From NCBI GenBank assembly GCA_001872285.1, contig MNXU01000065.1:1-64000 (forward strand): a DNA stretch of 64,000 bases, in the 5' to 3' direction. The position numbers were made by a program, and so were the translations under genes. The DNA is from Betaproteobacteria bacterium CG2_30_68_42 (GTDB taxonomy: Bacteria > Pseudomonadota > Gammaproteobacteria > Burkholderiales > Rhodocyclaceae). This document shows, one piece after another, positions 1-64,000 of the stretch. The notes beneath the pieces were generated by a model. That model was not told where the DNA came from. It saw only the letters and a list, made by a program, of their open reading frames with translations, and searched no databases. The first letter of the stretch is position 1, and each line of letters begins with the position of its first letter.

Positions 1-22
1 GCATCGGCCGGCGCCGCCGGGC

Positions 23-1114
23 TCAGACATTGAACCGGAAATGCATGACGTCGCCATCGTGGACGACGTAGTCCCTGCCTTCGAGCCGCATCCTGCCCTT
101 TTCCTTGGCGCCGTGCTCGCCGCCGCAGGCGATGTAATCGGCGTAGGCGATCACTTCGGCGCGGATGAAGCCGCGCTCGAAGTCGGTGTGGATCGCCCCG
201 GCGGCCTGGGGGGCCGCGTCGCCCGCGTGAATCGTCCAGGCACGCACCTCTTTCGGCCCGGCGGTGAAGAAGGTCCGCAGGCCGAGCAGCCGGTAGGCCG
301 CGCGTATCATCCGGTTCAGGCCCGGTTCCTCGAGGCCGACATCGGCCAGGAAGATCCGCTTCTCGTCCTCGTCCAGATCGACGATCTCCGCTTCGAGCTT
401 GGCACACAGCGGTACGACTTCGGAGGAATCCTCGGCGGCACGTCTGCGCACGACCTCCAGGAGCGCGTTGTCCGCGAATCCGTCTTCTGCCACGTTCGCG
501 ACGTAGAGCACCGGCTTGGCCGTGATCAGGCACAGGGGCTTCAGGCTGGTGCGCTCCTCGCGCGAGAGATCCAGCGCGCGCACCGGCCGCGCCTGATCGA
601 GCTGGGCGTGCGCCTTCTCGAGGACCGCCACCAGGATGCGCGCGGCCTTGTCGCCGGCCTGTGCCGGCTTGCGGTAGCGCGTGAGCGCGTTCTCGACCGT
701 GGCGAGATCGGCCAGCGCAAGCTCGGTGTCGATCGTCTCGATGTCCGAAAGCGGATCGACCGCGCCGCCCACATGCACGACGTTGTCATCGGCAAAGCAG
801 CGCACGACATGCAGGATCGCGTCGGTCTCGCGGATGTTGGCGAGGAACTGGTTGCCGAGCCCTTCCCCGCGCGAGGCACCGGCGACCAGCCCGGCGATGT
901 CGACGAACTCCACGGTGGCCGCGATCACCCGCGCCGGCTTGTCGATCGCTGCGAGCCGGGCGATCCGCTCATCGGGCACCTCGACGATGCCGACATTGGG
1001 CTCGATGGTGCAGAAGGGATAGTTCTCGGCCGAGATGCCGGCCTTCGTCAGGGCGTTGAACAGGGTCGACTTGCCGACGTTCGGCAGGCCCACGATTCCG
1101 CATGCGAGGCTCAT
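23..1114 (-). CDS. ychF: Redox/ribosome-associated ATPase YchF (OBG family)
   Basis: This 363-residue protein is a cytoplasmic P-loop NTPase of the OBG family that binds ribosomes and, unlike most relatives, prefers ATP. The P-loop GLPNVGKST is at residues 9-17 and the G3 motif DIAGL at 72-76. The specificity motif reads NVAE instead of NKxD, which is the YchF signature. The C-terminal end fits the TGS domain, and the length is the family norm (about 363). The ATG start places the P-loop at the usual distance from the N-terminus. It lies 43 nt downstream of pth, its usual partner, and is probably cotranscribed with it. The 22 bases left of its stop hold nothing recognisable. Confidence 0.97.
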
Positions 1115-1157
1115 GGTTGCTCCGTCCGCGCGCAGCCGTCAGTTCCACACATGAATC

Positions 1158-1769
1158 TCAGCTCCCTTTGCCCTGCGCGTCCGAGGCATCCGCCGCCTTT
1201 CCGCGCACGTTGAGTTTCTGCATCGCGGCCGGCCACTGGCCCGCGGCGATCTGCGGCCAAGCCGCCATCGCTCGATCGAGCGCGTCGTTGATCGCCTCGC
1301 GCTCCTGCGCGCGCGGCGCCTCGAGCACATAGTCGATCACCTCGTCCCGATTGCCGGGATGCCCGATTCCGATGCGTAGCCGCCAGAAATCGGGAGTGCC
1401 GAGGTGGGCGACGATGTCCTTCAGGCCGTTGTGTCCGCCCGCGCCGCCTCCGAACTTCAGCCGCAGCGCACCCGGCTCCAGGTCGAGATCGTCGTGCAGC
1501 ACCAGCAACGCTTCGGGCGGCATCCGGAAGAAGCGCAGCGCCGCTCCGGCCGCACGCCCGGAGCAATTCATGTAGGTCTGCGGCAGCAGCAGCCAGAGGT
1601 CGGGGCTGCGCAGGTGGGCGGCCAGGGCATGGAAACGGGCTTCGCGCCTGAACGTGAGCGCGAGCGCCGCGCCCAGGCGTTCCGCCAGCCAGGCACCGCA
1701 GTTGTGCCGGGTCTCGGCGTACTGCGCCCCCGGGTTTCCCAGTCCGACCACCAGGCGGGGCGCGATCAT
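1158..1769 (-). CDS. pth: Peptidyl-tRNA hydrolase
   Basis: This cytoplasmic esterase releases tRNA from peptidyl-tRNAs that drop off the ribosome. The bacterial Pth core is plain: VVGLGNPG near the N-terminus, the catalytic His at residue 22 within YAETRHNCG, and the conserved HDDLDL segment with the Asp that polarises that His. At 203 residues it is slightly longer than E. coli Pth (194) because of a polar C-terminal tail. It lies between rplY and ychF on the same strand, the standard betaproteobacterial order, and is probably cotranscribed with both. The ATG start puts VVGLGNPG right at the N-terminus, as the family requires. Confidence 0.97.
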   Translation of the reverse strand: MIAPRLVVGLGNPGAQYAETRHNCGAWLAERLGAALALTFRREARFHALAAHLRSPDLWLLLPQTYMNCSGRAAGAALRFFRMPPEALLVLHDDLDLEPGALRLKFGGGAGGHNGLKDIVAHLGTPDFWRLRIGIGHPGNRDEVIDYVLEAPRAQEREAINDALDRAMAAWPQIAAGQWPAAMQKLNVRGKAADASDAQGKGS

Positions 1770-1847
1770 TCTCGATCCGGAACGCGGGCAGGACGCAGCG
1801 CAGCGAGCGATGGCCGGCGCAGCCGAAGTCTGAACGTGCGCGCCCGC

Positions 1848-2555
1848 TTACTTCTTCTTGCCGTGCTCCTTGCCCGGCTCCTTGGCCGGAGCCGCCGCCG
1901 GTGCAGCCGGAGCCGCCGCCTGCGCCTCTTCGCCCGCGGCAGGGGCGGCACCTTCGACGGGCGCTGCGGCCTCCTCCTCGGCGACCGGTTCGGCCTGCGG
2001 CAGCAGGATCGAGGCCACGACCGGATTCTCGTGGCGCAGCACCGCTTCGACCCCTTCGGGCATCGCGATCCCCGAGAGGCGCAAGGGATTGCCCGCTGAC
2101 AGGTCTTTCAGGTCGGCGACGATGTATTCGGGCAGATTGGCCGGCAGGCAACTGATCTCGACTTCGCTGTAGATGTGCGAGGCGACGCCGCCCTGTTCCT
2201 TCACCCCAGGGGAAGCCTCGGCATTGATGAAGTGCAGCGGCACCCTGACATGGATCTTTCGGTTCGGATCGACGCGCTGAAAATCGACGTGAAGGATCTG
2301 CGGCCGGACCGGGTGTATCTGCACGTCGCGAAGCAGCGCCTGCGTGGCGGCCCCGTCCACGTTCACGGTCAGCACCGAGGCGTGGAACGCCTCGCGCTTG
2401 AGGTGGAGCGCCAGCTGGTTGTGGTCCAGCGCGATCGACTGCGGCGGCGTGGTGCCGCCGTAGAGGATGCCCGGAACCTTCCCCGTGCGGCGCAGGCGGC
2501 GGCTCGCACTCGTGCCCTGACCCTCACGACTGGTTGCATCGATTTCGATCTTCAT
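1848..2555 (-). CDS. rplY: 50S ribosomal protein L25, CTC form
   Basis: This 235-residue protein binds 5S rRNA in the large ribosomal subunit. The N-terminal 90 or so residues are the L25 domain. A second beta domain follows, and then a long Ala/Pro/Glu-rich tail ending in a Lys-rich stretch. This is the general-stress CTC form found in most bacteria, larger than the 94-residue E. coli L25. It is the second gene of the prs-rplY-pth-ychF series and begins 96 nt after the prs stop. The low-complexity tail (about residues 190-235) is probably disordered and varies in length between species. The ATG start gives a typical N-terminus. Confidence 0.95.
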   Translation of the reverse strand: MKIEIDATSREGQGTSASRRLRRTGKVPGILYGGTTPPQSIALDHNQLALHLKREAFHASVLTVNVDGAATQALLRDVQIHPVRPQILHVDFQRVDPNRKIHVRVPLHFINAEASPGVKEQGGVASHIYSEVEISCLPANLPEYIVADLKDLSAGNPLRLSGIAMPEGVEAVLRHENPVVASILLPQAEPVAEEEAAAPVEGAAPAAGEEAQAAAPAAPAAAPAKEPGKEHGKKK

Positions 2556-2651
2556 CTCTTGCTCCCGAAAAAGGCCGCCCGCGACCAGGCCGGCCGAAAA
2601 TGCCGCGACGCGACCCGAGCCTCGCCGCGGTGTCCACGAAACTGATCGTCC

Positions 2652-3602
2652 TCACTCCATGAACAGCGAACTCACCGATTCCTCCCGGGAGACGCGCAGT
2701 ATGGTCTCGGCCAGCAGTTCTGCGATCGAGATCTGCCGGATCTTCGGGCACGCTTGTGCGGCCTCCCGCAGCGGTATGGTGTCCGTGACCACCAAGTCGT
2801 CGAGATCCGAATCGGCGATGCGCTGCACGGAACTGCCCGAGAGCACCGGATGCGTGCAATAGGCGAGCACCCGTTTCGCCCCGCAGCCCTTCAGTGCCTG
2901 GGCCGCGTTGCACAGCGTGTTGGCGGTGTCGACGATGTCGTCCATGATGATGCAGGTGCGCCCACTGACGTCCCCGATGACGTTCATGACTTCCGAGACG
3001 TTCGGGCGGGGCCGCCGCTTGTCGATGATCGCCAGCTCGCACTCGAGCCGCTTGGCGAGCGCGCGGGCGCGCACCACGCCCCCGACGTCCGGCGAGACAA
3101 CCATGAGATCTGCATAATTCTGCTTCCACACATCCCCGAGCAGGATCGGGGTGCCGTAGATGTTGTCGACCGGGATGTCGAAGAAGCCCTGGACTTGGTC
3201 GGCGTGCAGGTCGACCGTGAGCACGCGCGATACACCGACCGACTGCAACATGTTTGCGACGACCTTGGCGGTGATCGCCACCCGGGCAGAACGCGGCCTG
3301 CGGTCCTGCCGAGAGTATCCGAAATAGGGGATCGCGGCGGTGATGCGCCCGGCACTGGAGCGCTTGAGCGCATCGACCATGATCATCAGTTCCATCAGGT
3401 TGTCGTTACTCGGTGCGCAGGTCGACTGGAGGATGAACACGTCGCAGCCGCGCACGTTCTCCAGGATCTCGACCATCACCTCGCCGTCCGAGAAACGGTT
3501 GACCGTGGCCCGCCCGAGCGACAGGTTCAGCCGCCGCACCACGTCGCCGGCGAGCTTCGGATTGGCATTCCCGGTAAACACCATCAGGCGTTCGTACGCC
3601 AT
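2652..3602 (-). CDS. prs: Ribose-phosphate pyrophosphokinase
   Basis: This cytoplasmic enzyme makes PRPP from ribose 5-phosphate and ATP, feeding purine, pyrimidine, histidine, tryptophan and NAD synthesis. The 316-residue length is standard for class I. The metal/ribose motif [11 protein letters not shown] is at residues 131-141 and the PRPP-binding loop [10 protein letters not shown] at 221-230. The ATG start gives a family-typical N-terminus. It is the first gene after the tRNA-Gln on the same strand and heads the run through rplY, pth and ychF. The 95-nt stretch between it and the tRNA contains GC-rich dyads but no convincing promoter. Confidence 0.97.
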
Positions 3603-3697
3603 CGCTGTCCTCTACTGTCGCGCCTACATGCATTCTCGCCCGCCCGGGGCGGGGTCCGGCGCTCCGGAGCCATGCACGGACTCCGTCGGAAACGGTC

Positions 3698-3775
3698 TGG
3701 CTGGGGAGGTAGGATTCGAACCTACGAATGCCGGAATCAAAATCCGGTGCCTTGGACCAGCTTGGCGACTCCCCA
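3698..3775 (-). tRNA. tRNA-Gln (anticodon TTG)
   Basis: Read on the minus strand, the cloverleaf closes with a 7-bp acceptor stem (TGGGGAG with CTCCCCA). The anticodon stem CCGGA/TCCGG carries loop TTTTGAT, giving anticodon TTG. The T arm is GTAGG-TTCGAAT-CCTAC, and CCA is encoded at the 3' end. The length of 78 nt includes CCA. tRNA-Gln between prs and ispE is conserved across betaproteobacteria, which supports the call. Confidence 0.96.
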
Positions 3776-3788
3776 GCGGGCAACAACG

Positions 3789-4634
3789 CTAGAACGCCCA
3801 GTCGCGTAGCGGATGCCGGTCGAGCCCCCGCGCCACCCAGCCCCGCCAGCGCCCCGGCAGTCCGGTCAGCGCGGATCGCGCAATCGCCTCCTCAGGAAAC
3901 GCAGCGAACACGCAGGAACCCGATCCGCTCATCCGCGCCTGCCCGCGGAGCGCCAGCCAATCGAGCGCCTGCCGCACCTCGGGATACCGGGCGCACACCA
4001 CGGATTGCAGGTCGTTGCGACCCCAACCCGCCGAAAAGGGCGCCATTTTGAGGGGATTCGCAGTGCGTGTCAAACCCGGATCGGCGAACACGCTCGAGGT
4101 CGAAACCGCCACCCGGGGATCGATCACGACATACCATGCCGGCTCGAAGGCGAGCGGGGTCAGTTGCTCGCCGACGCCTTCCCCCAAGGCACTCTCGCCG
4201 AACACGAAGAAGGGCACGTCCGCGCCCAGCGCGAGGCTCAGCGCCCGGAGCCGCGCGCGTGGCCAGCCGATCCCCCACAGGCGGTTCAAGGCCATCAGGA
4301 CGGTGGCGGCGTTCGAGCTGCCTGCGCCCAGGCCGCCGCCGACCGGCAGGCGCTTGATGCGCCCGATCTCGACTCCGACGCCGGTCAGACCGGCCTCGCG
4401 CATGAGCGATCGCGCAGCGCGCACTGCGAGATCCTGGTCTGCGGGCACCCCCGGCAGCGGCTCCCGCAGCCTCACCTCGCCGGCGGGGGCGGGTGCGAAG
4501 CGCAAGGTGTCGCCGTAGTCGATCAGCCGGAAAGCGGTGTGCAGCAGATGGTAGCCGTCGGCCCTGCGCCCGACGACGTGGAGGAAGAGGTTGAGCTTCG
4601 CAGGGGCCGGGAAATCCCGTTCCCAATCGCTCAC
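3789..4634 (-). CDS. ispE: 4-diphosphocytidyl-2-C-methyl-D-erythritol kinase
   Basis: This 281-residue GHMP-family kinase phosphorylates CDP-methylerythritol at the 2-hydroxyl, the fourth step of the MEP isoprenoid pathway. The substrate motif PAKLNLFLHV lies at residues 11-20 and the glycine-rich ATP loop PVGGGLGAGSSNAA at 97-110. The start codon is GTG; the N-terminus then aligns with the family, which begins a few residues before PAKLNL. The stop lies 13 nt upstream of the tRNA-Gln 5' end. The 237 nt separating it from lolB upstream are filled by a 110-bp tandem duplication, which is unusual for this conserved pair. Confidence 0.96.
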   Translation of the reverse strand: MSDWERDFPAPAKLNLFLHVVGRRADGYHLLHTAFRLIDYGDTLRFAPAPAGEVRLREPLPGVPADQDLAVRAARSLMREAGLTGVGVEIGRIKRLPVGGGLGAGSSNAATVLMALNRLWGIGWPRARLRALSLALGADVPFFVFGESALGEGVGEQLTPLAFEPAWYVVIDPRVAVSTSSVFADPGLTRTANPLKMAPFSAGWGRNDLQSVVCARYPEVRQALDWLALRGQARMSGSGSCVFAAFPEEAIARSALTGLPGRWRGWVARGLDRHPLRDWAF

Positions 4635-4650
4635 GGGACTCCCTCCGCTG

Positions 4651-4887
4651 CTAACGGCGCCGCCTCCGGACTCGTTTGGTCGATCGACCCGTGCGCTGTC
4701 GGCGGCTGGGCGCCGTTCGCGGGCGGTCGCATCCCCGCTGCGCGGGGCCCCTGCTCCCTGCTCACGGCGCCGCCTCCGGACTCGTTTGGTCGATCGACCC
4801 GTGCGCTGTCGGCGGCTGGGCGCCGTTCGCGGGCGGTCCCATCCCCGCTGCGCGAGGCCCCTGCTCCCTGCTCACGGGGCCGCCTCC
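4651..4887. repeat. 110-bp tandem duplication including the lolB 3' end
   Basis: Two consecutive 110-bp copies (4651-4760 and 4761-4870) differ at only three positions (4653/4763, 4729/4839 and 4745/4855). A 17-nt partial third copy (4871-4887) is the real 3' end of lolB, including its stop. Each unit therefore re-creates the last codons and stop of lolB. Each copy also carries the perfect 12-bp palindrome GGTCGATCGACC (4678-4689 and 4788-4799). The array fills almost the whole lolB-ispE gap. It has no coding potential that I credit. Confidence 0.93.
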
Positions 4888-5438
4888 CATCTCTCCACGG
4901 CGAGGCGCACATCGATCTCGCCGCGGCGCAGAAAGACGCGCCGCGGGAGCGCCTGCTGCGCGTCGCTCTCGTATTCCGGGTACTCGATGCTCCAGCCCTG
5001 CTCGGTGAGGCGGGCGATGCGCCCGCGTGCATCGAACTCGACCGCGGTGTGCGTTCCGCCGCTGCGCCCGATCACCCAGTCGGGCATGCGAGCGAGCGGA
5101 AGATCGAGCCCGAACACCTGCCGGCCGAGTTCGCCGATATCCGCGGCGGCGAAGGATTCGCGCTGCGCGGTTTCCAGGCGCGCGCCGGAGGCGTCGCCGA
5201 CCAGATGGGCGAGCATGGCTCCGAGCGGTGATCGCACGCTGATGTCATCGCCACCGGCGTCGTGGAGCCAGGAGATGCTGGCGCTCATCGCGGCCTGCGC
5301 GCTGCGCACCGCGATCCTGCCATCGAGCTCGAAGCGCTGGATGGAGGCGCGCTGCGGCCGTTCCGGCAGACTCTCCGGCGGCAGCGCCGCGCACCCGGCG
5401 AGCATCGCGCCCGCGAGCATCCCGAGCCGCATGCGCAT
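4872..5438 (-). CDS. lolB: Outer-membrane lipoprotein localization protein LolB
   Basis: LolB accepts lipoproteins from the periplasmic carrier LolA and inserts them in the outer membrane, and is itself a lipoprotein. I start it at the ATG at 5438, giving 188 residues (family about 200). A short signal sequence then leads to a lipobox LAGC with the modified Cys at residue 16. A longer upstream reading would bury this signal. The start overlaps the stop of the upstream TPR gene by one base (TGATG), so the two are translationally coupled. The C-terminus WEAAP and its stop are the seed of the adjacent 110-bp tandem repeat. Confidence 0.92.
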   Translation of the reverse strand: MRMRLGMLAGAMLAGCAALPPESLPERPQRASIQRFELDGRIAVRSAQAAMSASISWLHDAGGDDISVRSPLGAMLAHLVGDASGARLETAQRESFAAADIGELGRQVFGLDLPLARMPDWVIGRSGGTHTAVEFDARGRIARLTEQGWSIEYPEYESDAQQALPRRVFLRRGEIDVRLAVERWEAAP

Positions 5439-7201
5439 CACGGCAGGAAGCGCTTGATGACGCCGGTCAGGACCTCGTTGCCGGGATGGGCGCGTTCGGC
5501 ATCCCGCCAGGTGCGGGTGGCTTCGTCGCGCCGGCCGCTCTTCCAGAGCACTTCCCCGAGGTGGGCGGCGATCTCGGGGTCGGAGCGCAGCTTCCATGCG
5601 CGCTCGAGATTCTCGATTGCACCGGCTGCATTTCCCATGCGGTAGAGCACCCAGCCCATGCTGTCGAGAATGAAGGGATCGTTCGGCGCGAGGGCGAGCG
5701 CCTTGGCGATCAGGCCGTGCGCCTCGGGCAGGCGCTCGTTGCGGTCCGCGAACGAATAGCCGAGTGCGTTGTAGGCGTGCGCATGGTCGGGCTTGATGCG
5801 GATCACCGCGCGCAGGTTCGCTTCCAGCACATCCATGCGGCCGATCCGCTCGGCCAGCAGCGCAGCCTCATAGAGCAGATCGGGCTGGTTGGGATGGGTG
5901 AGCAGCGCGGCGTCGAGCAGATCGAAGGCCTCGCGCAGCTTGCCTGCGGTTCTCAGCAGGCCGGCCTCCGCCAGCGTGAGCTGGATGCGCTCCAGGTTCG
6001 TCTTCACGGCGAGGCCGCGCAGGTGCTCGCGGCCTTCCTCCAGCCGTCCCTGGCGCGCCAGTACGTCGGCATAGCGGATGTGCGCCGGGAGGTATTGCTC
6101 GCCCGCGCCCACGGCCCCGTACCAGCTCAGGGCCTCGTCGTAACGCTTGCGGTTCTCGGCGATCTGGCCGAGGTACACGCGCACCGCATCCTGCTGCGCG
6201 AAACGAAGCTCGGTCAGTCTCCGGAACTCGCGTTCCGCCGTCGCGTAATCCTCCATCTGGAAGGACAGCACGCCGACCGCGAACAGCACCTCCGGGTTGT
6301 CCGGGAACTCGGCCAGCAGCGACTGGAACTGTTCGCGCGCCTGCGGGTAGCGCTTCTGTCCGGTGAGCAGGCGTGCATACGCGAGCCGCGCCTCGCGTGC
6401 CTTGGGATGATCTTGGAGGAAGGCGGCGAGGCTCGCGACGGCCTCTTCGGGAGCGGACTGGAGCTTCGACTGCGCGCGCAGCAGGGCGGCCTGCTCCCAG
6501 TCGGGCCGCAGGCGCAGCGCTTCGCTCGCTGCCGCGTACGAGCCCGCCATGTCGCCCGCGGCATGCGCGGCCTGGGCGCGCGCGAAGTGCGCTTCGGGGA
6601 GCGCCAGATACGGCTGCGTGAGGCGGTCCACGAGATCCCGCGCGGCGGAGCGGTCGCGCGCCTGCTCGAACAGCCGGTTCAACTGGAGCAGCGTCCGGGG
6701 CAGGCGCTTCGCGTCGCCCGCGAGGAGAATCGTGGCGTGTTCGGCGAGCTCGTCGAAACGATTCTCGGCCGCGAGCAGGCCCACGACCGCATGCCGGGCC
6801 TGCACGGACTGCGGGTCGATCTCCACCCACAACCGCGCCGCCTGAAGGGCCTGCACGGGTTGCCGCGCGAAATGCGCCATCTCCGTCGCGCGCCGGGCGA
6901 TGCGCGGATCGCGCGTCTTCTGGGCAAGATCGAGGTAAGCGCTGACCGCGAGCGGCAGATTTCCGCGCCTGCCGGAGATCTCGCCCAGCAGGAGCTGGTA
7001 GAGGATCTGGCCGCTCAACTCCTGTGCGGGCAGGGGCTCGGCCCGCTTCGGCGCTTCCTGCTGAGGCTCCGGATGCGCGGGCTCGACGGCGGCCGCGAGC
7101 GGGCCCGCGGCAGGCGCCGGAATCTGCGCACAGGCGCCGATTCCGGACACGGCGAAAAGAGCTGCCGCGACCCGGCGCAAACGTCCAGTGTTGGGGATCA
7201 C
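5438..7201 (-). CDS. Tetratricopeptide-repeat lipoprotein-like protein
   Basis: This is a protein of about 587 residues made almost entirely of TPR helices, with recurrent patterns such as AYLDLAQ, LGQIAENRKRYDEALSWYG and ALGYSFADRN. It probably serves as a periplasmic or envelope scaffold; the exact partner is unknown. I chose the GTG at 7201 because a short basic segment, a hydrophobic stretch and a lipobox-like IGAC then form an N-terminal lipoprotein signal. A TTG at 7267 in frame would add 22 residues in front of that signal. It is divergent from mutM and coupled to lolB; a TPR gene ahead of lolB-ispE is the common betaproteobacterial arrangement. Confidence 0.85.
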   Translation of the reverse strand: MIPNTGRLRRVAAALFAVSGIGACAQIPAPAAGPLAAAVEPAHPEPQQEAPKRAEPLPAQELSGQILYQLLLGEISGRRGNLPLAVSAYLDLAQKTRDPRIARRATEMAHFARQPVQALQAARLWVEIDPQSVQARHAVVGLLAAENRFDELAEHATILLAGDAKRLPRTLLQLNRLFEQARDRSAARDLVDRLTQPYLALPEAHFARAQAAHAAGDMAGSYAAASEALRLRPDWEQAALLRAQSKLQSAPEEAVASLAAFLQDHPKAREARLAYARLLTGQKRYPQAREQFQSLLAEFPDNPEVLFAVGVLSFQMEDYATAEREFRRLTELRFAQQDAVRVYLGQIAENRKRYDEALSWYGAVGAGEQYLPAHIRYADVLARQGRLEEGREHLRGLAVKTNLERIQLTLAEAGLLRTAGKLREAFDLLDAALLTHPNQPDLLYEAALLAERIGRMDVLEANLRAVIRIKPDHAHAYNALGYSFADRNERLPEAHGLIAKALALAPNDPFILDSMGWVLYRMGNAAGAIENLERAWKLRSDPEIAAHLGEVLWKSGRRDEATRTWRDAERAHPGNEVLTGVIKRFLP

Positions 7202-7293
7202 TGCGATTCGATCGTTGAAATACAATCCGGTTCGTTCGATGTTAGTGGGTTCGCCGGATCGCGGCAAGCAAAAAAGCGGGGATTGCGCAGGAG

Positions 7294-8106
7294 ATGCCCG
7301 AACTTCCCGAGGTCGAAGTCACCCGGCGCGGCCTGGACGCCCGGCTCGCCGGCTCGACGGTGACCGCCGTGACGATCCGCGACCCCCGCCTGCGTTTCCC
7401 CGTTCCTTCCGATCTGCCGCGCATTCTCGACGGGCAGCGCCTGCGCGGCATCGAGCGCCGGGGGAAGTATCTCCTGTTCGGATTCGCCCGCGGCACGCTG
7501 ATCGCCCATCTGGGCATGTCGGGCAGCCTGCGGCTCGCCGCGCACGGGGCGCCCCATGATGCCCACGAGCGCGTCGAGATCGCTTTCGGCGCGGTGGCGA
7601 TGCGGCTGCGCGACCCGCGCCGCTTCGGACTCATGCTCTGGACAGCCGGTGAGGCGGCCGCGCATCCGCTGATCGCCGGCCTGGGCATCGAGCCGCTCGG
7701 CGACGAATTCGACGGAAGCTGGCTCTTCCGCGCGACGCGCGGGCGGACGGCGGCGATCAAGTCCGCCCTGATGGACAGTCATCTGGTCGTGGGCATCGGC
7801 AATGTGTATGCGGCGGAGAGCCTGTTCCGCGCCGGCATCCGCCCGCTCACTCCGGCCGGCCGGCTCTCTCGCACGCGCTGCGGGCGGCTCGCCGCCGCGG
7901 TTCGGGAAACGCTCGACGAAGCGATTCGCGCCGGAGGCAGCAGCCTGCGCGATTACGTCGATGCCGCCGGCACCCCTGGCTGCTTCCAGCTCCGGCACGA
8001 CGTGTATGGGCGCGCGGGCGAGCCCTGCCGGAAGTGCGGCACGCCGATCCGCGTCAGCCGCCTCGCGCAGCGCTCGAGTTTCCATTGCCCGCGCTGCCAG
8101 CGCTAG
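7294..8106 (+). CDS. mutM: Formamidopyrimidine-DNA glycosylase
   Basis: This base-excision repair enzyme removes 8-oxoguanine and formamidopyrimidines and nicks the abasic site. The mature N-terminus PELPEVE supplies the catalytic Pro2 and Glu3, fixing the start at this ATG. A C-terminal zinc finger holds Cys 245, 248, 265 and 268. The length of 270 residues is standard. AGGAG sits directly against the ATG with no spacer, so the GGGG slightly further upstream may be the functional ribosome site. It diverges from the TPR-lolB-ispE group and lies 70 nt before the dynamin-like gene. Confidence 0.97.
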   Translation: MPELPEVEVTRRGLDARLAGSTVTAVTIRDPRLRFPVPSDLPRILDGQRLRGIERRGKYLLFGFARGTLIAHLGMSGSLRLAAHGAPHDAHERVEIAFGAVAMRLRDPRRFGLMLWTAGEAAAHPLIAGLGIEPLGDEFDGSWLFRATRGRTAAIKSALMDSHLVVGIGNVYAAESLFRAGIRPLTPAGRLSRTRCGRLAAAVRETLDEAIRAGGSSLRDYVDAAGTPGCFQLRHDVYGRAGEPCRKCGTPIRVSRLAQRSSFHCPRCQR

Positions 8107-8176
8107 CGCCGCGCGGAAAGTCCGACGGGCTGCCGGCCCGGTTCAAGTTCGTCGCACGGCTGCCGTACCTACGGCG

Positions 8177-10120
8177 ATGAGCCTCGTACAGCAGTTTTCT
8201 GCCTACAGCGACTGGCGCAGCAGCCTCGCGGACACCCTGACTCGGCTCGGCGGGTGGCTCGCGGAGCAGGATCTCGCGGACACCGCCAGCCGGGCACAGC
8301 TCGATGCCCTGCACGAGCGCCTCCTGGGGGACCGGCTCACGGTCGCCTTCGTCGCCGAGTTCTCGCGCGGCAAGTCGGAGCTGATCAACGCGATCTTCTT
8401 CGCCGATTGCGGGGCACGCGTGCTGCCCTCGAGCGCCGGGCGCACCACGATGTGCCCGACCGAGATCCTGTTCGATCCGGCCAAGCTTCCCTGCATCGAG
8501 CTGTTGCCCATCGAGACCCGGGCAGCCAATACCACGATCGCCGAATACCGGCGCTATCCCGATCAGTGGCGACGGTTTACCTTCGATCCGGGCTTTGCCG
8601 CGACGATCCAGTCGGCATTGAGCCGGGTGGGGGAACGCAAGGCGGTCTCGCGCCAGGACGCGCGGCGCATGGGCTTCGCCATCGACCCGAACGGCCAGTC
8701 GGGCCTCGCTCCGGATGCCGGGGGCCGGGTCGAGGTGCCGGCATGGCGCCACGCCGTCATCAACTTTCCGCATCCGCTGCTGCGCCAGGGGCTGGTGATC
8801 CTCGATACGCCCGGACTGAACGCGATCGGTGCGGAGCCCGAGCTGACTCTTTCCCTGCTTCCCGCCGCCCACGCGGTCGTCTTCGTGCTGGCCGCGGACG
8901 CGGGCGTCACACGCACCGATCTCGACGTCTGGCGCGACCACCTCAGGGCAGCCGGCGAGCAGGCGCACGGACGCATCGTCGTGCTCAACAAGATCGATGG
9001 CTTGTGGGACGGCTTGCGCGCACCGGAGGAGGTCGATTCCGAGATCGACCGCCAGATCGATATCGTCGCCCGGACCCTGGCCGTTCCGCTGGATCGGGTC
9101 TTCGCGGTCTCCGCCCAGAAGGGACTGCTCGCCAAGGTGAGCGGCGACGCGCAGTTGCTCGAGCGCAGCCGGATCGCTCGGCTCGAGCAGGTGCTGTCGA
9201 GCGAACTGCTTCCTGCCAAGCGGAGGATCGTGGGCGAGGATGTTCGCCGGGATGCCGAAGGCATCCTTCGCGAGGTGCGGGAACTGCTCGATGCGCGCCA
9301 TGCCGGCGCCGCCGAGCAGCTTGCCGAGCTTGCCCGGGTGCGCGGCAGGAATCGGGACGTGATCGAATACATGGCGCGCAAGATCGCTTTGGACAGGAAG
9401 GAATTCGAGCAGGCGGTGCACCGCTACCACGCGGTGCGCAGCGTGTTCGCCGGGCTGTCCAACCGGCTGCTGGCGCGGCTCGGGAGCGATGCGCAGCGCG
9501 CGGCTGCGCGCCGCACGCGTGAAGAGATGCTCGCGGCCACCTTTTCGATCGGCCTGCGTGCGACGATGGCGCGTTATTTCGCCGGCCTGCACGAGGCGCT
9601 CGCGGCCTCCGAATCCGACATCGACGAGATCCTCCGCATGCTGAAGGCGATGTATCGGCGCTTCGTCGTCGAGCACGCCCTGAAACTCGGCGAGCCGCCG
9701 CGCTTCTCCACCCGTCGCTACGAGCAGAGAATCGCCCGGCTGGAGGAGGCGTTCAACCGTCACCTGAACCGCCCGGTCAGCATCCTGACGATGGAAAAGC
9801 GCGCGCTGACGGAGAAGTTCTTCGAGACGGTCGTGACGCAGGCACGCGGCACCTTCGCCATCGCCGCCCGCGACGCCGAGGGCTGGCTGCGCGCGGTGGC
9901 GGGGCCGCTGGAAACCCAGCTTCGGGAACATCAGGCGCAGCTCAGGCGGCGCCAGGAGAACCTCGATCGTGTCAATGAGGCTGCCGGCGCGCTGGAGGCG
10001 CGACTCGCCGAGCTGCGCGAGACCGAAGCCCGGCTCGCCGTCCAGCTCGCTGAGCTCGCCGAATTCGGCGCCGCGCTGAACGGGTCGCTGCAGGTGGCAG
10101 CCGAGCCTGCCGCGGCGTGA
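8177..10120 (+). CDS. Dynamin-like GTPase
   Basis: This is a 647-residue large GTPase of the bacterial dynamin-like group, whose characterised members bind or remodel membranes. The P-loop EFSRGKSE lies at residues 61-68, a G2-type GRTTMCPTE follows about residue 93, G3 DTPGL is at 210-214 and G4 NKID at 271-274. The C-terminal third is rich in heptad-like Arg/Glu/Leu helices (about residues 560-640), consistent with a helical stalk or coiled coil. No transmembrane segment is apparent. The ATG at 8177 follows the mutM stop by 70 nt; an upstream frame running through mutM is an artefact. It is a single gene, whereas many bacterial dynamin-like proteins occur as pairs. The biological role is unknown. 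Confidence 0.88.
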   Translation: MSLVQQFSAYSDWRSSLADTLTRLGGWLAEQDLADTASRAQLDALHERLLGDRLTVAFVAEFSRGKSELINAIFFADCGARVLPSSAGRTTMCPTEILFDPAKLPCIELLPIETRAANTTIAEYRRYPDQWRRFTFDPGFAATIQSALSRVGERKAVSRQDARRMGFAIDPNGQSGLAPDAGGRVEVPAWRHAVINFPHPLLRQGLVILDTPGLNAIGAEPELTLSLLPAAHAVVFVLAADAGVTRTDLDVWRDHLRAAGEQAHGRIVVLNKIDGLWDGLRAPEEVDSEIDRQIDIVARTLAVPLDRVFAVSAQKGLLAKVSGDAQLLERSRIARLEQVLSSELLPAKRRIVGEDVRRDAEGILREVRELLDARHAGAAEQLAELARVRGRNRDVIEYMARKIALDRKEFEQAVHRYHAVRSVFAGLSNRLLARLGSDAQRAAARRTREEMLAATFSIGLRATMARYFAGLHEALAASESDIDEILRMLKAMYRRFVVEHALKLGEPPRFSTRRYEQRIARLEEAFNRHLNRPVSILTMEKRALTEKFFETVVTQARGTFAIAARDAEGWLRAVAGPLETQLREHQAQLRRRQENLDRVNEAAGALEARLAELRETEARLAVQLAELAEFGAALNGSLQVAAEPAAA

Positions 10121-10123
10121 GGC

Positions 10124-11465
<1,342 letters not shown>

Positions 11466-11478
11466 CCCAGACTATCCA

Positions 11479-12789
11479 TCAGGATCCACCGGCGACGATG
11501 ACGGTGACCAGGTTTTCCGGCTTCACGCGGCGCGCGAACGCATCGCGGATCTGGGCCCGGGTGACGGCGCGAACACGGCGCGGATACTGGTCCAGGAAGT
11601 CGAGCGGAAGTCGGTAGAACCCGATCATCGAGACGTACCCGAGGATCTTGCGGTTGCTGTCCAGGCGCAGCGCGAAACCGTCGGCGAGATTCTGCTTCGC
11701 GCGCCGCACGTCCTCCTCGCTCGGGCCCTCGTCGAGGAAACGCCGCAGCGTGGCCTCGACCACCTTCAGCGCTTCCGCGGTCTGGTCGCGCCGGGTCTGC
11801 AGGCCGATCTGGAACGGCCCGGGCTGGCGCATCGGCTGGAAGTAGCTGTAGATGCTGTAGGCGAATCCGCGCTTCTCCCGCACTTCCTGCATCAGCCAGG
11901 ACACGAAGCCCCCTCCGCCCAGCACATGATTGCCGACGAGCAGCGGGAAATAGTCCGGATCCTCGCGGCTCATTCCCGGCAGGCCCATGAAGACGTGGGA
12001 CTGGGTGGCGGGATGATCGATGCGCACGGTCTGCCGTTTCGGCATCGTCTGCGGCGGCATCTCTTCGGCTGCGCCCTGCGCGGGAAGCTCCGCGGTGAGC
12101 CGCGCGGCGATCGCTTCGGCCTCGGCTCGCGAGACATCGCCGACGATGGTCACGACCGCGGAGGGTGCCGCGTAGCGCGCGCGATGGAAGCCGGCGAGGT
12201 CCTCGCGCGCGATTGCCGCCACGCTCGGGGCGGTGGCGCTGGCTCCGTAGGGATGATCCGGGAAGATCTCGCGGTTGAAACGCTTGGCGCCGATCACGTC
12301 GGGCCGCGTGTCGCCTTCCTCGATGCCGGCGATCATCTGGGCGCGTTCGCGCTCGATCGCCGCGGCGGGGAATTCCGGTTTCTGGAGGATGGCAGAGAGC
12401 ACTTCCAGCGCGGCTTCGCGCTCGGGTGCGCTGGAGAGCGTGCGCAGGGAGAATCCGGCGCGATCCAGTTCGGTCGAGCCCGACAGCCGGGCACCGGCAT
12501 CGACCAGGCGCGCGGCGAGCGTCTCTTCGTCGATACCCGCCGCACCCGCCTCCATCAGGCCGCGGGTGAGTCTCGCGAGGCCCATGCGGCCGGGCGGATC
12601 GTAGGCGGAGCCGGCGGGAAAGTCGACGTGCAGATCGAGGATGGGAAGCCCGCGGCTCTCCACGAAATACACCCGGGCGCCGGTGTGGGCCGTCCAGTGC
12701 TCGATCCTCACCCCCGCGTGCGCCGCGAACGCGCCGGCGACGCATGCCAATGCCATTGCAAGAGCGAACCACTTGCGCATCGTCTTCAT
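11479..12789 (-). CDS. M16-family peptidase-like protein lacking the zinc motif
   Basis: This 436-residue protein has a cleavable signal sequence (MKTMRKW, hydrophobic core, AHA) and two M16 half-domains, so it is predicted periplasmic. Where active M16 enzymes have HxxEH, it reads GLARLTRGLMEAG, with neither zinc His nor the catalytic Glu. The C-terminal domain keeps the family SYFQPMRQPGPFQIGLQ segment. The ATG at 12789 overlaps the stop of the active partner (ATGA), fixing the start. Known M16B heterodimers pair one zinc-bearing and one inactive chain, so I infer this is the inactive subunit. The substrate is unknown. Confidence 0.9.
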   Translation of the reverse strand: MKTMRKWFALAMALACVAGAFAAHAGVRIEHWTAHTGARVYFVESRGLPILDLHVDFPAGSAYDPPGRMGLARLTRGLMEAGAAGIDEETLAARLVDAGARLSGSTELDRAGFSLRTLSSAPEREAALEVLSAILQKPEFPAAAIERERAQMIAGIEEGDTRPDVIGAKRFNREIFPDHPYGASATAPSVAAIAREDLAGFHRARYAAPSAVVTIVGDVSRAEAEAIAARLTAELPAQGAAEEMPPQTMPKRQTVRIDHPATQSHVFMGLPGMSREDPDYFPLLVGNHVLGGGGFVSWLMQEVREKRGFAYSIYSYFQPMRQPGPFQIGLQTRRDQTAEALKVVEATLRRFLDEGPSEEDVRRAKQNLADGFALRLDSNRKILGYVSMIGFYRLPLDFLDQYPRRVRAVTRAQIRDAFARRVKPENLVTVIVAGGS

Positions 12790-14168
12790 CTCGCTGTGTG
12801 CCGAGCAGGCGCCGCTGCGGCGCGGGGCGCGGCGGGCAGCGGCTGTGGATCGAGCACCGCGACCGTCAGTCCGTCGTCGGTGAAGTATTTGCGCGCCACC
12901 GCCTGCACCTCTTTGGCGGTGACGGCGCGGATCTTTTCGATCATCCGGTCGATGTCGCGCCACGAATGACCGGCTGCCTCGGTGCGGCCGATCTCCATCG
13001 CCTGGGCCATCGACGAGTCGCGCCGGTAGACCTGGGAGGCGATCGCCTGCGTCTTCACGCGTTTGAGTTCGTCCTCGGGGACGCCCTCGCGGGCGATGAG
13101 GCCGATCTCCTCGCGCAGCGCGGCCTGCAATTCCTCCACGCTGTGGCCTTCCGCGGGGGAGCCGTCGAGGACGAACAGCGACTCCCCGCGCACGCTCGAC
13201 TCGTAGCCGGCGCCGGCCGAGACGGCCAGCTTGCGGCCGCGCACCACGTTCTTCGAGAGCCGCGCCGCGTCGTGCCCGTCGAGCACACCCGCGAGCACTT
13301 CGAGCGCATAGGGCTCACGATCGCGTTCGGCATCGCGAAGCACCGGGACCTTGTAGCCCATCGCGAGGTAGGGCAGCTTCGCCGGCGCCTTCACGCTCAC
13401 CTGGCGCGGCCCGCTCTGCGCCGGCTCCGCAGGCGGCTTGCGCACGGGCAGTGCGCGCCGCGGAATGCGGCCGTAGGTCTTCTCCGCCAGGCGGAACACC
13501 TGTGCGGCATCGACGTCGCCGACCACCACGAGCCAGGCGTTGTTGGGCACGTACCAGCGCCGGTACCAGTCGCGTGCGTCGCCGACGGTCATGTTCTCGA
13601 GGTCGTTCATCCAGCCGATGATCGGCCTGCGGTAGGGGTGGGCCTGCCAGGCCGCCGACATCAGCGCCTCGTGCACGCGCGCCTGCGGCTGGTCTTCGGT
13701 GCGCAGCCTGCGCTCCTCCATCACGACCTTGAGCTCGGAGGCGAATTCCTTCGGGTCGAGCCTGAGGTTGGCCATCCGGTCGGCCTCGATCGACATCATC
13801 TCGGCCAGGCGCGGGGCGGGAACGATCTGGAAATAGGCCGTGTAGTCGAGGCTGGTGAAGGCGTTGTCGCGGCCTCCCGCAGCCGAGACGCGCTCGGAGA
13901 ACTCGCCGGGCTTGAGGCGCCGGGTGCCCTTGAACATCATGTGCTCGAGCAGGTGCGCGACGCCGGAAGTGCCGTCGGTCTCGTCCATCGCGCCGACCCG
14001 GTACCAGACCATGTGGACCGCGACCGGCGCGCGGCGGTCCTCAACCACGATCACCCGCAGGCCGTTCGCGAGCGTCTTCTCGACTGCGTTGGTGGCGGCC
14101 GCGGCGGGCGCGGCGATGGCGGCGGCATGGAGCAGGGCGGCGCCCAGGAACTTCGCGATCTTCGTCAT
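12786..14168 (-). CDS. Zinc-dependent M16 family peptidase, active subunit
   Basis: This 460-residue predicted periplasmic metallopeptidase has an N-terminal signal (basic MTKIAKF, then an Ala-rich hydrophobic core ending AAAA). The inverted zinc motif HLLEH is at residues 72-76, and the distal zinc Glu is about residue 152 in VVMEERR. The following AAGGRDNAFTSLDYTAYF segment is typical of the pitrilysin-type N-domain. It is translationally coupled to the inactive homologue downstream, which together would form the clam-shell heterodimer. It diverges from ftsY across about 120 nt. Confidence 0.94.
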   Translation of the reverse strand: MTKIAKFLGAALLHAAAIAAPAAAATNAVEKTLANGLRVIVVEDRRAPVAVHMVWYRVGAMDETDGTSGVAHLLEHMMFKGTRRLKPGEFSERVSAAGGRDNAFTSLDYTAYFQIVPAPRLAEMMSIEADRMANLRLDPKEFASELKVVMEERRLRTEDQPQARVHEALMSAAWQAHPYRRPIIGWMNDLENMTVGDARDWYRRWYVPNNAWLVVVGDVDAAQVFRLAEKTYGRIPRRALPVRKPPAEPAQSGPRQVSVKAPAKLPYLAMGYKVPVLRDAERDREPYALEVLAGVLDGHDAARLSKNVVRGRKLAVSAGAGYESSVRGESLFVLDGSPAEGHSVEELQAALREEIGLIAREGVPEDELKRVKTQAIASQVYRRDSSMAQAMEIGRTEAAGHSWRDIDRMIEKIRAVTAKEVQAVARKYFTDDGLTVAVLDPQPLPAAPRAAAAPARHTAR

Positions 14169-14182
14169 GGTCTCGTGTTTGG

Positions 14183-14188
14183 TAAAAT
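14183..14188 (+). promoter_or_regulatory. Possible -10 element for ftsY
   Basis: TAAAAT lies about 100 nt before the ftsY ATG in the divergent gap with the M16 gene. The matching -35 position reads TTCGTC, a weak fit. The same TAAAAT hexamer appears in front of yggS, thiE and the engB/cytochrome c4 pair, which is the main reason for listing it. Confidence 0.3.
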
Positions 14189-14287
14189 CGATTCGGCGAT
14201 GCGGCGAAGGGCCGACATCTTAGCGAGTTTTCCCCTCCGCCGGCCGGCGGCCCCCAGGTCAGACAGTCTCCTAGACACACGCTCCCC

Positions 14288-15253
14288 ATGTTTGGTTTCC
14301 TCAAGAAGTCCGGGGAAGGCGATGCAAACGAATCGCGGCCCTGGAAGGACCGGCTGCGCGCGGCGCTCTCACGCAGCCGCGATCGTCTGTCCGGGCAGCT
14401 CGCGGCGGTGTTCCGGCGCGCTCGCATCGACGACGCGCTGCTCGAGGAGCTCGAATCCGCGCTGCTCGGCGCCGATTGCGGGGTGGCGGCGACCGCCTGG
14501 CTGCTCGAGGAACTCGATGCGCGCGTGCGGCGCGAGGCGATCACCGATCCGTCCCGGCTCCACGGGGTGCTCGCGGAGCTGCTCACGGGCCTCATCGCGC
14601 CGCTCGAACGACCGCTCGAGACCGAAGGCCACAAGCCGTTCATCATCATGCTGGCCGGCGTCAATGGGTCCGGCAAGACGACTTCGATCGGCAAGATCGC
14701 GCATTACTACCGCAGCCAGGGCAAGTCGGTGTTGCTCGCCGCCGGCGACACCTTCCGCGCCGCGGCGCGCAGCCAGCTCATGATCTGGGGGGAGCGCAAC
14801 GGCGTCACCGTCATCGCGCAGGAGGGCGCCGATCCGGCGGCGGTGGTCTTCGACGCCGTCGGCGCCGCGCGGGCGCGGGGAATCGACATCGTGCTGGCGG
14901 ACACCGCGGGGCGCCTCCCGACCCAGCTCCACCTGATGGAGGAGATCGCCAAGGTGAAGCGGGTGATCGCCAAGGCCGCGCCGGGCGGACCGCACGAAGT
15001 TCTGCTCGTGCTCGACGCGAACACCGGCCAGAACGCCCTCGCCCAGGTCGCCGCCTTCGATGCCGCGCTCGCGCTCACCGGGCTCGTCGTGACGAAGCTC
15101 GACGGCACCGCGCGCGGCGGCGTGCTCGCCGCGATCGCGCGCAGCCACCCCCTGCCGCTGCGCTTCATCGGCGTGGGCGAGGGCATCGAAGACCTGCGGC
15201 CGTTCTGTGCCGCCGACTTCGTCGAGGCGCTGCTCGCCCCGCCGCGCGCGTAG
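14288..15253 (+). CDS. ftsY: Signal recognition particle receptor FtsY
   Basis: FtsY docks ribosome-SRP complexes at the inner membrane for cotranslational insertion. It has a helical N domain (about residues 20-100) followed by the G domain: P-loop GVNGSGKTT at 124-132, then DTAGRLPTQ and TKLDGTARGG. At 321 residues it lacks the long acidic A domain of E. coli FtsY and has only a short amphipathic MFGFLKK start, the compact form common in betaproteobacteria. It is followed 37 nt later by ftsE and ftsX, the conserved ftsYEX order. Confidence 0.97.
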   Translation: MFGFLKKSGEGDANESRPWKDRLRAALSRSRDRLSGQLAAVFRRARIDDALLEELESALLGADCGVAATAWLLEELDARVRREAITDPSRLHGVLAELLTGLIAPLERPLETEGHKPFIIMLAGVNGSGKTTSIGKIAHYYRSQGKSVLLAAGDTFRAAARSQLMIWGERNGVTVIAQEGADPAAVVFDAVGAARARGIDIVLADTAGRLPTQLHLMEEIAKVKRVIAKAAPGGPHEVLLVLDANTGQNALAQVAAFDAALALTGLVVTKLDGTARGGVLAAIARSHPLPLRFIGVGEGIEDLRPFCAADFVEALLAPPRA

Positions 15254-15290
15254 TGCGCAGGCGGCGCAGCCTCGGCGGCGGGGCCGCCAG

Positions 15291-15944
15291 ATGATTTCCT
15301 TCACGCAGGTCTGCAAGCGCTATCCCGGCGGCATCGAAGCGCTGCGCGACCTGTCGCTGCATGTGGGCGCGGGCGAGATGGTGCTGCTCACCGGCCGATC
15401 GGGCGCGGGGAAGAGCACGGTGCTCAAGCTGATTCCGGCCATCGAGCTGCCGAGCGCGGGCGCGGTGATCGTCGCCGGCCAGAACGTCGCCAGCCTCAGG
15501 CGGGCGGCCGTTCCCTTCCTGCGCCGCAGGATCGGCCTCGTCTTCCAGGACCACAAGCTGCTCTTCGACCGCAACGCGTTCGAGAACGTCCTGCTGCCGC
15601 TCGCCATTTCGGGGTACTCCCCGCGCGATGCCGGCAGGCGGGTGCAGGCGGCGCTGGACAAGGTCGGACTCGCCGAGCGCGCCCGCGCGATGCCGGTCGC
15701 CCTCTCGGGCGGCGAGCAGCAGCGGCTCGCGATCGCGCGCGCGATCGCGCATCGGCCCGCACTGCTGGTGGCCGACGAGCCGACCGCGAACCTCGACCCG
15801 GAGTACGCACACGAAATCGCACGCCTGCTCGAATCGTTCCGCCAGGTCGGGGTGACCGTCGTGGTCGCGACCCACGACGCGGCCGTGTTCGCGGACTGCG
15901 GGGCGCGGCGCATCGTGCTCGAGCGGGGAGCGGCTGCCGGATGA
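15291..15944 (+). CDS. ftsE: Cell division ATP-binding protein FtsE
   Basis: FtsE is the ABC ATPase of the FtsEX complex, which drives septal peptidoglycan hydrolase activation. Walker A GRSGAGKST is at residues 35-43, signature LSGGEQQ at 138-144 and Walker B with ADEPT at 161-165. The ATG at 15291 gives 217 residues and the typical MISF N-terminus; an upstream in-frame start would add an Arg-rich extension unlike the family. Its last bases overlap the ftsX start (ATGA), so the pair is translationally coupled. Confidence 0.96.
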   Translation: MISFTQVCKRYPGGIEALRDLSLHVGAGEMVLLTGRSGAGKSTVLKLIPAIELPSAGAVIVAGQNVASLRRAAVPFLRRRIGLVFQDHKLLFDRNAFENVLLPLAISGYSPRDAGRRVQAALDKVGLAERARAMPVALSGGEQQRLAIARAIAHRPALLVADEPTANLDPEYAHEIARLLESFRQVGVTVVVATHDAAVFADCGARRIVLERGAAAG

Positions 15945-16840
15945 AGGCCTGGTTCGCATCGCACCGCGCGGCGCTCGCGCGAGCGCTCCGCCGCTTCGCG
16001 CAGGCGCCCTGGTCCAGCCTGCTCGCGGCGCTCGTCATCGGCATTGCTCTCGCGCTGCCTGCTTCCGGCCACCTGCTGCTCGCGAATCTGCTGCCGATCG
16101 CCGAGCGCGTCTCGGCCCGGCCCGAGATCAGTCTGTTCCTCGCCTTGGGAGCGGACAAGCGCGATGCCGCCGAAATCCAGGCCCGGCTCGGTCGCACCGC
16201 CGGGGTCAGCGGGTGGCGTTTCGTCTCCCGCGAAGAAACGGCGAAGCGCATGCGCACCACCGAGGGCCTCGCCGAGGTGCTCGACAGCCTGCCGCGCAAC
16301 CCCTTCCCCGATGCTTTTGTCATCGAGCCGTCCACGGAAACCGAAGCCGGGCTCGGCGCGTTGCGCGAAACCCTCGCGGCCTGGCCCAAGGTCGAACACG
16401 TTCAGATCGACAGCGCATGGGTGAAGCGTCTCGCCGCCCTGGTGAAGCTCGCGCGCGCTGCGCTGCTGGCGGCGGCGGGCCTGCTCGCGGCCGCGCTCGT
16501 CGTCGTCACCTTCAACACCATCCGCCTCCAGATCCTCGGCCAGCGCGAAGAGATCGAGCTCGCGCGCCTGCTGGGCGCGACCGACGGCTTCATCCGCAGG
16601 CCGTTCTTCTACTTCGGCACGCTCCAGGGCCTGGCCGGCGGCGCCGTGGCCTGCGGGCTGGTGTTCGCCGTCGTCGGCTTCGCGCGCGCACCGCTCGCCG
16701 ACCTCGCGGGACTGTACGACCCCGCCTTTTCCCTGCGCACGCTGGAGGCACGCGATGCCGTGCTCGTCCTTGCCGCCGCCGGCGCCCTGGGCTGGCTCGG
16801 CGCATGGGCGTCCGTCAGCCGCCACCTTCGCGGCGGCTGA
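15941..16840 (+). CDS. ftsX: Cell division protein FtsX (permease-like)
   Basis: FtsX is the membrane partner of FtsE. The 299-residue protein has a cytoplasmic N-terminus, a first membrane helix at about residues 27-47, a periplasmic domain of about 120 residues that in the family contacts amidase activators, and three further helices (about 168-190, 222-245, 268-290). The segment REEIELARLLGATDGFIRRPF is the conserved cytoplasmic coupling region. It starts within the ftsE stop (ATGA) and ends 7 nt from the convergent dgkA stop. Confidence 0.95.
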   Translation: MKAWFASHRAALARALRRFAQAPWSSLLAALVIGIALALPASGHLLLANLLPIAERVSARPEISLFLALGADKRDAAEIQARLGRTAGVSGWRFVSREETAKRMRTTEGLAEVLDSLPRNPFPDAFVIEPSTETEAGLGALRETLAAWPKVEHVQIDSAWVKRLAALVKLARAALLAAAGLLAAALVVVTFNTIRLQILGQREEIELARLLGATDGFIRRPFFYFGTLQGLAGGAVACGLVFAVVGFARAPLADLAGLYDPAFSLRTLEARDAVLVLAAAGALGWLGAWASVSRHLRGG

Positions 16841-16847
16841 AGCGCGC

Positions 16848-17234
16848 TCAGGCCCAGAGCACCAGCACCCAGATCGCGACGGCCTGCACGAGCGCGAGCA
16901 ACACCGCGGCGCTGCCATAGTCCTTGGCGCGCCCGGCGAGAGGATGCGGTTCGAGCGAGGCATGATCGACCGCCGCCTCGATCGCGCTGTTCACCAGTTC
17001 GACGATCAGCACCAGGACGACGCTCGCAACCATCAGGGCGCGGCCGCTGCCGGAAGCCGGCAGCAGGAACGCCAGTGGAATCAGCACCCCGGCCGCGCCG
17101 AGTTCCTGGCGGAAGGCCGCCTCGTGGCGCACTGCTGCATCGAGTCCGGCGAAGGAATAGCGCGTGGCGGCCACGAGGCGCCGCCAGCCGCCCGGCGATT
17201 CCGGCGCCGCCTCCGATCCCCCGTGATCCTGCAT
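16848..17234 (-). CDS. dgkA: Diacylglycerol kinase, prokaryotic DgkA type
   Basis: This small inner-membrane kinase recycles diacylglycerol to phosphatidic acid. The 128-residue chain has three hydrophobic segments and the family signature VELVNSAIEAAVD (residues 78-90), containing the catalytic Glu79 and the ENSAIE-type helix. It is followed by RAKDYGSAAV, the second conserved motif. It is convergent with ftsX. Upstream, the 181-nt gap to gltI contains the 12-bp palindrome GTTTCCGGAAAC (17251-17262) just before the dgkA start, function unknown. Confidence 0.94.
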   Translation of the reverse strand: MQDHGGSEAAPESPGGWRRLVAATRYSFAGLDAAVRHEAAFRQELGAAGVLIPLAFLLPASGSGRALMVASVVLVLIVELVNSAIEAAVDHASLEPHPLAGRAKDYGSAAVLLALVQAVAIWVLVLWA

Positions 17235-17415
17235 CGGCTGCCTCTTTTGCGTTTCCGGAAACGATCCGGCGCAATGCGCGCCTCATGCGCAAAATGCATG
17301 GGGCCATCGATGTTTCGATTCTAACCGAGATGCCACTTCTGCTCGCGCCGAACGGGTCGCTGCGGGGTCACGAGCCTCAAGCGGCCCTGGCATCCAGACC
17401 ATCAGAGGAGAGTCC

Positions 17416-18312
17416 ATGAAACGCCGAAGCCTAGCGCTTGCCCTGACCGCAGGCCTCGCCGTCGCCGCGACGGCCCATGCCCAGGAATTGACCGGCACGC
17501 TGAAGAAGATCAAGGAGCTCGGCGCGATCACCGTCGGACAGCGCGAATCGTCCATCCCCTTTTCCTATCTGGACGACAAGCAGAAGCCCATCGGCTATGC
17601 GATGGACCTGTGCATGAAGGTCGTGGATGCGGTGAAGAGCGAGCTCAAGCTGCCCAACCTCAAGGTCAACTTCCAGCCGGTGACCTCCTCCAACCGCATC
17701 CCGCTTCTGCAGAACGGCACCATCGACATGGAGTGCGGCTCGACCACGAACTCGGTCGCGCGCCAGCAGCAGGTCGCCTTCGGCCCGACCTATTTCGTGA
17801 TCAACGTGACCGCCGCCGTGAAGAAGTCCTCGGGCATCAAGAGCCTGGCCAATCTCGGCGGCAAGACGATCTCGACCACCTCGGGCACGACCTCGGTGCC
17901 GCTGCTCAAGAAGTACGAGAAGACCGCCAAGATCGACGTCAAGGAGATCTACGGCAAGGACCACGCCGAGTCGATGCAGCTGCTGGCCACCGACCGCTCC
18001 GCCGCCTTCATCATGGACGACATCCTGCTGGCGGGGCAGATCGCCAACCAGGCCAGGCCGGGCGACTACGTGATCCTGCCGGAATCGCTGCGCCAGGAGC
18101 CCTACAGCATGATGCTGCACAAGGGGGATGCCCAGTTCAAGGCGCTGGTCGACAAGACGGTCGGCGGGGTCATGAAATCCGGCGAGATCGAGAAGATCTT
18201 CGCCAAGTGGTTCCTCAACCCGGTTCCGCCGCGCGGCATCAACATGCACTTCCAGATGACGCCGCCGATCAAGGCCGCGTTCGCCAATCCGAACGACCAG
18301 GGCGTGCAGTGA
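17416..18312 (+). CDS. gltI: Glutamate/aspartate ABC transporter substrate-binding protein
   Basis: This 298-residue periplasmic protein has a classic signal peptide (MKRRSLALAL to AHA, cleavage near residue 22). The body is a family 3 solute-binding fold: AITVGQRESSIPFSYLDD, then DMECGSTTNS and SGTTSVPLLKKY, as in GltI/AatJ proteins for acidic amino acids. AGAGGAG stands 6 nt before the ATG. It heads a gltI-gltJ-gltK-gltL type operon, but the last two genes are collapsed in this sequence. The nearby NAD-glutamate dehydrogenase makes glutamate a sensible substrate. Confidence 0.93.
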   Translation: MKRRSLALALTAGLAVAATAHAQELTGTLKKIKELGAITVGQRESSIPFSYLDDKQKPIGYAMDLCMKVVDAVKSELKLPNLKVNFQPVTSSNRIPLLQNGTIDMECGSTTNSVARQQQVAFGPTYFVINVTAAVKKSSGIKSLANLGGKTISTTSGTTSVPLLKKYEKTAKIDVKEIYGKDHAESMQLLATDRSAAFIMDDILLAGQIANQARPGDYVILPESLRQEPYSMMLHKGDAQFKALVDKTVGGVMKSGEIEKIFAKWFLNPVPPRGINMHFQMTPPIKAAFANPNDQGVQ

Positions 18313-18370
18313 CGCAGGTCTCCTGAGCCTTGCCGTGCCGCGCCCGAGCGGCACGGCGCGCCGAGCCGGG

Positions 18371-19108
18371 ATGAATTACCACTGGAACTGGGGGGTCTTC
18401 TTCCAGGAGACTCCGGAAGGCGGCACCCAGTACTGGGAAATGCTGGTCGCGGGTCTGGGCTGGACGCTGGCCGTGTCGCTCGTGGCCTGGGTCATCGCAC
18501 TCGCCTTCGGTTCGCTGATCGGCACGATCCGCACCACGGCATCGAGCGCGGCTGTGCGCATCGGCAACGCCTGGGTCGAGCTGTTCCGCAACATCCCGCT
18601 GCTGGTCCAGATCTTCCTCTGGTATTTCGTGATCCCGGAGTTCGTCCCGCCGCTCAAGGCGTGGATGATCGCCGCCGATCCGATCCAGTCGCAGTATCTT
18701 TCCGCGGTGCTGTGCCTCGGGCGGTTCACCTCGGCGCGCATCGCCGAGCAGGCGCGCGCCGGGATCCAGTCGCTGTCGCGCGGACAGCGCATGGCCGGGA
18801 TGGCGATGGGGCTCACGCAGTTCCAGGTCTATCGCTACGTGCTCCTGCCGATGGCCTTCCGGATCATCATCCCGCCGCTCACCAGCGAGGCGATGAACCT
18901 GATCAAGAATTCGTCGATCGCGCTTACCATCGGACTGGCGGAACTCACTTTCCGCGCCCGCGAGATCGGTGAATACACGTTCAATTTCTTCGAGGCGTTC
19001 ACCGCGGCGACGCTCGTCTACATCGTGATCGCGATGAGCGCCAACCGGGTCATGGCCTTCATCGAGCGCAAGGTCGCGGTGCCCGGCTACATCGCGGGCG
19101 GCAGATGA
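18371..19108 (+). CDS. gltJ: Glutamate/aspartate ABC transporter permease GltJ
   Basis: This 245-residue inner-membrane permease of the HisM family starts MNYHWNWGVFFQ, typical of GltJ. It has about five hydrophobic helices and the EAA loop (AMGLTQFQVYRYVLLPMAFR) that docks the ATPase. The ATG at 18371 is preferred over an upstream in-frame start, which would add a basic extension. The stop overlaps the start of the gltK remnant (ATGA). The gene itself is intact, but its normal partner permease and ATPase are not encoded intact in this window. Confidence 0.93.
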   Translation: MNYHWNWGVFFQETPEGGTQYWEMLVAGLGWTLAVSLVAWVIALAFGSLIGTIRTTASSAAVRIGNAWVELFRNIPLLVQIFLWYFVIPEFVPPLKAWMIAADPIQSQYLSAVLCLGRFTSARIAEQARAGIQSLSRGQRMAGMAMGLTQFQVYRYVLLPMAFRIIIPPLTSEAMNLIKNSSIALTIGLAELTFRAREIGEYTFNFFEAFTAATLVYIVIAMSANRVMAFIERKVAVPGYIAGGR

Positions 19109-19426
19109 TCAGTCTCGATTTCAGCGTCGTCGCTTCCTCGCTGCCCTACCTGTGGAAGGGCTTCGAGTACACGCTGCAGCTCACCGTGATCTCGGCCGCC
19201 GGCGGGCTGTTCTTCGGCACGCTTCTGGCGGCGGCGCGGCTGTCCTCGAACCGGTTGTTGTACCAGCCCGCATCCGGCTATGCCGTCGGCGACCCGAAGA
19301 CCGATCTGCCCAGGCTGCGCGCGCGTCGGCATGGTGTTCCAGCACTTCGAACTGTTCCCGCACCTGTCCATCCTCGAAAACCTCTGCCTCGCCCAGCAGT
19401 TCCTGTCCAAGATCCTGCATCACTGA
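19105..19426 (+). pseudogene. gltK-gltL deletion remnant
   Basis: The first roughly 57 codons are GltK (MISLDFSVVASSLPYLWKGF through RLSSNRLLYQPAS), starting in an ATGA overlap with gltJ. The frame then runs into GltL sequence, VGDPKTDLPRLRA. It shifts frame at the CG run 19319-19325 and continues as VGMVFQHFELFPHLSILENL. This is joined directly to the GltL C-terminus QFLSKILHH and stop. Most of GltK and the Walker A, signature and Walker B parts of GltL are gone. At least two deletions plus a 2-nt frameshift are needed. The second junction falls at GCCCAG, a sequence I expect at both original sites (LAQ and RAQQ). No functional product is expected. Confidence 0.88.
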
Positions 19427-19455
19427 GGACGAGGAGGCCGGACGGTTGTGCGCGG

Positions 19456-22400
19456 CTATTCGAGTCCGCGCAGCTCGCGCAGCAGCACCGAGAGCATCGC
19501 CATGTCCACCGTGCCCGCCTGGCGCAGTTCCGCCACGATCTGCGCGTAGCGTGCGAGCGCGCCGGCATGCCGGCCGCGCCACGCATCGAGTGCCGCCTCC
19601 GGTGGCGCCGCCGGCGCGAGGTGTGCAGCCGCGGCGCGCGCGAGCGCGGCTGCCGCCGAGGCGAATTCGTCGCGCAGGGCGCTGCGCGCGAGCCCCTGCC
19701 ATTGGCTCTCGCCCGGCAGCGCCGCGATCTGTGCGGCGACCCAGCGCAGCTCGAGCAGGGCGGCAGCCGAGAAATAGGTCGCCGCCACTCGTTCCACATC
19801 GCTGCCGGTCTCGATGGAAAGCTGGGCGATGTCCAGCGCCGCATAGAGCGCTTCGAAGCTTGCGCTGCTCAGTGCCAGGGGTTCCGGAACGCCCTCGGTC
19901 CGCGATTGAGCGAGCGCCGCTTCGAGCGCTCCGCGGTCCTCGTGCCCGAGCAGCTCGGGCAGCCGCTCGGCGAGCCGCGCGATCCGCGGGGCGAACTCGG
20001 CGAGCGTCGCGGACGGATCGCGCACAAGCGCCGGACGGCGCAGGAACCAGCGTGTGCCGCGGCCCATCAGCCGCAGGAGGGTGATCATCAGCTCGGAGCG
20101 CAGTGCGACCGGCACGCGCGCATCCAGCGACACCGCGGCCTCGCTCAGCGCGCGGACTGCGAACGCGTCGCGCGCGAGCGCCCAGGCGCGCACCACATCG
20201 GCCGCCTGGGCGCCGGTCTCCTCCCTGAGCCGGAACACGAAAACGGCGCCGGCGAGATTGACGAGCCCGTTCGCGACGCAGGTTGCCACGATCTCGCGCT
20301 TGAGCGGGTGCCGCGCGATGGCCTCGCGGAAGCGCGTGCGCACGGCTTCCGGGAAGTACGCGAACAACGCCCCCGCGAACGCCGGGTCCTCGGGCAGGTC
20401 GGAGGAGAGCACCTCTTCGTACAGGTCGAGCTTGGCGTAGGCGAGCAGCACCGCGTTCTCGGGCGAGGTGAGCCCCAGCCCGGCGGCCTTGCGGGCCGCG
20501 AGCTCCTCGTCGCCGGGCAGGAATTCGAGCGCACGGTCAAGCCGGCCGCTCTTCTCCAGGTGGCGGATGAAGCGCGCCTGCGCGTCGAGGAGCGCCGCGC
20601 CCTGGGCGCAGGCGAGCTGGAGGGCGCGGTTCTGCTCGATGTTGTCGTGCAGCACCAGGCCGGCCACCTCTTCGGTCATCTCGACGAGCAGCGCATCGCG
20701 CTGCCGGAGCGTGAGCTCGCCCTGCGTCACCACGGCGTCGAGCAGGATCTTCAGATTGACCTCGTGGTCCGAGCAGTCGACGCCCGCCGAGTTGTCGATC
20801 GCGTCGGTGTTGATGCGCCCGCCCGCAGCCGCATACTCGATGCGCGCGCGCTGCGTGAAGCCGAGGTTGCCACCCTCGACGACGGCACGGGCGCGAAGCT
20901 CGGCGCCGTCGACCCGCACCGCATCGTTGGCGCGGTCGCCGACCTCCGCGTGGGTCTCGGCGCGGCTCTTCACGTAGGTGCCGATGCCGCCGTTGTAGAG
21001 CAGATCGACCGGCGCGCGCAGAATGGCGCGGATCAGCTCCGCGGGCGCGAGCGCCTCATCGGCGATCCCGAGCACGGCGCGAACCGGCGCGGAAACCGGC
21101 ACCGACTTCGCGCTGCGCGGCCACACGCCGCCCCCGGCAGAGATGCATTTCGCATCGTAGTCCGCCCACGAGGAGCGCGGCAGACGGAACAGGCGTTCGC
21201 GCTCCGCGAAGCTCGCCTCGGGGTCGGGATCGGGGTCGAGGAAGACGTGGCGGTGATCGAATGCCGCCACCAGGCGGAGGTGACGCGAGCGCAGCATGCC
21301 GTTGCCGAAGACGTCCCCGGACATGTCGCCGATGCCGGCGACGGTGAAATCGTCGCGGTCCGGATCCATGCCCAGCTCGCGGAAATGCCGGCGCACCGAC
21401 TCCCACGCCCCGCGCGCCGTGATCGCCATCTTCTTGTGGTCGAAGCCGGCCGAGCCACCCGAGGCGAAGGCATCCCCGAGCCAGAAGCCGTACTCGCGCG
21501 AGATCTCGTTGGCGTAGTCAGAGAAGGCAGCCGTGCCCTTGTCGGCCGCCACCACCAGGTAGGGATCGTCCTCGTCGTAGCGCACCACGTCGGGGGGCGG
21601 CACCACCTTTCCGCCGACCAGGTTGTCGGTGAGATCGAGCAGGCCCCGCAGGTAGGTGCGGTAGCACGGCACCGCCTCGGCCGCGAGCGCCTCGCGCCCG
21701 GCGGGCGGGCGCCGGAGCACGAAGCCTCCCTTGGAGCCGACCGGGACGATGACGGCGTTCTTGACCCGCTGCGCCTTCGCGAGCCCCAGCACTTCGGTGC
21801 GGTAGTCCTCCATCCGGTCCGACCAGCGCAGCCCGCCGCGCGCGACCTTTCCGCCGCGCAGGTGCACGCCCTCCACCCGCGGCGAGCAGACGTAGATCTC
21901 GTACAGCGGCCGGGGTTCAGGCAGTCCGGGCACGCGGGCGCAGTCGAACTTGAACGAAAGCCACGGCTTGTGCGCGCCGCCGGGGCCGCGCTGGTAATAG
22001 TTGGTTCGCACGCTGGCCCGGATCAGCGCGAGGAACCGGCGCAGGATGCGGTCCTCGTCCAGACTCTCGACCGCCGCGAGCGATTGCTCGATCGCTTCGT
22101 CCTGGCGCGCGGCCGCCTGCGCATCGCGCGCAGCCGCCGGATCGAAGCGCAACCGGAACAGCTCGATCAGTTGCGCGGCCAGTCCGGAATGCACGGCGAG
22201 GGTTCGTTCGATGTAGCCCTGGCTGAAACCGGAGCCTGCCTGGCGCATGTATTTCGCATACGAACGGAGCACCGCCACCTCGCGCCAGGAAAGGCCGCGG
22301 GCGAGGATCAGGCGATTGAAATCGTCGTCGTCGGTCTCCCCCGTCCACACCCGCAGGAGCGCGTCCTGGAACAGCGGCCGCACGCGATCGAGCGAGAGTT

Positions 22401-24252
22401 CGGCCGCGCAGGTCATGCCGAAGTCATGGATCCAGACCGCTTCGTCTCCGGCCACACCAATGCGGTAGGGCCGCTCTTCGATCACCCGCAGCCCCATGTG
22501 CTCGAGCATCGGCAGCCCCTCCGAGAGCGCGATCGGCGTCCCGCGGCGCAGGACCTTCAGCCGCAGGGCATCGGGCGCCGCGTCGATGGGGGCGTACAGG
22601 GCGAGCGCCGGCTCGCCGCTCGCTGCGAGCCCCTCCATGAGTTCGATGTCATGCACCGCCGCGCGCGGCGCGGTGTCCTCGCGATAGGCCGCCGGGAAGG
22701 CCGCGCCGTAGCGCGTGAAGAGCGCGCCGGCGCGCTCCTCGCCGAGCCGCTCGATCAGCGCTTCGCGCAGGGAGTCTTCCCAGCGCTGTATCGTTTCGCC
22801 GAGCTTGGCCTCGATCGCGCGCAGGTCCCAGACCGGCGCCGAACCGGGCGCGGTGCGCACCGTCACGAGGATGCGCGCGAGCATCGATTCGGAGACCTGT
22901 ACGCTGAACTCGGCTGCGTCCCCGCCCAGCGCCTCGGCGAGCACGCGCTGCATGCGGCCGCGCACCTCGGTGTTGTAGCGCTCGCGCGGCACGTACAGCA
23001 GGCAGGAGTAGAAGCGCCCCCAGGCATCGCGGCGCACGAACAGCCGCAGCCGCTGGCGCGCCCCGAGACGCAGGATGCCGAGCGCATTGGCGAGCAGTTC
23101 GTCCTCGTCGATCTGGAACAACTCGTCGCGCGGGTACTGCTCGAGGATGGTCGCGAAGGCCTTGGCCGCGTGGCTTCCGGGAAGCAGGCCGGCGCGCGCG
23201 CTCACCCGCTTGATCTTGCGGCGCAGCAGCGGAATCTGCGCCGGCGTCTGGTTGTAGGCGCTCGAGGCGAACAGTCCGAGGAAGCGGTGCTCTCCGAGCA
23301 CGACTCCGTCCCGGTCGAAACGCCGGATGCCGATGTAATCCAGATAGCCGGGGCGGTGTACCGTCGATCGCGCGTTCGTTTTGGTGATGATCAGCAGCCG
23401 CGGTGCGCGCGCCGCCGCGCGCGAGGCGGGCGGCAGTTGTGCGAAGCTCGCCGAAATGCGCTCACCTCCCGATTCGCGCAGGATGCCCTGGCCCGTTCCG
23501 GGGACCACCCGAAGGTGATCCTCGCCAGCCTGCGTGACGAGGTCGTAGCGGCGATAGCCCAGCAGGGTGAAATTGCCTGCGGCGAACCACTCGAGGAAGG
23601 CGCGGTCCTCCGCGGTCTGCGCGGCGTCCTGCGGCGGCGGGCATGCGTCGATCTCGGCGATCGCCGCCGGGATGCGCTCGAGCATGGCGTGCCAGTCCTC
23701 GACCGCGGCGCGCACGTCGGCGAGCGCGCGTCTGAAGCCGGCCTCCAGGTTCTCCAGTACCGCCGCGTCGCTGCGGCGGTCGAGTTCGGCGTGGATGATC
23801 GACTCGAAGCACCCGTCGCCGCCCTCCGCCAGGCCGAGAAACACCCCGTCGGCCCCGCGCTTCACCCGCATCACCGGATGGAGCATGAGATGCACCGCGA
23901 GACCCTGGCGATTGGCCTCCATCGTCACCGAGTCGACCAGGAAGGGCATGTCGTCGTTGACGATCTCGACCACCGTGTGGGGCGAGCTCCAGCCGTGGCT
24001 GTGCGCGTTCGGACTGAACACGCGCAGCTTGGGCGCTCCCCCGGCGTAGCTCTGCAGGAAGCGCCAGTGGCTGGCCGCCGCACCGTACAGATCCGCGACC
24101 TCGCGCCCGGCGAGATCGTCGACGTCGGCATCGTCGTAATAGCGACGAGCGAACTCGGCGAATGCCAGCGCTTCGGCCGCTTCCAGGCGGCGGCCGGCCT
24201 GTTCCGCCACCCGTGCGATCAGCTCCTGCTTGGTTCCCTCTTCGCTGCGCAT
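19456..24252 (-). CDS. gdhB: NAD-specific glutamate dehydrogenase, large 180-kDa class
   Basis: This 1598-residue enzyme oxidises glutamate to 2-oxoglutarate and ammonia, a catabolic role. Length and content match the Pseudomonas/Streptomyces large GDH class: a long N-terminal regulatory part with the HSHGWSSPHTVVEIVNDDMPF region, then the catalytic core KGGFVLRRPP, DKGTAAFSDYAN, GGSAGFDHKKM and GDMSGDVFGNGML. The ATG at 24252 has GGAGGAGA 5 nt upstream, which decides the start over a frame extending into the EamA gene. The long open frames on the opposite strand are GC-driven shadows. It is convergent with the glt genes 30 nt away. Confidence 0.95.
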   Translation of the reverse strand: MRSEEGTKQELIARVAEQAGRRLEAAEALAFAEFARRYYDDADVDDLAGREVADLYGAAASHWRFLQSYAGGAPKLRVFSPNAHSHGWSSPHTVVEIVNDDMPFLVDSVTMEANRQGLAVHLMLHPVMRVKRGADGVFLGLAEGGDGCFESIIHAELDRRSDAAVLENLEAGFRRALADVRAAVEDWHAMLERIPAAIAEIDACPPPQDAAQTAEDRAFLEWFAAGNFTLLGYRRYDLVTQAGEDHLRVVPGTGQGILRESGGERISASFAQLPPASRAAARAPRLLIITKTNARSTVHRPGYLDYIGIRRFDRDGVVLGEHRFLGLFASSAYNQTPAQIPLLRRKIKRVSARAGLLPGSHAAKAFATILEQYPRDELFQIDEDELLANALGILRLGARQRLRLFVRRDAWGRFYSCLLYVPRERYNTEVRGRMQRVLAEALGGDAAEFSVQVSESMLARILVTVRTAPGSAPVWDLRAIEAKLGETIQRWEDSLREALIERLGEERAGALFTRYGAAFPAAYREDTAPRAAVHDIELMEGLAASGEPALALYAPIDAAPDALRLKVLRRGTPIALSEGLPMLEHMGLRVIEERPYRIGVAGDEAVWIHDFGMTCAAELSLDRVRPLFQDALLRVWTGETDDDDFNRLILARGLSWREVAVLRSYAKYMRQAGSGFSQGYIERTLAVHSGLAAQLIELFRLRFDPAAARDAQAAARQDEAIEQSLAAVESLDEDRILRRFLALIRASVRTNYYQRGPGGAHKPWLSFKFDCARVPGLPEPRPLYEIYVCSPRVEGVHLRGGKVARGGLRWSDRMEDYRTEVLGLAKAQRVKNAVIVPVGSKGGFVLRRPPAGREALAAEAVPCYRTYLRGLLDLTDNLVGGKVVPPPDVVRYDEDDPYLVVAADKGTAAFSDYANEISREYGFWLGDAFASGGSAGFDHKKMAITARGAWESVRRHFRELGMDPDRDDFTVAGIGDMSGDVFGNGMLRSRHLRLVAAFDHRHVFLDPDPDPEASFAERERLFRLPRSSWADYDAKCISAGGGVWPRSAKSVPVSAPVRAVLGIADEALAPAELIRAILRAPVDLLYNGGIGTYVKSRAETHAEVGDRANDAVRVDGAELRARAVVEGGNLGFTQRARIEYAAAGGRINTDAIDNSAGVDCSDHEVNLKILLDAVVTQGELTLRQRDALLVEMTEEVAGLVLHDNIEQNRALQLACAQGAALLDAQARFIRHLEKSGRLDRALEFLPGDEELAARKAAGLGLTSPENAVLLAYAKLDLYEEVLSSDLPEDPAFAGALFAYFPEAVRTRFREAIARHPLKREIVATCVANGLVNLAGAVFVFRLREETGAQAADVVRAWALARDAFAVRALSEAAVSLDARVPVALRSELMITLLRLMGRGTRWFLRRPALVRDPSATLAEFAPRIARLAERLPELLGHEDRGALEAALAQSRTEGVPEPLALSSASFEALYAALDIAQLSIETGSDVERVAATYFSAAALLELRWVAAQIAALPGESQWQGLARSALRDEFASAAAALARAAAAHLAPAAPPEAALDAWRGRHAGALARYAQIVAELRQAGTVDMAMLSVLLRELRGLE

Positions 24253-24326
24253 CGCCGTCTCCTCCGCGAATGCCCGGTGCACCTTACCCGCCCGATGGCC
24301 TCGAGGCAATCGCGGGGCAGAACGGC

Positions 24327-25214
24327 TCAGCGCCGCGGGCGGGCCGCTCCCGCGACGCTCAACAAGGCGAGGCCGGCGAGGATCAGGAGCATGCCCGCGA
24401 GCTCGATCGTACCGGGGCGCTCGCCGAGTTCGACCGCGGAGGCAGCCGCGCCGATCACCGGAACCGACAGGCTCGCCAGCCCCGCGATGCCTGCCGTGAG
24501 CCGGTGCAGCACCCAGATCCACAGCAGCCACGCGGTCGCGGTGGCGAGGACGGCGTTGTACGTGAGGGCGAACACCAGGTACGGCGACCACTCGATGGGG
24601 CGTTCGGGTACCGCGAGCGCGAGCGCGACCAGCGCGATCGATCCGACCAGCATCTGCCAGGCGGTGAGCGAGAGCGAGTCGAACTCGATCCGCTCGCGCA
24701 TGCTCTTGGCAAGCACCGCGCTGGCCGCCCACGCGAGCCCGGCCAGCGTCGCGAGCACGCCGCCGGTGGGGCTCCCGCCCGGTCGCCCGCCCGCGAAGAC
24801 GAGCGTGAGTCCGGCCAGCGCGGCGAGGACCGCGGGCCATTGCCGCCGCCGGATGCGCTCGCCGAGCGCCACGCGGGCGATCGCCAGCGTCCAGAATGGC
24901 ATGGTATAGGTCAGGATGGCGCTGCGCCCCGCGCCGCCGGCGGCGAGTGCGGCCATCACCAGGGCGCCGAACAGTCCGGTCTGCAACAGGCCCAGCAGGG
25001 CAGTGCGACCGGGAGCGAGCGGGGTGAGCGGGCGGCCGGAGAACAGCAGGACTGCGAACAGCGCGGCGGTGCCGAGGACGTGGCGCAGCGCCGCGAATTC
25101 GAACGGCCCGGCAAAGGCGAGCGCGCGCTTCATCACGACCCAGTTGTAGCCCCAGATCAGGGAGAAGGCGGCGACCGCGGCAGCCGTCATCCAGCCGGCA
25201 TCGCGGCGGCTCAC
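24327..25214 (-). CDS. EamA/DMT-superfamily transporter
   Basis: This protein of about 295 residues has ten hydrophobic helices in two EamA repeats (first beginning AAVAAFSLIWGYNWVVMKRA, second about LATLAGLAWAASAVLAKS). The family exports metabolites or amino acids across the inner membrane; the substrate here is unknown. The GTG at 25214 sits 8 residues before the first helix. A TTG at 25253 would add 13 residues and leave only 20 nt to the divergent DUF255 gene. It lies 74 nt upstream of the glutamate dehydrogenase on the same strand. Confidence 0.85.
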   Translation of the reverse strand: MSRRDAGWMTAAAVAAFSLIWGYNWVVMKRALAFAGPFEFAALRHVLGTAALFAVLLFSGRPLTPLAPGRTALLGLLQTGLFGALVMAALAAGGAGRSAILTYTMPFWTLAIARVALGERIRRRQWPAVLAALAGLTLVFAGGRPGGSPTGGVLATLAGLAWAASAVLAKSMRERIEFDSLSLTAWQMLVGSIALVALALAVPERPIEWSPYLVFALTYNAVLATATAWLLWIWVLHRLTAGIAGLASLSVPVIGAAASAVELGERPGTIELAGMLLILAGLALLSVAGAARPRR

Positions 25215-25273
25215 GTTGAATTCCCGCGCCCGCGCGCTGTCTGTCGCAGACAACGACCGGAGCGCACGAACCC

Positions 25274-27328
25274 ATGGCCAACCATCTCGCCGCGGAAACC
25301 TCCCCTTACCTCCTGCAGCATGCGGAAAACCCGGTGGACTGGTACCCCTGGGGCGACGATGCGCTCGCGCTGGCGCGGGCGCAGGACAAGCCGATCCTGC
25401 TCTCGATCGGCTACTCGGCCTGCCACTGGTGCCATGTCATGGCCCACGAGTCGTTCGAGGACGAAGGGATCGCGGCGCTGATGAACCGGCTGTTCGTCAA
25501 CATCAAGGTGGACCGGGAGGAGCGTCCCGACCTGGATCACGTTTATCAGGCCGCGCATCAGATTCTCACCGAGCGCGCCGGCGGCTGGCCGCTCACGATG
25601 TTCCTCATGCCGGACGGCACGCCGTTCTTCGGCGGAACCTATTTTCCGAAGGCCGCACGCTACGGCCTGCCCGGCTTCCCGCAGATTCTCGAGCGGGTCG
25701 CCGAAGCCTATCACGCCGAGCGCGGCAAGATCGCGCAGCAGAACCGTGCGCTCGCCGCCGCGCTCGCGCGCTCGCTGCCCGAGGCCGCGCCCGGCGTGAC
25801 GCTGTCGATGCGGCCGGTCGATGCGCTTGCCGCCGCACTCGCCTCCGGCTTCGATCCGGTAAACGGCGGCTTCGGCGGTGCGCCGAAATTTCCCCACCCC
25901 TGCGAGCTCGATTTTCTCCTGCGGCGTTCGCAGGCGCGCGGGGACGCGCGCGTCCTGGAGATCGTGACAACGACGCTCACCCGCATGGCCTGCGGCGGCA
26001 TCCACGACCAGATCGGCGGGGGATTCTGTCGCTACAGCGTCGATGGGCACTGGAGCATCCCCCATTTCGAGAAAATGCTCTATGACAATGCGCTGCTGCT
26101 GCGGCTGTACGCCGACGCCTGGTTGGTGACGCGCGATCCGCTCTATGCTGCGGTGGCCGCACGCACTGCGCACTGGGTCCTGCGCGAGATGCAGTCTCCG
26201 GAAGGCGGCTACTACGCCTCGCTCGATGCCGATTCCGGGCACGAGGAAGGCGCGTTCTACCTGTGGACCCGCGAAGAGCTGCGCGCTGCTCTGCCCGCCG
26301 GATCCCGCGCGCTGGCCGAGCGCCACTGGGGGCTCGGGGAGCCGCCCAATTTCGAGGGCCATGCGTGGAATCCGACGGCGGCCGAGCCGCTCGAGCGCAT
26401 CTGCGCCGATCTGGGAATCGGACTGGAGGAGGGCGGGCGTGCGCTTGAGGAGGCCCGGGGACTTCTTCTCGCCGCGCGCGAGCGGCGCAATCGCCCCGGG
26501 CGCGACGAGAAGATCCTGACCGGGTGGAACGCGCTCATGATCGAGGCGATGACCCATGCCGGAGTCGTTTTCCGCAATCCGCAGTGGCTGGACTCCGCCG
26601 GGCGGGCGCTCGAATTCGTCCGCGCCACCCTGTGGCGGGAAGGCCGCCTGCTCGCCACATGCAGGGACGGCCGCGCGCGGCTCGATGCCTGTCTCGACGA
26701 TCATGCCTTCCTGCTCGCGGCGCTGATCGAGCGCATGCAGGCGCGGTTTCGTGGCGAGGATCTCGCTTTCGCCGCCGGCATCGCCGACGCCCTGCTCGCC
26801 CGCTTCGAGGACGAGACGGCGGGCGGCTTCTTCTTCACCGGTCACGACCACGAGAGGCTGATCCACCGGCCCAAGCCGGTGCACGACGGCTCGACGCCGG
26901 GCGGGAACGCGCTGGCGGCGGTCTGCCTCCAGCGGCTCGGCCACCTGTGTGGCGATGCGCGCTATCCGGATTCTGCACGCCGCACCCTGGAGCTGTTCGC
27001 ACCGCAGATGGAGCGCCAACCCTCGGGATTCGCCACGCTCGCCCTCGCCCTCGAGGAACATCTCGATCCGCCTGCCGTCGTCGTCCTGCGCGGGAGCGAC
27101 GAAATGGCGGATTCTTGGCTGGAACGGTTGCACAGCCGCTATCAACCGCATACCATTGCCGCCTTCGTCGGCACACACGAGCGCGGGCTGCCGCCCGTCC
27201 TCGACAAACCGGCAGGCAAGCATGTCAACGCCTGGGTCTGTTCGGGCGTTCATTGCTTGCCGCCGATCGAAGATCCGGCGGAGCTGGAGGGGGTACTCGC
27301 GAGCCGCGCGTCGAGAGGCGCGAATTGA
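25274..27328 (+). CDS. Thioredoxin domain-containing DUF255 (YyaL/SSP411) protein
   Basis: This 684-residue cytoplasmic protein begins with the DUF255 thioredoxin-like domain. The signature is [16 protein letters not shown], with a CxxC pair at residues 50 and 53, after [18 protein letters not shown]. The remainder is an alpha/alpha-barrel resembling N-acylglucosamine epimerases ([40 protein letters not shown]). Members are widespread but their biochemical role is unsettled. It is divergent from the EamA gene and is followed 27 nt later by a cytochrome c gene. Confidence 0.93.
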
Positions 27329-27355
27329 CCAACCGATATCGTAGGAGATCATTCG

Positions 27356-27676
27356 ATGAAATCTGTATTCGTTCCCGCCGTTCTCGGCGCCGCCGCCATC
27401 GCGCTGCTCGCCTCGGCCTCCGCAAGGGCCGCCGATGAATCGGCGCTCGCAAAGGCCAAGAACTGCCTCGCCTGCCACACGGTGGACAAGAAGCTCGTCG
27501 GGCCGGCCTACAAGGAAGTCGCCAAGAAGTACAAGGGCCAGAACGTCGTCGACAAGCTTGCCGAGAAGGTGCGCAAGGGCGGAGTCGGCGTCTGGGGCCA
27601 GATCCCGATGCCGCCCAACGCCGTCGTGAACGAGGCGGAGTCGAAGCGGCTGGTGCAGTGGGTGCTTTCGATGTAA
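27356..27676 (+). CDS. Class I cytochrome c (c8/c551-like)
   Basis: This is a 106-residue periplasmic electron carrier. A signal peptide (MKSVFVP, hydrophobic core, ARA) precedes a mature domain of about 80 residues. The haem motif CLACH is at residues 37-41, and the axial Met is Met85 in QIPMPPN, the standard c551/c8 arrangement. AGGAGA stands 8 nt before the ATG. It follows the DUF255 gene closely and ends before a strong inverted repeat, so the two may form one unit. It could donate electrons to a terminal oxidase or nitrite reductase, but neither is in the window. Confidence 0.94.
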   Translation: MKSVFVPAVLGAAAIALLASASARAADESALAKAKNCLACHTVDKKLVGPAYKEVAKKYKGQNVVDKLAEKVRKGGVGVWGQIPMPPNAVVNEAESKRLVQWVLSM

Positions 27677-27695
27677 AGTGATTTTTGTACGTGGC

Positions 27696-27726
27696 GACAA
27701 AGCCAGCGCCCGGCGCTGGCTTTGTC
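27696..27726 (+). terminator. Perfect inverted repeat, probable terminator after cytochrome c
   Basis: GACAAAGCCAGCGCC (27696-27710) is repeated exactly inverted at 27712-27726, with one base between, so the RNA would fold into a stem of about 14 bp with a tight loop. It lies 19 nt after the cytochrome c stop. The downstream sequence GTTGTG is only mildly U-rich, so termination strength is uncertain. Confidence 0.7.
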
Positions 27727-27786
27727 GTTGTGCGAGGGCGGGCGCGCGATGCGCCTTTTCGTTGAATCGCGAATCGGGGGACGAAG

Positions 27787-29055
27787 ATGGACATTCGAAT
27801 GAAGAACATGACGCTGTGTGTGGCCGCCGCGCTGGCGGTATTCGGCTGCGGCAAGGAAGAACCGAAGTCCGAGGCACAGGCTCCGGCGCCCGCCGCGGCA
27901 CCCGCGCCTGCGCCTGCGCCGGAAGTCGTCGTCAAGATCGGCCATGCCGCACCGCTCACCGGGCCACAAGCGCACCTCGGCAAGGACAACGAGAACGGCG
28001 CCAAGTTGGCGATCGACGAGGCCAATGCCGCCGGCATCGAACTCGGCGGAGCCAAGGTCAAGTTCGAGCTGATGAGCGAAGACGACCAGGCCGATCCGAA
28101 GCAGGGCACGCAGGTCGCGCAGAAATTCGTCGACGCGAAGGTGAACGGGGTCATCGGCCACCTGAATTCAGGCACCACCATCCCGGCGTCGAAGATCTAC
28201 TTCGATGCGGGCATGCCGCAGATCTCGGCATCGGCGACCAATCCCAAGTACACCCAGCAGGGCTTCAAGACCGCCTTCCGGGTGATAGCGAACGACGTGC
28301 AGCAGGGCGCGACGCTCGGCGATTTCGCCGCCAAGAAGCTCGCCGCCAAGAAGGTCGCGATCATCGATGACCGCACCGCCTATGGCCAGGGGCTCGCCGA
28401 CGAATTCGAGAAGGCCGCCAAGGCCGACGGCGCCGAGGTGGTGGCGCGCGAGTTCACCAACGACAAGGCTACCGACTTCGCGGCGATCCTGACCAAGATC
28501 AAGGGCAAGAAGCCCGACGTGGTCTTCTACAGCGGCATGGATGCCCAGGCCGGCCCGATGGCCAAGCAGATGAAGGGCCTCGGCGTCAAGGCGAAGTTCC
28601 TGACCGGAGACGGTGGCTGCACGCCAGAGTTCATCAAGCTCGCGGGCGATGCGGCGGGCGAGAGCAACTACTGCTCGCTTCCCGGTGTGCCGCTGGAGCA
28701 GATGCCGGGCGGGGCCGCCTTCCGGGAGAAGTTCAAGAAGGCCTACAACGCCGACATCCAGCTCTACGCGCCGTATCTGTATGACGCTGTCAACGTGATG
28801 ATCGACTCGATGAAGCGCGCCAACTCGGCCGATCCGGCGAAATATCTGCCCGAGATCGGCAAGACCACCTATGATGGCGTCACGGCCAAGGTCCAGTTCG
28901 ACGACAAGGGCGACCTCAAGGAAGGCCCGATTTCCCTGTACCAGGTGAAGGACGGGAAGTGGAACTACCTGGAGACCATGGGTGGAGCGCCGGCAGCGGC
29001 CGCCGCCCCGGCGGCTCCGGCGCCCGAAGCGGCCAAGCCGGCGGAGAAGAAGTAG
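27787..29055 (+). CDS. livK: Branched-chain amino-acid ABC transporter substrate-binding protein
   Basis: This 422-residue type I periplasmic binding protein (LivK family) is predicted to bind Leu/Ile/Val or a related amino acid. The N-terminus has a hydrophobic segment and a plausible lipobox (VFGC, Cys19), followed by an Ala/Pro-rich linker of about 20 residues. A second Ala/Pro-rich tail ends in Glu/Lys residues. Between them are the family blocks VKIGHAAPLTGPQA, DDQADPKQG, GHLNSGTTIPAS and GQGLADEFEKAAK. The start could also be the ATG four codons later. It is followed by its own strong hairpin and then livHMGF, the usual arrangement for an abundant binding protein. Confidence 0.92.
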   Translation: MDIRMKNMTLCVAAALAVFGCGKEEPKSEAQAPAPAAAPAPAPAPEVVVKIGHAAPLTGPQAHLGKDNENGAKLAIDEANAAGIELGGAKVKFELMSEDDQADPKQGTQVAQKFVDAKVNGVIGHLNSGTTIPASKIYFDAGMPQISASATNPKYTQQGFKTAFRVIANDVQQGATLGDFAAKKLAAKKVAIIDDRTAYGQGLADEFEKAAKADGAEVVAREFTNDKATDFAAILTKIKGKKPDVVFYSGMDAQAGPMAKQMKGLGVKAKFLTGDGGCTPEFIKLAGDAAGESNYCSLPGVPLEQMPGGAAFREKFKKAYNADIQLYAPYLYDAVNVMIDSMKRANSADPAKYLPEIGKTTYDGVTAKVQFDDKGDLKEGPISLYQVKDGKWNYLETMGGAPAAAAAPAAPAPEAAKPAEKK

Positions 29056-29080
29056 GAGCGGCGCTCTTCCGGGCAGCGAA

Positions 29081-29111
29081 CGAAAACGGCACCCCAGCGG
29101 TGCCGTTTTCG
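29081..29111 (+). terminator. Intrinsic terminator-like hairpin between livK and livH
   Basis: CGAAAACGGCACC (29081-29093) pairs perfectly with GGTGCCGTTTTCG (29099-29111) around loop CCAGC, 25 nt after the livK stop. The descending arm contains TTTT. Such hairpins typically attenuate read-through so that the binding protein is made in excess over the membrane genes. Confidence 0.75.
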
Positions 29112-29222
29112 TGTCCGGCGCACGGCGCGGTGCGCCGGTCGCGCGGGTCCGCCGCAAGCCGCTTGCCGAAGGCGGCTGCCGCGGTTAACCTCGCTGCCTG
29201 CGCATCCAGCGGGACCCGATGA

Positions 29223-30146
29223 ATGGACATCTTCATCCAACAGATCATCAACGGCCTGGTCCTGGGCAGCATCTACGCCCTGGTCGCGCTCGGCTACACG
29301 ATGGTCTACGGGATCATGGGCCTGATCAACTTCGCCCACGGCGAGGTGGTGATGATCGGCGCGCTCACGTCGCTCTCGATCATCAAGCTGCTGGCCGGCA
29401 CTTCTCTGCCCGGACCGGTGGTGGTGCTCATCGGGCTGGCCGGCGCGATTCCCGTGTGCATGGCGCTCGGCTTCACCATCGAGCGCGTCGCCTACCGGCC
29501 TCTGCGCGCGGCGCCGCGGCTCGCGCCGCTCATCACCGCGATCGGTGTTTCGATCGTGCTCCAGCAGGTCGGCATGCTGATCTGGGGGCGCAACTACCAC
29601 GCCTTCCCCGGCCTGCTGCCCACCACGCCGCGCCACATCCTCGGCGCCCAGATCACCGACCTGCAGGTGCTGATCGTCGTGCTGGCCGCGCTCATCATGG
29701 CCGCTCTCATCCTGCTGGTGAACACCACGCGGATCGGCCGCGCGATGCGCGCCACCGCCGAGAATCCGGACATCGCCGGCCTCATGGGGGTGGACGTCAA
29801 TCAGATCATCTCGATCACCTTCGTGATTGGCTCGGCGCTCGCGGCGGTGGCAGGCGTCATGGTGAGCGCGAACTATTCGATCGCGCACTATTACATGGGC
29901 TTCATCCTGGGCCTCAAGGCCTTCACCGCCGCCGTGCTCGGCGGGATCGGCAACATGGGCGGGGCGATGCTCGGCGGGGTGCTGCTCGGACTGATCGAGT
30001 CCCTGGGGGCCGGCTACATCGGGGATCTCACCGGTGGCTTCCTCGGGTCGAACTACCAGGACGTGTTCGCGTTCTTCGTCCTGATCCTGGTGCTGGTGTT
30101 CCGGCCTTCGGGCCTGATGGGCGAGAAGCTGGCGGAGCGGGCATGA
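29223..30146 (+). CDS. livH: Branched-chain amino-acid ABC permease LivH
   Basis: This 307-residue inner-membrane permease begins IQQIINGLVLGSIYALVALG and contains YGIMGLINFAHGEVVMIGA, the LivH signatures. It has about eight hydrophobic helices. The conserved cytoplasmic segment RIGRAMRATAENPDIAGLMG contacts the ATPases. Its stop overlaps the livM start (ATGA). It is the first gene of the tightly packed livHMGF block, 111 nt after the hairpin that follows livK. Confidence 0.96.
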   Translation: MDIFIQQIINGLVLGSIYALVALGYTMVYGIMGLINFAHGEVVMIGALTSLSIIKLLAGTSLPGPVVVLIGLAGAIPVCMALGFTIERVAYRPLRAAPRLAPLITAIGVSIVLQQVGMLIWGRNYHAFPGLLPTTPRHILGAQITDLQVLIVVLAALIMAALILLVNTTRIGRAMRATAENPDIAGLMGVDVNQIISITFVIGSALAAVAGVMVSANYSIAHYYMGFILGLKAFTAAVLGGIGNMGGAMLGGVLLGLIESLGAGYIGDLTGGFLGSNYQDVFAFFVLILVLVFRPSGLMGEKLAERA

Positions 30147-31242
30147 GGATGAATTTGCCGGCGTTCGCGCGCGATCCGCGTTTCTCGTGGGTCGGGATGG
30201 TGCTGGTGGCGGTCGCGCTGGTGGCCCTGCCCTTTGTCGTCGGCGGCGGTTTCGGCAACTCGTGGATGCGGGTGGTGGATTCCGCCCTCCTCTACATCAT
30301 GCTCTCGCTCGGTCTGAATATCGTGGTCGGATTCGCCGGTCTGCTCGACCTCGGCTACATCGCCTTCTACGCGGTCGGAGCGTATCTCTACGCGCTGCTC
30401 GCCTCGCCGCAGTTCGGCCTGCACCTGCCGTTCTGGGTGATCCTGCCGCTGGGCGCCGCGGTGGCGGGGATGTTCGGGGTGATCCTCGGCGCGCCGACCC
30501 TGAGGCTGCGCGGCGACTATCTCGCCATCGTCACCCTGGGCTTCGGCGAGATCGTGCGCATCTTCCTGAACAACCTGGATGCTCCGGTGAACGTCACCAA
30601 TGGCCCGCAGGGGATCGCGCAGATCGATCCGGTCCGGATCGGTGGCGCGGCTCTTTCGAAGAGCCAGCAATGGTTCGGGCTGACGGTCCCTTCGGTCTAT
30701 CTGTACTACTACCTGTTCGTGGTGCTCACGCTGCTGGTGATCTTCGTCACCGTTCGGCTCGAGGATTCGCGCATCGGGCGGGCCTGGGTGGCGATCCGCG
30801 AGGACGAGGTCGCGGCCAAGGCCTGCGGCATCGACACGCGCAACATCAAGCTGCTCGCCTTCGCCATGGGTGCGAGCTTCGGCGGGCTGTCCGGGGGGCT
30901 GTTCGCCGGCTTCCAGCAGTTCGTCAGCCCGGAGAGCTTCTCGCTGTTGGAATCCATCATGGTGCTGTGCATGGTGGTTCTCGGCGGCATGGGCCATATT
31001 CCCGGCGTCATCCTGGGCGGGGTGCTGCTGGCGGTGCTGCCGGAAGTACTGCGCTCCGGCGCCGGCATCTGGCAGCGCGCCCTGTTCGGCAAGATCCTGA
31101 TCGATCCGGAGTCGCTGCGCATGCTGCTGTTCGGCCTGGCGCTGATCGCGGTGATGCTCTACCGTCCGGCCGGTCTGTGGCCGGAGGCGCGGCGGCGGCG
31201 CGAGATGGCGGCCGCCGGCGAGGCGCCCGGGAAGCGCGCGTG

Positions 31243-31243
<1 letters not shown>
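30143..31243 (+). CDS. livM: Branched-chain amino-acid ABC permease LivM
   Basis: This 366-residue partner permease contains MLSLGLNIVVGFAGLLDLGY and the ATPase-contact loop RIGRAWVAIREDEVAAKACG. The ATG at 30143 overlaps the livH stop (ATGA). A much longer frame reading through livH is out of register with it and can be discarded. The C-terminus ends in a short Arg/Ala/Glu-rich cytoplasmic tail. Its stop shares one base with the livG start. Confidence 0.95.
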
Positions 31244-32002
<759 letters not shown>

Positions 32003-32010
<8 letters not shown>

Positions 32011-32704
32011 GGTGCGCGACCTGAAGGTGCGCTACGGCGGGATCGCGGCGGTGAAGGGCATCGGCTTCGAGGTCACCGCCGGCGAGATGGTCTGCCTGAT
32101 CGGCGCCAACGGCGCGGGCAAGACCACCACCCTGAAGGCGTTGGCGCGGCTGGTGCGCTCGGAGGGCAGCGTGCGTTTCGACGGCCGCGACATCGGCGGA
32201 TGGCCCGCGCACCGCATGATCGGAGAGGGGATGACGCTGGTGCCCGAGGGGCGCGGGGTGTTCGCACGGCTCACCGTGGCCGAGAACCTCGCCATGGGCG
32301 CCTATTCGAGGCGCGACACCGGTGCGATCGCCTCCGACCTCGCGCGCGTCTATGGGCTGCTGCCGCGCCTGAAGGAGCGTGCCGGGCAGCTCGCCGGAAC
32401 GCTCTCCGGCGGCGAGCAGCAGATGCTGGCGATCGGCCGCGCGCTGATGTCGAAGCCCAAGCTGCTGCTGCTCGACGAGCCCTCGATGGGACTCGCGCCG
32501 CTGATGGTGCAGAAGGTCTTCGAGGTGATCCGGGCCGTCGCGGCGCAGGGCGTGACCATCCTGCTGGTGGAGCAGAACGCCAAGCTTGCGCTCGAAGCCG
32601 CGAGCCGCGGCTATGTCATCGAGAGCGGTGCCATCACGCTCGCGGCGGACGCGCAGTCGCTGCTGCAGGACCCGAAGGTGCGCGAGGCCTATCTGGGCGA
32701 GTGA
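32003..32704 (+). CDS. livF: Branched-chain amino-acid ABC ATPase LivF
   Basis: This 233-residue second ATPase of the heterodimeric pair contains Walker A GANGAGKTT, the LivF-specific LVPEGRGVFARLTVAENL, signature LSGGEQQML and Walker B LLLLDEPSMGLAP. The start is a TTG at 32003, 8 nt inside livG, giving the family-typical MLEVRDLKVRYGG. A GTG nine bases later is an alternative. The 3' end overlaps the convergent reductase gene by 16 nt, so both C-termini are encoded in the same segment. Confidence 0.93.
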
Positions 32705-33720
32705 GGCGGCAGCGCGAAGGTGAAGGCGTCGGCGTAGAACTCGTCGGCCGGAAGGGCGCAGTGCGCGAGGAGATCGCGGCGCGCGGCCTCGATCATCCCC
32801 GGCGCGCCGCTCGCATACACCTGATGGCCGGAGAGATCCGGGAAATCCTCCATCAGCGCCTCGTGCACGAGCCCGCTGCGGCCGCGCCACGCATCCTCCG
32901 CCTGCGGCTCGGAGAGCACCGGGACGAAAGCGAAGTCGGGATGCTCGCGCGCCCAGCGCTCGGGCAACTCGCGAAGGTAGAGGTCCTGCGGGCGCCGCGC
33001 ACCCCAGTACAGGCTCATCCGGCGATTCGTGCCGTGATGCAGGGCATCCTCGACGATGGCCTTGATCGGAGCGAAACCGGTGCCGCCGGCGAGCAGGATC
33101 ACCGGCTTGACGCTGCCCTCGCGCAGGGTGAAGCTGCCCAGGGGGCCCTCGAAGCGCAGGATCTCGTGAGCGCGCATCGTCTCGAACACGCGGGTGGTGA
33201 ACAGGCCCCCGGGAATGCGCCGCACGTGCAGCTCCAGCACGGCGTCGTCGTGCGGCGCGTTGGCGATCGAGAAGGCGCGCCGCGCCCCATCCTTGAGCAC
33301 GAACTCGATGTACTGGCCGGCGCGAAACTGCATGCGTTCGTTCGCCGGCACGCGCAGCGCGAGCAGCATGACGTCGGGCGCCAGCCGGCGCATGGTCTCG
33401 ACCCGGCACGGCATCCTGCGCACGGGAAGGCCGCCGGCCGCATCCGGTTCCCGGCATTCGATGGTCAGATCCGAACGCGGGTGCGCGCAGCACAGCAGCG
33501 CCCAGCCGACACGCCGTTCGGCTTCGCTCAGGCCGCTTTCCTGGTAGTCGCCGTAGTCGATGTTCCCGGCGATCAGCCTGCTCTTGCAACTGCCGCAGGC
33601 GCCGTTGCGGCAGCCGTAAGGCAGGGCCACTCCGGCATCGAGCGCGGCGTCGAGAATGGACTTGCCCGGCGCCGCGACGAAGCGGGCCCCGCCCGGCAGC
33701 ACGGTGATGGTGTAGGACAT
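32689..33720 (-). CDS. Ferredoxin-type oxidoreductase (CDP-6-deoxy-delta-3,4-glucoseen reductase-like)
   Basis: This 343-residue flavoprotein has an N-terminal plant-type [2Fe-2S] domain with Cys at 37, 42, 45 and 77 (YGCRNGACGSC, then LLC). A ferredoxin-NADP reductase module follows, with FAD motif RRAFSIANAP, NAD motif LLAGGTGFAPIKAI and C-terminal YASGAPGM. This layout matches AscD/DdhD-like proteins and phenol-hydroxylase reductases. Betaproteobacterial genomes commonly carry this gene as a stand-alone reductase. The ATG at 33720 starts right before the ferredoxin fold. It diverges from the epimerase-like gene across 20 nt. The substrate is unknown. Confidence 0.88.
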   Translation of the reverse strand: MSYTITVLPGGARFVAAPGKSILDAALDAGVALPYGCRNGACGSCKSRLIAGNIDYGDYQESGLSEAERRVGWALLCCAHPRSDLTIECREPDAAGGLPVRRMPCRVETMRRLAPDVMLLALRVPANERMQFRAGQYIEFVLKDGARRAFSIANAPHDDAVLELHVRRIPGGLFTTRVFETMRAHEILRFEGPLGSFTLREGSVKPVILLAGGTGFAPIKAIVEDALHHGTNRRMSLYWGARRPQDLYLRELPERWAREHPDFAFVPVLSEPQAEDAWRGRSGLVHEALMEDFPDLSGHQVYASGAPGMIEAARRDLLAHCALPADEFYADAFTFALPPHSPR

Positions 33721-33740
33721 GGGCGTGCGATAATACGAAC

Positions 33741-34634
33741 GTGAATCGACTGCTGATCGTGGGCTGCGGCGACGTCGCACGGCGGGCGCTGCCGTGGCTC
33801 TTGCGCCGCTGCCGCGTCTATGCCACGGTGCGCAGCGCGGCGCAGGCGCAGCGGCTGCGCGCGAGCGGTGTCACCCCCATCCGCGCCGATCTCGACCGGC
33901 GGTCCACGCTGGCGCGCATCGCCGGCATCGCAGGACTCGTCCTGTACAGCGCGCCACCCCAGGCGCACGGCGCGCACGACGAGCGAGCGCGGCATCTCGC
34001 CGCCCGTCTCGCGAGCGGCCGGAGTCTACCACGGCGCATCGTCTATATCGGCACCAGCGGCGTGTATGGGGATTGCCGCGGCGAGCGCGTGCCGGAAACG
34101 CGGCCGCCGGCCGCCTGCACGCCGCGTGCGCAACGGCGGCTGGATGCCGAACGGGTGCTGCGCCGCTTCGGCAGGCGCCGCGGGGTCGCGGTATCGATCC
34201 TGCGCTCGCCGGGCATCTATGCCGCCGACCGGCTGCCGATCGATCGCATCCGGCGCGGCGATCCGGTGTTGCGCCAGAGCGAGGACGTGTTCACGAACCA
34301 TATCCACGCCGACGACCTCGCCCGCCTGTGCGCGCTTGCCCTGTTCCGCGCCCGGCCGGGGCGCGCCTACAACGCATGCGATGACAGCAGCATCCGCATG
34401 GGGGACTATTTCGATCTGGTCGCCGGCACCTTCGATCTGCCGCCTCCGCCGCGCGTCTCGCGCGCGGAGGCCGCGCGGCGCCTGTCCCCGATGACCTTGT
34501 CGTTCCTGGCCGAGTCGCGCAGGCTCGACAACACCCGCATCAAGCGCGAACTGCGCGCGCGGCTGCGCTACCCGGACGTGCGCGCCGGGCTCGCCGCGGC
34601 ACGCGGGCAGGGCGCCGTGGAGCCTCCATGCTGA
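33741..34634 (+). CDS. NAD-dependent epimerase/dehydratase-family protein
   Basis: This 297-residue Rossmann protein of the extended SDR type resembles YeeZ/NAD(P)-binding homologues. The nucleotide motif GCGDVARR lies at residues 8-15, and YIGTSGVYGDCRGERVPE carries a Ser/Tyr region in the position of the SDR active site. The canonical YxxxK is not evident, so catalysis is uncertain. The start is GTG. The stop overlaps the hemJ-like gene by 7 nt, suggesting coupling. The function is not known. Confidence 0.82.
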   Translation: MNRLLIVGCGDVARRALPWLLRRCRVYATVRSAAQAQRLRASGVTPIRADLDRRSTLARIAGIAGLVLYSAPPQAHGAHDERARHLAARLASGRSLPRRIVYIGTSGVYGDCRGERVPETRPPAACTPRAQRRLDAERVLRRFGRRRGVAVSILRSPGIYAADRLPIDRIRRGDPVLRQSEDVFTNHIHADDLARLCALALFRARPGRAYNACDDSSIRMGDYFDLVAGTFDLPPPPRVSRAEAARRLSPMTLSFLAESRRLDNTRIKRELRARLRYPDVRAGLAAARGQGAVEPPC

Positions 34635-35044
34635 CCGTCAAGGCGCTGCACATCGCGTTCGTCGTGTCCTGGTTCGCCGGCCTGTTCTACCTGCCGCGCA
34701 TCTATGTGAACCTGGCGATGGCGGAGGAGGGCCCGACCCGGGACCGGCTGCTGCTCATGTCGCGCAAGCTGTTCCGCTTCATGACCCCGCTCGGCGTGCT
34801 GGCGATCGCGTTCGGGCTGTGGCTGTGGTTCGGCTTCGACTTCGGCGGTCGCTGGCTGCACGTGAAGGCAGCGCTCGTGCTCGTGCTCATCGCTTACCAC
34901 GCCTATTGTGGGCGCCTGCTCGCCGACTTCGAGAACGCGCGCAACCGGCGCTCGCACGTCTGGTTCCGCGTCTTCAACGAGATCCCGGTGCTGCTGATGT
35001 TCCCGATCGTCTTCCTGGCAGTGCTGAAACCCTGGGTGGGATGA
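34628..35044 (+). CDS. hemJ: HemJ/CopD-family membrane protein (protoporphyrinogen oxidase type)
   Basis: This 138-residue integral membrane protein has four hydrophobic helices. It carries the HemJ hallmarks KALHIAFVVSWFAGLFYLPR, RWLHVKAALVLVLIAYHAY and RVFNEIPVLLMF. HemJ converts protoporphyrinogen IX to protoporphyrin IX in many bacteria without HemG or HemY, and the conserved His and Lys positions are present. It overlaps the epimerase-like gene upstream and the rlmL-like gene downstream (ATGA). HemB and HemL are encoded elsewhere in the window, so a haem role fits, but activity is inferred from family resemblance only. Confidence 0.8.
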   Translation: MLTVKALHIAFVVSWFAGLFYLPRIYVNLAMAEEGPTRDRLLLMSRKLFRFMTPLGVLAIAFGLWLWFGFDFGGRWLHVKAALVLVLIAYHAYCGRLLADFENARNRRSHVWFRVFNEIPVLLMFPIVFLAVLKPWVG

Positions 35045-36243
35045 GCGCTTCGGAGCGCTTCTTTGCCACCTGCCCGCGGAACCTCGAGGCGCTGCTCGCC
35101 GCCGAACTCGCTTCGGCGGGCGCACAGGCGATCGAGCAGACGGCGGGCGGCGTCGGGTTCGACGGGAGCCGGGAGTGCTGCTACCGGGCGAATCTCGCGA
35201 GCCGCATCGCGACCCGCATCCTCTGGCGCGTCGCGCGCGGGCACTACCGCAGCGAGCGGGACCTGTATCGCCTCGCGACCGGGCAGCCGTGGCCGGAATG
35301 GTTCGGCGTCGAGCGCAGCCTGCGGGTGTCGGTGAGCGCGATCCGCGCGCCCGTGCGCAGCCTCGACTACGTCACCCTGCTCACGAAGGACGCGGTCTGC
35401 GACCGCTTCCGGCGCGACACCGGAACGCGGCCCGACATCGACACGCGCGACCCGGAGGTGCGCGTGCATGTGTTTCTCGAAGCGAACGATGCTAGCCTCT
35501 ACCTCGACATCTCCGGAGCGCCGCTTTACAAGCGCGGCTTCCGCACGGCCCGGGTCGATGCGCCGATCAAGGAGAATCTCGCCGCCGGCATCCTGATGCT
35601 CACCGGCTGGCGGCCCGGCAAGGAGACGCTGCTCGATGCGATGTGCGGCAGCGGAACCTTCCTGATCGAGGCCGCGCAGATGGCCCTCGGCATCGCGCCC
35701 GGCTTGGGGCGCGGCTTCGCCTTCGAGCGGCTGTGCGGCTTCGAGCCCGCGCTCTGGCAGCGGATCGTGGGCGAAGCGCGCGCAAGGTGCCGGCCGCCCG
35801 CGCCGCTCGCCATTCACGGTTCCGACCGCGATGCACGTGCGCTCGCCGCCGCCCGGGAGAACCTGCGCGCGGCGGGGCTGGAAGAGGCGGTCGAGCTGCG
35901 CAAGGCGGACATCCTCGATCGGGAGCCGCCGGCGCCTTCCGGGGTGCTGATCGCGAACCCGCCCTACGGCGTGCGCCTCGCGGCGGACACGGCGGCGCTC
36001 GATGCGCTCTATCCGCGCCTGGGCGATGCGCTCAAGCAGCGTTTCGCCGGCTGGCGCTGCTACTTCCTCTCGCCGGATCCGCAGCTTCCGAAGCGCATCG
36101 GCCTGCGCAGCTCGAAGCGCACGGTGCTCTTCAACGGCCCGATCGAATGCAGGCTGCTGGAGTACCGCATCGTGGCCGGCGCGCTGAAGGCCGCGCCGCG
36201 CGAGCCGCTCACACGATGTCCAGACCCTGGAGCCCGGCGCTGA
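35041..36243 (+). CDS. rlmL: THUMP-domain 23S rRNA guanine-N2 methyltransferase (RlmL-like)
   Basis: This 400-residue protein has an N-terminal ferredoxin-like/THUMP RNA-binding part (residues 1-155). A Rossmann methyltransferase domain follows with MCGSGT (201-206) and the catalytic NPPYG (306-310). It corresponds to the RlmL half of the enterobacterial RlmKL fusion, which methylates G2445 of 23S rRNA; no RlmK half follows here. The ATG at 35041 overlaps the hemJ-like stop (ATGA). The last 35 nt overlap the convergent pilU 3' end, so the Arg/Pro-rich C-terminus is probably not conserved. Confidence 0.88.
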   Translation: MSASERFFATCPRNLEALLAAELASAGAQAIEQTAGGVGFDGSRECCYRANLASRIATRILWRVARGHYRSERDLYRLATGQPWPEWFGVERSLRVSVSAIRAPVRSLDYVTLLTKDAVCDRFRRDTGTRPDIDTRDPEVRVHVFLEANDASLYLDISGAPLYKRGFRTARVDAPIKENLAAGILMLTGWRPGKETLLDAMCGSGTFLIEAAQMALGIAPGLGRGFAFERLCGFEPALWQRIVGEARARCRPPAPLAIHGSDRDARALAAARENLRAAGLEEAVELRKADILDREPPAPSGVLIANPPYGVRLAADTAALDALYPRLGDALKQRFAGWRCYFLSPDPQLPKRIGLRSSKRTVLFNGPIECRLLEYRIVAGALKAAPREPLTRCPDPGARR

Positions 36244-37345
36244 GGTCGCGATCCTTGGCTGCCTTGCCGTGCAGCTTGATCTGCAGGCGAAGGTCGTTGA
36301 CCGAGTCGGCGTTGCGCAGCGCGTCCTCGTAGCTGATCTTGTCCGCCTCGTAGAGGTCGAACAGCGACTGGTCGAAGGTCTGCATGCCGAGCTCGCGCGA
36401 CTTCTTCATCAGCTCCTTGATCTCCTGCACCTCGCCCTTGAAGATGAGGTCGGCGATGAGCGGGGAATTGAGCAGGACCTCGACCGCCGCGACCCGGCCC
36501 TTGCCGTCCTTCACCGGCAACAGGCGCTGGGAGACCATCGCGCGCAGGTTGAGCGAGAGGTCCATCAGCAACTGCGCGCGCCGTTCCTCGGGAAAGAAGT
36601 TCACGATCCGGTCGATCGCCTGATTCGTGCTGTTGGCGTGCAGCGTCGCGAGCGCCAGGTGGCCGGTCTCGGCGAAGGCGATCGCGTAATCCATCGTGTT
36701 GCGGTCGCGGACTTCGCCCATCAGGATCACGTCGGGGGCCTGGCGCAGGGTGTTCTTGAGCGCCGCTTCCCACGAATCGGTATCCACGCCGATCTCGCGC
36801 TGGGTGACGATGCAGTGCTTGTGGTCGTGAATGTATTCGATCGGGTCCTCGACGGTGATGATGTGGCCGTAGGTGTTCTCGTTGCGGTAATCGACCAGCG
36901 CTGCGAGCGAGGTCGTCTTGCCGGTGCCGGTGCCGCCCACGAAGATCACCAGCCCGCGCTTGGTCATGGCGATGTCCTTGAGCACTTCCGGTAGGCCGAG
37001 CTCGTCGAAGGTCGGCACATGCGGGTTGATCGTGCGCAGCACCACCCCGATGCGGCCCTGCTGGACGAAGGCATTGACGCGGAAACGCCCGATGCCCTGC
37101 GGGCTGATCGCGAAGTTGCACTCCTTGGTCGATTCGAATTCCGCCGCCTGCCGGTCGTTCATGATCGAGCGCGAAAGCTCCGCGGTGTGCTGCTGGCTGA
37201 GCACCTGGTTCGACTGGGGCGTAATCTTGCCGTCGATCTTGATCGCGGGCGGGAAGCCCGCCGTGATGAACAGGTCGGAGCCCTTCTTCTGCACCATCAG
37301 GCGCAGGAGGTCGTACATGAAGCGCAATGCCTGGTCTCGTTCCAT
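36209..37345 (-). CDS. pilU: Type IV pilus retraction ATPase PilU
   Basis: PilU is the PilT paralogue that assists retraction of type IV pili from the cytoplasmic face of the inner membrane. This 378-residue hexameric secretion ATPase has Walker A GGTGTGKTT (137-145), Asp box TVEDPIEYIHDH, Walker B ILMGEVRDRNTM and the His box TLHANSTNQAIDRI. The N-terminal ITAGFPPAIKIDGKI segment is typical. It lies downstream of pilT, but 281 nt separate the two and contain a repeat element whose left arm reaches the pilU start codon. Confidence 0.96.
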   Translation of the reverse strand: MERDQALRFMYDLLRLMVQKKGSDLFITAGFPPAIKIDGKITPQSNQVLSQQHTAELSRSIMNDRQAAEFESTKECNFAISPQGIGRFRVNAFVQQGRIGVVLRTINPHVPTFDELGLPEVLKDIAMTKRGLVIFVGGTGTGKTTSLAALVDYRNENTYGHIITVEDPIEYIHDHKHCIVTQREIGVDTDSWEAALKNTLRQAPDVILMGEVRDRNTMDYAIAFAETGHLALATLHANSTNQAIDRIVNFFPEERRAQLLMDLSLNLRAMVSQRLLPVKDGKGRVAAVEVLLNSPLIADLIFKGEVQEIKELMKKSRELGMQTFDQSLFDLYEADKISYEDALRNADSVNDLRLQIKLHGKAAKDRDLSAGLQGLDIV

Positions 37346-37588
37346 GATCCTGAAAACCTCAGTTGACCGCTATCTGCCACAACGGATTCCGCATGGATAG
37401 TGCGTTTCCGGCCTCCGATGACGCTTTCCGAATGGGTGAGTCCGCTACGCGCCCGATTGCACGGTTTCCGGGTCGCCTGGCTGCGTTGCTCCTCCTCGCG
37501 TGGGATGGCCACGCCGCGTCGTTGCGCCTTGCCAGACAACCCGCAAACCGCACACTCGGACGCGTCCAACTGAGGTTTCCACGATCAT
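37344..37588. repeat. Nested inverted-repeat element between pilT and pilU
   Basis: Outer arms 37344-37365 and 37567-37588 are inverted copies matching at 20 of 22 positions, with a perfect 12-bp core (AAACCTCAGTTG). Inside, 37462-37481 and 37531-37550 are inverted copies matching at 17 of 20. At the centre, GCGTGG (37498-37503) pairs with CCACGC (37509-37514). No open frame of interest lies inside. The layout resembles a REP/MITE-type palindromic element. The left arm includes the pilU ATG and its leader. Confidence 0.8.
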
Positions 37589-37626
37589 CCGCTCGCGGTT
37601 TGGGTTGGTGTGCCGCCGCCGGACGG

Positions 37627-38670
37627 CTAGCCGGCGAAGGAATCCTTGTTCTGGGCCCGGCTGCGCGCCTCCGCGGGCGTGACGATGTTGCGCCGTACCA
37701 TGTCCGCGAGGGCCTGGTCCAGGGTCTGCATCCCATACTGCTGGCCGGTCTGGATCGCGGAATACATCTGCGCGACCTTGTTCTCGCGGATCAGGTTGCG
37801 GATGGCGGGCGTGCCGATCATGATCTCGTGAGCGGCCACGCGGCCGTCCCCGCTCCTCACCTTCAGCAGCGTCTGCGAGATCACCGCGCGCAGCGATTCC
37901 GAGAGCATCGCCCGCACCATCTCCTTCTCCGCCGCAGGGAAGACGTCGACGATACGGTCGATGGTCTTGGCCGCGGAGCTGGTGTGCAGGGTGCCGAACA
38001 CGAGGTGTCCGGTCTCGGCTCCGGTGAGTGCCAGCCGGATGGTCTCGAGGTCGCGCATTTCGCCGACCAGGATGACGTCCGGGTCCTCGCGCAGGGCGCT
38101 GCGCAGCGCGTTGGTGAAGGACTGCGTATGGGGGCCGACCTCGCGCTGGTTGATCAGGCAGCGCTTGCTCTGGTGCACGAATTCGATCGGGTCCTCGATG
38201 GTGAGGATGTGGCCGTACTCGTTGTCGTTCACGAAATCGACCATCGCCGCGAGCGTCGTCGACTTGCCCGAACCGGTCGGACCGGTCACCAGCACGATAC
38301 CGCGAGGGTTCTGCGCGATCTCCTTGAAGACCGGCGGGCAGTTGAGCTCCTCGAGCGTGAGCACCTTGGTCGGGATGGTGCGGAACACCGCGCCGGCACC
38401 GCGCTGCTGGACGAAGGCATTGACCCGGAAGCGCGCCAGATTCGGCACCTCGAACGAGAAGTCGCACTCGAGGTGCTCTTCGTAGGTCTTGCGCTGCGCA
38501 TCGTTCATGATGTCATACACCATGCCGTGCACGTCCTTGTGCTCCATCGGCGGCAGGTTGATCTTGCGCACGTCGCCATGCACGCGGATCATCGGCGGCA
38601 GTCCCGAGGACAGGTGCAGGTCGGAGGCCTTGTTCTTGACCGAGAAGGCGAGAAGTTCAGTGATGTCCAT
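37627..38670 (-). CDS. pilT: Type IV pilus retraction ATPase PilT
   Basis: PilT is the retraction motor of type IV pili and is required for twitching. At 347 residues it shows SDLHLSSGLPPMIRVHGD, Walker A GPTGSGKST (130-138), IEDPIEFVH, Walker B ILVGEMRDLETI and the His box TLHTSSAAKTIDRI. The retraction signature AIRNLIRE is conserved near residue 288. It is divergent from yggS across 52 nt, the standard arrangement in beta- and gammaproteobacteria, and is followed by pilU. Confidence 0.97.
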   Translation of the reverse strand: MDITELLAFSVKNKASDLHLSSGLPPMIRVHGDVRKINLPPMEHKDVHGMVYDIMNDAQRKTYEEHLECDFSFEVPNLARFRVNAFVQQRGAGAVFRTIPTKVLTLEELNCPPVFKEIAQNPRGIVLVTGPTGSGKSTTLAAMVDFVNDNEYGHILTIEDPIEFVHQSKRCLINQREVGPHTQSFTNALRSALREDPDVILVGEMRDLETIRLALTGAETGHLVFGTLHTSSAAKTIDRIVDVFPAAEKEMVRAMLSESLRAVISQTLLKVRSGDGRVAAHEIMIGTPAIRNLIRENKVAQMYSAIQTGQQYGMQTLDQALADMVRRNIVTPAEARSRAQNKDSFAG

Positions 38671-38704
38671 CGAGGGGCTCCGCGGTCCGGCCTGGGGCCG
38701 GTGC

Positions 38705-38710
38705 TAAAAT
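38705..38710 (+). promoter_or_regulatory. Possible -10 element for yggS
   Basis: TAAAAT lies 12 nt before the yggS ATG in a short A/T-rich patch that stands out in this GC-rich sequence. The -35 position is weak. If used, the leader would be only a few bases long. Confidence 0.3.
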
Positions 38711-38722
38711 ATTCAAATCATT

Positions 38723-39430
38723 ATGACAACAATCTCAGCCCGCTTGCAAGCAGTCCGGGCACGCATGGAGGCGGCTGCACGAAGTTGCGGGCGCGATCCG
38801 CAGACGATTGCCCTCGTGGCGGTGAGCAAGACCTGGCCGGCGCAGCGGGTGCGCGAGGCGGCCGCCGCGGGCCAGCGTGCATTCGGCGAGAACTACGTCC
38901 AGGAGGCGCTCGCAAAGATGGAACGGCTCTCCGATCTCGATCTCGAATGGCATTTTGTCGGCCGGCTGCAGGGCAACAAGGCGGGCGCGGTTGCCGCGCA
39001 CTTTGACTGGGTGCATTCGATCGACCGGCTGGAGATCGCACAGCGGCTCTCTCGCGCGCGGCCGCCGGAGCGCGGTCCGCTCGAGGTCTGCATCGAGGTG
39101 AATGTGAGCGGCGAGGCGTCGAAGGGCGGTGTTGCGCCGGAGGCGGCAGCGGGCCTCGCGCGCTCGCTCGCCGCGCTCCCCGGCCTGCGCCTGCGCGGAC
39201 TGATGGCGATCCCGGAGCCTGCCGCGGATGCGCCGCGTGCGAGCGCGAGCTTCCGCCGGCTACGCGAGCTGCGCGACCGGATCGCGCACGATGGATATCG
39301 GCTGGACACGCTCTCCATGGGCATGTCGGACGATTTCGAGGCCGCGATCCTCGAGGGCGCCACGCTCGTGCGCGTGGGCAGTGCGATCTTCGGGCCGCGG
39401 GCGGCTGCGGCCCGCGTGCAGGAGCAATGA
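38723..39430 (+). CDS. yggS: PLP homeostasis protein, YggS family
   Basis: This 235-residue TIM-barrel protein binds pyridoxal 5'-phosphate and buffers vitamin B6 and amino-acid pools; no enzymatic activity is established for the family. The PLP Lys is Lys36 in VAVSKTWP. Other family blocks are FGENYVQEA, WHFVGRLQGNK, EVNVSGEASKGG and LSMGMSDDFEAAI. It starts a plus-strand run yggS-proC-yggT-yggU, conserved opposite pilT. The stop is 1 nt before the proC start. Confidence 0.96.
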   Translation: MTTISARLQAVRARMEAAARSCGRDPQTIALVAVSKTWPAQRVREAAAAGQRAFGENYVQEALAKMERLSDLDLEWHFVGRLQGNKAGAVAAHFDWVHSIDRLEIAQRLSRARPPERGPLEVCIEVNVSGEASKGGVAPEAAAGLARSLAALPGLRLRGLMAIPEPAADAPRASASFRRLRELRDRIAHDGYRLDTLSMGMSDDFEAAILEGATLVRVGSAIFGPRAAAARVQEQ

Positions 39431-39431
39431 C

Positions 39432-40248
39432 ATGGACATGAGGATCACTTTCGTCGGCGGGGGCAACATGGCCTCCGCGCTCGCCGGCGGCCTGCGCGGG
39501 CGCGGATTCGCCGCCTCGCAGCTCCAGGCGATCGAACCGCTCGCCGCGAGCCGCGCGCGGATCGAGGCGGCCTTCGGTGTGCGCTGTTTCGAATCCGCGC
39601 TGCCCGCCGCCCTGGACTGCGACGTGCTGGTGCTCGCGGTCAAGCCGCAGCAGATGCGCGCGGCGCTCGCGCCGATCCGCGGCCGGCTCGATGCGCAGCT
39701 CGTCATCAGCATCGCCGCGGGCATCCGGCTGGCCGAGGTGTCGCGCTGGCTGGGTGGCCACCGCCGCCTCGTGCGCACCATGCCCAATACCCCGGCGCTG
39801 GTCGGCGCCGGCATCACCGGGCTGTATGCCGATCCCAGCGTCGATGCCGCCGGCCGGGCCCAGGCCGAAACGGTGCTCGCCGCCGTCGGCAAGACGCTGT
39901 GGGTCGCCGACGAGGCGATGATGGATGCCGTGACCGCGGTCTCCGGCAGCGGGCCGGCCTATGTCTTCTATTTCCTCGAGGCGCTCGCGCAGGCGGCGCG
40001 CGGGCTGGGTTTCTCCGAGACCGAGGCGCGCGCGCTCGCACTCGAGACCTTCGCGGGCGCGGTGGCGCTCGCGCGCCTCCGACGAGCCGCTCGCCACGTT
40101 GCGCCAGCGGGTGACCTCCAAGGGCGGTACCACCGAAGCGGCCCTGCGCGTGCTCGACGGCGAGGACGCCGCCGGCGCGCTCGCGCGCGCCGTTCAGGCG
40201 GCGTGCGCGCGCGGGCGCGAGCTGGGTGACTCCCTCGGAGCCGACTGA
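39432..40248 (+). pseudogene. proC: Pyrroline-5-carboxylate reductase, frameshifted
   Basis: ProC makes proline from pyrroline-5-carboxylate with NAD(P)H. The N-terminal Rossmann domain (ITFVGGGNMA) and the dimerisation domain (AVSGSGPAYVFYFLEAL) read through to about codon 213 in one frame. The rest (ASDEPLATLRQRVTSKGGTT to LGDSLGAD) continues in another frame. The switch falls in the CG run 40070-40076, where two bases (CG) appear to be missing. The uncorrected frame runs into an Arg-rich tail ending at 40229. Because all domains are otherwise intact, this may be a sequencing or assembly error or a recent slippage mutation. The true stop overlaps the yggT start by one base. Confidence 0.88.
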
Positions 40249-40829
40249 TGGCGGCAAACCTGCTGCTGCTCGTTCTCGACGCCGTGCTCGGGTTCTTCTC
40301 CGGCGCCCTGCTCGGCCGCTTCTACATGCAGTGGGCGCGGGTGAGTTTCCGCAACCCGATCGGGCAATTCATCGTCGCGGTCACCGACTGGCTGGTGGTT
40401 CCGGTGCGCCGCTTCCTGCCCGGACTGTTCGGGCTCGATCTCGCGAGCCTCGCGCCGGCCTGGGTCGCCCAGGTGCTGGCTGCGAGCGTCGAGCTGGGGC
40501 TGCGCCACGGCTTTCCCGAAAGCGCCGCCGCGCTCGCGCTGGCGGTGCTCGTGGTCGGCCTGTTCGAGACCGCAAGGGTCTTCCTCTACCTGCTCATCGC
40601 CGTGGTGATCTTCAGCGCGGTGCTGAGCTGGGTCAATCCCCATGCGCCCACGGCGCCGCTCTTCCATGCACTCTCGCGCCCGCTGCTCGCGCCGGTGCAG
40701 CGCATCCTGCCGCCGATCGCGAACATCGACCTCTCGCCGCTCGTCGCGCTGCTGGTGTTCCAGGTCCTGCTGACGGTTCTCGGCCACCTGCGCGCGAGCG
40801 CGCTGATGCTCGCCATGGCCGGCGGATGA
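40248..40829 (+). CDS. yggT: YggT-family membrane protein
   Basis: This 193-residue inner-membrane protein has two YGGT repeats. Each has hydrophobic helices followed by a conserved loop (RVSFRNPIGQFIVAVTDWLV in the first, LSRPLLAPVQRILPPIANID in the second). The family is linked to osmotic shock tolerance and lies next to proC and yggS in many proteobacteria; its molecular role is unclear. The start shares a base with the proC stop and the stop overlaps the yggU start (ATGA), so translation is coupled. Confidence 0.93.
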   Translation: MAANLLLLVLDAVLGFFSGALLGRFYMQWARVSFRNPIGQFIVAVTDWLVVPVRRFLPGLFGLDLASLAPAWVAQVLAASVELGLRHGFPESAAALALAVLVVGLFETARVFLYLLIAVVIFSAVLSWVNPHAPTAPLFHALSRPLLAPVQRILPPIANIDLSPLVALLVFQVLLTVLGHLRASALMLAMAGG

Positions 40830-41116
40830 AGCCTTGGCTGCGGCTCGCCGAAGACGGTGCGACGCTCGTCATCCATGCCCAGCCGGGCGCGAAGCGCAGC
40901 GAACTCGCCGGCCGTCATGGCGATGCGCTGAAGATCCGGCTCGCGGCACCCGCGATCGAGGGCAGGGCCAATGCCTGCCTGATCGACTTCCTGGCGAGAC
41001 GGCTCGGGGTGCCGAAGTCCTCGGTGGAGCTGCTCGCCGGAGCGCTCGCGCGCGAGAAACGGGTGCGGGTGCGCGGGGCGACGCGCGAGGCGCTGGAAGG
41101 GCTCGATCAGCCCTGA
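40826..41116 (+). CDS. yggU: DUF167/YggU-family protein
   Basis: This 96-residue soluble protein carries the YggU fold signature: QPGAKRSELAGRHGDALKIRLAAPAIEGRAN, then LIDFLARRLGVPKSSVELLAG and the basic REKRVRV-like strand. Function is unknown across the family. The ATG at 40826 overlaps the yggT stop (ATGA), fixing the start. Its 3' end overlaps the convergent pyrX gene by 10 nt. Confidence 0.93.
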   Translation: MKPWLRLAEDGATLVIHAQPGAKRSELAGRHGDALKIRLAAPAIEGRANACLIDFLARRLGVPKSSVELLAGALAREKRVRVRGATREALEGLDQP

Positions 41117-42399
41117 TCGGAACGCCCGGCCTCGTACACCGGGTTGCCACCCACCAGCGTCATGCGCACCACCGCCTTCAGGTGGGCGCCGAGGAAGGGG
41201 GTATTCTTGCCCTGGCTCACGAGGCCGGCGCGGCTCACGGTGCGCTCGGCGAGCGGGTCGAACAGGCACAAATCCGCCGCGGCGCCCGGTTCCATGCGTC
41301 CCGCTTCGAGCCCGAGGATGCGGGCCGGTTCGGTGGTGATCCTCGCCAGGGAGCGCGCGAGCGGCAGGCCGAGTTCTTCTCCCCACTTGAGCGTGAGCGG
41401 CAGCAGCAGCTCGAGACCGGTCGCGCCGGGTTCGGCTTCGCCGAACGGAAGCTGCTTGGCATCGTCGTCCACCGGCGTGTGGTCGGAGCAGATCGCGTCG
41501 ATCGTGCCATCGGCTGCCGCCGCGCGCAGCGCCTCGCGATCGGAGGCGGCGCGCAGCGGCGGGCCGAGCCGCGCATGCGGATCGAAGTAGCCGATGTCGG
41601 CCTCGGAGAGGTGCAGGTGGTTGATCGAGACGTCCGCGCTCACCGCGAGGCCGCCCTCGCGCGCCGCGCGCAGCATCGCGACCCCGGCCGCACTGGAAAG
41701 GCGCATCACATGCAGGCGCACTCCGGTCTCGCGGGCGAGCTGGAGCAGGGTGAACAGCGCGATCGTCTCGGCGACGACCGGGATTCCGGCCAGGCCCAGC
41801 CGCGAGGCGACTTCTCCGTCGTGGGCGACCCCCTTGCCCGCCAGAAAGGAGTCCTCGGGCTGCAACCAGACGGCATAGCCGAATCCTGCCGCGTACTGCA
41901 TCGCGCTGCGCAGCACCGCGGTATCGACCACCGGCGTGCCGGCCTGGCTGAAGCCGACACAGCCGGCCTCGGTGAGTTCCGCCATCTCGGTCAGCCGCTT
42001 TCCGGAAAGACCGGTAGTGAGCGCGCCGAGCGGGCAGACGCGGGCGCGGTTCAGGTTCCGGGCGCGGTACTTGAGCATCTCCACCAGCCCCGGTTCGTCG
42101 AGCGGCGGATCGGTGTCGGGCGGGCACGCCAGCGTGGTCACGCCGCCGGCGACCGCCGCCTCCATCTCGGATTCGAGCGTCGCCCGGTACTCGTAGCCGG
42201 GCTCGCGCAGGCGCGCCGACAGGTCGATCAGCCCCGGACACACCACGAGGCCCGCGGCATCGATCACGCGATTGGCATGAAAGGCGTCGGGCGGCGCGCC
42301 GATCGCGGCGATTCTCCCGGCGGCGATGAAGACGTCGCGCACCGCGTCGGTGCCGCTGGCGGGATCGACGAGGCGGCCGTTCCGGATCCGGATCTTCAT
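41107..42399 (-). CDS. pyrX: Non-catalytic dihydroorotase-like subunit PyrX
   Basis: This 430-residue amidohydrolase-fold protein aligns with type I dihydroorotases. The first metal motif, normally DxHxHxREPG, reads LSARLREPG (residues 60-68), so both zinc His are Ser61 and Arg63. Later conserved parts (VCPLGALT, ICSDHTPVD) remain recognisable. In Pseudomonas and related bacteria such an inactive PyrC' assembles with PyrB into the transcarbamoylase holoenzyme, so I infer a structural role. It follows pyrB by 4 nt. A separate active dihydroorotase should exist elsewhere in the genome. Confidence 0.9.
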   Translation of the reverse strand: MKIRIRNGRLVDPASGTDAVRDVFIAAGRIAAIGAPPDAFHANRVIDAAGLVVCPGLIDLSARLREPGYEYRATLESEMEAAVAGGVTTLACPPDTDPPLDEPGLVEMLKYRARNLNRARVCPLGALTTGLSGKRLTEMAELTEAGCVGFSQAGTPVVDTAVLRSAMQYAAGFGYAVWLQPEDSFLAGKGVAHDGEVASRLGLAGIPVVAETIALFTLLQLARETGVRLHVMRLSSAAGVAMLRAAREGGLAVSADVSINHLHLSEADIGYFDPHARLGPPLRAASDREALRAAAADGTIDAICSDHTPVDDDAKQLPFGEAEPGATGLELLLPLTLKWGEELGLPLARSLARITTEPARILGLEAGRMEPGAAADLCLFDPLAERTVSRAGLVSQGKNTPFLGAHLKAVVRMTLVGGNPVYEAGRSDQG

Positions 42400-42403
42400 C
42401 GCC

Positions 42404-43363
42404 TCACGCCCCCGCGAGCATGCTCATCACCGCCATCCTCACCGCGATGCCGAAGGTGACCTGCGGCAGGATGACCGCGCGCGGGCCGTCGGCGACCGCC
42501 GAGTCGATCTCGACGCCGCGGTTCATCGGCCCCGGATGCATGACGATCGCATCGGGGCGCGCGAGCGCGAGCTTTTCGGGCGTCAGGCCGTAGGTCTTGA
42601 AATACTCCTGCGGACTGGGAAGCAGCGCGCCCTGCATGCGCTCGTTCTGGAGCCGCAGCATCATCACGACATCGGCGTCCCGCAGTCCCAGGCGCATGTC
42701 GTGGAACACCCGCACGCCGAGCTTGCCCACCTCGGCGGGAAGCAGCGTCGGGGGCGCGATCATGCGGATCTCGGGCACGCCCAGGATGGTGAGCGCATCG
42801 ATCTGCGAGCGCGCCACGCGCGAGTGCAGGATGTCCCCGACGATGGCGACCGTCAGCCGCGTGAAGTCCCGCTTGTAGTGGCGGATCGTGTACATGTCGA
42901 GCAGCCCCTGCGTCGGGTGCGCATGGCGGCCGTCGCCGGCGTTGATGACGTGGATGTGGGCACGACCGGTCGCGGACAGGTGCTGCGCGATCAGGTAGGG
43001 TGCGCCGCTCGATGCGTGTCGCACCACGAACATGTCCGCCTGCATCGCTGAGAGGTTGTCCACCGTGTCGAGCAGGGTTTCGCCCTTGCTCTGGCTCGAT
43101 GCGCCGACATTCAGGTTGATGACGTCGGCCGACAGGCGTTTGGCGGCGATCTCGAAGGTGGTGCGGGTGCGGGTCGAGGGTTCGAAGAACAGGTTGAACA
43201 CCGACTTGCCCCGCAGCAGCGGAATCTTCTTGACCTCGCGCTCGGCCACCTCGGTGAATGGCGCCGCCGTATCGAGGATCTTCAGCAGGACCTCGCGCGG
43301 CAGTCCGTCGATGGACAGCAGATGGACGAGCTCGCCGTTGCGGTTCAACTGCGGATTAAGCAT
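42404..43363 (-). CDS. pyrB: Aspartate carbamoyltransferase catalytic subunit
   Basis: PyrB joins carbamoyl phosphate and aspartate in the committed step of pyrimidine synthesis. At 319 residues it has the carbamoyl-phosphate motif EPSTRTRT (61-68), the SKGET loop, HPTQGLLD and [11 protein letters not shown]. No PyrI regulatory subunit is present. Pairing with PyrX suggests the larger class A holoenzyme, in which nucleotides bind the PyrB extension. It overlaps pyrR by 8 nt. Confidence 0.97.
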
Positions 43364-43853
43364 GATCGATCAGCCGAAGGCTCAAGCGGCCCTGTGCATC
43401 CTTCTCGAGCTGGAGGTTCTGGCTGCGGTCGAGATCGAGCGCCTGGGCGCAGTAGCGCGGACAGATCGGAAGCTCGCGCCCGCCGCGATCGACGAGCACC
43501 GCGAGATCCACCCGCGCCGGGCGCCCGTAGTCGAACAGTTCGTTCAGGGCAGCCCGGATCGTGCGCCCGGTGTAGAGGATGTCATCGACGATCACGATCG
43601 GCCGGCCGGCGACATCGAAAGGCATGCTCGACGGTTTCGGATCGCGATGCAGGCCGCGTCTGCCGTAGTCGTCGCGGTAGAACGAGATATCGATCACCCC
43701 GAGCGGCGCTTCGATTCCGAGCATCGCATGCAGCCGCTCTGCGATCCACATGCCGCCGGTCAGGATGCCCACCAGCGCCGTTTCCTTCACGACGTCGGGG
43801 CGCATCTGCCCGGCGAGCCGGTCAATGAGGTTCTGGGCGTCGGGCAGCTTCAT
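43356..43853 (-). CDS. pyrR: Bifunctional pyr operon regulator / uracil phosphoribosyltransferase PyrR
   Basis: This 165-residue PRT-fold protein has the PRPP loop [10 protein letters not shown] at residues 89-98 and the PyrR-typical [12 protein letters not shown]. In Gram-positives PyrR controls pyr mRNA by attenuation; in proteobacteria its regulatory role is less clear and it may act mainly as a uracil phosphoribosyltransferase. The ATG at 43853 lies 32 nt inside ruvX, which fixes it as the family-length start. No attenuator can fit upstream because the region is coding. Confidence 0.93.
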
Positions 43854-44262
43854 CGAGATAGTCCTGGAGGATGATTGCCGCCGCGGCGGCGTCCAGCCTC
43901 GCCTTGAACTTGCGTGCGGCGAGGCCGCTCTCCCGCAGCACATCCCCGGCGGCGGCGGAACTCAGCCGTTCGTCAAGAAAGTCCACCGGCAGCCGGAAGC
44001 GCCCGCCGAGCTGATTGGCGAAACGCCGGCAACGACGCGTCATCTCGTGCGCCTCGCCTTCCAGGCTCAGCGGAAGCCCGACCACCAGGCGTCGCGGGCG
44101 CCATTCTCCGATCAGGGCGCCGATCGCCTTCCAGCGGGCATCGGCCCGCCCGGCCGCGATGACGGTCAGCGGATGGGACTGACCCACTTCGAAATCCCCG
44201 ACCGCGACGCCGATGCGCCTGAGACCGAAATCGAATCCCAGCACGCAGCCCCGCTCAGGCAT
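43822..44262 (-). CDS. ruvX: Holliday junction resolvase-like RuvX (YqgF)
   Basis: This 146-residue RNase H-fold nuclease of the RuvX/YqgF family is involved in pre-16S rRNA 5' processing. The first catalytic Asp is Asp11 in [31 protein letters not shown] and DERLSSAAA supply the other conserved acidic region. The ATG at 44262 overlaps yqgE by 8 nt and gives the standard N-terminus. It overlaps pyrR by 32 nt, so the yqgE-ruvX-pyrR-pyrB-pyrX genes form one tightly packed unit. Confidence 0.94.
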
Positions 44263-44818
44263 GTCCCGCAACGTCGGACAGGCGGGCGAAGTCCACGCCC
44301 AGGCGCTGCAGGGCCGCCGCCAGGCGCTCTTCCGCGGGCAGCGCGAACACCACCTCGGGGTCGGCAACGACGGTGAGCCAGGCATTCTGCGAAAGCTCCC
44401 ACTCGAGCTGTCCGGCCGCCCATCCGGCATAGCCCAGTGCGACCAGGATCTCGGCCGGCTCCCCGAGGCTGGCGACCGACTGCAGAATGTCGCGCGAGCT
44501 GGTCAGCCCGACTCCGCCGCCCACATCGAGGGTTGCCTGCCAGTCACCGACCGGGCGGTGGAGGACGAAACCGCGATCGGTCTGCACCGGCCCGCCGAAA
44601 TACACCGGCATGGACTGGAAACGGTGCAATGCGGGTGCGATGTTGACGCGTTCGAGCAAAGCGGGAAGCGCCATGTCGAGCGGGCGATTGACGATCAATC
44701 CGAGCGCACCCTGCTCGTTGTGCTCGCACACGTAGGTCAGGCTGCGCGCGAAGTTCGGATCGGCCATGTTCGGCATGGCGATCAGGAAATGCCCGGTCAG
44801 GTTGACGTTCGCGCTCAC
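44255..44818 (-). CDS. yqgE: UPF0301/YqgE (AlgH) family protein
   Basis: This 187-residue protein of the YqgE/AlgH fold shows the family start [20 protein letters not shown], then [26 protein letters not shown] and [14 protein letters not shown]. The biochemical function is not established. The start codon is GTG. TACAAT occurs 10-15 nt upstream on the same strand but is too close for an ordinary leader. It is the first gene of the ruvX-pyr unit, next to a repeat-derived hairpin. Confidence 0.94.
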
Positions 44819-44868
44819 GATGCGGCCATTGTAGACAAAATGACCGCGGCTGCACGTCGAACCCCGTT

Positions 44869-44936
44869 CGAGTTTCAGGTTTCAGGTTGCCGGGGCCGCA
44901 CGAACTTGGAACTCGAAACCTGGAACCTGGAACCCG
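44869..44936. repeat. Heptad-repeat hairpin (7-bp units)
   Basis: Arm 44869-44888 and arm 44917-44936 are inverted copies matching at 17 of 20, with the mismatches being transitions. Both arms are built of 7-bp units related to GAACCTG (GAACTTG, GAACTCG, AAACCTG, GAACCTG, GAACCCG in sequence). The stop codon and last codons of the adjacent glycosyltransferase-like gene lie inside it. Confidence 0.85.
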
Positions 44937-45538
44937 AAATCGGCAGGCAGCCATGCGAGGTCGGGCGGTTCGTCGATGTCGTGGAGCGTGCGTCCGACAT
45001 GCGTCTTCCATCCGAGCCGACCGAGCCTGCGCAGGGTTTCGGCGGCGACGGCGCCGGTGCTCCAGGGCATTTCTTCGAACGGGGCGGGGTGGAAGCGCTT
45101 CAGGCCGAGAGCGACATAGCCGCCGTCGGCGACCGGAACGATTCCGCAGTCGTGGCTGCGCAGCGCGAACGCGGCGCGCTGCAGGTCGGCTGCGTCCATC
45201 TGCGGACAGTCGGTCCCGATCAGCAGCACGGCATGCCCGTCGCGGGTCGCGCGCCGCACCGCGCGTGCCATCCGCGCCCCGAGGTCGCCATGGCCCTGGT
45301 CCGACCAGAACACGCATCCGGGCAGCGCCAGGCTGTTCCAGACCGGATGGGAGGGCCGCGGCGAAACGCACAGTTCGACCATGCCCGCACCGGCACGCGC
45401 CGCCATCGCCACCGTGCGTTCGAGCATGCGCCGGGCGAGCGCCGCTGCGCCTTCTGCGCCGAGCGCAGGGATCAGCCGGGTCTTGGCGAGGCCGGGCAGC
45501 GGCGCCTTGGCGAAGACGATGATTTTCGTGTGCCTCAT
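44882..45538 (-). CDS. TIGR04282-type glycosyltransferase (DUF2064)
   Basis: This 218-residue protein resembles nucleotidyltransferase-fold glycosyltransferases. It has an N-terminal IIVFAKAPLPGLAKTRL (sugar-nucleotide loop), LLIGTDCPQMDAADL (DxD-like centre) and VPVADGGYVALGLKR. The gene commonly pairs with the TIGR04283 glycosyltransferase, as here, with an ATGA overlap; the product is unknown. The last dozen or so residues (FGFQVPGFEFQVRAAPAT) are encoded by the heptad-repeat hairpin and replace the normal C-terminus. Confidence 0.88.
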   Translation of the reverse strand: MRHTKIIVFAKAPLPGLAKTRLIPALGAEGAAALARRMLERTVAMAARAGAGMVELCVSPRPSHPVWNSLALPGCVFWSDQGHGDLGARMARAVRRATRDGHAVLLIGTDCPQMDAADLQRAAFALRSHDCGIVPVADGGYVALGLKRFHPAPFEEMPWSTGAVAAETLRRLGRLGWKTHVGRTLHDIDEPPDLAWLPADFGFQVPGFEFQVRAAPAT

Positions 45539-46209
45539 CGGTAGGCCTGCGCGAGTTCGCCTGCCGGCGTCCCGCGCCAATAGCGCCAGCGCAGCCACCA
45601 CATCAGAAGGACGGTGCGCAGGGCGCCGTTCTCGTCCCAGCGCCGGCCGGAGGTGGTGACCGCCGCCCGCAGGCACAGCGGGCGCGAGTGCGCGCGCAGC
45701 CGTTTCGACAGCTCGATGTCCTCCATCAGCGGCTGGTCGGGGAAGCCGCCCGCCGCCTCGAATGCCGATCGCATGACGAAGACCGCCTGATCGCCGGTCG
45801 CGATGCCGGTCAGCCGCGAGCGGGCGTTCATCATCCGGGCGACGAGCGAAAGCATCCAGGCGCGGCCGGCGATCCGCACGTCGAAACGCCCCCACAGCAA
45901 CCCTCGCTCCCGCAACCCGCGCTCGATCGCCTGCAGCGCGCCTTCGGGCAGCCGGGTGTCGGCATGCAGGAACAGCAGCAGGTCACCGCCGGCCTGCGCG
46001 GCGCCCATGTTCATCTGCCGCGCCCGGCCGCGCTGCGAGCGCAACACGCGCAAGCCGGCGCGACCGGCCATGCGCACGCTTTCGTCCCCGCTGCCGCCAT
46101 CGACGAAGATCACCTCGGCGCCGTCGCGTGCGAGCGGCTCGAGATGGGCAGCCAGACCCGGAAGCTGGGCCGCCTCGTCGAGTACCGGAACGATGATGGA
46201 AATCTTCAT
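45535..46209 (-). CDS. TIGR04283-type family 2 glycosyltransferase
   Basis: This 224-residue GT-A fold enzyme begins ISIIVPVLDEAAQL and has the nucleotide-sugar Asp in VIFVDGGSGD and the metal motif LFLHADTRLP. GRFDVRIAG and QPLMEDIELSKRLR follow, the latter with the ED acceptor-side motif. No membrane anchor is evident apart from a hydrophobic stretch near the C-terminus (VLLMWWLRWRYW). It is coupled to the TIGR04282-type gene and lies 18 nt downstream of the TVP38-reductase fusion. The acceptor is unknown. Confidence 0.9.
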   Translation of the reverse strand: MKISIIVPVLDEAAQLPGLAAHLEPLARDGAEVIFVDGGSGDESVRMAGRAGLRVLRSQRGRARQMNMGAAQAGGDLLLFLHADTRLPEGALQAIERGLRERGLLWGRFDVRIAGRAWMLSLVARMMNARSRLTGIATGDQAVFVMRSAFEAAGGFPDQPLMEDIELSKRLRAHSRPLCLRAAVTTSGRRWDENGALRTVLLMWWLRWRYWRGTPAGELAQAYR

Positions 46210-46227
46210 GATCCGCGCGGCTCCCGT

Positions 46228-48378
46228 TCAGCCCCTGCGCCACGCGTGATAGCGCTCGAGCCAGCGCAGTACCCGCTGCGGGGCGTGCGCGCGCTTCCAC
46301 TCGCCCGCAGCGTACTTGTTCGCTTCCGCGAGGGTCGGGTAGCTGTGGATGGTGGCGAGGATCCGGTTCAGGCCCAGTCCGTGTTTCATCGCCAGCACGA
46401 ATTCGGCGATGAGCTCGCCGGCGTGCTCGCCCACGAGGGTGACGCCGAGGATGCGGTCCTTGCCCGGCACCGTGAGCACCTTGACGAAGCCCTGCGTCAC
46501 GCCGTCGGCGATGGCGCGGTCGAGATCTTCGAGGCCGTAGCGGGTGACCTCGACCGCGATGCCCTGCTCGCGCGCTTCCTGCTCGTTGAGTCCGACCCGC
46601 GCCACCTCCGGGTCGATGAAGGTGGTCGACGGCAGTGCCGCGTAGTCGACCCTGAAGCGCTTGAAGTCCCCGAACAGCGCATTCACGGCCGCATACCATG
46701 CCTGGTGCGCCGCCGCGTGCGTGAACTGGTAGGGGCCGGCGACGTCTCCCGCTGCGTAGATGTTCGGGTAGAGCGTCTCCAGGTATTCGTTGGTCGTCAC
46801 CGTGCGGCTCGCCGGGATGCCCAGCTCTTCCAGTCCGAAGCCCGACAGGCGCGCAGCCCGGCCCACCGCGCACAGCAGTGCATCGAATTCGATGCGGCGC
46901 TCAGCGCCATCGTGCTCCACCACTAGGAACTTGCGCCCATCCTCCCGCTCGCAGCGCACCGCCTTGTGCCCGGCGAGCACATCGACACCGTCGCGCTCGA
47001 GCGAGGCGCGCGCGCACCGCGCGACCTCCTCATCCTCGCGCAGCAGGACGCGCGGCGCCATCTCTACCAGGATGACCCCGGAACCGAGTTGTGCCATTGC
47101 CTGGGCCAGTTCGCAGCCGATCGGCCCGCCGCCCAGCACCACCAGCCGCTCGGGCGGTGCATCGAGCTTCGCGAATGCCTCCCACAGGGTGTCGCTGGTG
47201 AGGACCCCCGCGTCCTCGATGCCGGGCAGCGGGGGCACGAACGGGCGCGCACCTGCCGCGATGACGATCGCGCGGGTCGTGAGGCGCCGCGTGCCGCCTT
47301 CGGCAGCCGTCACCTCCACCGTCCAGGGATCGACGATCCGGGCGTGGCCGTGCACGACCTCCACGCCGAGCCGCCTGTAACGCTCCGCGCTGTCGTGCGG
47401 CGCGACCGTCGCGATGACCTCCTGCACCCGTGCCATCACCTCGCGGAAACGCACGCGAACCGAGGGAATCTCGATGCCGAAGCGACCGGCCTCCCGCAGC
47501 CGGTGCACGAGACGCGCGCAGCGGATCAGCGCCTTGCTCGGAACACAGCCGGTGTTGAGGCAGTCGCCGCCCATCCAGCGCGCTTCGATGAGGGTGACCC
47601 GCGCCTTGACCGCCGCGCCGACGTAGGCCGCGACCAGACCCGCCGCGCCGCCCCCGATCACGACGAGATTGCGCTCGAAGCGCTGCGGCCGCTTCCATCG
47701 TGCATAGACGCGCCGCCGCCGCCGCCAGGCAAGCGCCCGTTTCGCGATCAGGGGAAAGATCCCGAGCAGGGCGAAGGACAGCAGCACGCCCGGCGAGACG
47801 ATGCCGGAGAGGGCGCGCAGCCCGGCGAGCTGCGTGCCCGCATTCACATAGACCAGTGTGCCGGCCAGCATGCCGGCCTGGCTCACCCAGTAGAACGTCG
47901 TCATCGGCATCCGCGTGAGGCCCATCAGCGCATTGATGACGAAGAACGGGAACAGGGGCACGAGGCGCAGGGCGAACAGGTAGCTCGCGCCTTCCCTCTG
48001 GATGCCCGCGTCGATGGTCGCCAGCCGGTCGCCGAAGCGCGCCTGGATCACATCGCGCAGCAGGTAACGGGCGACCAGGAAGGCAGCCGTTGCGCCGATG
48101 CTCGATGCGAAGGAAACGATCAGCGTCCCCCAGCCGAGGCCGAACAGTGCCCCGGCCGCGAGCGTCATCACGGCGGCGCCCGGCAGCGAGAACGCGGTGA
48201 CCGCGACATACAGCGCGAAGAACGCGAAGCCGACCGCAACTGGCGAGGCCGCCCGCCAGACCGAGAAGCGCGCGAGGCCCGCCTTGAGCCCGTCGAGCGT
48301 CAGCGCCTGGTCGAGGCCGAGTGCGAAAAAGGCCGCGACCAGGGCGCCGGCGACGAGGATCAGCAGGAGTCTTTTCAT
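46228..48378 (-). CDS. TVP38/DedA-like membrane domain fused to FAD-dependent disulfide reductase
   Basis: This is a 716-residue two-part protein. Residues 1-215 form a TVP38/SNARE-associated membrane domain (SLPGAAVMTLAAGALFG, LRLVPLFPFFVINALMG). A basic linker (218-233) follows. Residues 236-716 are a class I pyridine nucleotide-disulfide oxidoreductase: FAD motif GGGAAG (242-247), redox Cys273 and Cys278 in GDCLNTGCVPSKA, NAD motif LGGGPIGCELA, the FAD motif YAAGDVAG and a C-terminal dimerisation domain with HSYPTLAE. The reductase half resembles mercuric reductase, but no C-terminal vicinal Cys pair is seen. The substrate is unknown. It is divergent from the PLP enzyme gene. Confidence 0.92.
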   Translation of the reverse strand: MKRLLLILVAGALVAAFFALGLDQALTLDGLKAGLARFSVWRAASPVAVGFAFFALYVAVTAFSLPGAAVMTLAAGALFGLGWGTLIVSFASSIGATAAFLVARYLLRDVIQARFGDRLATIDAGIQREGASYLFALRLVPLFPFFVINALMGLTRMPMTTFYWVSQAGMLAGTLVYVNAGTQLAGLRALSGIVSPGVLLSFALLGIFPLIAKRALAWRRRRRVYARWKRPQRFERNLVVIGGGAAGLVAAYVGAAVKARVTLIEARWMGGDCLNTGCVPSKALIRCARLVHRLREAGRFGIEIPSVRVRFREVMARVQEVIATVAPHDSAERYRRLGVEVVHGHARIVDPWTVEVTAAEGGTRRLTTRAIVIAAGARPFVPPLPGIEDAGVLTSDTLWEAFAKLDAPPERLVVLGGGPIGCELAQAMAQLGSGVILVEMAPRVLLREDEEVARCARASLERDGVDVLAGHKAVRCEREDGRKFLVVEHDGAERRIEFDALLCAVGRAARLSGFGLEELGIPASRTVTTNEYLETLYPNIYAAGDVAGPYQFTHAAAHQAWYAAVNALFGDFKRFRVDYAALPSTTFIDPEVARVGLNEQEAREQGIAVEVTRYGLEDLDRAIADGVTQGFVKVLTVPGKDRILGVTLVGEHAGELIAEFVLAMKHGLGLNRILATIHSYPTLAEANKYAAGEWKRAHAPQRVLRWLERYHAWRRG

Positions 48379-48430
48379 GGTTGGGATGTGCGCGTGCGGC
48401 GATCAGGGACCGGTAATCCTGCATGCCGCA

Positions 48431-48447
48431 GTTGAACCTCTTTCAAC
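48431..48447. promoter_or_regulatory. Small inverted repeat in the 258-nt divergent gap
   Basis: GTTGAA-CCTCT-TTCAAC lies about midway in the gap between the TVP38-reductase fusion and the PLP enzyme gene. It could be an operator half-site pair, but there is no regulator gene nearby and no clear promoter. I see nothing else in this gap that I can support. Confidence 0.25.
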
Positions 48448-48636
48448 GCAGTGAGCGCAGCGATGAATCGACGATGGGTGAATGGGATTCCTCGCGTCAC
48501 TGTGCGTCCTCCGGGTCAAGTGCGGTTTCCATGGCAATCGGTCTTGTGCGGCTTTCAGTCGGGCCGCGGGGCCTCGCCCTTACGCGCGCGAGGGCGCTTC
48601 GCGCTACCATCGCGGCAGTCCGCCTCGGGAGCGCTC

Positions 48637-49800
48637 ATGGAACTCGAAACGCTGGTGATTCACGCCGATCGCAGCGCCGAAGATGACACCGACATCGCGC
48701 CTGCGCTGCACCCGGCATCGACCTTCCGCGCGCGCAGTGCCGGGGAGTTTGCCACGCTGGCGAACGCGGCGCGTCCCGAGCGCTACTACACCCGCTACGG
48801 CAATCCGACCCACGCGCGCTGCGAGCGCCTGCTCGCCCGGCTCGAAGGCTGCGAAGCGGCGCTGTTGTTCGCCTCGGGCATGGGCGCGATCTCGACCGCG
48901 GTGCTCGCGCAGGTCGCAGCCGGCGATCACGTCGTCGCGCAGGCGAGCCACTACATGGGGACCACGCGCCTGCTCACCGATCTGCTTCCGCGCTTCGGCG
49001 TCGGCGTGACCCTGGTGGATCAGGCCGATGCCGCGGCCTTCGCACGGGCCATCGTGCCCGAGACCCGGCTGATCGTCGTCGAGACGCCTTCCAATCCGGT
49101 GCTTCTGCTCACCGACCTCGCGGCGGTCGCGCGGCTGGCGCGGGATCGGGGCATCACGACGCTCGCCGACAACACCTTCGCGAGCCCGGTGAACCAGCGC
49201 CCGCGCGAGTTCGGAATCGATCTGGTGGCGCACAGTGCGACCAAATACCTGGGCGGCCACAGCGACCTCGTGGCAGGGGTCGTGGCGGGCAGCACGGAGG
49301 CGGTCGAGCGCATCTGGAAGACCTCGATCGTGCTCGGCGCGACGGCGAGCCCGTTCGATGCCTGGCTGCTGCTGCGTGGGCTGCGCACGCTGCCGCTGCG
49401 GGTGGAGCGCCAGTCGGCGACCGCGCTGGAACTGGCGCGCTTCCTCGAAGGCCATCCCGCCGTGTCCCGCGTGCATTACCCCGGACTCGAGAGCCACCTC
49501 CAACACGACCTCGCGCGCCGCCAGATGAAGGCGTTCGGCGGTGTGCTGAGCTTCGAGGTCGCGGGCGGCTACGCCGCCGCACAACGGCTGGTCGGCTCGC
49601 TCGAGCTCGCGGCGAACGCAGTCAGTCTCGGTGCGGTGGAGACGCTCGCCGTGCATGCCGCATCGGTCTGGGAAGGCTCGCTCGGCCCGGAGGAAATCGC
49701 GCAGGCCGGGATCTCGCCCGCGCTGGTGCGCCTCGCGGTCGGGCTGGAATCGGCGCAGGACCTGAAGGCCGACCTCGCCCGCGCGCTCGCCGCCGTGTGA
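48637..49800 (+). CDS. Cys/Met metabolism PLP-dependent enzyme (trans-sulfuration family)
   Basis: This 387-residue fold-type I PLP enzyme of the cystathionine gamma-synthase / O-acetylhomoserine sulfhydrylase group has YYTRYGNPTHARCERLLARL, SGMGAIST, ETPSNP, and the PLP Lys203 in HSATKYLGGHSD. VETLAVHAASVWEGS near the C-terminus is typical. The sequence does not settle whether it is a synthase, lyase or sulfhydrylase. The ATG at 48637 gives the normal MELETLVIHA start. It stands alone, divergent from the TVP38 fusion and convergent with chpA, whose stop is 11 nt away. Confidence 0.9.
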   Translation: MELETLVIHADRSAEDDTDIAPALHPASTFRARSAGEFATLANAARPERYYTRYGNPTHARCERLLARLEGCEAALLFASGMGAISTAVLAQVAAGDHVVAQASHYMGTTRLLTDLLPRFGVGVTLVDQADAAAFARAIVPETRLIVVETPSNPVLLLTDLAAVARLARDRGITTLADNTFASPVNQRPREFGIDLVAHSATKYLGGHSDLVAGVVAGSTEAVERIWKTSIVLGATASPFDAWLLLRGLRTLPLRVERQSATALELARFLEGHPAVSRVHYPGLESHLQHDLARRQMKAFGGVLSFEVAGGYAAAQRLVGSLELAANAVSLGAVETLAVHAASVWEGSLGPEEIAQAGISPALVRLAVGLESAQDLKADLARALAAV

Positions 49801-49811
49801 GCCGGCGCGCG

Positions 49812-52800
49812 TCAGGCAGCGGCGGACGCTGCCCGTGTCTGGCATGCGACCAGCTCGAGCAGCTTTTCTTCCTGGTAAGGCTTGCCGAGGAAGTATTCGA
49901 CACCGATCTCGCGTGCCAGCTCGCGGTGCTTGTCGGCGGTGCGCGAGGTCACGAAGATGATCGGAACCCGCCGCAGGCGGTGGCTCGCGCGCATGTTGCG
50001 GGCAAGCGCGAAACCATCCATGCGCGGCATCTCGATGTCCGCCAGGATGACATCGGGAACCTCCGTGGCCATCTGGTCCAGAGCGTCGACGCCGTCCCGG
50101 GCGGTGAGCACCCGGTAGCCCTCGCGCTCGAGCAGGCGCCCGGTGATCTTGCGGACGGTGAGCGAATCATCGACCACCATCACGCTCGGGCGCATGTCGG
50201 CTGAGGCGGCCGGCCGGCGCTGCGCGTCCGCGTCGAGCGGCACGTCTGCGGCGCGCCCGACGAGGGCAACCGGATTGAGGATCAGCGCGATTTCACCGTC
50301 GCCGAGTACCGTGGCGCCGGTGATCCCGAGGATGCGCGCGAGCTGGGGCGCGGTCTTCTTGACCACGATTTCCTGGTTGCCGCGCAGGCTATCCACCTCC
50401 ACGGCGATGCGCTGTGTGCCGGCGCGGGCGAGCAGCAGGCAGTGATAGGTCCGTTCGGGTACGGGCGCGGCGGGATCGCCCAGCAGGCACGGAAGATAGT
50501 GGTACGGATAGCGGTTGTCCAGCCACTCCACGCTGCCCTGTTCGCGTACCGATGCGAGCGCGCCGGCCTTGATCTCCATCACCTGCTCGATCATCGCCGA
50601 GGGGATCGCATAGGTGCGCTCCGCGGCGCGCACGAGCAGGGACTGCATCACGGCGAGCGTCATCGGCAGGTGGATGCGGAAGCGGGTTCCCGCTCCCGGC
50701 TCGGAGGAAACCTCGATGCGTCCGCCCAGCGACTGCACGGCGTCGCGAACGACGTCCATTCCGACGCCCCGACCGGAGATCGCCGAGACCTCGGTCGCGG
50801 TGCTGAAGCCGGGCCGGAAGATGAGTTGCGCCAGCGCATCGCGTCCGGCCGGTGCTCCCGCCGGCAGCAGGCCGGCCTCGATGGCGCGCGCGCGGATGCG
50901 CTCGTAGTCGAGCCCGCCGCCGTCATCGGCCAGCTCGATCGCGAGTTCGCTGCCGGCCTGGCCGACCGTCAGCTCGATTTCGCCGATCGCAGGCTTGGCG
51001 CCCGAGCGCCGCCGCGCGGTGTCCTCGATGCCGTGACTGACGGCATTGCGCAGGAGATGTTCGAACGAGCCGACCATGCGGTCGAGCACGCCGCGGTCGA
51101 GCTCGACCTGGCCACCGCGAATGGCGAGGCTGGCCGGTTTGCCCAGCTCCTTCGCCGTTTGCCGCACGATGCGGTGGAGCCGGTCGGCGATCGAGGCGAA
51201 CGGCACCATCCGCACGCTCATCAGACCCTGCTGCATGTCGCGGTTCAGGCGGCCCTGCACGTTCAGCGTGCTCTCTGCCGCGTCGAGGTGGCGCAGCAGG
51301 CTCTGCTGAACGGTGGCGACGTCGTTGACGCTCTCTGCGATCATGCGCGTGAGTTCCTGCGCCCGGGTGTAGCGGTCCAGCTCGAGCGGATCGAATTCCT
51401 CTCCGCGCGCCTCGGTGTCATGGAGCTGCGCCTGCGTCGTCGACTCGGTCTGGATCTCGAGCTCGCGCAACTGGCCGCGCAGCCGGATGACGTTGTCGGT
51501 CAGGTCGCGAAGCGAGGAACGCAACTGGCGCATCTCGGCCTCGATGCGCAGGCGGGAAATGCTGATCTCGCCGGCATCATTGACGAAACGGTCGACCAGC
51601 TCCGCGCGCACCCGCAACAACTGGGCGCCTTCCGTCTCGGCCATCGCCGCAACCGGCTGGGCCTCCGGCACCGCCTCGGACTCGGGCACGGCGGCGGGCT
51701 CGGGTCCCGCGCGCAGGCGCTCGATGAGCGCAGCGCAGCGGTCCAGCGAAGCGTAGAGCTCGTCGATGAACTCCGCTGCCGGCGCCTCGCGCGCCGAGGC
51801 GAAACGCGCCTCGATCGCATGCACGACCTCGCCCAGCCCCATCGCGCCGGCCATACGGGCGCTTCCTTTGAATGTGTGCAGCAGGCGCTTGAGGGAATCG
51901 CGTGGCGCCGAGCCGGCGCCCGGCTCGCTCCATGCGCGCAACTGTGCGTTGATCTCGCGCATGAGATCGTCCGCTTCCTCGAGGAAGACCGGCAGCAGCA
52001 AGGGATCGACATCGTCTGCCAGCCGCAGCTTGCGGCGATCGCTCTCTGCGGCCGACTCGGCGGCCGGCGGGGCTTCCGGCGCCGCCGCGACGAATACTTC
52101 CGGCACCGCGACGGGTTCGTCCGCCGCCGCCGAGGCAACGGCCGGAGCCGCAGGCTCTTCGCCCGCGGCTTCCTCGACCTCCATCTCCGCTTCCTCGCGC
52201 AGCTCCCCGAACGCTTCGAGCGCGGCCGGCACGGCTGCACCGAGGCGTTCGATCAGGGCCGCGGCCGCGTCCGGCTCCCGTTCTTCGGCGACCGCGGCAA
52301 CCATGGCTTCGATGGCGGCGGCCGCTTCGTTGAGCACCTCCGAGACTCCGGCGCCGGCGGGCGCCGCGGCCTCCGCGAGCCGGGCCATCGCATGTTCGAG
52401 TGCCCGGGCAAGATCGTGGACGACTCCCAGCCCCACGGTCGCCGAGACCCCGGCCAGGGTGTGCGCGGCGCGTATCGTCTGGCCGGCCGGCAGGACCGAT
52501 GGATTCAGGTGCAGGCGGGCGAGTTCGCGGCGCAATGTACCGGCGTGGCCGCGCGCCTCGCCCAGATACATTTCATAGATCTTGCGCGAGAGCACGGCGG
52601 CTCCGATGCGCACCTGCTCTTCGGCCCAGGCGGGTGCGGTTCCGGGGGCTGCTTCTTCCTCGCCGAGTTCTTCCTCGTCGAGCGACTCGATCTCGATCGC
52701 TTCGGGAACCTCGGAGGCAGGCGCGGGGCTCGCCGCGTCGGTCTCCGACTTGAGTGCCTCGGCAGCGCGGAGGAGCTCGCCCGCATCCCGCTCGGCGCCA

Positions 52801-55118
52801 CCGCCTGCCGCGAGCTGCTCCACCCAGGCCGCGAGCAGGCCGCGGGCATCCGCGATCAGCGCGTGGAGCGCATCGCTCGCATCCTGTTCGAGCTGAAGCC
52901 AGCGGTTCATCACCTGCTCGACCGACCAGGCAGCGTCTCCCAGCCCCCTCAGCCCGACCATGCGGCCGCTGCCCTTGAGGGTATGGAAACCGCGCCGGAT
53001 CGTCGAGAGCACTTCCTGGTCGTGTGGCTCGGCGCGCGAGCGTTCGAGCCCGGCCGCGATCGCGGCGAGCACCTCGCGCGCCTCCTCGATGAAGATCGCG
53101 AGCAATTCGGCGTCGATCGCCTCCTGCGTTGCGGGCGCCGGCGCGGCCTTCTCGACGACCGGCGCGATTTCCTGCGCGGCCTCGCTGACGCGCGCCGCCG
53201 CTTCCGCGGAAGGCGCAGCCGCGAGTTCGGCGAGCACCTGGCCGGCTCTGGATTCGAGCCCGACATCGCCGACCAGGCTCGCGCTCTCGCGCATCGTCTC
53301 CAGATTCGACTTGAGCTCCGCGCGCAGGCGTTCGTCGTCCGGACGCGCGCGCAGCGCCTCGATGAGCGCATGGGTCTCGTCCTTGCTTCTCTCCAGTTCG
53401 TGCTCGACGCTGCCGGCGGGTTCCGGCGCGGCGGCTGCCGGTTTCCTGCGTTCCGGGTGGAGAAACTCGTCGAGATCGGCCGCGCCGTGCTGAAGGCGAT
53501 CGACGAAAAAGCCCAGAGCCGAGAGTTTGTAAGCGACATCATCGAAACGGCTCGTGTCCGCCGGCTCCCCGGCCCCGCTCTCGAACGCGGCGATGCGGGC
53601 CTCGCACTCACGCAGCAGCGCGATCGCCGGGTCCTGGCCCAGCATCGCGAGCGCCCCCTCGATCTCCCGGAAGGGGCGCGCAAGCGCGCCGAGCTCCGGA
53701 GCGCGGCCAGGATCGCGGAAATAACCGTCGAGCGTCTGTTCGATGATCGCGAGGCTGTTCAGGATTTCGCGTGCCACCTGGCCCATCAGCAGCCTTTCCT
53801 GGGCGCGCCGCGACATCTCTCCGAGCAGCGGCTGATCGAGGCGCGCAAGCGCCTGGCCGCGCTCGACGCATCCGAGCCGCTCGGACATCAGTGCAGCCTG
53901 CCTGGAGAGCTGTGGGTCGGGTTCGGCATCCTCCTCCGCGGCGGTCTCGATCAAGAGGAGCGCGGTGGCGACCTCCATGGCGACGGCTTCGTTGTGCTGG
54001 AGCGGATCCTTGCGCAGCCACTGGGCGATTTCCAGCGTTGCGGCGCACAGCCGCTCCAGCTCGGCGATTTCCAACCCGTGGCTGCGCTCGGCAATGAGCC
54101 GGCAGGCCTCGGCGAACTGCGGCAGCCCGACCGCAACGCCCGCGCAAAACCGGTTCCACGCGTCCTTGGCGGCATGCACGGGTTCACGCAGGCCGCGCAA
54201 TGCCGCGCGCAGCGGTGCAGCCGCGCCGCCGGCCGGGGAAGCCGGGATCAGGGCATCGAGGTGAAACGCTGAATGGAGTGCGCGAAGCCGGTCGGTGACG
54301 GGCTCGGTGATGGCGACGTAATACAGGACATCGCGCACCAGCCGCTCCGCGACCACCGGCGAGCCCATCGAGACACGGCGCAACTGCGTTCCGACTCGTC
54401 CCCACAAGCGCTTCAAGGCAAGGCTGGGTGGCAGCCCGCCCGCCGCGAGCGCATCGACCACCCCGAGCGAAGCAGACCAGAACGCCCGCGCCGTCGCGGT
54501 ATCCGCCAGCGCTTCGGGCGTAGCGAGCGCTTCGCCCATCTCGGCCAACCCGCGACCCTGCGCGGCTCCGCGCAGCCAGGCCAGCAAGCCGTGCTCGAAG
54601 CGGCTGCGCGCCGTCCTCAGACGGGAGAATCGTTCCTCCCGCGACAGGGAGGTTCCCGCTGCGAGGGCGCGCGGTGCAAGGCCCAGATCCGGATAGAACA
54701 GCTCGCCCGGACTCACGCCGGAAAGGCCGCGTTCGGCGAGCAGTTTCTCGTAGAGCGGCCAGAGCTTGAGCGGCTGATCGGGCGCACCGGCCGCGAGCTC
54801 CTCGAGGTAGCGGCGCAGCGCCGCGATCGCGTTCTGCACGAGATCGAGCGTGGTCAGTGAAATCGACACGTTCCCTTTGTGCAGCTCGGCGAGCAGCGCC
54901 TCGATCGACTCGCTGAAGCGGGCCAGCCCTTCGAGCCCGACCATCCCCAGCGCGCCGACCGCCTGGTGGATGTGGGTCTGTGCACAGCGCAGATGCGAGG
55001 TTTCGTCCGGGGCATCGACGTAATGCGCGAACTCCTCGGCCGCCTGCGCAGCCGCGCGGTCGATCTCGCCCTTGACCCAAATGAGCGGCCCGAGATCGGG
55101 CTGGAGCGCATCGTTCAT
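49812..55118 (-). CDS. chpA: Hybrid chemotaxis histidine kinase ChpA/PilL
   Basis: This 1768-residue CheA-type kinase belongs to the twitching-motility Chp system. The N-terminal part (to about 600) is FimL-like with degenerate Hpt segments. True Hpt domains carry His712 (FHTLKGSGRM) and His1081 (LHTFKGSARM); a third histidine-bearing segment has His886 (AHTLAGVSAT). A dimerisation helix, an HATPase domain (LLRNAVSHGIED, about 1350), a CheW-like domain and a C-terminal receiver with phosphoacceptor Asp1694 (LADIEMPRMDG) follow. It is last in the pilG-H-I-J-chpA operon, 60 nt after pilJ. The multiple Hpt sites imply branched phosphotransfer to PilG and PilH. Confidence 0.95.
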   Translation of the reverse strand: MNDALQPDLGPLIWVKGEIDRAAAQAAEEFAHYVDAPDETSHLRCAQTHIHQAVGALGMVGLEGLARFSESIEALLAELHKGNVSISLTTLDLVQNAIAALRRYLEELAAGAPDQPLKLWPLYEKLLAERGLSGVSPGELFYPDLGLAPRALAAGTSLSREERFSRLRTARSRFEHGLLAWLRGAAQGRGLAEMGEALATPEALADTATARAFWSASLGVVDALAAGGLPPSLALKRLWGRVGTQLRRVSMGSPVVAERLVRDVLYYVAITEPVTDRLRALHSAFHLDALIPASPAGGAAAPLRAALRGLREPVHAAKDAWNRFCAGVAVGLPQFAEACRLIAERSHGLEIAELERLCAATLEIAQWLRKDPLQHNEAVAMEVATALLLIETAAEEDAEPDPQLSRQAALMSERLGCVERGQALARLDQPLLGEMSRRAQERLLMGQVAREILNSLAIIEQTLDGYFRDPGRAPELGALARPFREIEGALAMLGQDPAIALLRECEARIAAFESGAGEPADTSRFDDVAYKLSALGFFVDRLQHGAADLDEFLHPERRKPAAAAPEPAGSVEHELERSKDETHALIEALRARPDDERLRAELKSNLETMRESASLVGDVGLESRAGQVLAELAAAPSAEAAARVSEAAQEIAPVVEKAAPAPATQEAIDAELLAIFIEEAREVLAAIAAGLERSRAEPHDQEVLSTIRRGFHTLKGSGRMVGLRGLGDAAWSVEQVMNRWLQLEQDASDALHALIADARGLLAAWVEQLAAGGGAERDAGELLRAAEALKSETDAASPAPASEVPEAIEIESLDEEELGEEEAAPGTAPAWAEEQVRIGAAVLSRKIYEMYLGEARGHAGTLRRELARLHLNPSVLPAGQTIRAAHTLAGVSATVGLGVVHDLARALEHAMARLAEAAAPAGAGVSEVLNEAAAAIEAMVAAVAEEREPDAAAALIERLGAAVPAALEAFGELREEAEMEVEEAAGEEPAAPAVASAAADEPVAVPEVFVAAAPEAPPAAESAAESDRRKLRLADDVDPLLLPVFLEEADDLMREINAQLRAWSEPGAGSAPRDSLKRLLHTFKGSARMAGAMGLGEVVHAIEARFASAREAPAAEFIDELYASLDRCAALIERLRAGPEPAAVPESEAVPEAQPVAAMAETEGAQLLRVRAELVDRFVNDAGEISISRLRIEAEMRQLRSSLRDLTDNVIRLRGQLRELEIQTESTTQAQLHDTEARGEEFDPLELDRYTRAQELTRMIAESVNDVATVQQSLLRHLDAAESTLNVQGRLNRDMQQGLMSVRMVPFASIADRLHRIVRQTAKELGKPASLAIRGGQVELDRGVLDRMVGSFEHLLRNAVSHGIEDTARRRSGAKPAIGEIELTVGQAGSELAIELADDGGGLDYERIRARAIEAGLLPAGAPAGRDALAQLIFRPGFSTATEVSAISGRGVGMDVVRDAVQSLGGRIEVSSEPGAGTRFRIHLPMTLAVMQSLLVRAAERTYAIPSAMIEQVMEIKAGALASVREQGSVEWLDNRYPYHYLPCLLGDPAAPVPERTYHCLLLARAGTQRIAVEVDSLRGNQEIVVKKTAPQLARILGITGATVLGDGEIALILNPVALVGRAADVPLDADAQRRPAASADMRPSVMVVDDSLTVRKITGRLLEREGYRVLTARDGVDALDQMATEVPDVILADIEMPRMDGFALARNMRASHRLRRVPIIFVTSRTADKHRELAREIGVEYFLGKPYQEEKLLELVACQTRAASAAA

Positions 55119-55178
55119 CGCGTTCCCCGCGTCACGGATTGGGTGCGCGGTTCGGGCCCTGCGGTCCCATCACGGCGC

Positions 55179-56897
55179 TCATACCTTGAATCCGGACACC
55201 GAGCCCTTGAGCTCGACCGCGAGGGCCGCGAGCTGGGCGATCGACTCGCCGACCTGCTGCGTGCCGACGGTGGTCTGGTGCGTGATGTCGCGGATGCTGT
55301 TCATCGTCTCGGCCACGCGCGTCGCATTCACGGTCTCGCGCTCGGTGCGGGTCGAAATGTCCGCGATCAGGCGGGCGAGGTTGCCCGTCACTTCCGAGAT
55401 CTCGGCGAGCGCCTGGCCGGCGGCATCCGAACGCTTGGCACCCTCGACCACGCCGCGCGTGCTGCGCTCCATCGCCGAGGTCGTGTCCTGGGTATCGGTC
55501 TGGATCGTGCGGACGATCGCGGCAATCTGCTTGGTCGCCTCGGCGGAGCGCTCGGCCAGCCGCTGCACTTCCTCCGCGACCACGGTGAATCCGCGCCCGG
55601 CCTCGCCTGCGGAGGCAGCCTGGATCGCGGCGTTCAAGGCCAGCACGTTGGTCTGCTCGGTAATGTCGGAAATCAGCTCCACGATCTCGCCGATTTCCTG
55701 CGAGGACTCGCCCAGCCGCTTGATCCGTTTCGAGGTTTCCTGGATCTGCTCGCGGATCTCGTTCATGCTGCCGATCGAGTCCTGCACCGCGCCGGCGCCC
55801 TTGCGCGCGGCGTCGAGCGAGTCCCGCGCAACCTGGGCCGAGGCCGACGCGCTGCCGGAAACCTCGCGCATCGAGCGGGCCGTCGCCAGCATGGCCTGGG
55901 AAGCGTCGTCGATTTCATGCGACTGTCGTTCGGCAGCCGCAAGCAACTCGGCCGAGGTCTGCTGAGTGGACGCGGCCGCGCCGGTCACCCGTTCGGAGGC
56001 ATCGTTGATTCGCCTGACCAGCACCGAGAGCTCCTCGATCGTGTAATTGATCGAGTCCGCGATCGCTCCCGTGACGTCCTCGGTCACCGTCGCGCGAACG
56101 GTCAGGTCGCCGTCGGCGAGATCTCCCATCTCGTTCATCAGCCGCAGAATGGCCTGCTGCGCCGCTTCCCGCCCCCCCTCCGCCTTCTCGCGCAGGCGCT
56201 GCGCTTCCAGGCGCCCCGCCTGCGCCTCGACGGCGTAGGCCCGGACGAGCAGCACCAGGGCGATCAGCGCAGCCAGCACGACGAGCGCGATCGTGACCTT
56301 CTGCGGCGTGCGCGCGGTCACGAAACCGGCATACTGGCCGAACAGTGTTCCGCTTCCTTCGAGCAGCGCCGCCGTGTCGGCCCCGATCGGCCCCAGATCC
56401 GCCGCTGCGGGCACGCTGCCCTGCTTCTGTCGCGCGATCAGCGCCGCAACCTCGCGGTCGAGCTTTTGCCACTGCGCGGAGAGGGCCGCGAGTTCCGGCT
56501 GGATCTCCTCGGGGCTCGGTGCCAGCGTGGCCCCAGCGATCTCGCCGCCCCGCGCGAGCTTCTCGAACAGGCCGGGGAGCGCCTCGCCGGCGCTGCGCAT
56601 GTTGTCGAGCGCCTGTGCCTCGGCGCGTTCGGCACGGCCGGCATACATCCCGACCCGCTGGGAAAGGTTGGCGAGCTGGCCCGCAGCCGACACCCACGCC
56701 GCGCCCCGTGCGGCGACGCGAAGCTCGCTCCACAGCAGCGCACCGGCCATCAGTACGGCGATCATGAATGCGACTGCCGAAAACCGCAGCCGTGCGGAGG
56801 ACGACGTCCAGACGGTTTCGCGAACCTCTGCCGCCGGCTGGGCGCCGCCGGCGCTCTTGCCGGAGATCGCTCCCATTTCGAGTTCATTCGATGCCAT
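55179..56897 (-). CDS. pilJ: Type IV pilus methyl-accepting chemotaxis protein PilJ
   Basis: This 572-residue chemoreceptor has membrane helices at about 38-56 and 201-218 flanking a periplasmic domain with the PilJ-type [20 protein letters not shown] helix. A HAMP-like region ([19 protein letters not shown]) and a signalling domain with the tip [20 protein letters not shown] follow. In Pseudomonas PilJ senses pilin-related or surface cues and controls ChpA. It is encoded between the CheW-like pilI and chpA. The 60-nt gap to chpA shows nothing notable. Confidence 0.95.
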
Positions 56898-56921
56898 GGT
56901 GTTCGTCTCTCCGAATGCGTG

Positions 56922-57434
56922 TCAGCCTGCGACGTCCAGGAACTGCGGGTGTGCCAGCAGGGCACCGAACGAAAGCCTCTTCCACCGCTTGCCCTGCGGA
57001 TCGACGAGCTCTCCGGAAACCCAGGCGCGCTCGTCAGCGCCGGTCTCGTGTTCTTCGAACGCTTCCGGATTTCGCAGGCCGAGCGCCCGGCTCACCAGGA
57101 GCGCGCAATTCGAGCCGTAACGCGCGTTCGGCAGTAGCAGCCGGGTATCCCCGGTTGGCGTGGTTGCCGAACCGCCATGGAACGCCGCGAAATCGATGAC
57201 CAGGCAGAGGCTGCCGCGAATGTTGGCAAGCCCGCGCAGCCAGCGCTTGGCGAGCGGCACGGGCGCGATCGCCGGGGTTGGCACGATTTCCCCGGCATCG
57301 GCCAGATCGGTGAGCCAGAACTCCTCGCCTGCCTGAATGCCGAGCAGGCCGCGCGGCACCTCGCCGCTGCGCGCTTCGGCCAGCCGCGAGACCAGGCTCT
57401 CCTGGAACTGCCTCAGGCTGATGCGCTTTGCCAT
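56922..57434 (-). CDS. pilI: CheW-like adaptor protein PilI
   Basis: This 170-residue CheW-domain scaffold links PilJ receptors to ChpA. Recognisable parts are LLGIQAGEEFWLTDLADAGEIVP, WLRGLANIRGSLCLVIDF and the C-terminal WVSGELVDPQGKRWKRLSF. The order pilG-pilH-pilI-pilJ-chpA matches Pseudomonas. The methyltransferase pilK is missing between pilJ and chpA, as in many betaproteobacteria. It follows pilH by 12 nt. Confidence 0.93.
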   Translation of the reverse strand: MAKRISLRQFQESLVSRLAEARSGEVPRGLLGIQAGEEFWLTDLADAGEIVPTPAIAPVPLAKRWLRGLANIRGSLCLVIDFAAFHGGSATTPTGDTRLLLPNARYGSNCALLVSRALGLRNPEAFEEHETGADERAWVSGELVDPQGKRWKRLSFGALLAHPQFLDVAG

Positions 57435-57446
57435 GTCGGCAACGAT

Positions 57447-57812
57447 TCAGCCGAGCTCGCCGATCTTGTGGAGCAGCACGCCATGATCGATCGGCTTGGT
57501 CAGGTAGTCGAGGGCGCCCTGGCGCATGCCCCAGATGCGGTCGGTCGGCTGATCCCGGCTGGTGCACATGATGACCGGGATGTCGCGCGTCTTCTCGTCG
57601 CGCGTCAGCGTGCGGGTGGCCTGATATCCGTTGATGCCGGGCATGACGACGTCCATCAGGATCAGGTCGGGACGCTCGCCCCGGGCGCGCTCGATCGCCT
57701 GCTCCCCGCTCACGGCGGTGATCACCTGGTAGCCGTTCTTCGCGAGCAGGTCGCCGAGCACCTGGAGTTCGGTCGGTGAATCGTCGACGACGAGGATCTT
57801 TCTCACGGGCAT
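57447..57812 (-). CDS. pilH: Twitching motility response regulator PilH
   Basis: This is a 121-residue single-domain CheY-like receiver. The acidic pocket is VVDDSP (Asp10, Asp11) and the phosphoacceptor is Asp54 in LMDVVMPG; conserved Thr and Lys lie in CTSRDQ and LTKPID. Family knowledge assigns PilH to promoting retraction or acting as a phosphate sink opposing PilG. The ATG at 57812 is chosen because the family begins MPVRKILVVDD. It is 10 nt downstream of pilG. Confidence 0.95.
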   Translation of the reverse strand: MPVRKILVVDDSPTELQVLGDLLAKNGYQVITAVSGEQAIERARGERPDLILMDVVMPGINGYQATRTLTRDEKTRDIPVIMCTSRDQPTDRIWGMRQGALDYLTKPIDHGVLLHKIGELG

Positions 57813-57822
57813 CGCATGACCC

Positions 57823-58221
57823 CTACGCGGCAACCCGGGCCGTGTGCGCGGCCACTGCCCGGATGAGGCTGTCCTTGGTGAACGGCTTGGTCAGGTATTC
57901 GTCCGAACCGACCATGCGCCCGCGCGCACGGTCGAACAAGCCGTCCTTGCTCGAAAGCATGATGACCGGGGTGGCGCTGTAGCGCGGATTCCGCTTGATC
58001 AGCGCGCAGGCCTGATACCCATCGAGGCGGGGCATCATAATGTCGACGAAAATGACATCCGGATGGTTGTCGGCGATCTTGGAGAGGGCATCGAAACCGT
58101 CCTCGGCCAGCAGTACGCTGCAGCCGGCCTGCGCCAGAAAAATCTCGGCGCTGCGGCGGATGGTGTTGCTGTCGTCGATCACCATCACCTTGATGCCTTC
58201 GAGCCTGGCCGCTTCTCGCAA
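57823..58221 (-). CDS. pilG: Twitching motility response regulator PilG
   Basis: This 132-residue CheY-like receiver has VMVIDDS near the N-terminus, phosphoacceptor Asp60 in FVDIMMPRLDG, and LSSKDG plus LTKPF for the conserved Ser/Thr and Lys. PilG promotes pilus extension and cAMP signalling in Pseudomonas. No ATG fits. A TTG at 58221, with GGGAGG five bases upstream (58227-58232), gives MREAARLEGIKVMVIDD, which matches family length. A possible -10 TATATT lies on the minus strand at 58270-58265. It heads the pilGHIJ-chpA operon. Confidence 0.92.
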   Translation of the reverse strand: MREAARLEGIKVMVIDDSNTIRRSAEIFLAQAGCSVLLAEDGFDALSKIADNHPDVIFVDIMMPRLDGYQACALIKRNPRYSATPVIMLSSKDGLFDRARGRMVGSDEYLTKPFTKDSLIRAVAAHTARVAA

Positions 58222-58376
58222 TCCCGCCTCCCTGTCGCGCCCCCGTCCCGTGAAGCGCGTCGCGAATATACCGCACACCGCAAGTTGCGGTCGCGCGGGG
58301 GGACGAAAGGCTTTTACGGAAACGCGCGGCGGTTCTTGAGCGCAGTGCCGGAACGCCCTCGCGGCCGGGCGCGCGC

Positions 58377-58562
58377 TCAGTCCTCGATCGGCTCGAAGTC
58401 TTCCTTGCGTGCGCCGCAGTCCGGACAGGTCCAGTTGGGCGGAATGTCCTCGAAGCGCGTGCCCGGAGGGATGCCGTCCTCGGGTGCGCCCCGTTCCTCG
58501 TCGTAGACAAGGCCGCAGATCATGCACATGTAGCTTCGATAGGGGGCGGATTCGGAGGTCAT
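58377..58562 (-). CDS. Rubredoxin
   Basis: This small one-iron electron carrier of 61 residues has the four Cys ligands at 13, 16, 46 and 49 (CMICG and CPDCG), the [20 protein letters not shown] middle and [13 protein letters not shown], all diagnostic. The first nine residues extend slightly beyond typical rubredoxins, so the internal Met12 is an alternative start. It is divergent from thiE with 30 nt between starts, a recurrent proteobacterial neighbourhood with hemL. Possible roles are alkane hydroxylation or oxygen defence; context does not decide. Confidence 0.94.
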
Positions 58563-58578
58563 GCGAGCCGGATTCGGA

Positions 58579-58584
58579 TAAAAT
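58579..58584 (+). promoter_or_regulatory. Possible -10 element for thiE
   Basis: TAAAAT lies 8 nt before the thiE ATG, inside the 30-nt divergent gap with rubredoxin. Transcription from it would give an almost leaderless mRNA. No thiamine riboswitch can fit in this gap. Confidence 0.3.
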
Positions 58585-58592
58585 CGGCCCGA

Positions 58593-59273
58593 ATGTTACC
58601 CGATTTGCCGCAGCCCCTGAGGGGCCTGTATGCGCTCACGCCCGATGTCGCCCGCGAAGGCGCGTTCCACACACTGATCGGGCGCGTCGAGGAGGCGATC
58701 CGGGGTGGCGCCTGTCTCGTCCAGTACCGGAACAAGTCCGCAGCCGCGGGCGCGCGCGAAGCGCAGGCGCGCGCGCTGCTCGAAGCGTGCCGGCACCATC
58801 GCTGCCCGCTCGTGATCAACGACGACCCGGAGCTGGCGCTGCGCATCGGCGCGGACGGGGTGCATCTCGGGCGCGAGGACGGCGACATCGCCCGCGCCCG
58901 CCGGGCGCTCGGGCCGCGGGCGATCGTCGGCGCGTCCTGCTATGACGACCTCGGCCGCGCGGCCGCCGCCGAGCGCGACGGCGCCTCCTATGTCGCGTTC
59001 GGCGCCTTCTTCCCGTCGCCGACCAAGCCCGCCGCGGTGCGCGCCGGCCTGGCGCTGCTGCGCGAGGCGCGCGCCCGGCTGCACCTGCCGATCGCGGCGA
59101 TCGGGGGCATCACCGCGGACACAGGCGCCGGGTTGATTCGCGCGGGTGCCGATCTTCTGGCCGTGGTGAGCGACCTGTTCGATGCACCGGATGTCGGCGC
59201 ACGTGCCCGCGCCTACAGCACCCTGTTCGTAGCCGCTCTGGCGCCTGCCGAGGTCCATCATGAATCGCAATGA
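58593..59273 (+). CDS. thiE: Thiamine phosphate synthase
   Basis: ThiE couples the thiazole and pyrimidine moieties to form thiamine phosphate. This 226-residue TIM barrel shows [44 protein letters not shown] and the C-terminal [25 protein letters not shown]. The characteristic [11 protein letters not shown] loop binds pyrophosphate. It overlaps hemL by 14 nt, the common thiE-hemL order in betaproteobacteria. Confidence 0.96.
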
Positions 59274-60546
59274 AGAGCTGTTCGCCCGCGCCCAGTCCTC
59301 GATTCCGGGAGGCGTCAATTCGCCCGTGCGCGCCTTCCGTTCGGTCTCCGGCACGCCGCCGTTCATCGCCCGCGGAGAGGGTCCCTGGCTCACCGACGCC
59401 GAGGGCAAGCGCTATCTCGACTATGTCTGTTCCTGGGGGCCGCTCATCCTCGGCCACGCTCATCCGGACGTGATCGCCGCGGTGCAGGAGGCGGCCTCGC
59501 GCGGGCTGTCGTTCGGCGCACCGACCGAGGCCGAGATCGATCTGGCCGAGGCCGTCAAGCGGCTGCTCCCTTCGATCGAGCTGTTGCGCCTGACCAGCTC
59601 GGGCACCGAAGCGACGATGAGCGCGATCCGCCTTGCCCGGGGGTTTACCGGACGCGATGCCATCGTCAAGTTCGAGGGCTGCTATCACGGTCATGCGGAC
59701 AGCCTGCTGGTCAAGGCCGGATCGGGGGCGCTGACCTTCGGCAACCCGTCCTCGTCCGGCGTGCCCGAGGATTTTGCGCGCCACACCCTCGTGCTCGACT
59801 ACAACGACCCGGAAACGGCCGAGCAGACCTTCCGCCGGGCAGGCGAGCGGATCGCCGCCGTGATCGTGGAGCCAGTGGCCGGCAACATGAATCTGGTCGC
59901 GCCGCAGCCCGGCTTCCTCGAGCGACTGCGCAGCCTGTGCACCCGCTACGGCGCGCTGCTCATCTTCGACGAGGTGATGACGGGCTTTCGGGTCGGGCTG
60001 CACTGCGCGCAGGGCCTGTACGGGATCACGCCGGATCTCACCACGCTGGGCAAGGTGATCGGCGGCGGTATGCCGGTCGGCGCCTTTGGCGGCAGGCGCG
60101 ACGTGATGGAGAAGATCGCGCCTCTCGGCCCGGTGTATCAGGCGGGCACGCTGTCGGGCAATCCGGTCGCGGTGGCGGCCGGGCTCGCCACGCTCGCTGC
60201 GATCCAGGTCCCGGGCTTCCACGAGCGGCTGGAGCGGCGCACGCGCGCTCTGTGCGAGGGTCTTTCGGCCGCCGCGAAAGCGCACGGCGTCGCCTTCAGC
60301 GCCCAGTCCGTGGGAGGGATGTTCGGACTGTATTTCCGTGCGACGCCTCCGAAGAGCCATTCGCAAGTGATGGAATGCGACCGGGATCGCTTCAACCGGT
60401 TCTTCCACGCCATGCTGGGGCGCGGACACTACTTCGCACCCTCGGCCTACGAGGCCGGATTCGTCTCCGCCGCCCACGGCGAGGCCGACATCGCAGCGAC
60501 CGTCGAGGCGGCGCGCGAGGTTTTCGCCGAGCTCGCCCGGCGCTGA
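59260..60546 (+). CDS. hemL: Glutamate-1-semialdehyde 2,1-aminomutase
   Basis: HemL makes 5-aminolevulinate from glutamate-1-semialdehyde in the C5 haem pathway, with PLP as cofactor. It has 428 residues; PLP Lys265 is in [16 protein letters not shown], the same number as in E. coli. [13 protein letters not shown] and the [14 protein letters not shown] helix are conserved. The ATG at 59260 gives [12 protein letters not shown]. It supplies the precursor for HemB, also in this window. Confidence 0.97.
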
Positions 60547-60575
60547 CCTGCGCCGGTGCGAAGCGGCGCGCAGTC

Positions 60576-61217
60576 ATGACCCGTCCGGTCTGGCTCTTCG
60601 ATCTCGACAACACCCTGCACGACGCGAACCCGCGCATCTTTCCGCACATCAGCCGGAGCATGACCGGTTACCTGGTGCGCGAACTCGGGCTGAGCGAAGA
60701 GCAGGCCGGCGAGCTGCGGGCGCGTTACTGGCACCGCTACGGGGCGACCCTGCTCGGCCTGATGCGCCACCATGGCACCGATCCGCATCACTTCCTCCGC
60801 GAGACGCACCGGTTTCCCGACCTGGGCACGATGGTGCTGCGCCAGCCCGCGCTCAGGAACGCGCTGCGCGCCCTGCCCGGGCGCAAGCTGGTATTCTCCA
60901 ACGCTCCGAGAAGCTACGCGGATGCGGTGCTCGACGTGATGGGCGTGCGTGCGCTGTTCGAGGCTGTGTTCTCGATCGAGCGCATGCGCTTCCGCCCCAA
61001 GCCCGCGCGGCGCACCTTCCTCGCTCTGCTGCGCAGCCTCGGGGTCGCTCCGGCGCGCTGCGTGATGGTCGAGGACAGCAGCGCGAATCTGAGGATGGCG
61101 AAGACGCTCGGAATGACGACGGTATGGATCAGCCCGCTGACCCGGGCTCCGGCATTCGTCGACCTGCGGCTGCGCTCGGTGGTCGAGCTGCCGCGCCATC
61201 TGGACAAGCTGCTCTGA
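60576..61217 (+). CDS. HAD-family pyrimidine 5'-nucleotidase
   Basis: This 213-residue HAD hydrolase of the PHM8/SDT1 type dephosphorylates nucleoside monophosphates. Motif I is LFDLDNTLHD (nucleophile Asp9, acid Asp11), motif II is LVFSNAP, and motif III/IV is RPKPARRTF followed by VMVEDSSANL. The cap region YWHRYGATLLGLMRHHG is characteristic. The start at 60576 follows hemL by 29 nt, so it is likely in the same transcript. It is followed by slmA after a G9 tract. Confidence 0.92.
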   Translation: MTRPVWLFDLDNTLHDANPRIFPHISRSMTGYLVRELGLSEEQAGELRARYWHRYGATLLGLMRHHGTDPHHFLRETHRFPDLGTMVLRQPALRNALRALPGRKLVFSNAPRSYADAVLDVMGVRALFEAVFSIERMRFRPKPARRTFLALLRSLGVAPARCVMVEDSSANLRMAKTLGMTTVWISPLTRAPAFVDLRLRSVVELPRHLDKLL

Positions 61218-61226
61218 GGGGGGGGG
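61218..61226 (+). repeat. Nine-G homopolymer in the slmA ribosome-binding region
   Basis: Nine consecutive G residues lie 6 nt before the slmA ATG and make up its Shine-Dalgarno-like sequence. Homopolymer length changes here would alter spacing only, not the protein. Confidence 0.9.
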
Positions 61227-61232
61227 ACGCGG

Positions 61233-62812
<1,580 letters not shown>

Positions 62813-62839
62813 TCACCTCTCTCGATTCGAAATGCCGGT

Positions 62840-62882
62840 CCGGGTGCGCGGGTTCTCGCCGCGCACGCCCGGGAACTTTTTT
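62840..62882 (+). terminator. Plus-strand hairpin with T6 upstream of hemB
   Basis: Arms 62840-62851 (CCGGGTGCGCGG) and 62859-62872 pair over 12 bp with a 2-nt bulge and a 7-nt loop. GAAC and six T follow. On the plus strand this is a plausible intrinsic terminator, with slmA the nearest upstream plus-strand gene. It overlaps the possible promoter of the small RNA. Confidence 0.5.
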
Positions 62883-62900
62883 CGGGTCGCGCCGATCTAT
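62873..62900 (+). promoter_or_regulatory. Possible sigma-E-type promoter for the candidate small RNA
   Basis: GAACTT (62873-62878) is followed after 17 nt by TCTAT (62896-62900), which resembles the sigma-E/AlgU consensus GAACTT-N16/17-TCTGA. A sigma-70-like -10 TATGAT (62898-62903) overlaps it but has no good -35. GAACTT also forms part of the hairpin-T tract upstream, so a chance match is possible. Confidence 0.4.
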
Positions 62901-62905
62901 GATCG

Positions 62906-63017
62906 CAGATGGTGACGAACCGTCTCCCGCTTCACCTCCCTGAGCGGGTGCCTTAATCCTTATTAAGGCAGTTCGGCCCCCGGTCTTCCTCCCCTTTGAC
63001 CGGGGGCCTGTTTTTTT
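62906..63017 (+). ncRNA. Candidate trans-acting small RNA with C/U-rich loops, engB-adjacent
   Basis: This predicted transcript of about 110 nt folds into three stem-loops. The first is CCCGCT/AGCGGG (62926-62931 with 62943-62948); with a further CA/TG pairing it exposes loop CCTCCC. The second is a perfect 9-bp TGCCTTAAT/ATTAAGGCA with loop CCTT (62949-62970). The third is an 11-bp terminator stem GGCCCCCGGTC/GACCGGGGGCC with loop TTCCTCCCCTTT and then TGTTTTTTT. Two loops therefore resemble anti-Shine-Dalgarno sequences. Its position and convergent orientation relative to engB match Spot 42 beside yihA, and from memory ErsA in Pseudomonas. Expression and targets are not known. The 3' 65 nt are antisense to the end of engB. 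Confidence 0.6.
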
Positions 63018-63624
63018 GCATCCACCCGGCGATCCGGTCTCTGGCCTCGCCGATTCCCAGCTTGGTGACCGAAGAGAACAACTGCACCGATGCGCCGGCG
63101 CACCGGAGCGCGAGTTCGTGTTCGACCTGTCGCAGCGTCCGGGCCGCCTGACTTCGCGAGAGCTTGTCCGCCTTGGTGAGCAGCGCGTGAACCGGCTTGC
63201 CTTCCGCGCCGAGCCAGCCAGCCAACTGCTCGTCGAGGCTGGTGAGCGGGTGGCGGGCATCCATGACCAGGATCAGCCCGCACAGAACGTCGCGGCCAGC
63301 CAGATAGCGCTCGATCAGCGGCCGCCACTGTGCGCGCATCGCCTCGGGCACCCGGGCATAACCGTAGCCGGGGAGGTCGACCCAGTACCCGTCGCCGACG
63401 CGGAAGAAGTTGATGAGCTGGGTCCGCCCCGGCGTTTTGCTGACGCGTGCGAGGCCCCTGTGATCGGCGAGCGCGTTCAGCGCGCTCGACTTGCCCGAAT
63501 TCGAGCGCCCGGCAAAGGCGATTTCGGGACCGGACCGGGACGGGAAATCGCGCCCGGCCGCGGCCGACTTCTCGAATTTCGCGGCGCGAAATACCGACGC
63601 ACCCGTAGCAAGCTCGTCGACCAT
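62953..63624 (-). CDS. engB: Ribosome biogenesis GTPase EngB (YihA/YsxC)
   Basis: This 223-residue TRAFAC GTPase is needed for 50S assembly. P-loop GRSNSGKSS is at residues 39-47, G2-region SKTPGRTQLINFF follows, G3 is DLPGYGYA, and G4 reads LTKADKL. The ATG at 63624 gives the normal MVDELATGASVFRAAKF start. The C-terminal 20 or so residues (from MQKNRPPV) are encoded opposite the strong plus-strand terminator of the candidate small RNA and are not conserved family sequence. It is divergent from the cytochrome c4 gene. Confidence 0.95.
   Translation of the reverse strand: MVDELATGASVFRAAKFEKSAAAGRDFPSRSGPEIAFAGRSNSGKSSALNALADHRGLARVSKTPGRTQLINFFRVGDGYWVDLPGYGYARVPEAMRAQWRPLIERYLAGRDVLCGLILVMDARHPLTSLDEQLAGWLGAEGKPVHALLTKADKLSRSQAARTLRQVEHELALRCAGASVQLFSSVTKLGIGEARDRIAGWMQKNRPPVKGEEDRGPNCLNKD
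62975..63017 (+). terminator. Strong intrinsic terminator inside the engB 3' end (antisense)
   Basis: An 11-bp perfect GC-rich stem (62975-62985 with 62998-63008), a 12-nt loop and the tail TGTTTTTTT form the clearest Rho-independent terminator in the window. It is oriented on plus; on minus it lacks a U tract, so it does not serve engB. The only nearby plus-strand transcript it can end is the candidate small RNA. Confidence 0.88.
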
Positions 63625-63648
63625 CTTCGCTGCGCGCTTAAGCTCGTG

Positions 63649-63664
63649 TAAAATCGCAATTTTA
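63649..63664. promoter_or_regulatory. Divergent -10 pair for engB and cytochrome c4
   Basis: TAAAAT (63649-63654, plus) and ATTTTA (63659-63664, TAAAAT on minus) form a symmetric A/T-rich patch in the 66-nt divergent gap. TTCGCT stands 17 nt before the plus-strand hexamer. Each hexamer is at a sensible distance from its gene start. Confidence 0.45.
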
Positions 63665-63690
63665 TCCGATCCGTTGGACGAGCGTTGGCG

Positions 63691-64000
63691 ATGAGGAAGC
63701 TGCTGTTCATTCCCATTGTATGCATGGCGATCGGCGCATGGGCTGCGGGCGCCGCGGCACCGGGCCTGCCCGATCTCGCCAAGGGCAAGCAGACCGCGGC
63801 GACGGTATGCGTGGGATGCCACGGGCCGGACGGCAACGGCACCGCTGCCGGGACAGGACCGATCTACCCCAAGCTCGCCGGGCAGCATTCGAGCTACCTG
63901 CTCAAGCAGTTGCGCAACTTCAAGGCCGCGGAAGGCGCGGTGGAACGGCGGGCCAACGCGATCATGAACGGCATGGTCGCCGCGCTCTCGGACGAGGACC
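63691..64000 (+). CDS. Cytochrome c4-type protein, 5' part (runs off the window)
   Basis: An open frame of 103 codons begins at the ATG at 63691 and is still open at the right edge. The N-terminus is a signal peptide (MRKLLFIPIV, then AWAAGAAA). The first haem motif CVGCH is at residues 40-44, followed by GPDGNGTAAGTGPIYPKLAGQHSSYLLKQL, the cytochrome c4/c553 pattern. Diheme cytochrome c4 is about 190-210 residues, so roughly half is missing. It is divergent from engB, as in Pseudomonas and many betaproteobacteria. Likely role: periplasmic donor to terminal oxidases. Confidence 0.92.
   Translation, partial: MRKLLFIPIVCMAIGAWAAGAAAPGLPDLAKGKQTAATVCVGCHGPDGNGTAAGTGPIYPKLAGQHSSYLLKQLRNFKAAEGAVERRANAIMNGMVAALSDED

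Follow-up and report, generated by a model that had tools for sequence, protein, structure and literature searches.

As described in the accessible parts of the papers cited here, the small RNA anti-hemB, also called Burkholderia RNA 7 (RF02837), corresponds in B. cenocepacia J2315 to ncS04, a 105-nt RNA that has a mapped transcription start and 3' end and was detected by Northern blot (PMC5688073). Its gene lies between BCAL0264 and BCAL0265 in the orientation <- -> <-, the RNA co-purified with Hfq (PMC4603805), and anti-hemB has been classed as trans-acting (PMC3521395). In the accessible text on B. cenocepacia, ncS04 showed no significant change across seven tabulated conditions, and 20-min stresses, including SDS, mostly did not induce the sRNAs assayed (PMC5688073). 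No report of a sigma-E dependence of ncS04 was found in the literature searched, and the main texts, as far as they were accessible, gave no tested function, target or named regulator for anti-hemB. Mentions of anti-hemB or ncS04 were found solely in Burkholderia papers within this limited literature, which takes in few subscription journals.

The sX13 RNA of Xanthomonadaceae (RF02232) sits downstream of polA, and through its C-rich loops it represses mRNAs that bear G-rich motifs, independently of Hfq, again according to accessible text; in Xanthomonas its far neighbour is not engB (PMC3771888). ErsA of Pseudomonas aeruginosa lies between polA and engB and is reported, in the parts of the papers available, to be strictly sigma-22-dependent. 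No paper naming both sX13 and ErsA was found, which is weak evidence of absence with most subscription journals outside the search, and no title in the same limited literature concerned a common sRNA family at engB with hemB or polA, or with RpoE. Spot 42 lies between polA and engB/yihA, convergent with the latter, and is under cAMP-CRP control rather than that of sigma-E.

We analysed a stretch of 64,000 nucleotides from Betaproteobacteria bacterium CG2_30_68_42 (the window), in which an earlier note had proposed a trans-acting small RNA. Throughout, the order is taken to be Burkholderiales, and the class is Gammaproteobacteria in the GTDB sense, with Betaproteobacteria included.

Results

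An anti-hemB gene in the gap between hemB and engB

The stretch 62906-63017 on the plus strand is a real small RNA gene of the anti-hemB family (RF02837), which is catalogued and little understood; the element is not new. In an Rfam search of the window, the RF02837 covariance model matched over its full length (model positions 1-81) with an E of 2e-15 and a score above the curated cut-off of 49.5 bits, which makes the RNA a member of the family. The sole other match above cut-off in the window was one tRNA, and anti-hemB is present above cut-off as a single copy in the genome, the next-best match having an E of 0.19. The features of the locus are as follows.

61799..62806, minus strand: hemB open frame, divergent from the RNA, with the start codon some 100 nt upstream of it (Pfam ALAD, E 2e-136)
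62871..62878, plus strand: sigma-E-type -35 box, GGGAACTT (string search)
62896..62903, plus strand: -10 box, TCTATGAT, 17 nt past the -35 box (string search; TC at fixed spacing kept in both groups of relatives)
62907..62925, plus strand: SL0, 5' hairpin, 7 pairs (fold and covariation)
62909..63016, plus strand: predicted transcript, about 108 nt (start placed from the -10 box, +/- 2-3 nt; fold z -6.6)
62923..63016, plus strand: RF02837 anti-hemB match, 73.8 bits
62926..62948, plus strand: SL1, anti-Shine-Dalgarno loop CCUCCC (fold; CCTCCCTGAGCGG in 81/85 genomes of the order)
62949..62970, plus strand: SL2, 9-bp stem, loop CCUU (fold and covariation)
62975..63017, plus strand: SL3, terminator, loop UUCCUCCCCUUU, U tail (fold, terminator scan and covariation)
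62953..63624, minus strand: engB open frame, ribosome-binding GTPase by Pfam, last 64 nt antisense to the RNA

The gene order and the SL1 loop are those of ncS04, and the two RNAs share a length class. Compared with the RF02837 consensus, the RNA in the window has a longer terminator loop, and the model begins at SL1 and omits the 5' hairpin that is present here. The mapping and Northern blots of ncS04, as given in the accessible text, bear out the proposal of a real, separately transcribed small RNA, and the proposed link to Hfq agrees with the Hfq binding of this ortholog (PMC4603805 and PMC5688073, in the parts available).

As is typical of its family, the RNA lies in a hemB-engB gap, divergent from hemB and convergent with engB, instead of at the polA-engB site of ErsA; polA of the source genome is on a different contig. 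The earlier note had seen no gene on that strand, and this holds for the plus strand. However, the minus-strand engB frame reaches 62953, and 62953-63016 (64 nt) is antisense to it, through the terminator and most of SL2. The comparison of the site with that of Spot 42 also held in part: the convergent placement beside engB fits the annotated polA-spf-yihA order of E. coli, but the other neighbour is hemB and not polA.

Across the order, RF02837 matched 204 of 250 genomes at E<=0.01 and 164 of 250 above cut-off; across the class, the corresponding counts were 203 and 21 of 369. A match at E<=0.01 is not specific on its own, because 4 of 14 named control genomes also matched at this level, none of them above cut-off.

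Four conserved hairpins

The fold of 62906-63017 (plus strand) has a minimum free energy of -56.2 kcal/mol, compared with a mean of -32.2 (sd 3.1) for shuffled sequences (z -7.7; 0/200 shuffles as good). The earlier note had drawn the three hairpin loops (CCUCCC, CCUU and UUCCUCCCCUUU) exactly as found here, and likewise the 11-bp terminal stem and its T-rich tail. The fold adds a fourth hairpin that the note lacked, SL0 (62907-62925), which opens at the note's own start, 62906.

To count covariation, all 82 chosen sequences of the order were aligned over the four hairpins (29 pairs). Of the cells, 92.9% were paired, and 22 of the 29 pairs had changes on both sides. Double changes occupied 210 cells against a shuffle mean of 51, with 0/500 shuffles reaching 210, and sliding the partners along the same alignment reduced pairing to 55% or less. 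A hand-picked subset of 57 sequences gave similar figures (96.0% paired, both-side changes in 20/29 pairs, 130 double-change cells vs 28). Every one of the 7 pairs of SL0 showed double changes, with 13% of its cells unpaired in the 82 sequences. SL1 yields little covariation because its stem hardly varies, and CCUCC in its loop is invariant (82/82). The string CCTCCCTGAGCGG also occurs in 32/66 examined genomes outside the order, and CTCCC in 84/85 within it and 64/66 outside. The C-rich loops, which had been proposed to be exposed, are conserved. In sequence, CCUCCC is similar to the anti-Shine-Dalgarno end of 16S rRNA.

Given the terminator-like SL3, the element could in principle be mainly a terminator or RNA-end structure between two genes, its upstream hairpins being by-products with no regulatory role. 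Such by-products would not be expected to keep double changes in SL0-SL2 or an invariant CCUCC, nor would a mere end structure have its own conserved promoter (see below), and the ortholog is a discrete 105-nt, Hfq-bound transcript in the accessible reports. We regard this explanation as very improbable, and treat the RNA as a regulatory small RNA in what follows.

A sigma-E-type promoter upstream of the RNA

Upstream of the RNA, the window has a promoter of sigma-E (RpoE) type, GGAACTT-N17-TCTATGA, which the earlier note had not mentioned. The boxes GGGAACTT and TCTATGAT place the start near 62909 and therefore the length near 108 nt. Boxes of the form [G/T]GAACTT and TCNNA are what we take to be the RpoE consensus. 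The pattern [GT]GAAC-N16-20-TCNNA was found upstream of 66/91 hits in the order, one further hit being left out for missing upstream sequence, compared with 35/1820 random windows of the same loci (1.8 expected). Outside the order it was found upstream of 46/82 hits, compared with 28/1640 random windows (1.4 expected). Taking one RNA per genome, GAAC lay in the expected upstream range in 77/84 examined genomes of the order and 58/66 outside it, vs 12% of control windows. The first bases of SL0 aside, nearly all of the information is in the two boxes. The genome encodes rpoE (331 bits vs a curated cut-off of 236), and the frame directly after it carries an RseA_N (RseA N-terminal) domain (E 3e-14). 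At motif level, the RNA in the window has a sigma-E/sigma-22 promoter of the ErsA type. From these motifs, the RNA is most likely transcribed by sigma-E (RpoE) polymerase under envelope stress.

A trans-acting anti-Shine-Dalgarno RNA might alternatively be driven by a housekeeping sigma factor, with GGAACTT a relic or of minor use. TCTATGAT does resemble TATAAT, but a consensus scan of 62700-63200 found no sigma-70-type site, and GGAACT and TC are kept at fixed spacing where the flanks are not. The absence of a significant change of ncS04 in seven conditions, in the part of that study available, would fit a housekeeping promoter; on the other hand, ErsA at a related site is strictly sigma-22-dependent according to the accessible text of its paper. 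We consider a housekeeping promoter rather unlikely and favour control by sigma-E.

Just upstream of the RNA, at 62834-62884, there is a GC-rich inverted repeat and then TTTTTT; the -35 box is on the 3' side of the repeat, whose fold is only slightly better than that of shuffled sequences (z -1.5). Several RNA copies are present in one genome of the order (G234), two without the usual neighbours (L056 and L057) and one beside hemB (L058), and GAAC is absent from the 70 nt upstream of all three.

Conservation of the locus

For 174 hits selected by score, we mapped polA, engB and hemB in the fetched flanks (at most about 1.5 kb). These data provide independent support, because the covariance model is blind to neighbours. 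Among 92 hits in 85 genomes of the order, 58 had a convergent engB and an upstream hemB, 4 a convergent engB alone and 7 hemB alone; engB was in another orientation in 13, and 10 had none of the three neighbours. Outside the order (82 hits in 66 genomes), 31 had an upstream polA and a convergent engB, 17 a convergent engB, 15 an upstream polA and 4 both polA and engB with a reversed RNA, and 15 had none of the three neighbours. Thus polA and/or engB flank 67 of the 82 RNAs examined there. Many other Gammaproteobacteria in the GTDB sense thus carry the same gene at engB, with polA as its other neighbour.

Orthologs of engB at the polA-engB locus were found with the engB of the window and E. coli YihA as queries. 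Two Acidithiobacillus loci fetched via EngB alone also have the RNA, which sits between the two genes and runs into the end of engB (E 2e-4 and 8e-4), and a Rhodanobacteraceae locus fetched by EngB (L038) gave no RNA match at E<=10. In the 13 hits with engB in another orientation (L021, L077, L079, L075 and L095 among them), engB is upstream on the same strand as the RNA; the gene therefore seems turned round, with its place kept. The RNA is repeated in tandem at L158 (G419, 1150-1911), L163 (G526, 858-1801) and L160 (G510, 1054-1802), with four, four and five copies, respectively, between polA and engB or behind polA, and the stretches examined upstream of the tandem copies mostly carry a GAAC-type box of their own.

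The family name anti-hemB suggests an action in cis, in which the 3' half of the RNA, antisense to the engB end, and its 5' side, facing the hemB leader, would work through pairing or transcriptional interference. However, no part of the RNA lies within the hemB frame, and outside the order polA replaces hemB while the RNA stays. For engB, the frame and the RNA match share 1 nt or more in 45/62 order loci with a convergent engB, and 64 nt here, which agrees with such a role, but the overlap is found in only 10/39 loci outside the order and engB has another orientation in 13/92 order hits. An invariant SL1 loop and covarying hairpins would also be unneeded for antisense pairing. We consider regulation in cis improbable and retain the trans-acting reading; the RNA is not antisense to hemB, which is just a neighbour in this lineage.

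Relationship to sX13, ErsA and Spot 42

Like the RNA in the window, sX13 has C-rich hairpin loops. The Rfam models of sX13 and anti-hemB fall on the same positions in four intermediate genomes (G419, G331, G481 and G526), with E of 7e-8 to 0.004 for sX13 at those places and best E of 7e-10 to 1.2e-7 for anti-hemB. Twelve genomes had below-cut-off sX13 matches, which comprise these four, five in which the listed anti-hemB place is elsewhere and three in which no place is listed. Three genomes with sX13 above cut-off had no anti-hemB match at E<=0.01, and the RNA of the window itself scored 16.5 bits against sX13 (E 0.88), below the cut-off of 50. The promoter of sX13 has diverged, with a poor -10 box at three sX13 loci.

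We also scored loci with two models built from this RNA family, R1 and R2. R1 matched sX13 loci at E 0.003-0.05, which is within the range of E. coli DsrA (L282 523-620; E 0.009 with R1 and 0.00035 with R2). Because DsrA scored too, R1 and R2 scores alone are no proof of a link to sX13 or ErsA. DsrA lies elsewhere in E. coli and is not known to be related.

For ErsA, we used the family of G410, a genome with PrrF above cut-off; on that ground the family was taken as Pseudomonadaceae. Of 12 loci fetched there for the best whole-genome R2 hits, 8 are at polA and/or engB, and R1 scores at these are at the level of DsrA. All 8 loci show, by eye, [GT]GAACT ... TCAGA, and these RNAs have a C-rich terminator loop; site and promoter agree with the published placement and sigma-22 dependence of ErsA. 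SL1 is replaced by a long, weakly paired stretch, and the loci were matched to ErsA by position and layout alone. The engB loci of three Pseudomonas-like genomes, namely G410, G519 (PrrF below cut-off) and G611 (of G519's family), gave no R2 hit. ErsA and the RNA in the window are alike in promoter type (sigma-22 of ErsA being of RpoE type) and in having an engB-side site; the place of the RNA is related to that of ErsA, as the earlier note had proposed. A putative kinship with ErsA draws on place, promoter and layout.

The note had further assigned the RNA to a class related to Spot 42, which was not supported. R1 gave no match at spf at E<=10, and R2 matched it at its annotated place at E 0.002. 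Among 12 further E. coli sRNA regions scored with R2, DsrA did better than spf, and CyaR gave E 0.06; the score of DsrA above Spot 42 is probably a chance likeness of Hfq-type sRNAs. Nor was a Spot 42 (RF00021) match listed for the window at E<=10. We rejected this kinship because its support comes down to score and place, and DsrA outscores it.

Two alphaproteobacterial-type families with CCUCC-type loops gave sub-threshold matches: ar14 (RF02344, alphaproteobacterial) to the window (23 bits, cut-off 58.8), Acidithiobacillus and two sX13 loci, and Atu_C7 (Rhizobiales) to three sX13 loci. A search with R2 for orthologs beyond the class covered 249 genomes of the phylum. It gave matches at E<=0.01 in 38 genomes from outside the class; 0 of the 12 loci fetched from these had polA or engB in the flank, and such orthologs were not supported.

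Candidate targets

The earlier note had remarked that CCTCCC can pair with GGGAGG-type sites such as that of pilG. This remark carries no weight, because GGGAGG-N2-14 before ATG or GTG occurs as 7 strings in the window vs a shuffle mean of 16.5; the sole such string before ATG is at 25283-25304 (minus strand), 13 nt before the ATG. In a scan of the genome, CAGGGAGG-N3-10-ATG was found at 14 places, compared with 3 for the reversed pattern. Of nine frames behind CAGGGAGG sites, 8 match Pfam families, including OmpW, NlpC/P60, PPK2, DsrE, EB_dh and CheZ; the ATG of one (L234) is probably internal because the frame enters the profile late (position 77).

A perfect CAGGGAGG, complementary to the SL1 loop, lies 7 nt before the ompW start codon (L235 1498-1518), and ompW may be an attractive candidate target for a sigma-E RNA. 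GGGAG or GGAGG was present in 9/30 ompW leaders vs 7/191 control leaders, and the mean pairing energy was -9.2 for ompW leaders vs -8.8 for cyc4. The ompW site thus does not appear specially conserved, although the leader seems mildly richer in G-rich sites than controls.

Discussion

We think it likely that the anti-hemB sRNA described here is a trans-acting RNA of about 108 nt, nearly all of it in four hairpins, driven by sigma-E and held by Hfq, whose CCUCCC blocks G-rich Shine-Dalgarno sites, and that sX13 and probably ErsA are versions of it in other lineages. In the proposed mechanism, sigma-E (RpoE) polymerase would transcribe the RNA when the envelope is stressed, and the RNA would be held by Hfq. 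The exposed CCUCCC of SL1, aided by the C-rich terminator loop, would then base-pair with Shine-Dalgarno sites rich in G and so prevent translation, in the manner of sX13 in Xanthomonas. A role of Hfq may not extend to the whole family, since sX13 works without it according to accessible text. The structure, family membership, covariation, and conservation of promoter motif and locus are observed in the genomes compared, and transcription and Hfq binding come from the papers on the ortholog; from these we infer sigma-E control, repression at ribosome-binding sites and the targets.

Beyond what we found in print, the analysis adds the covarying 5' hairpin, the sigma-E-type promoter, and the engB/polA placement outside the order together with the overlap of the sX13 and anti-hemB models. 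We slightly favour the view that anti-hemB, sX13 and ErsA, although described separately, go back to one ancestral sigma-E-driven anti-Shine-Dalgarno gene beside engB, equal in age to the Gammaproteobacteria (GTDB), which formed tandem arrays of 4-5 in some lineages and was lost or replaced by Spot 42 in enterics.

An Rfam entry for anti-hemB already existed; with a conserved sigma-E-type promoter, the RNA now has a proposed role in envelope stress that can be tested. The shared locus and the overlap between models link it to sX13 and ErsA, both of which have known targets and phenotypes, and partly answer a question raised in the accessible text of the sX13 paper, namely whether the polA locus elsewhere encodes sRNAs, and of similar design (PMC3771888). 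Comparison with relatives suggests that the RNA is induced by envelope stress and has a common origin with sRNAs studied in other bacteria. If the three RNAs do descend from a single ancestral gene, it would be the RNA arm of the sigma-E response with the widest distribution.
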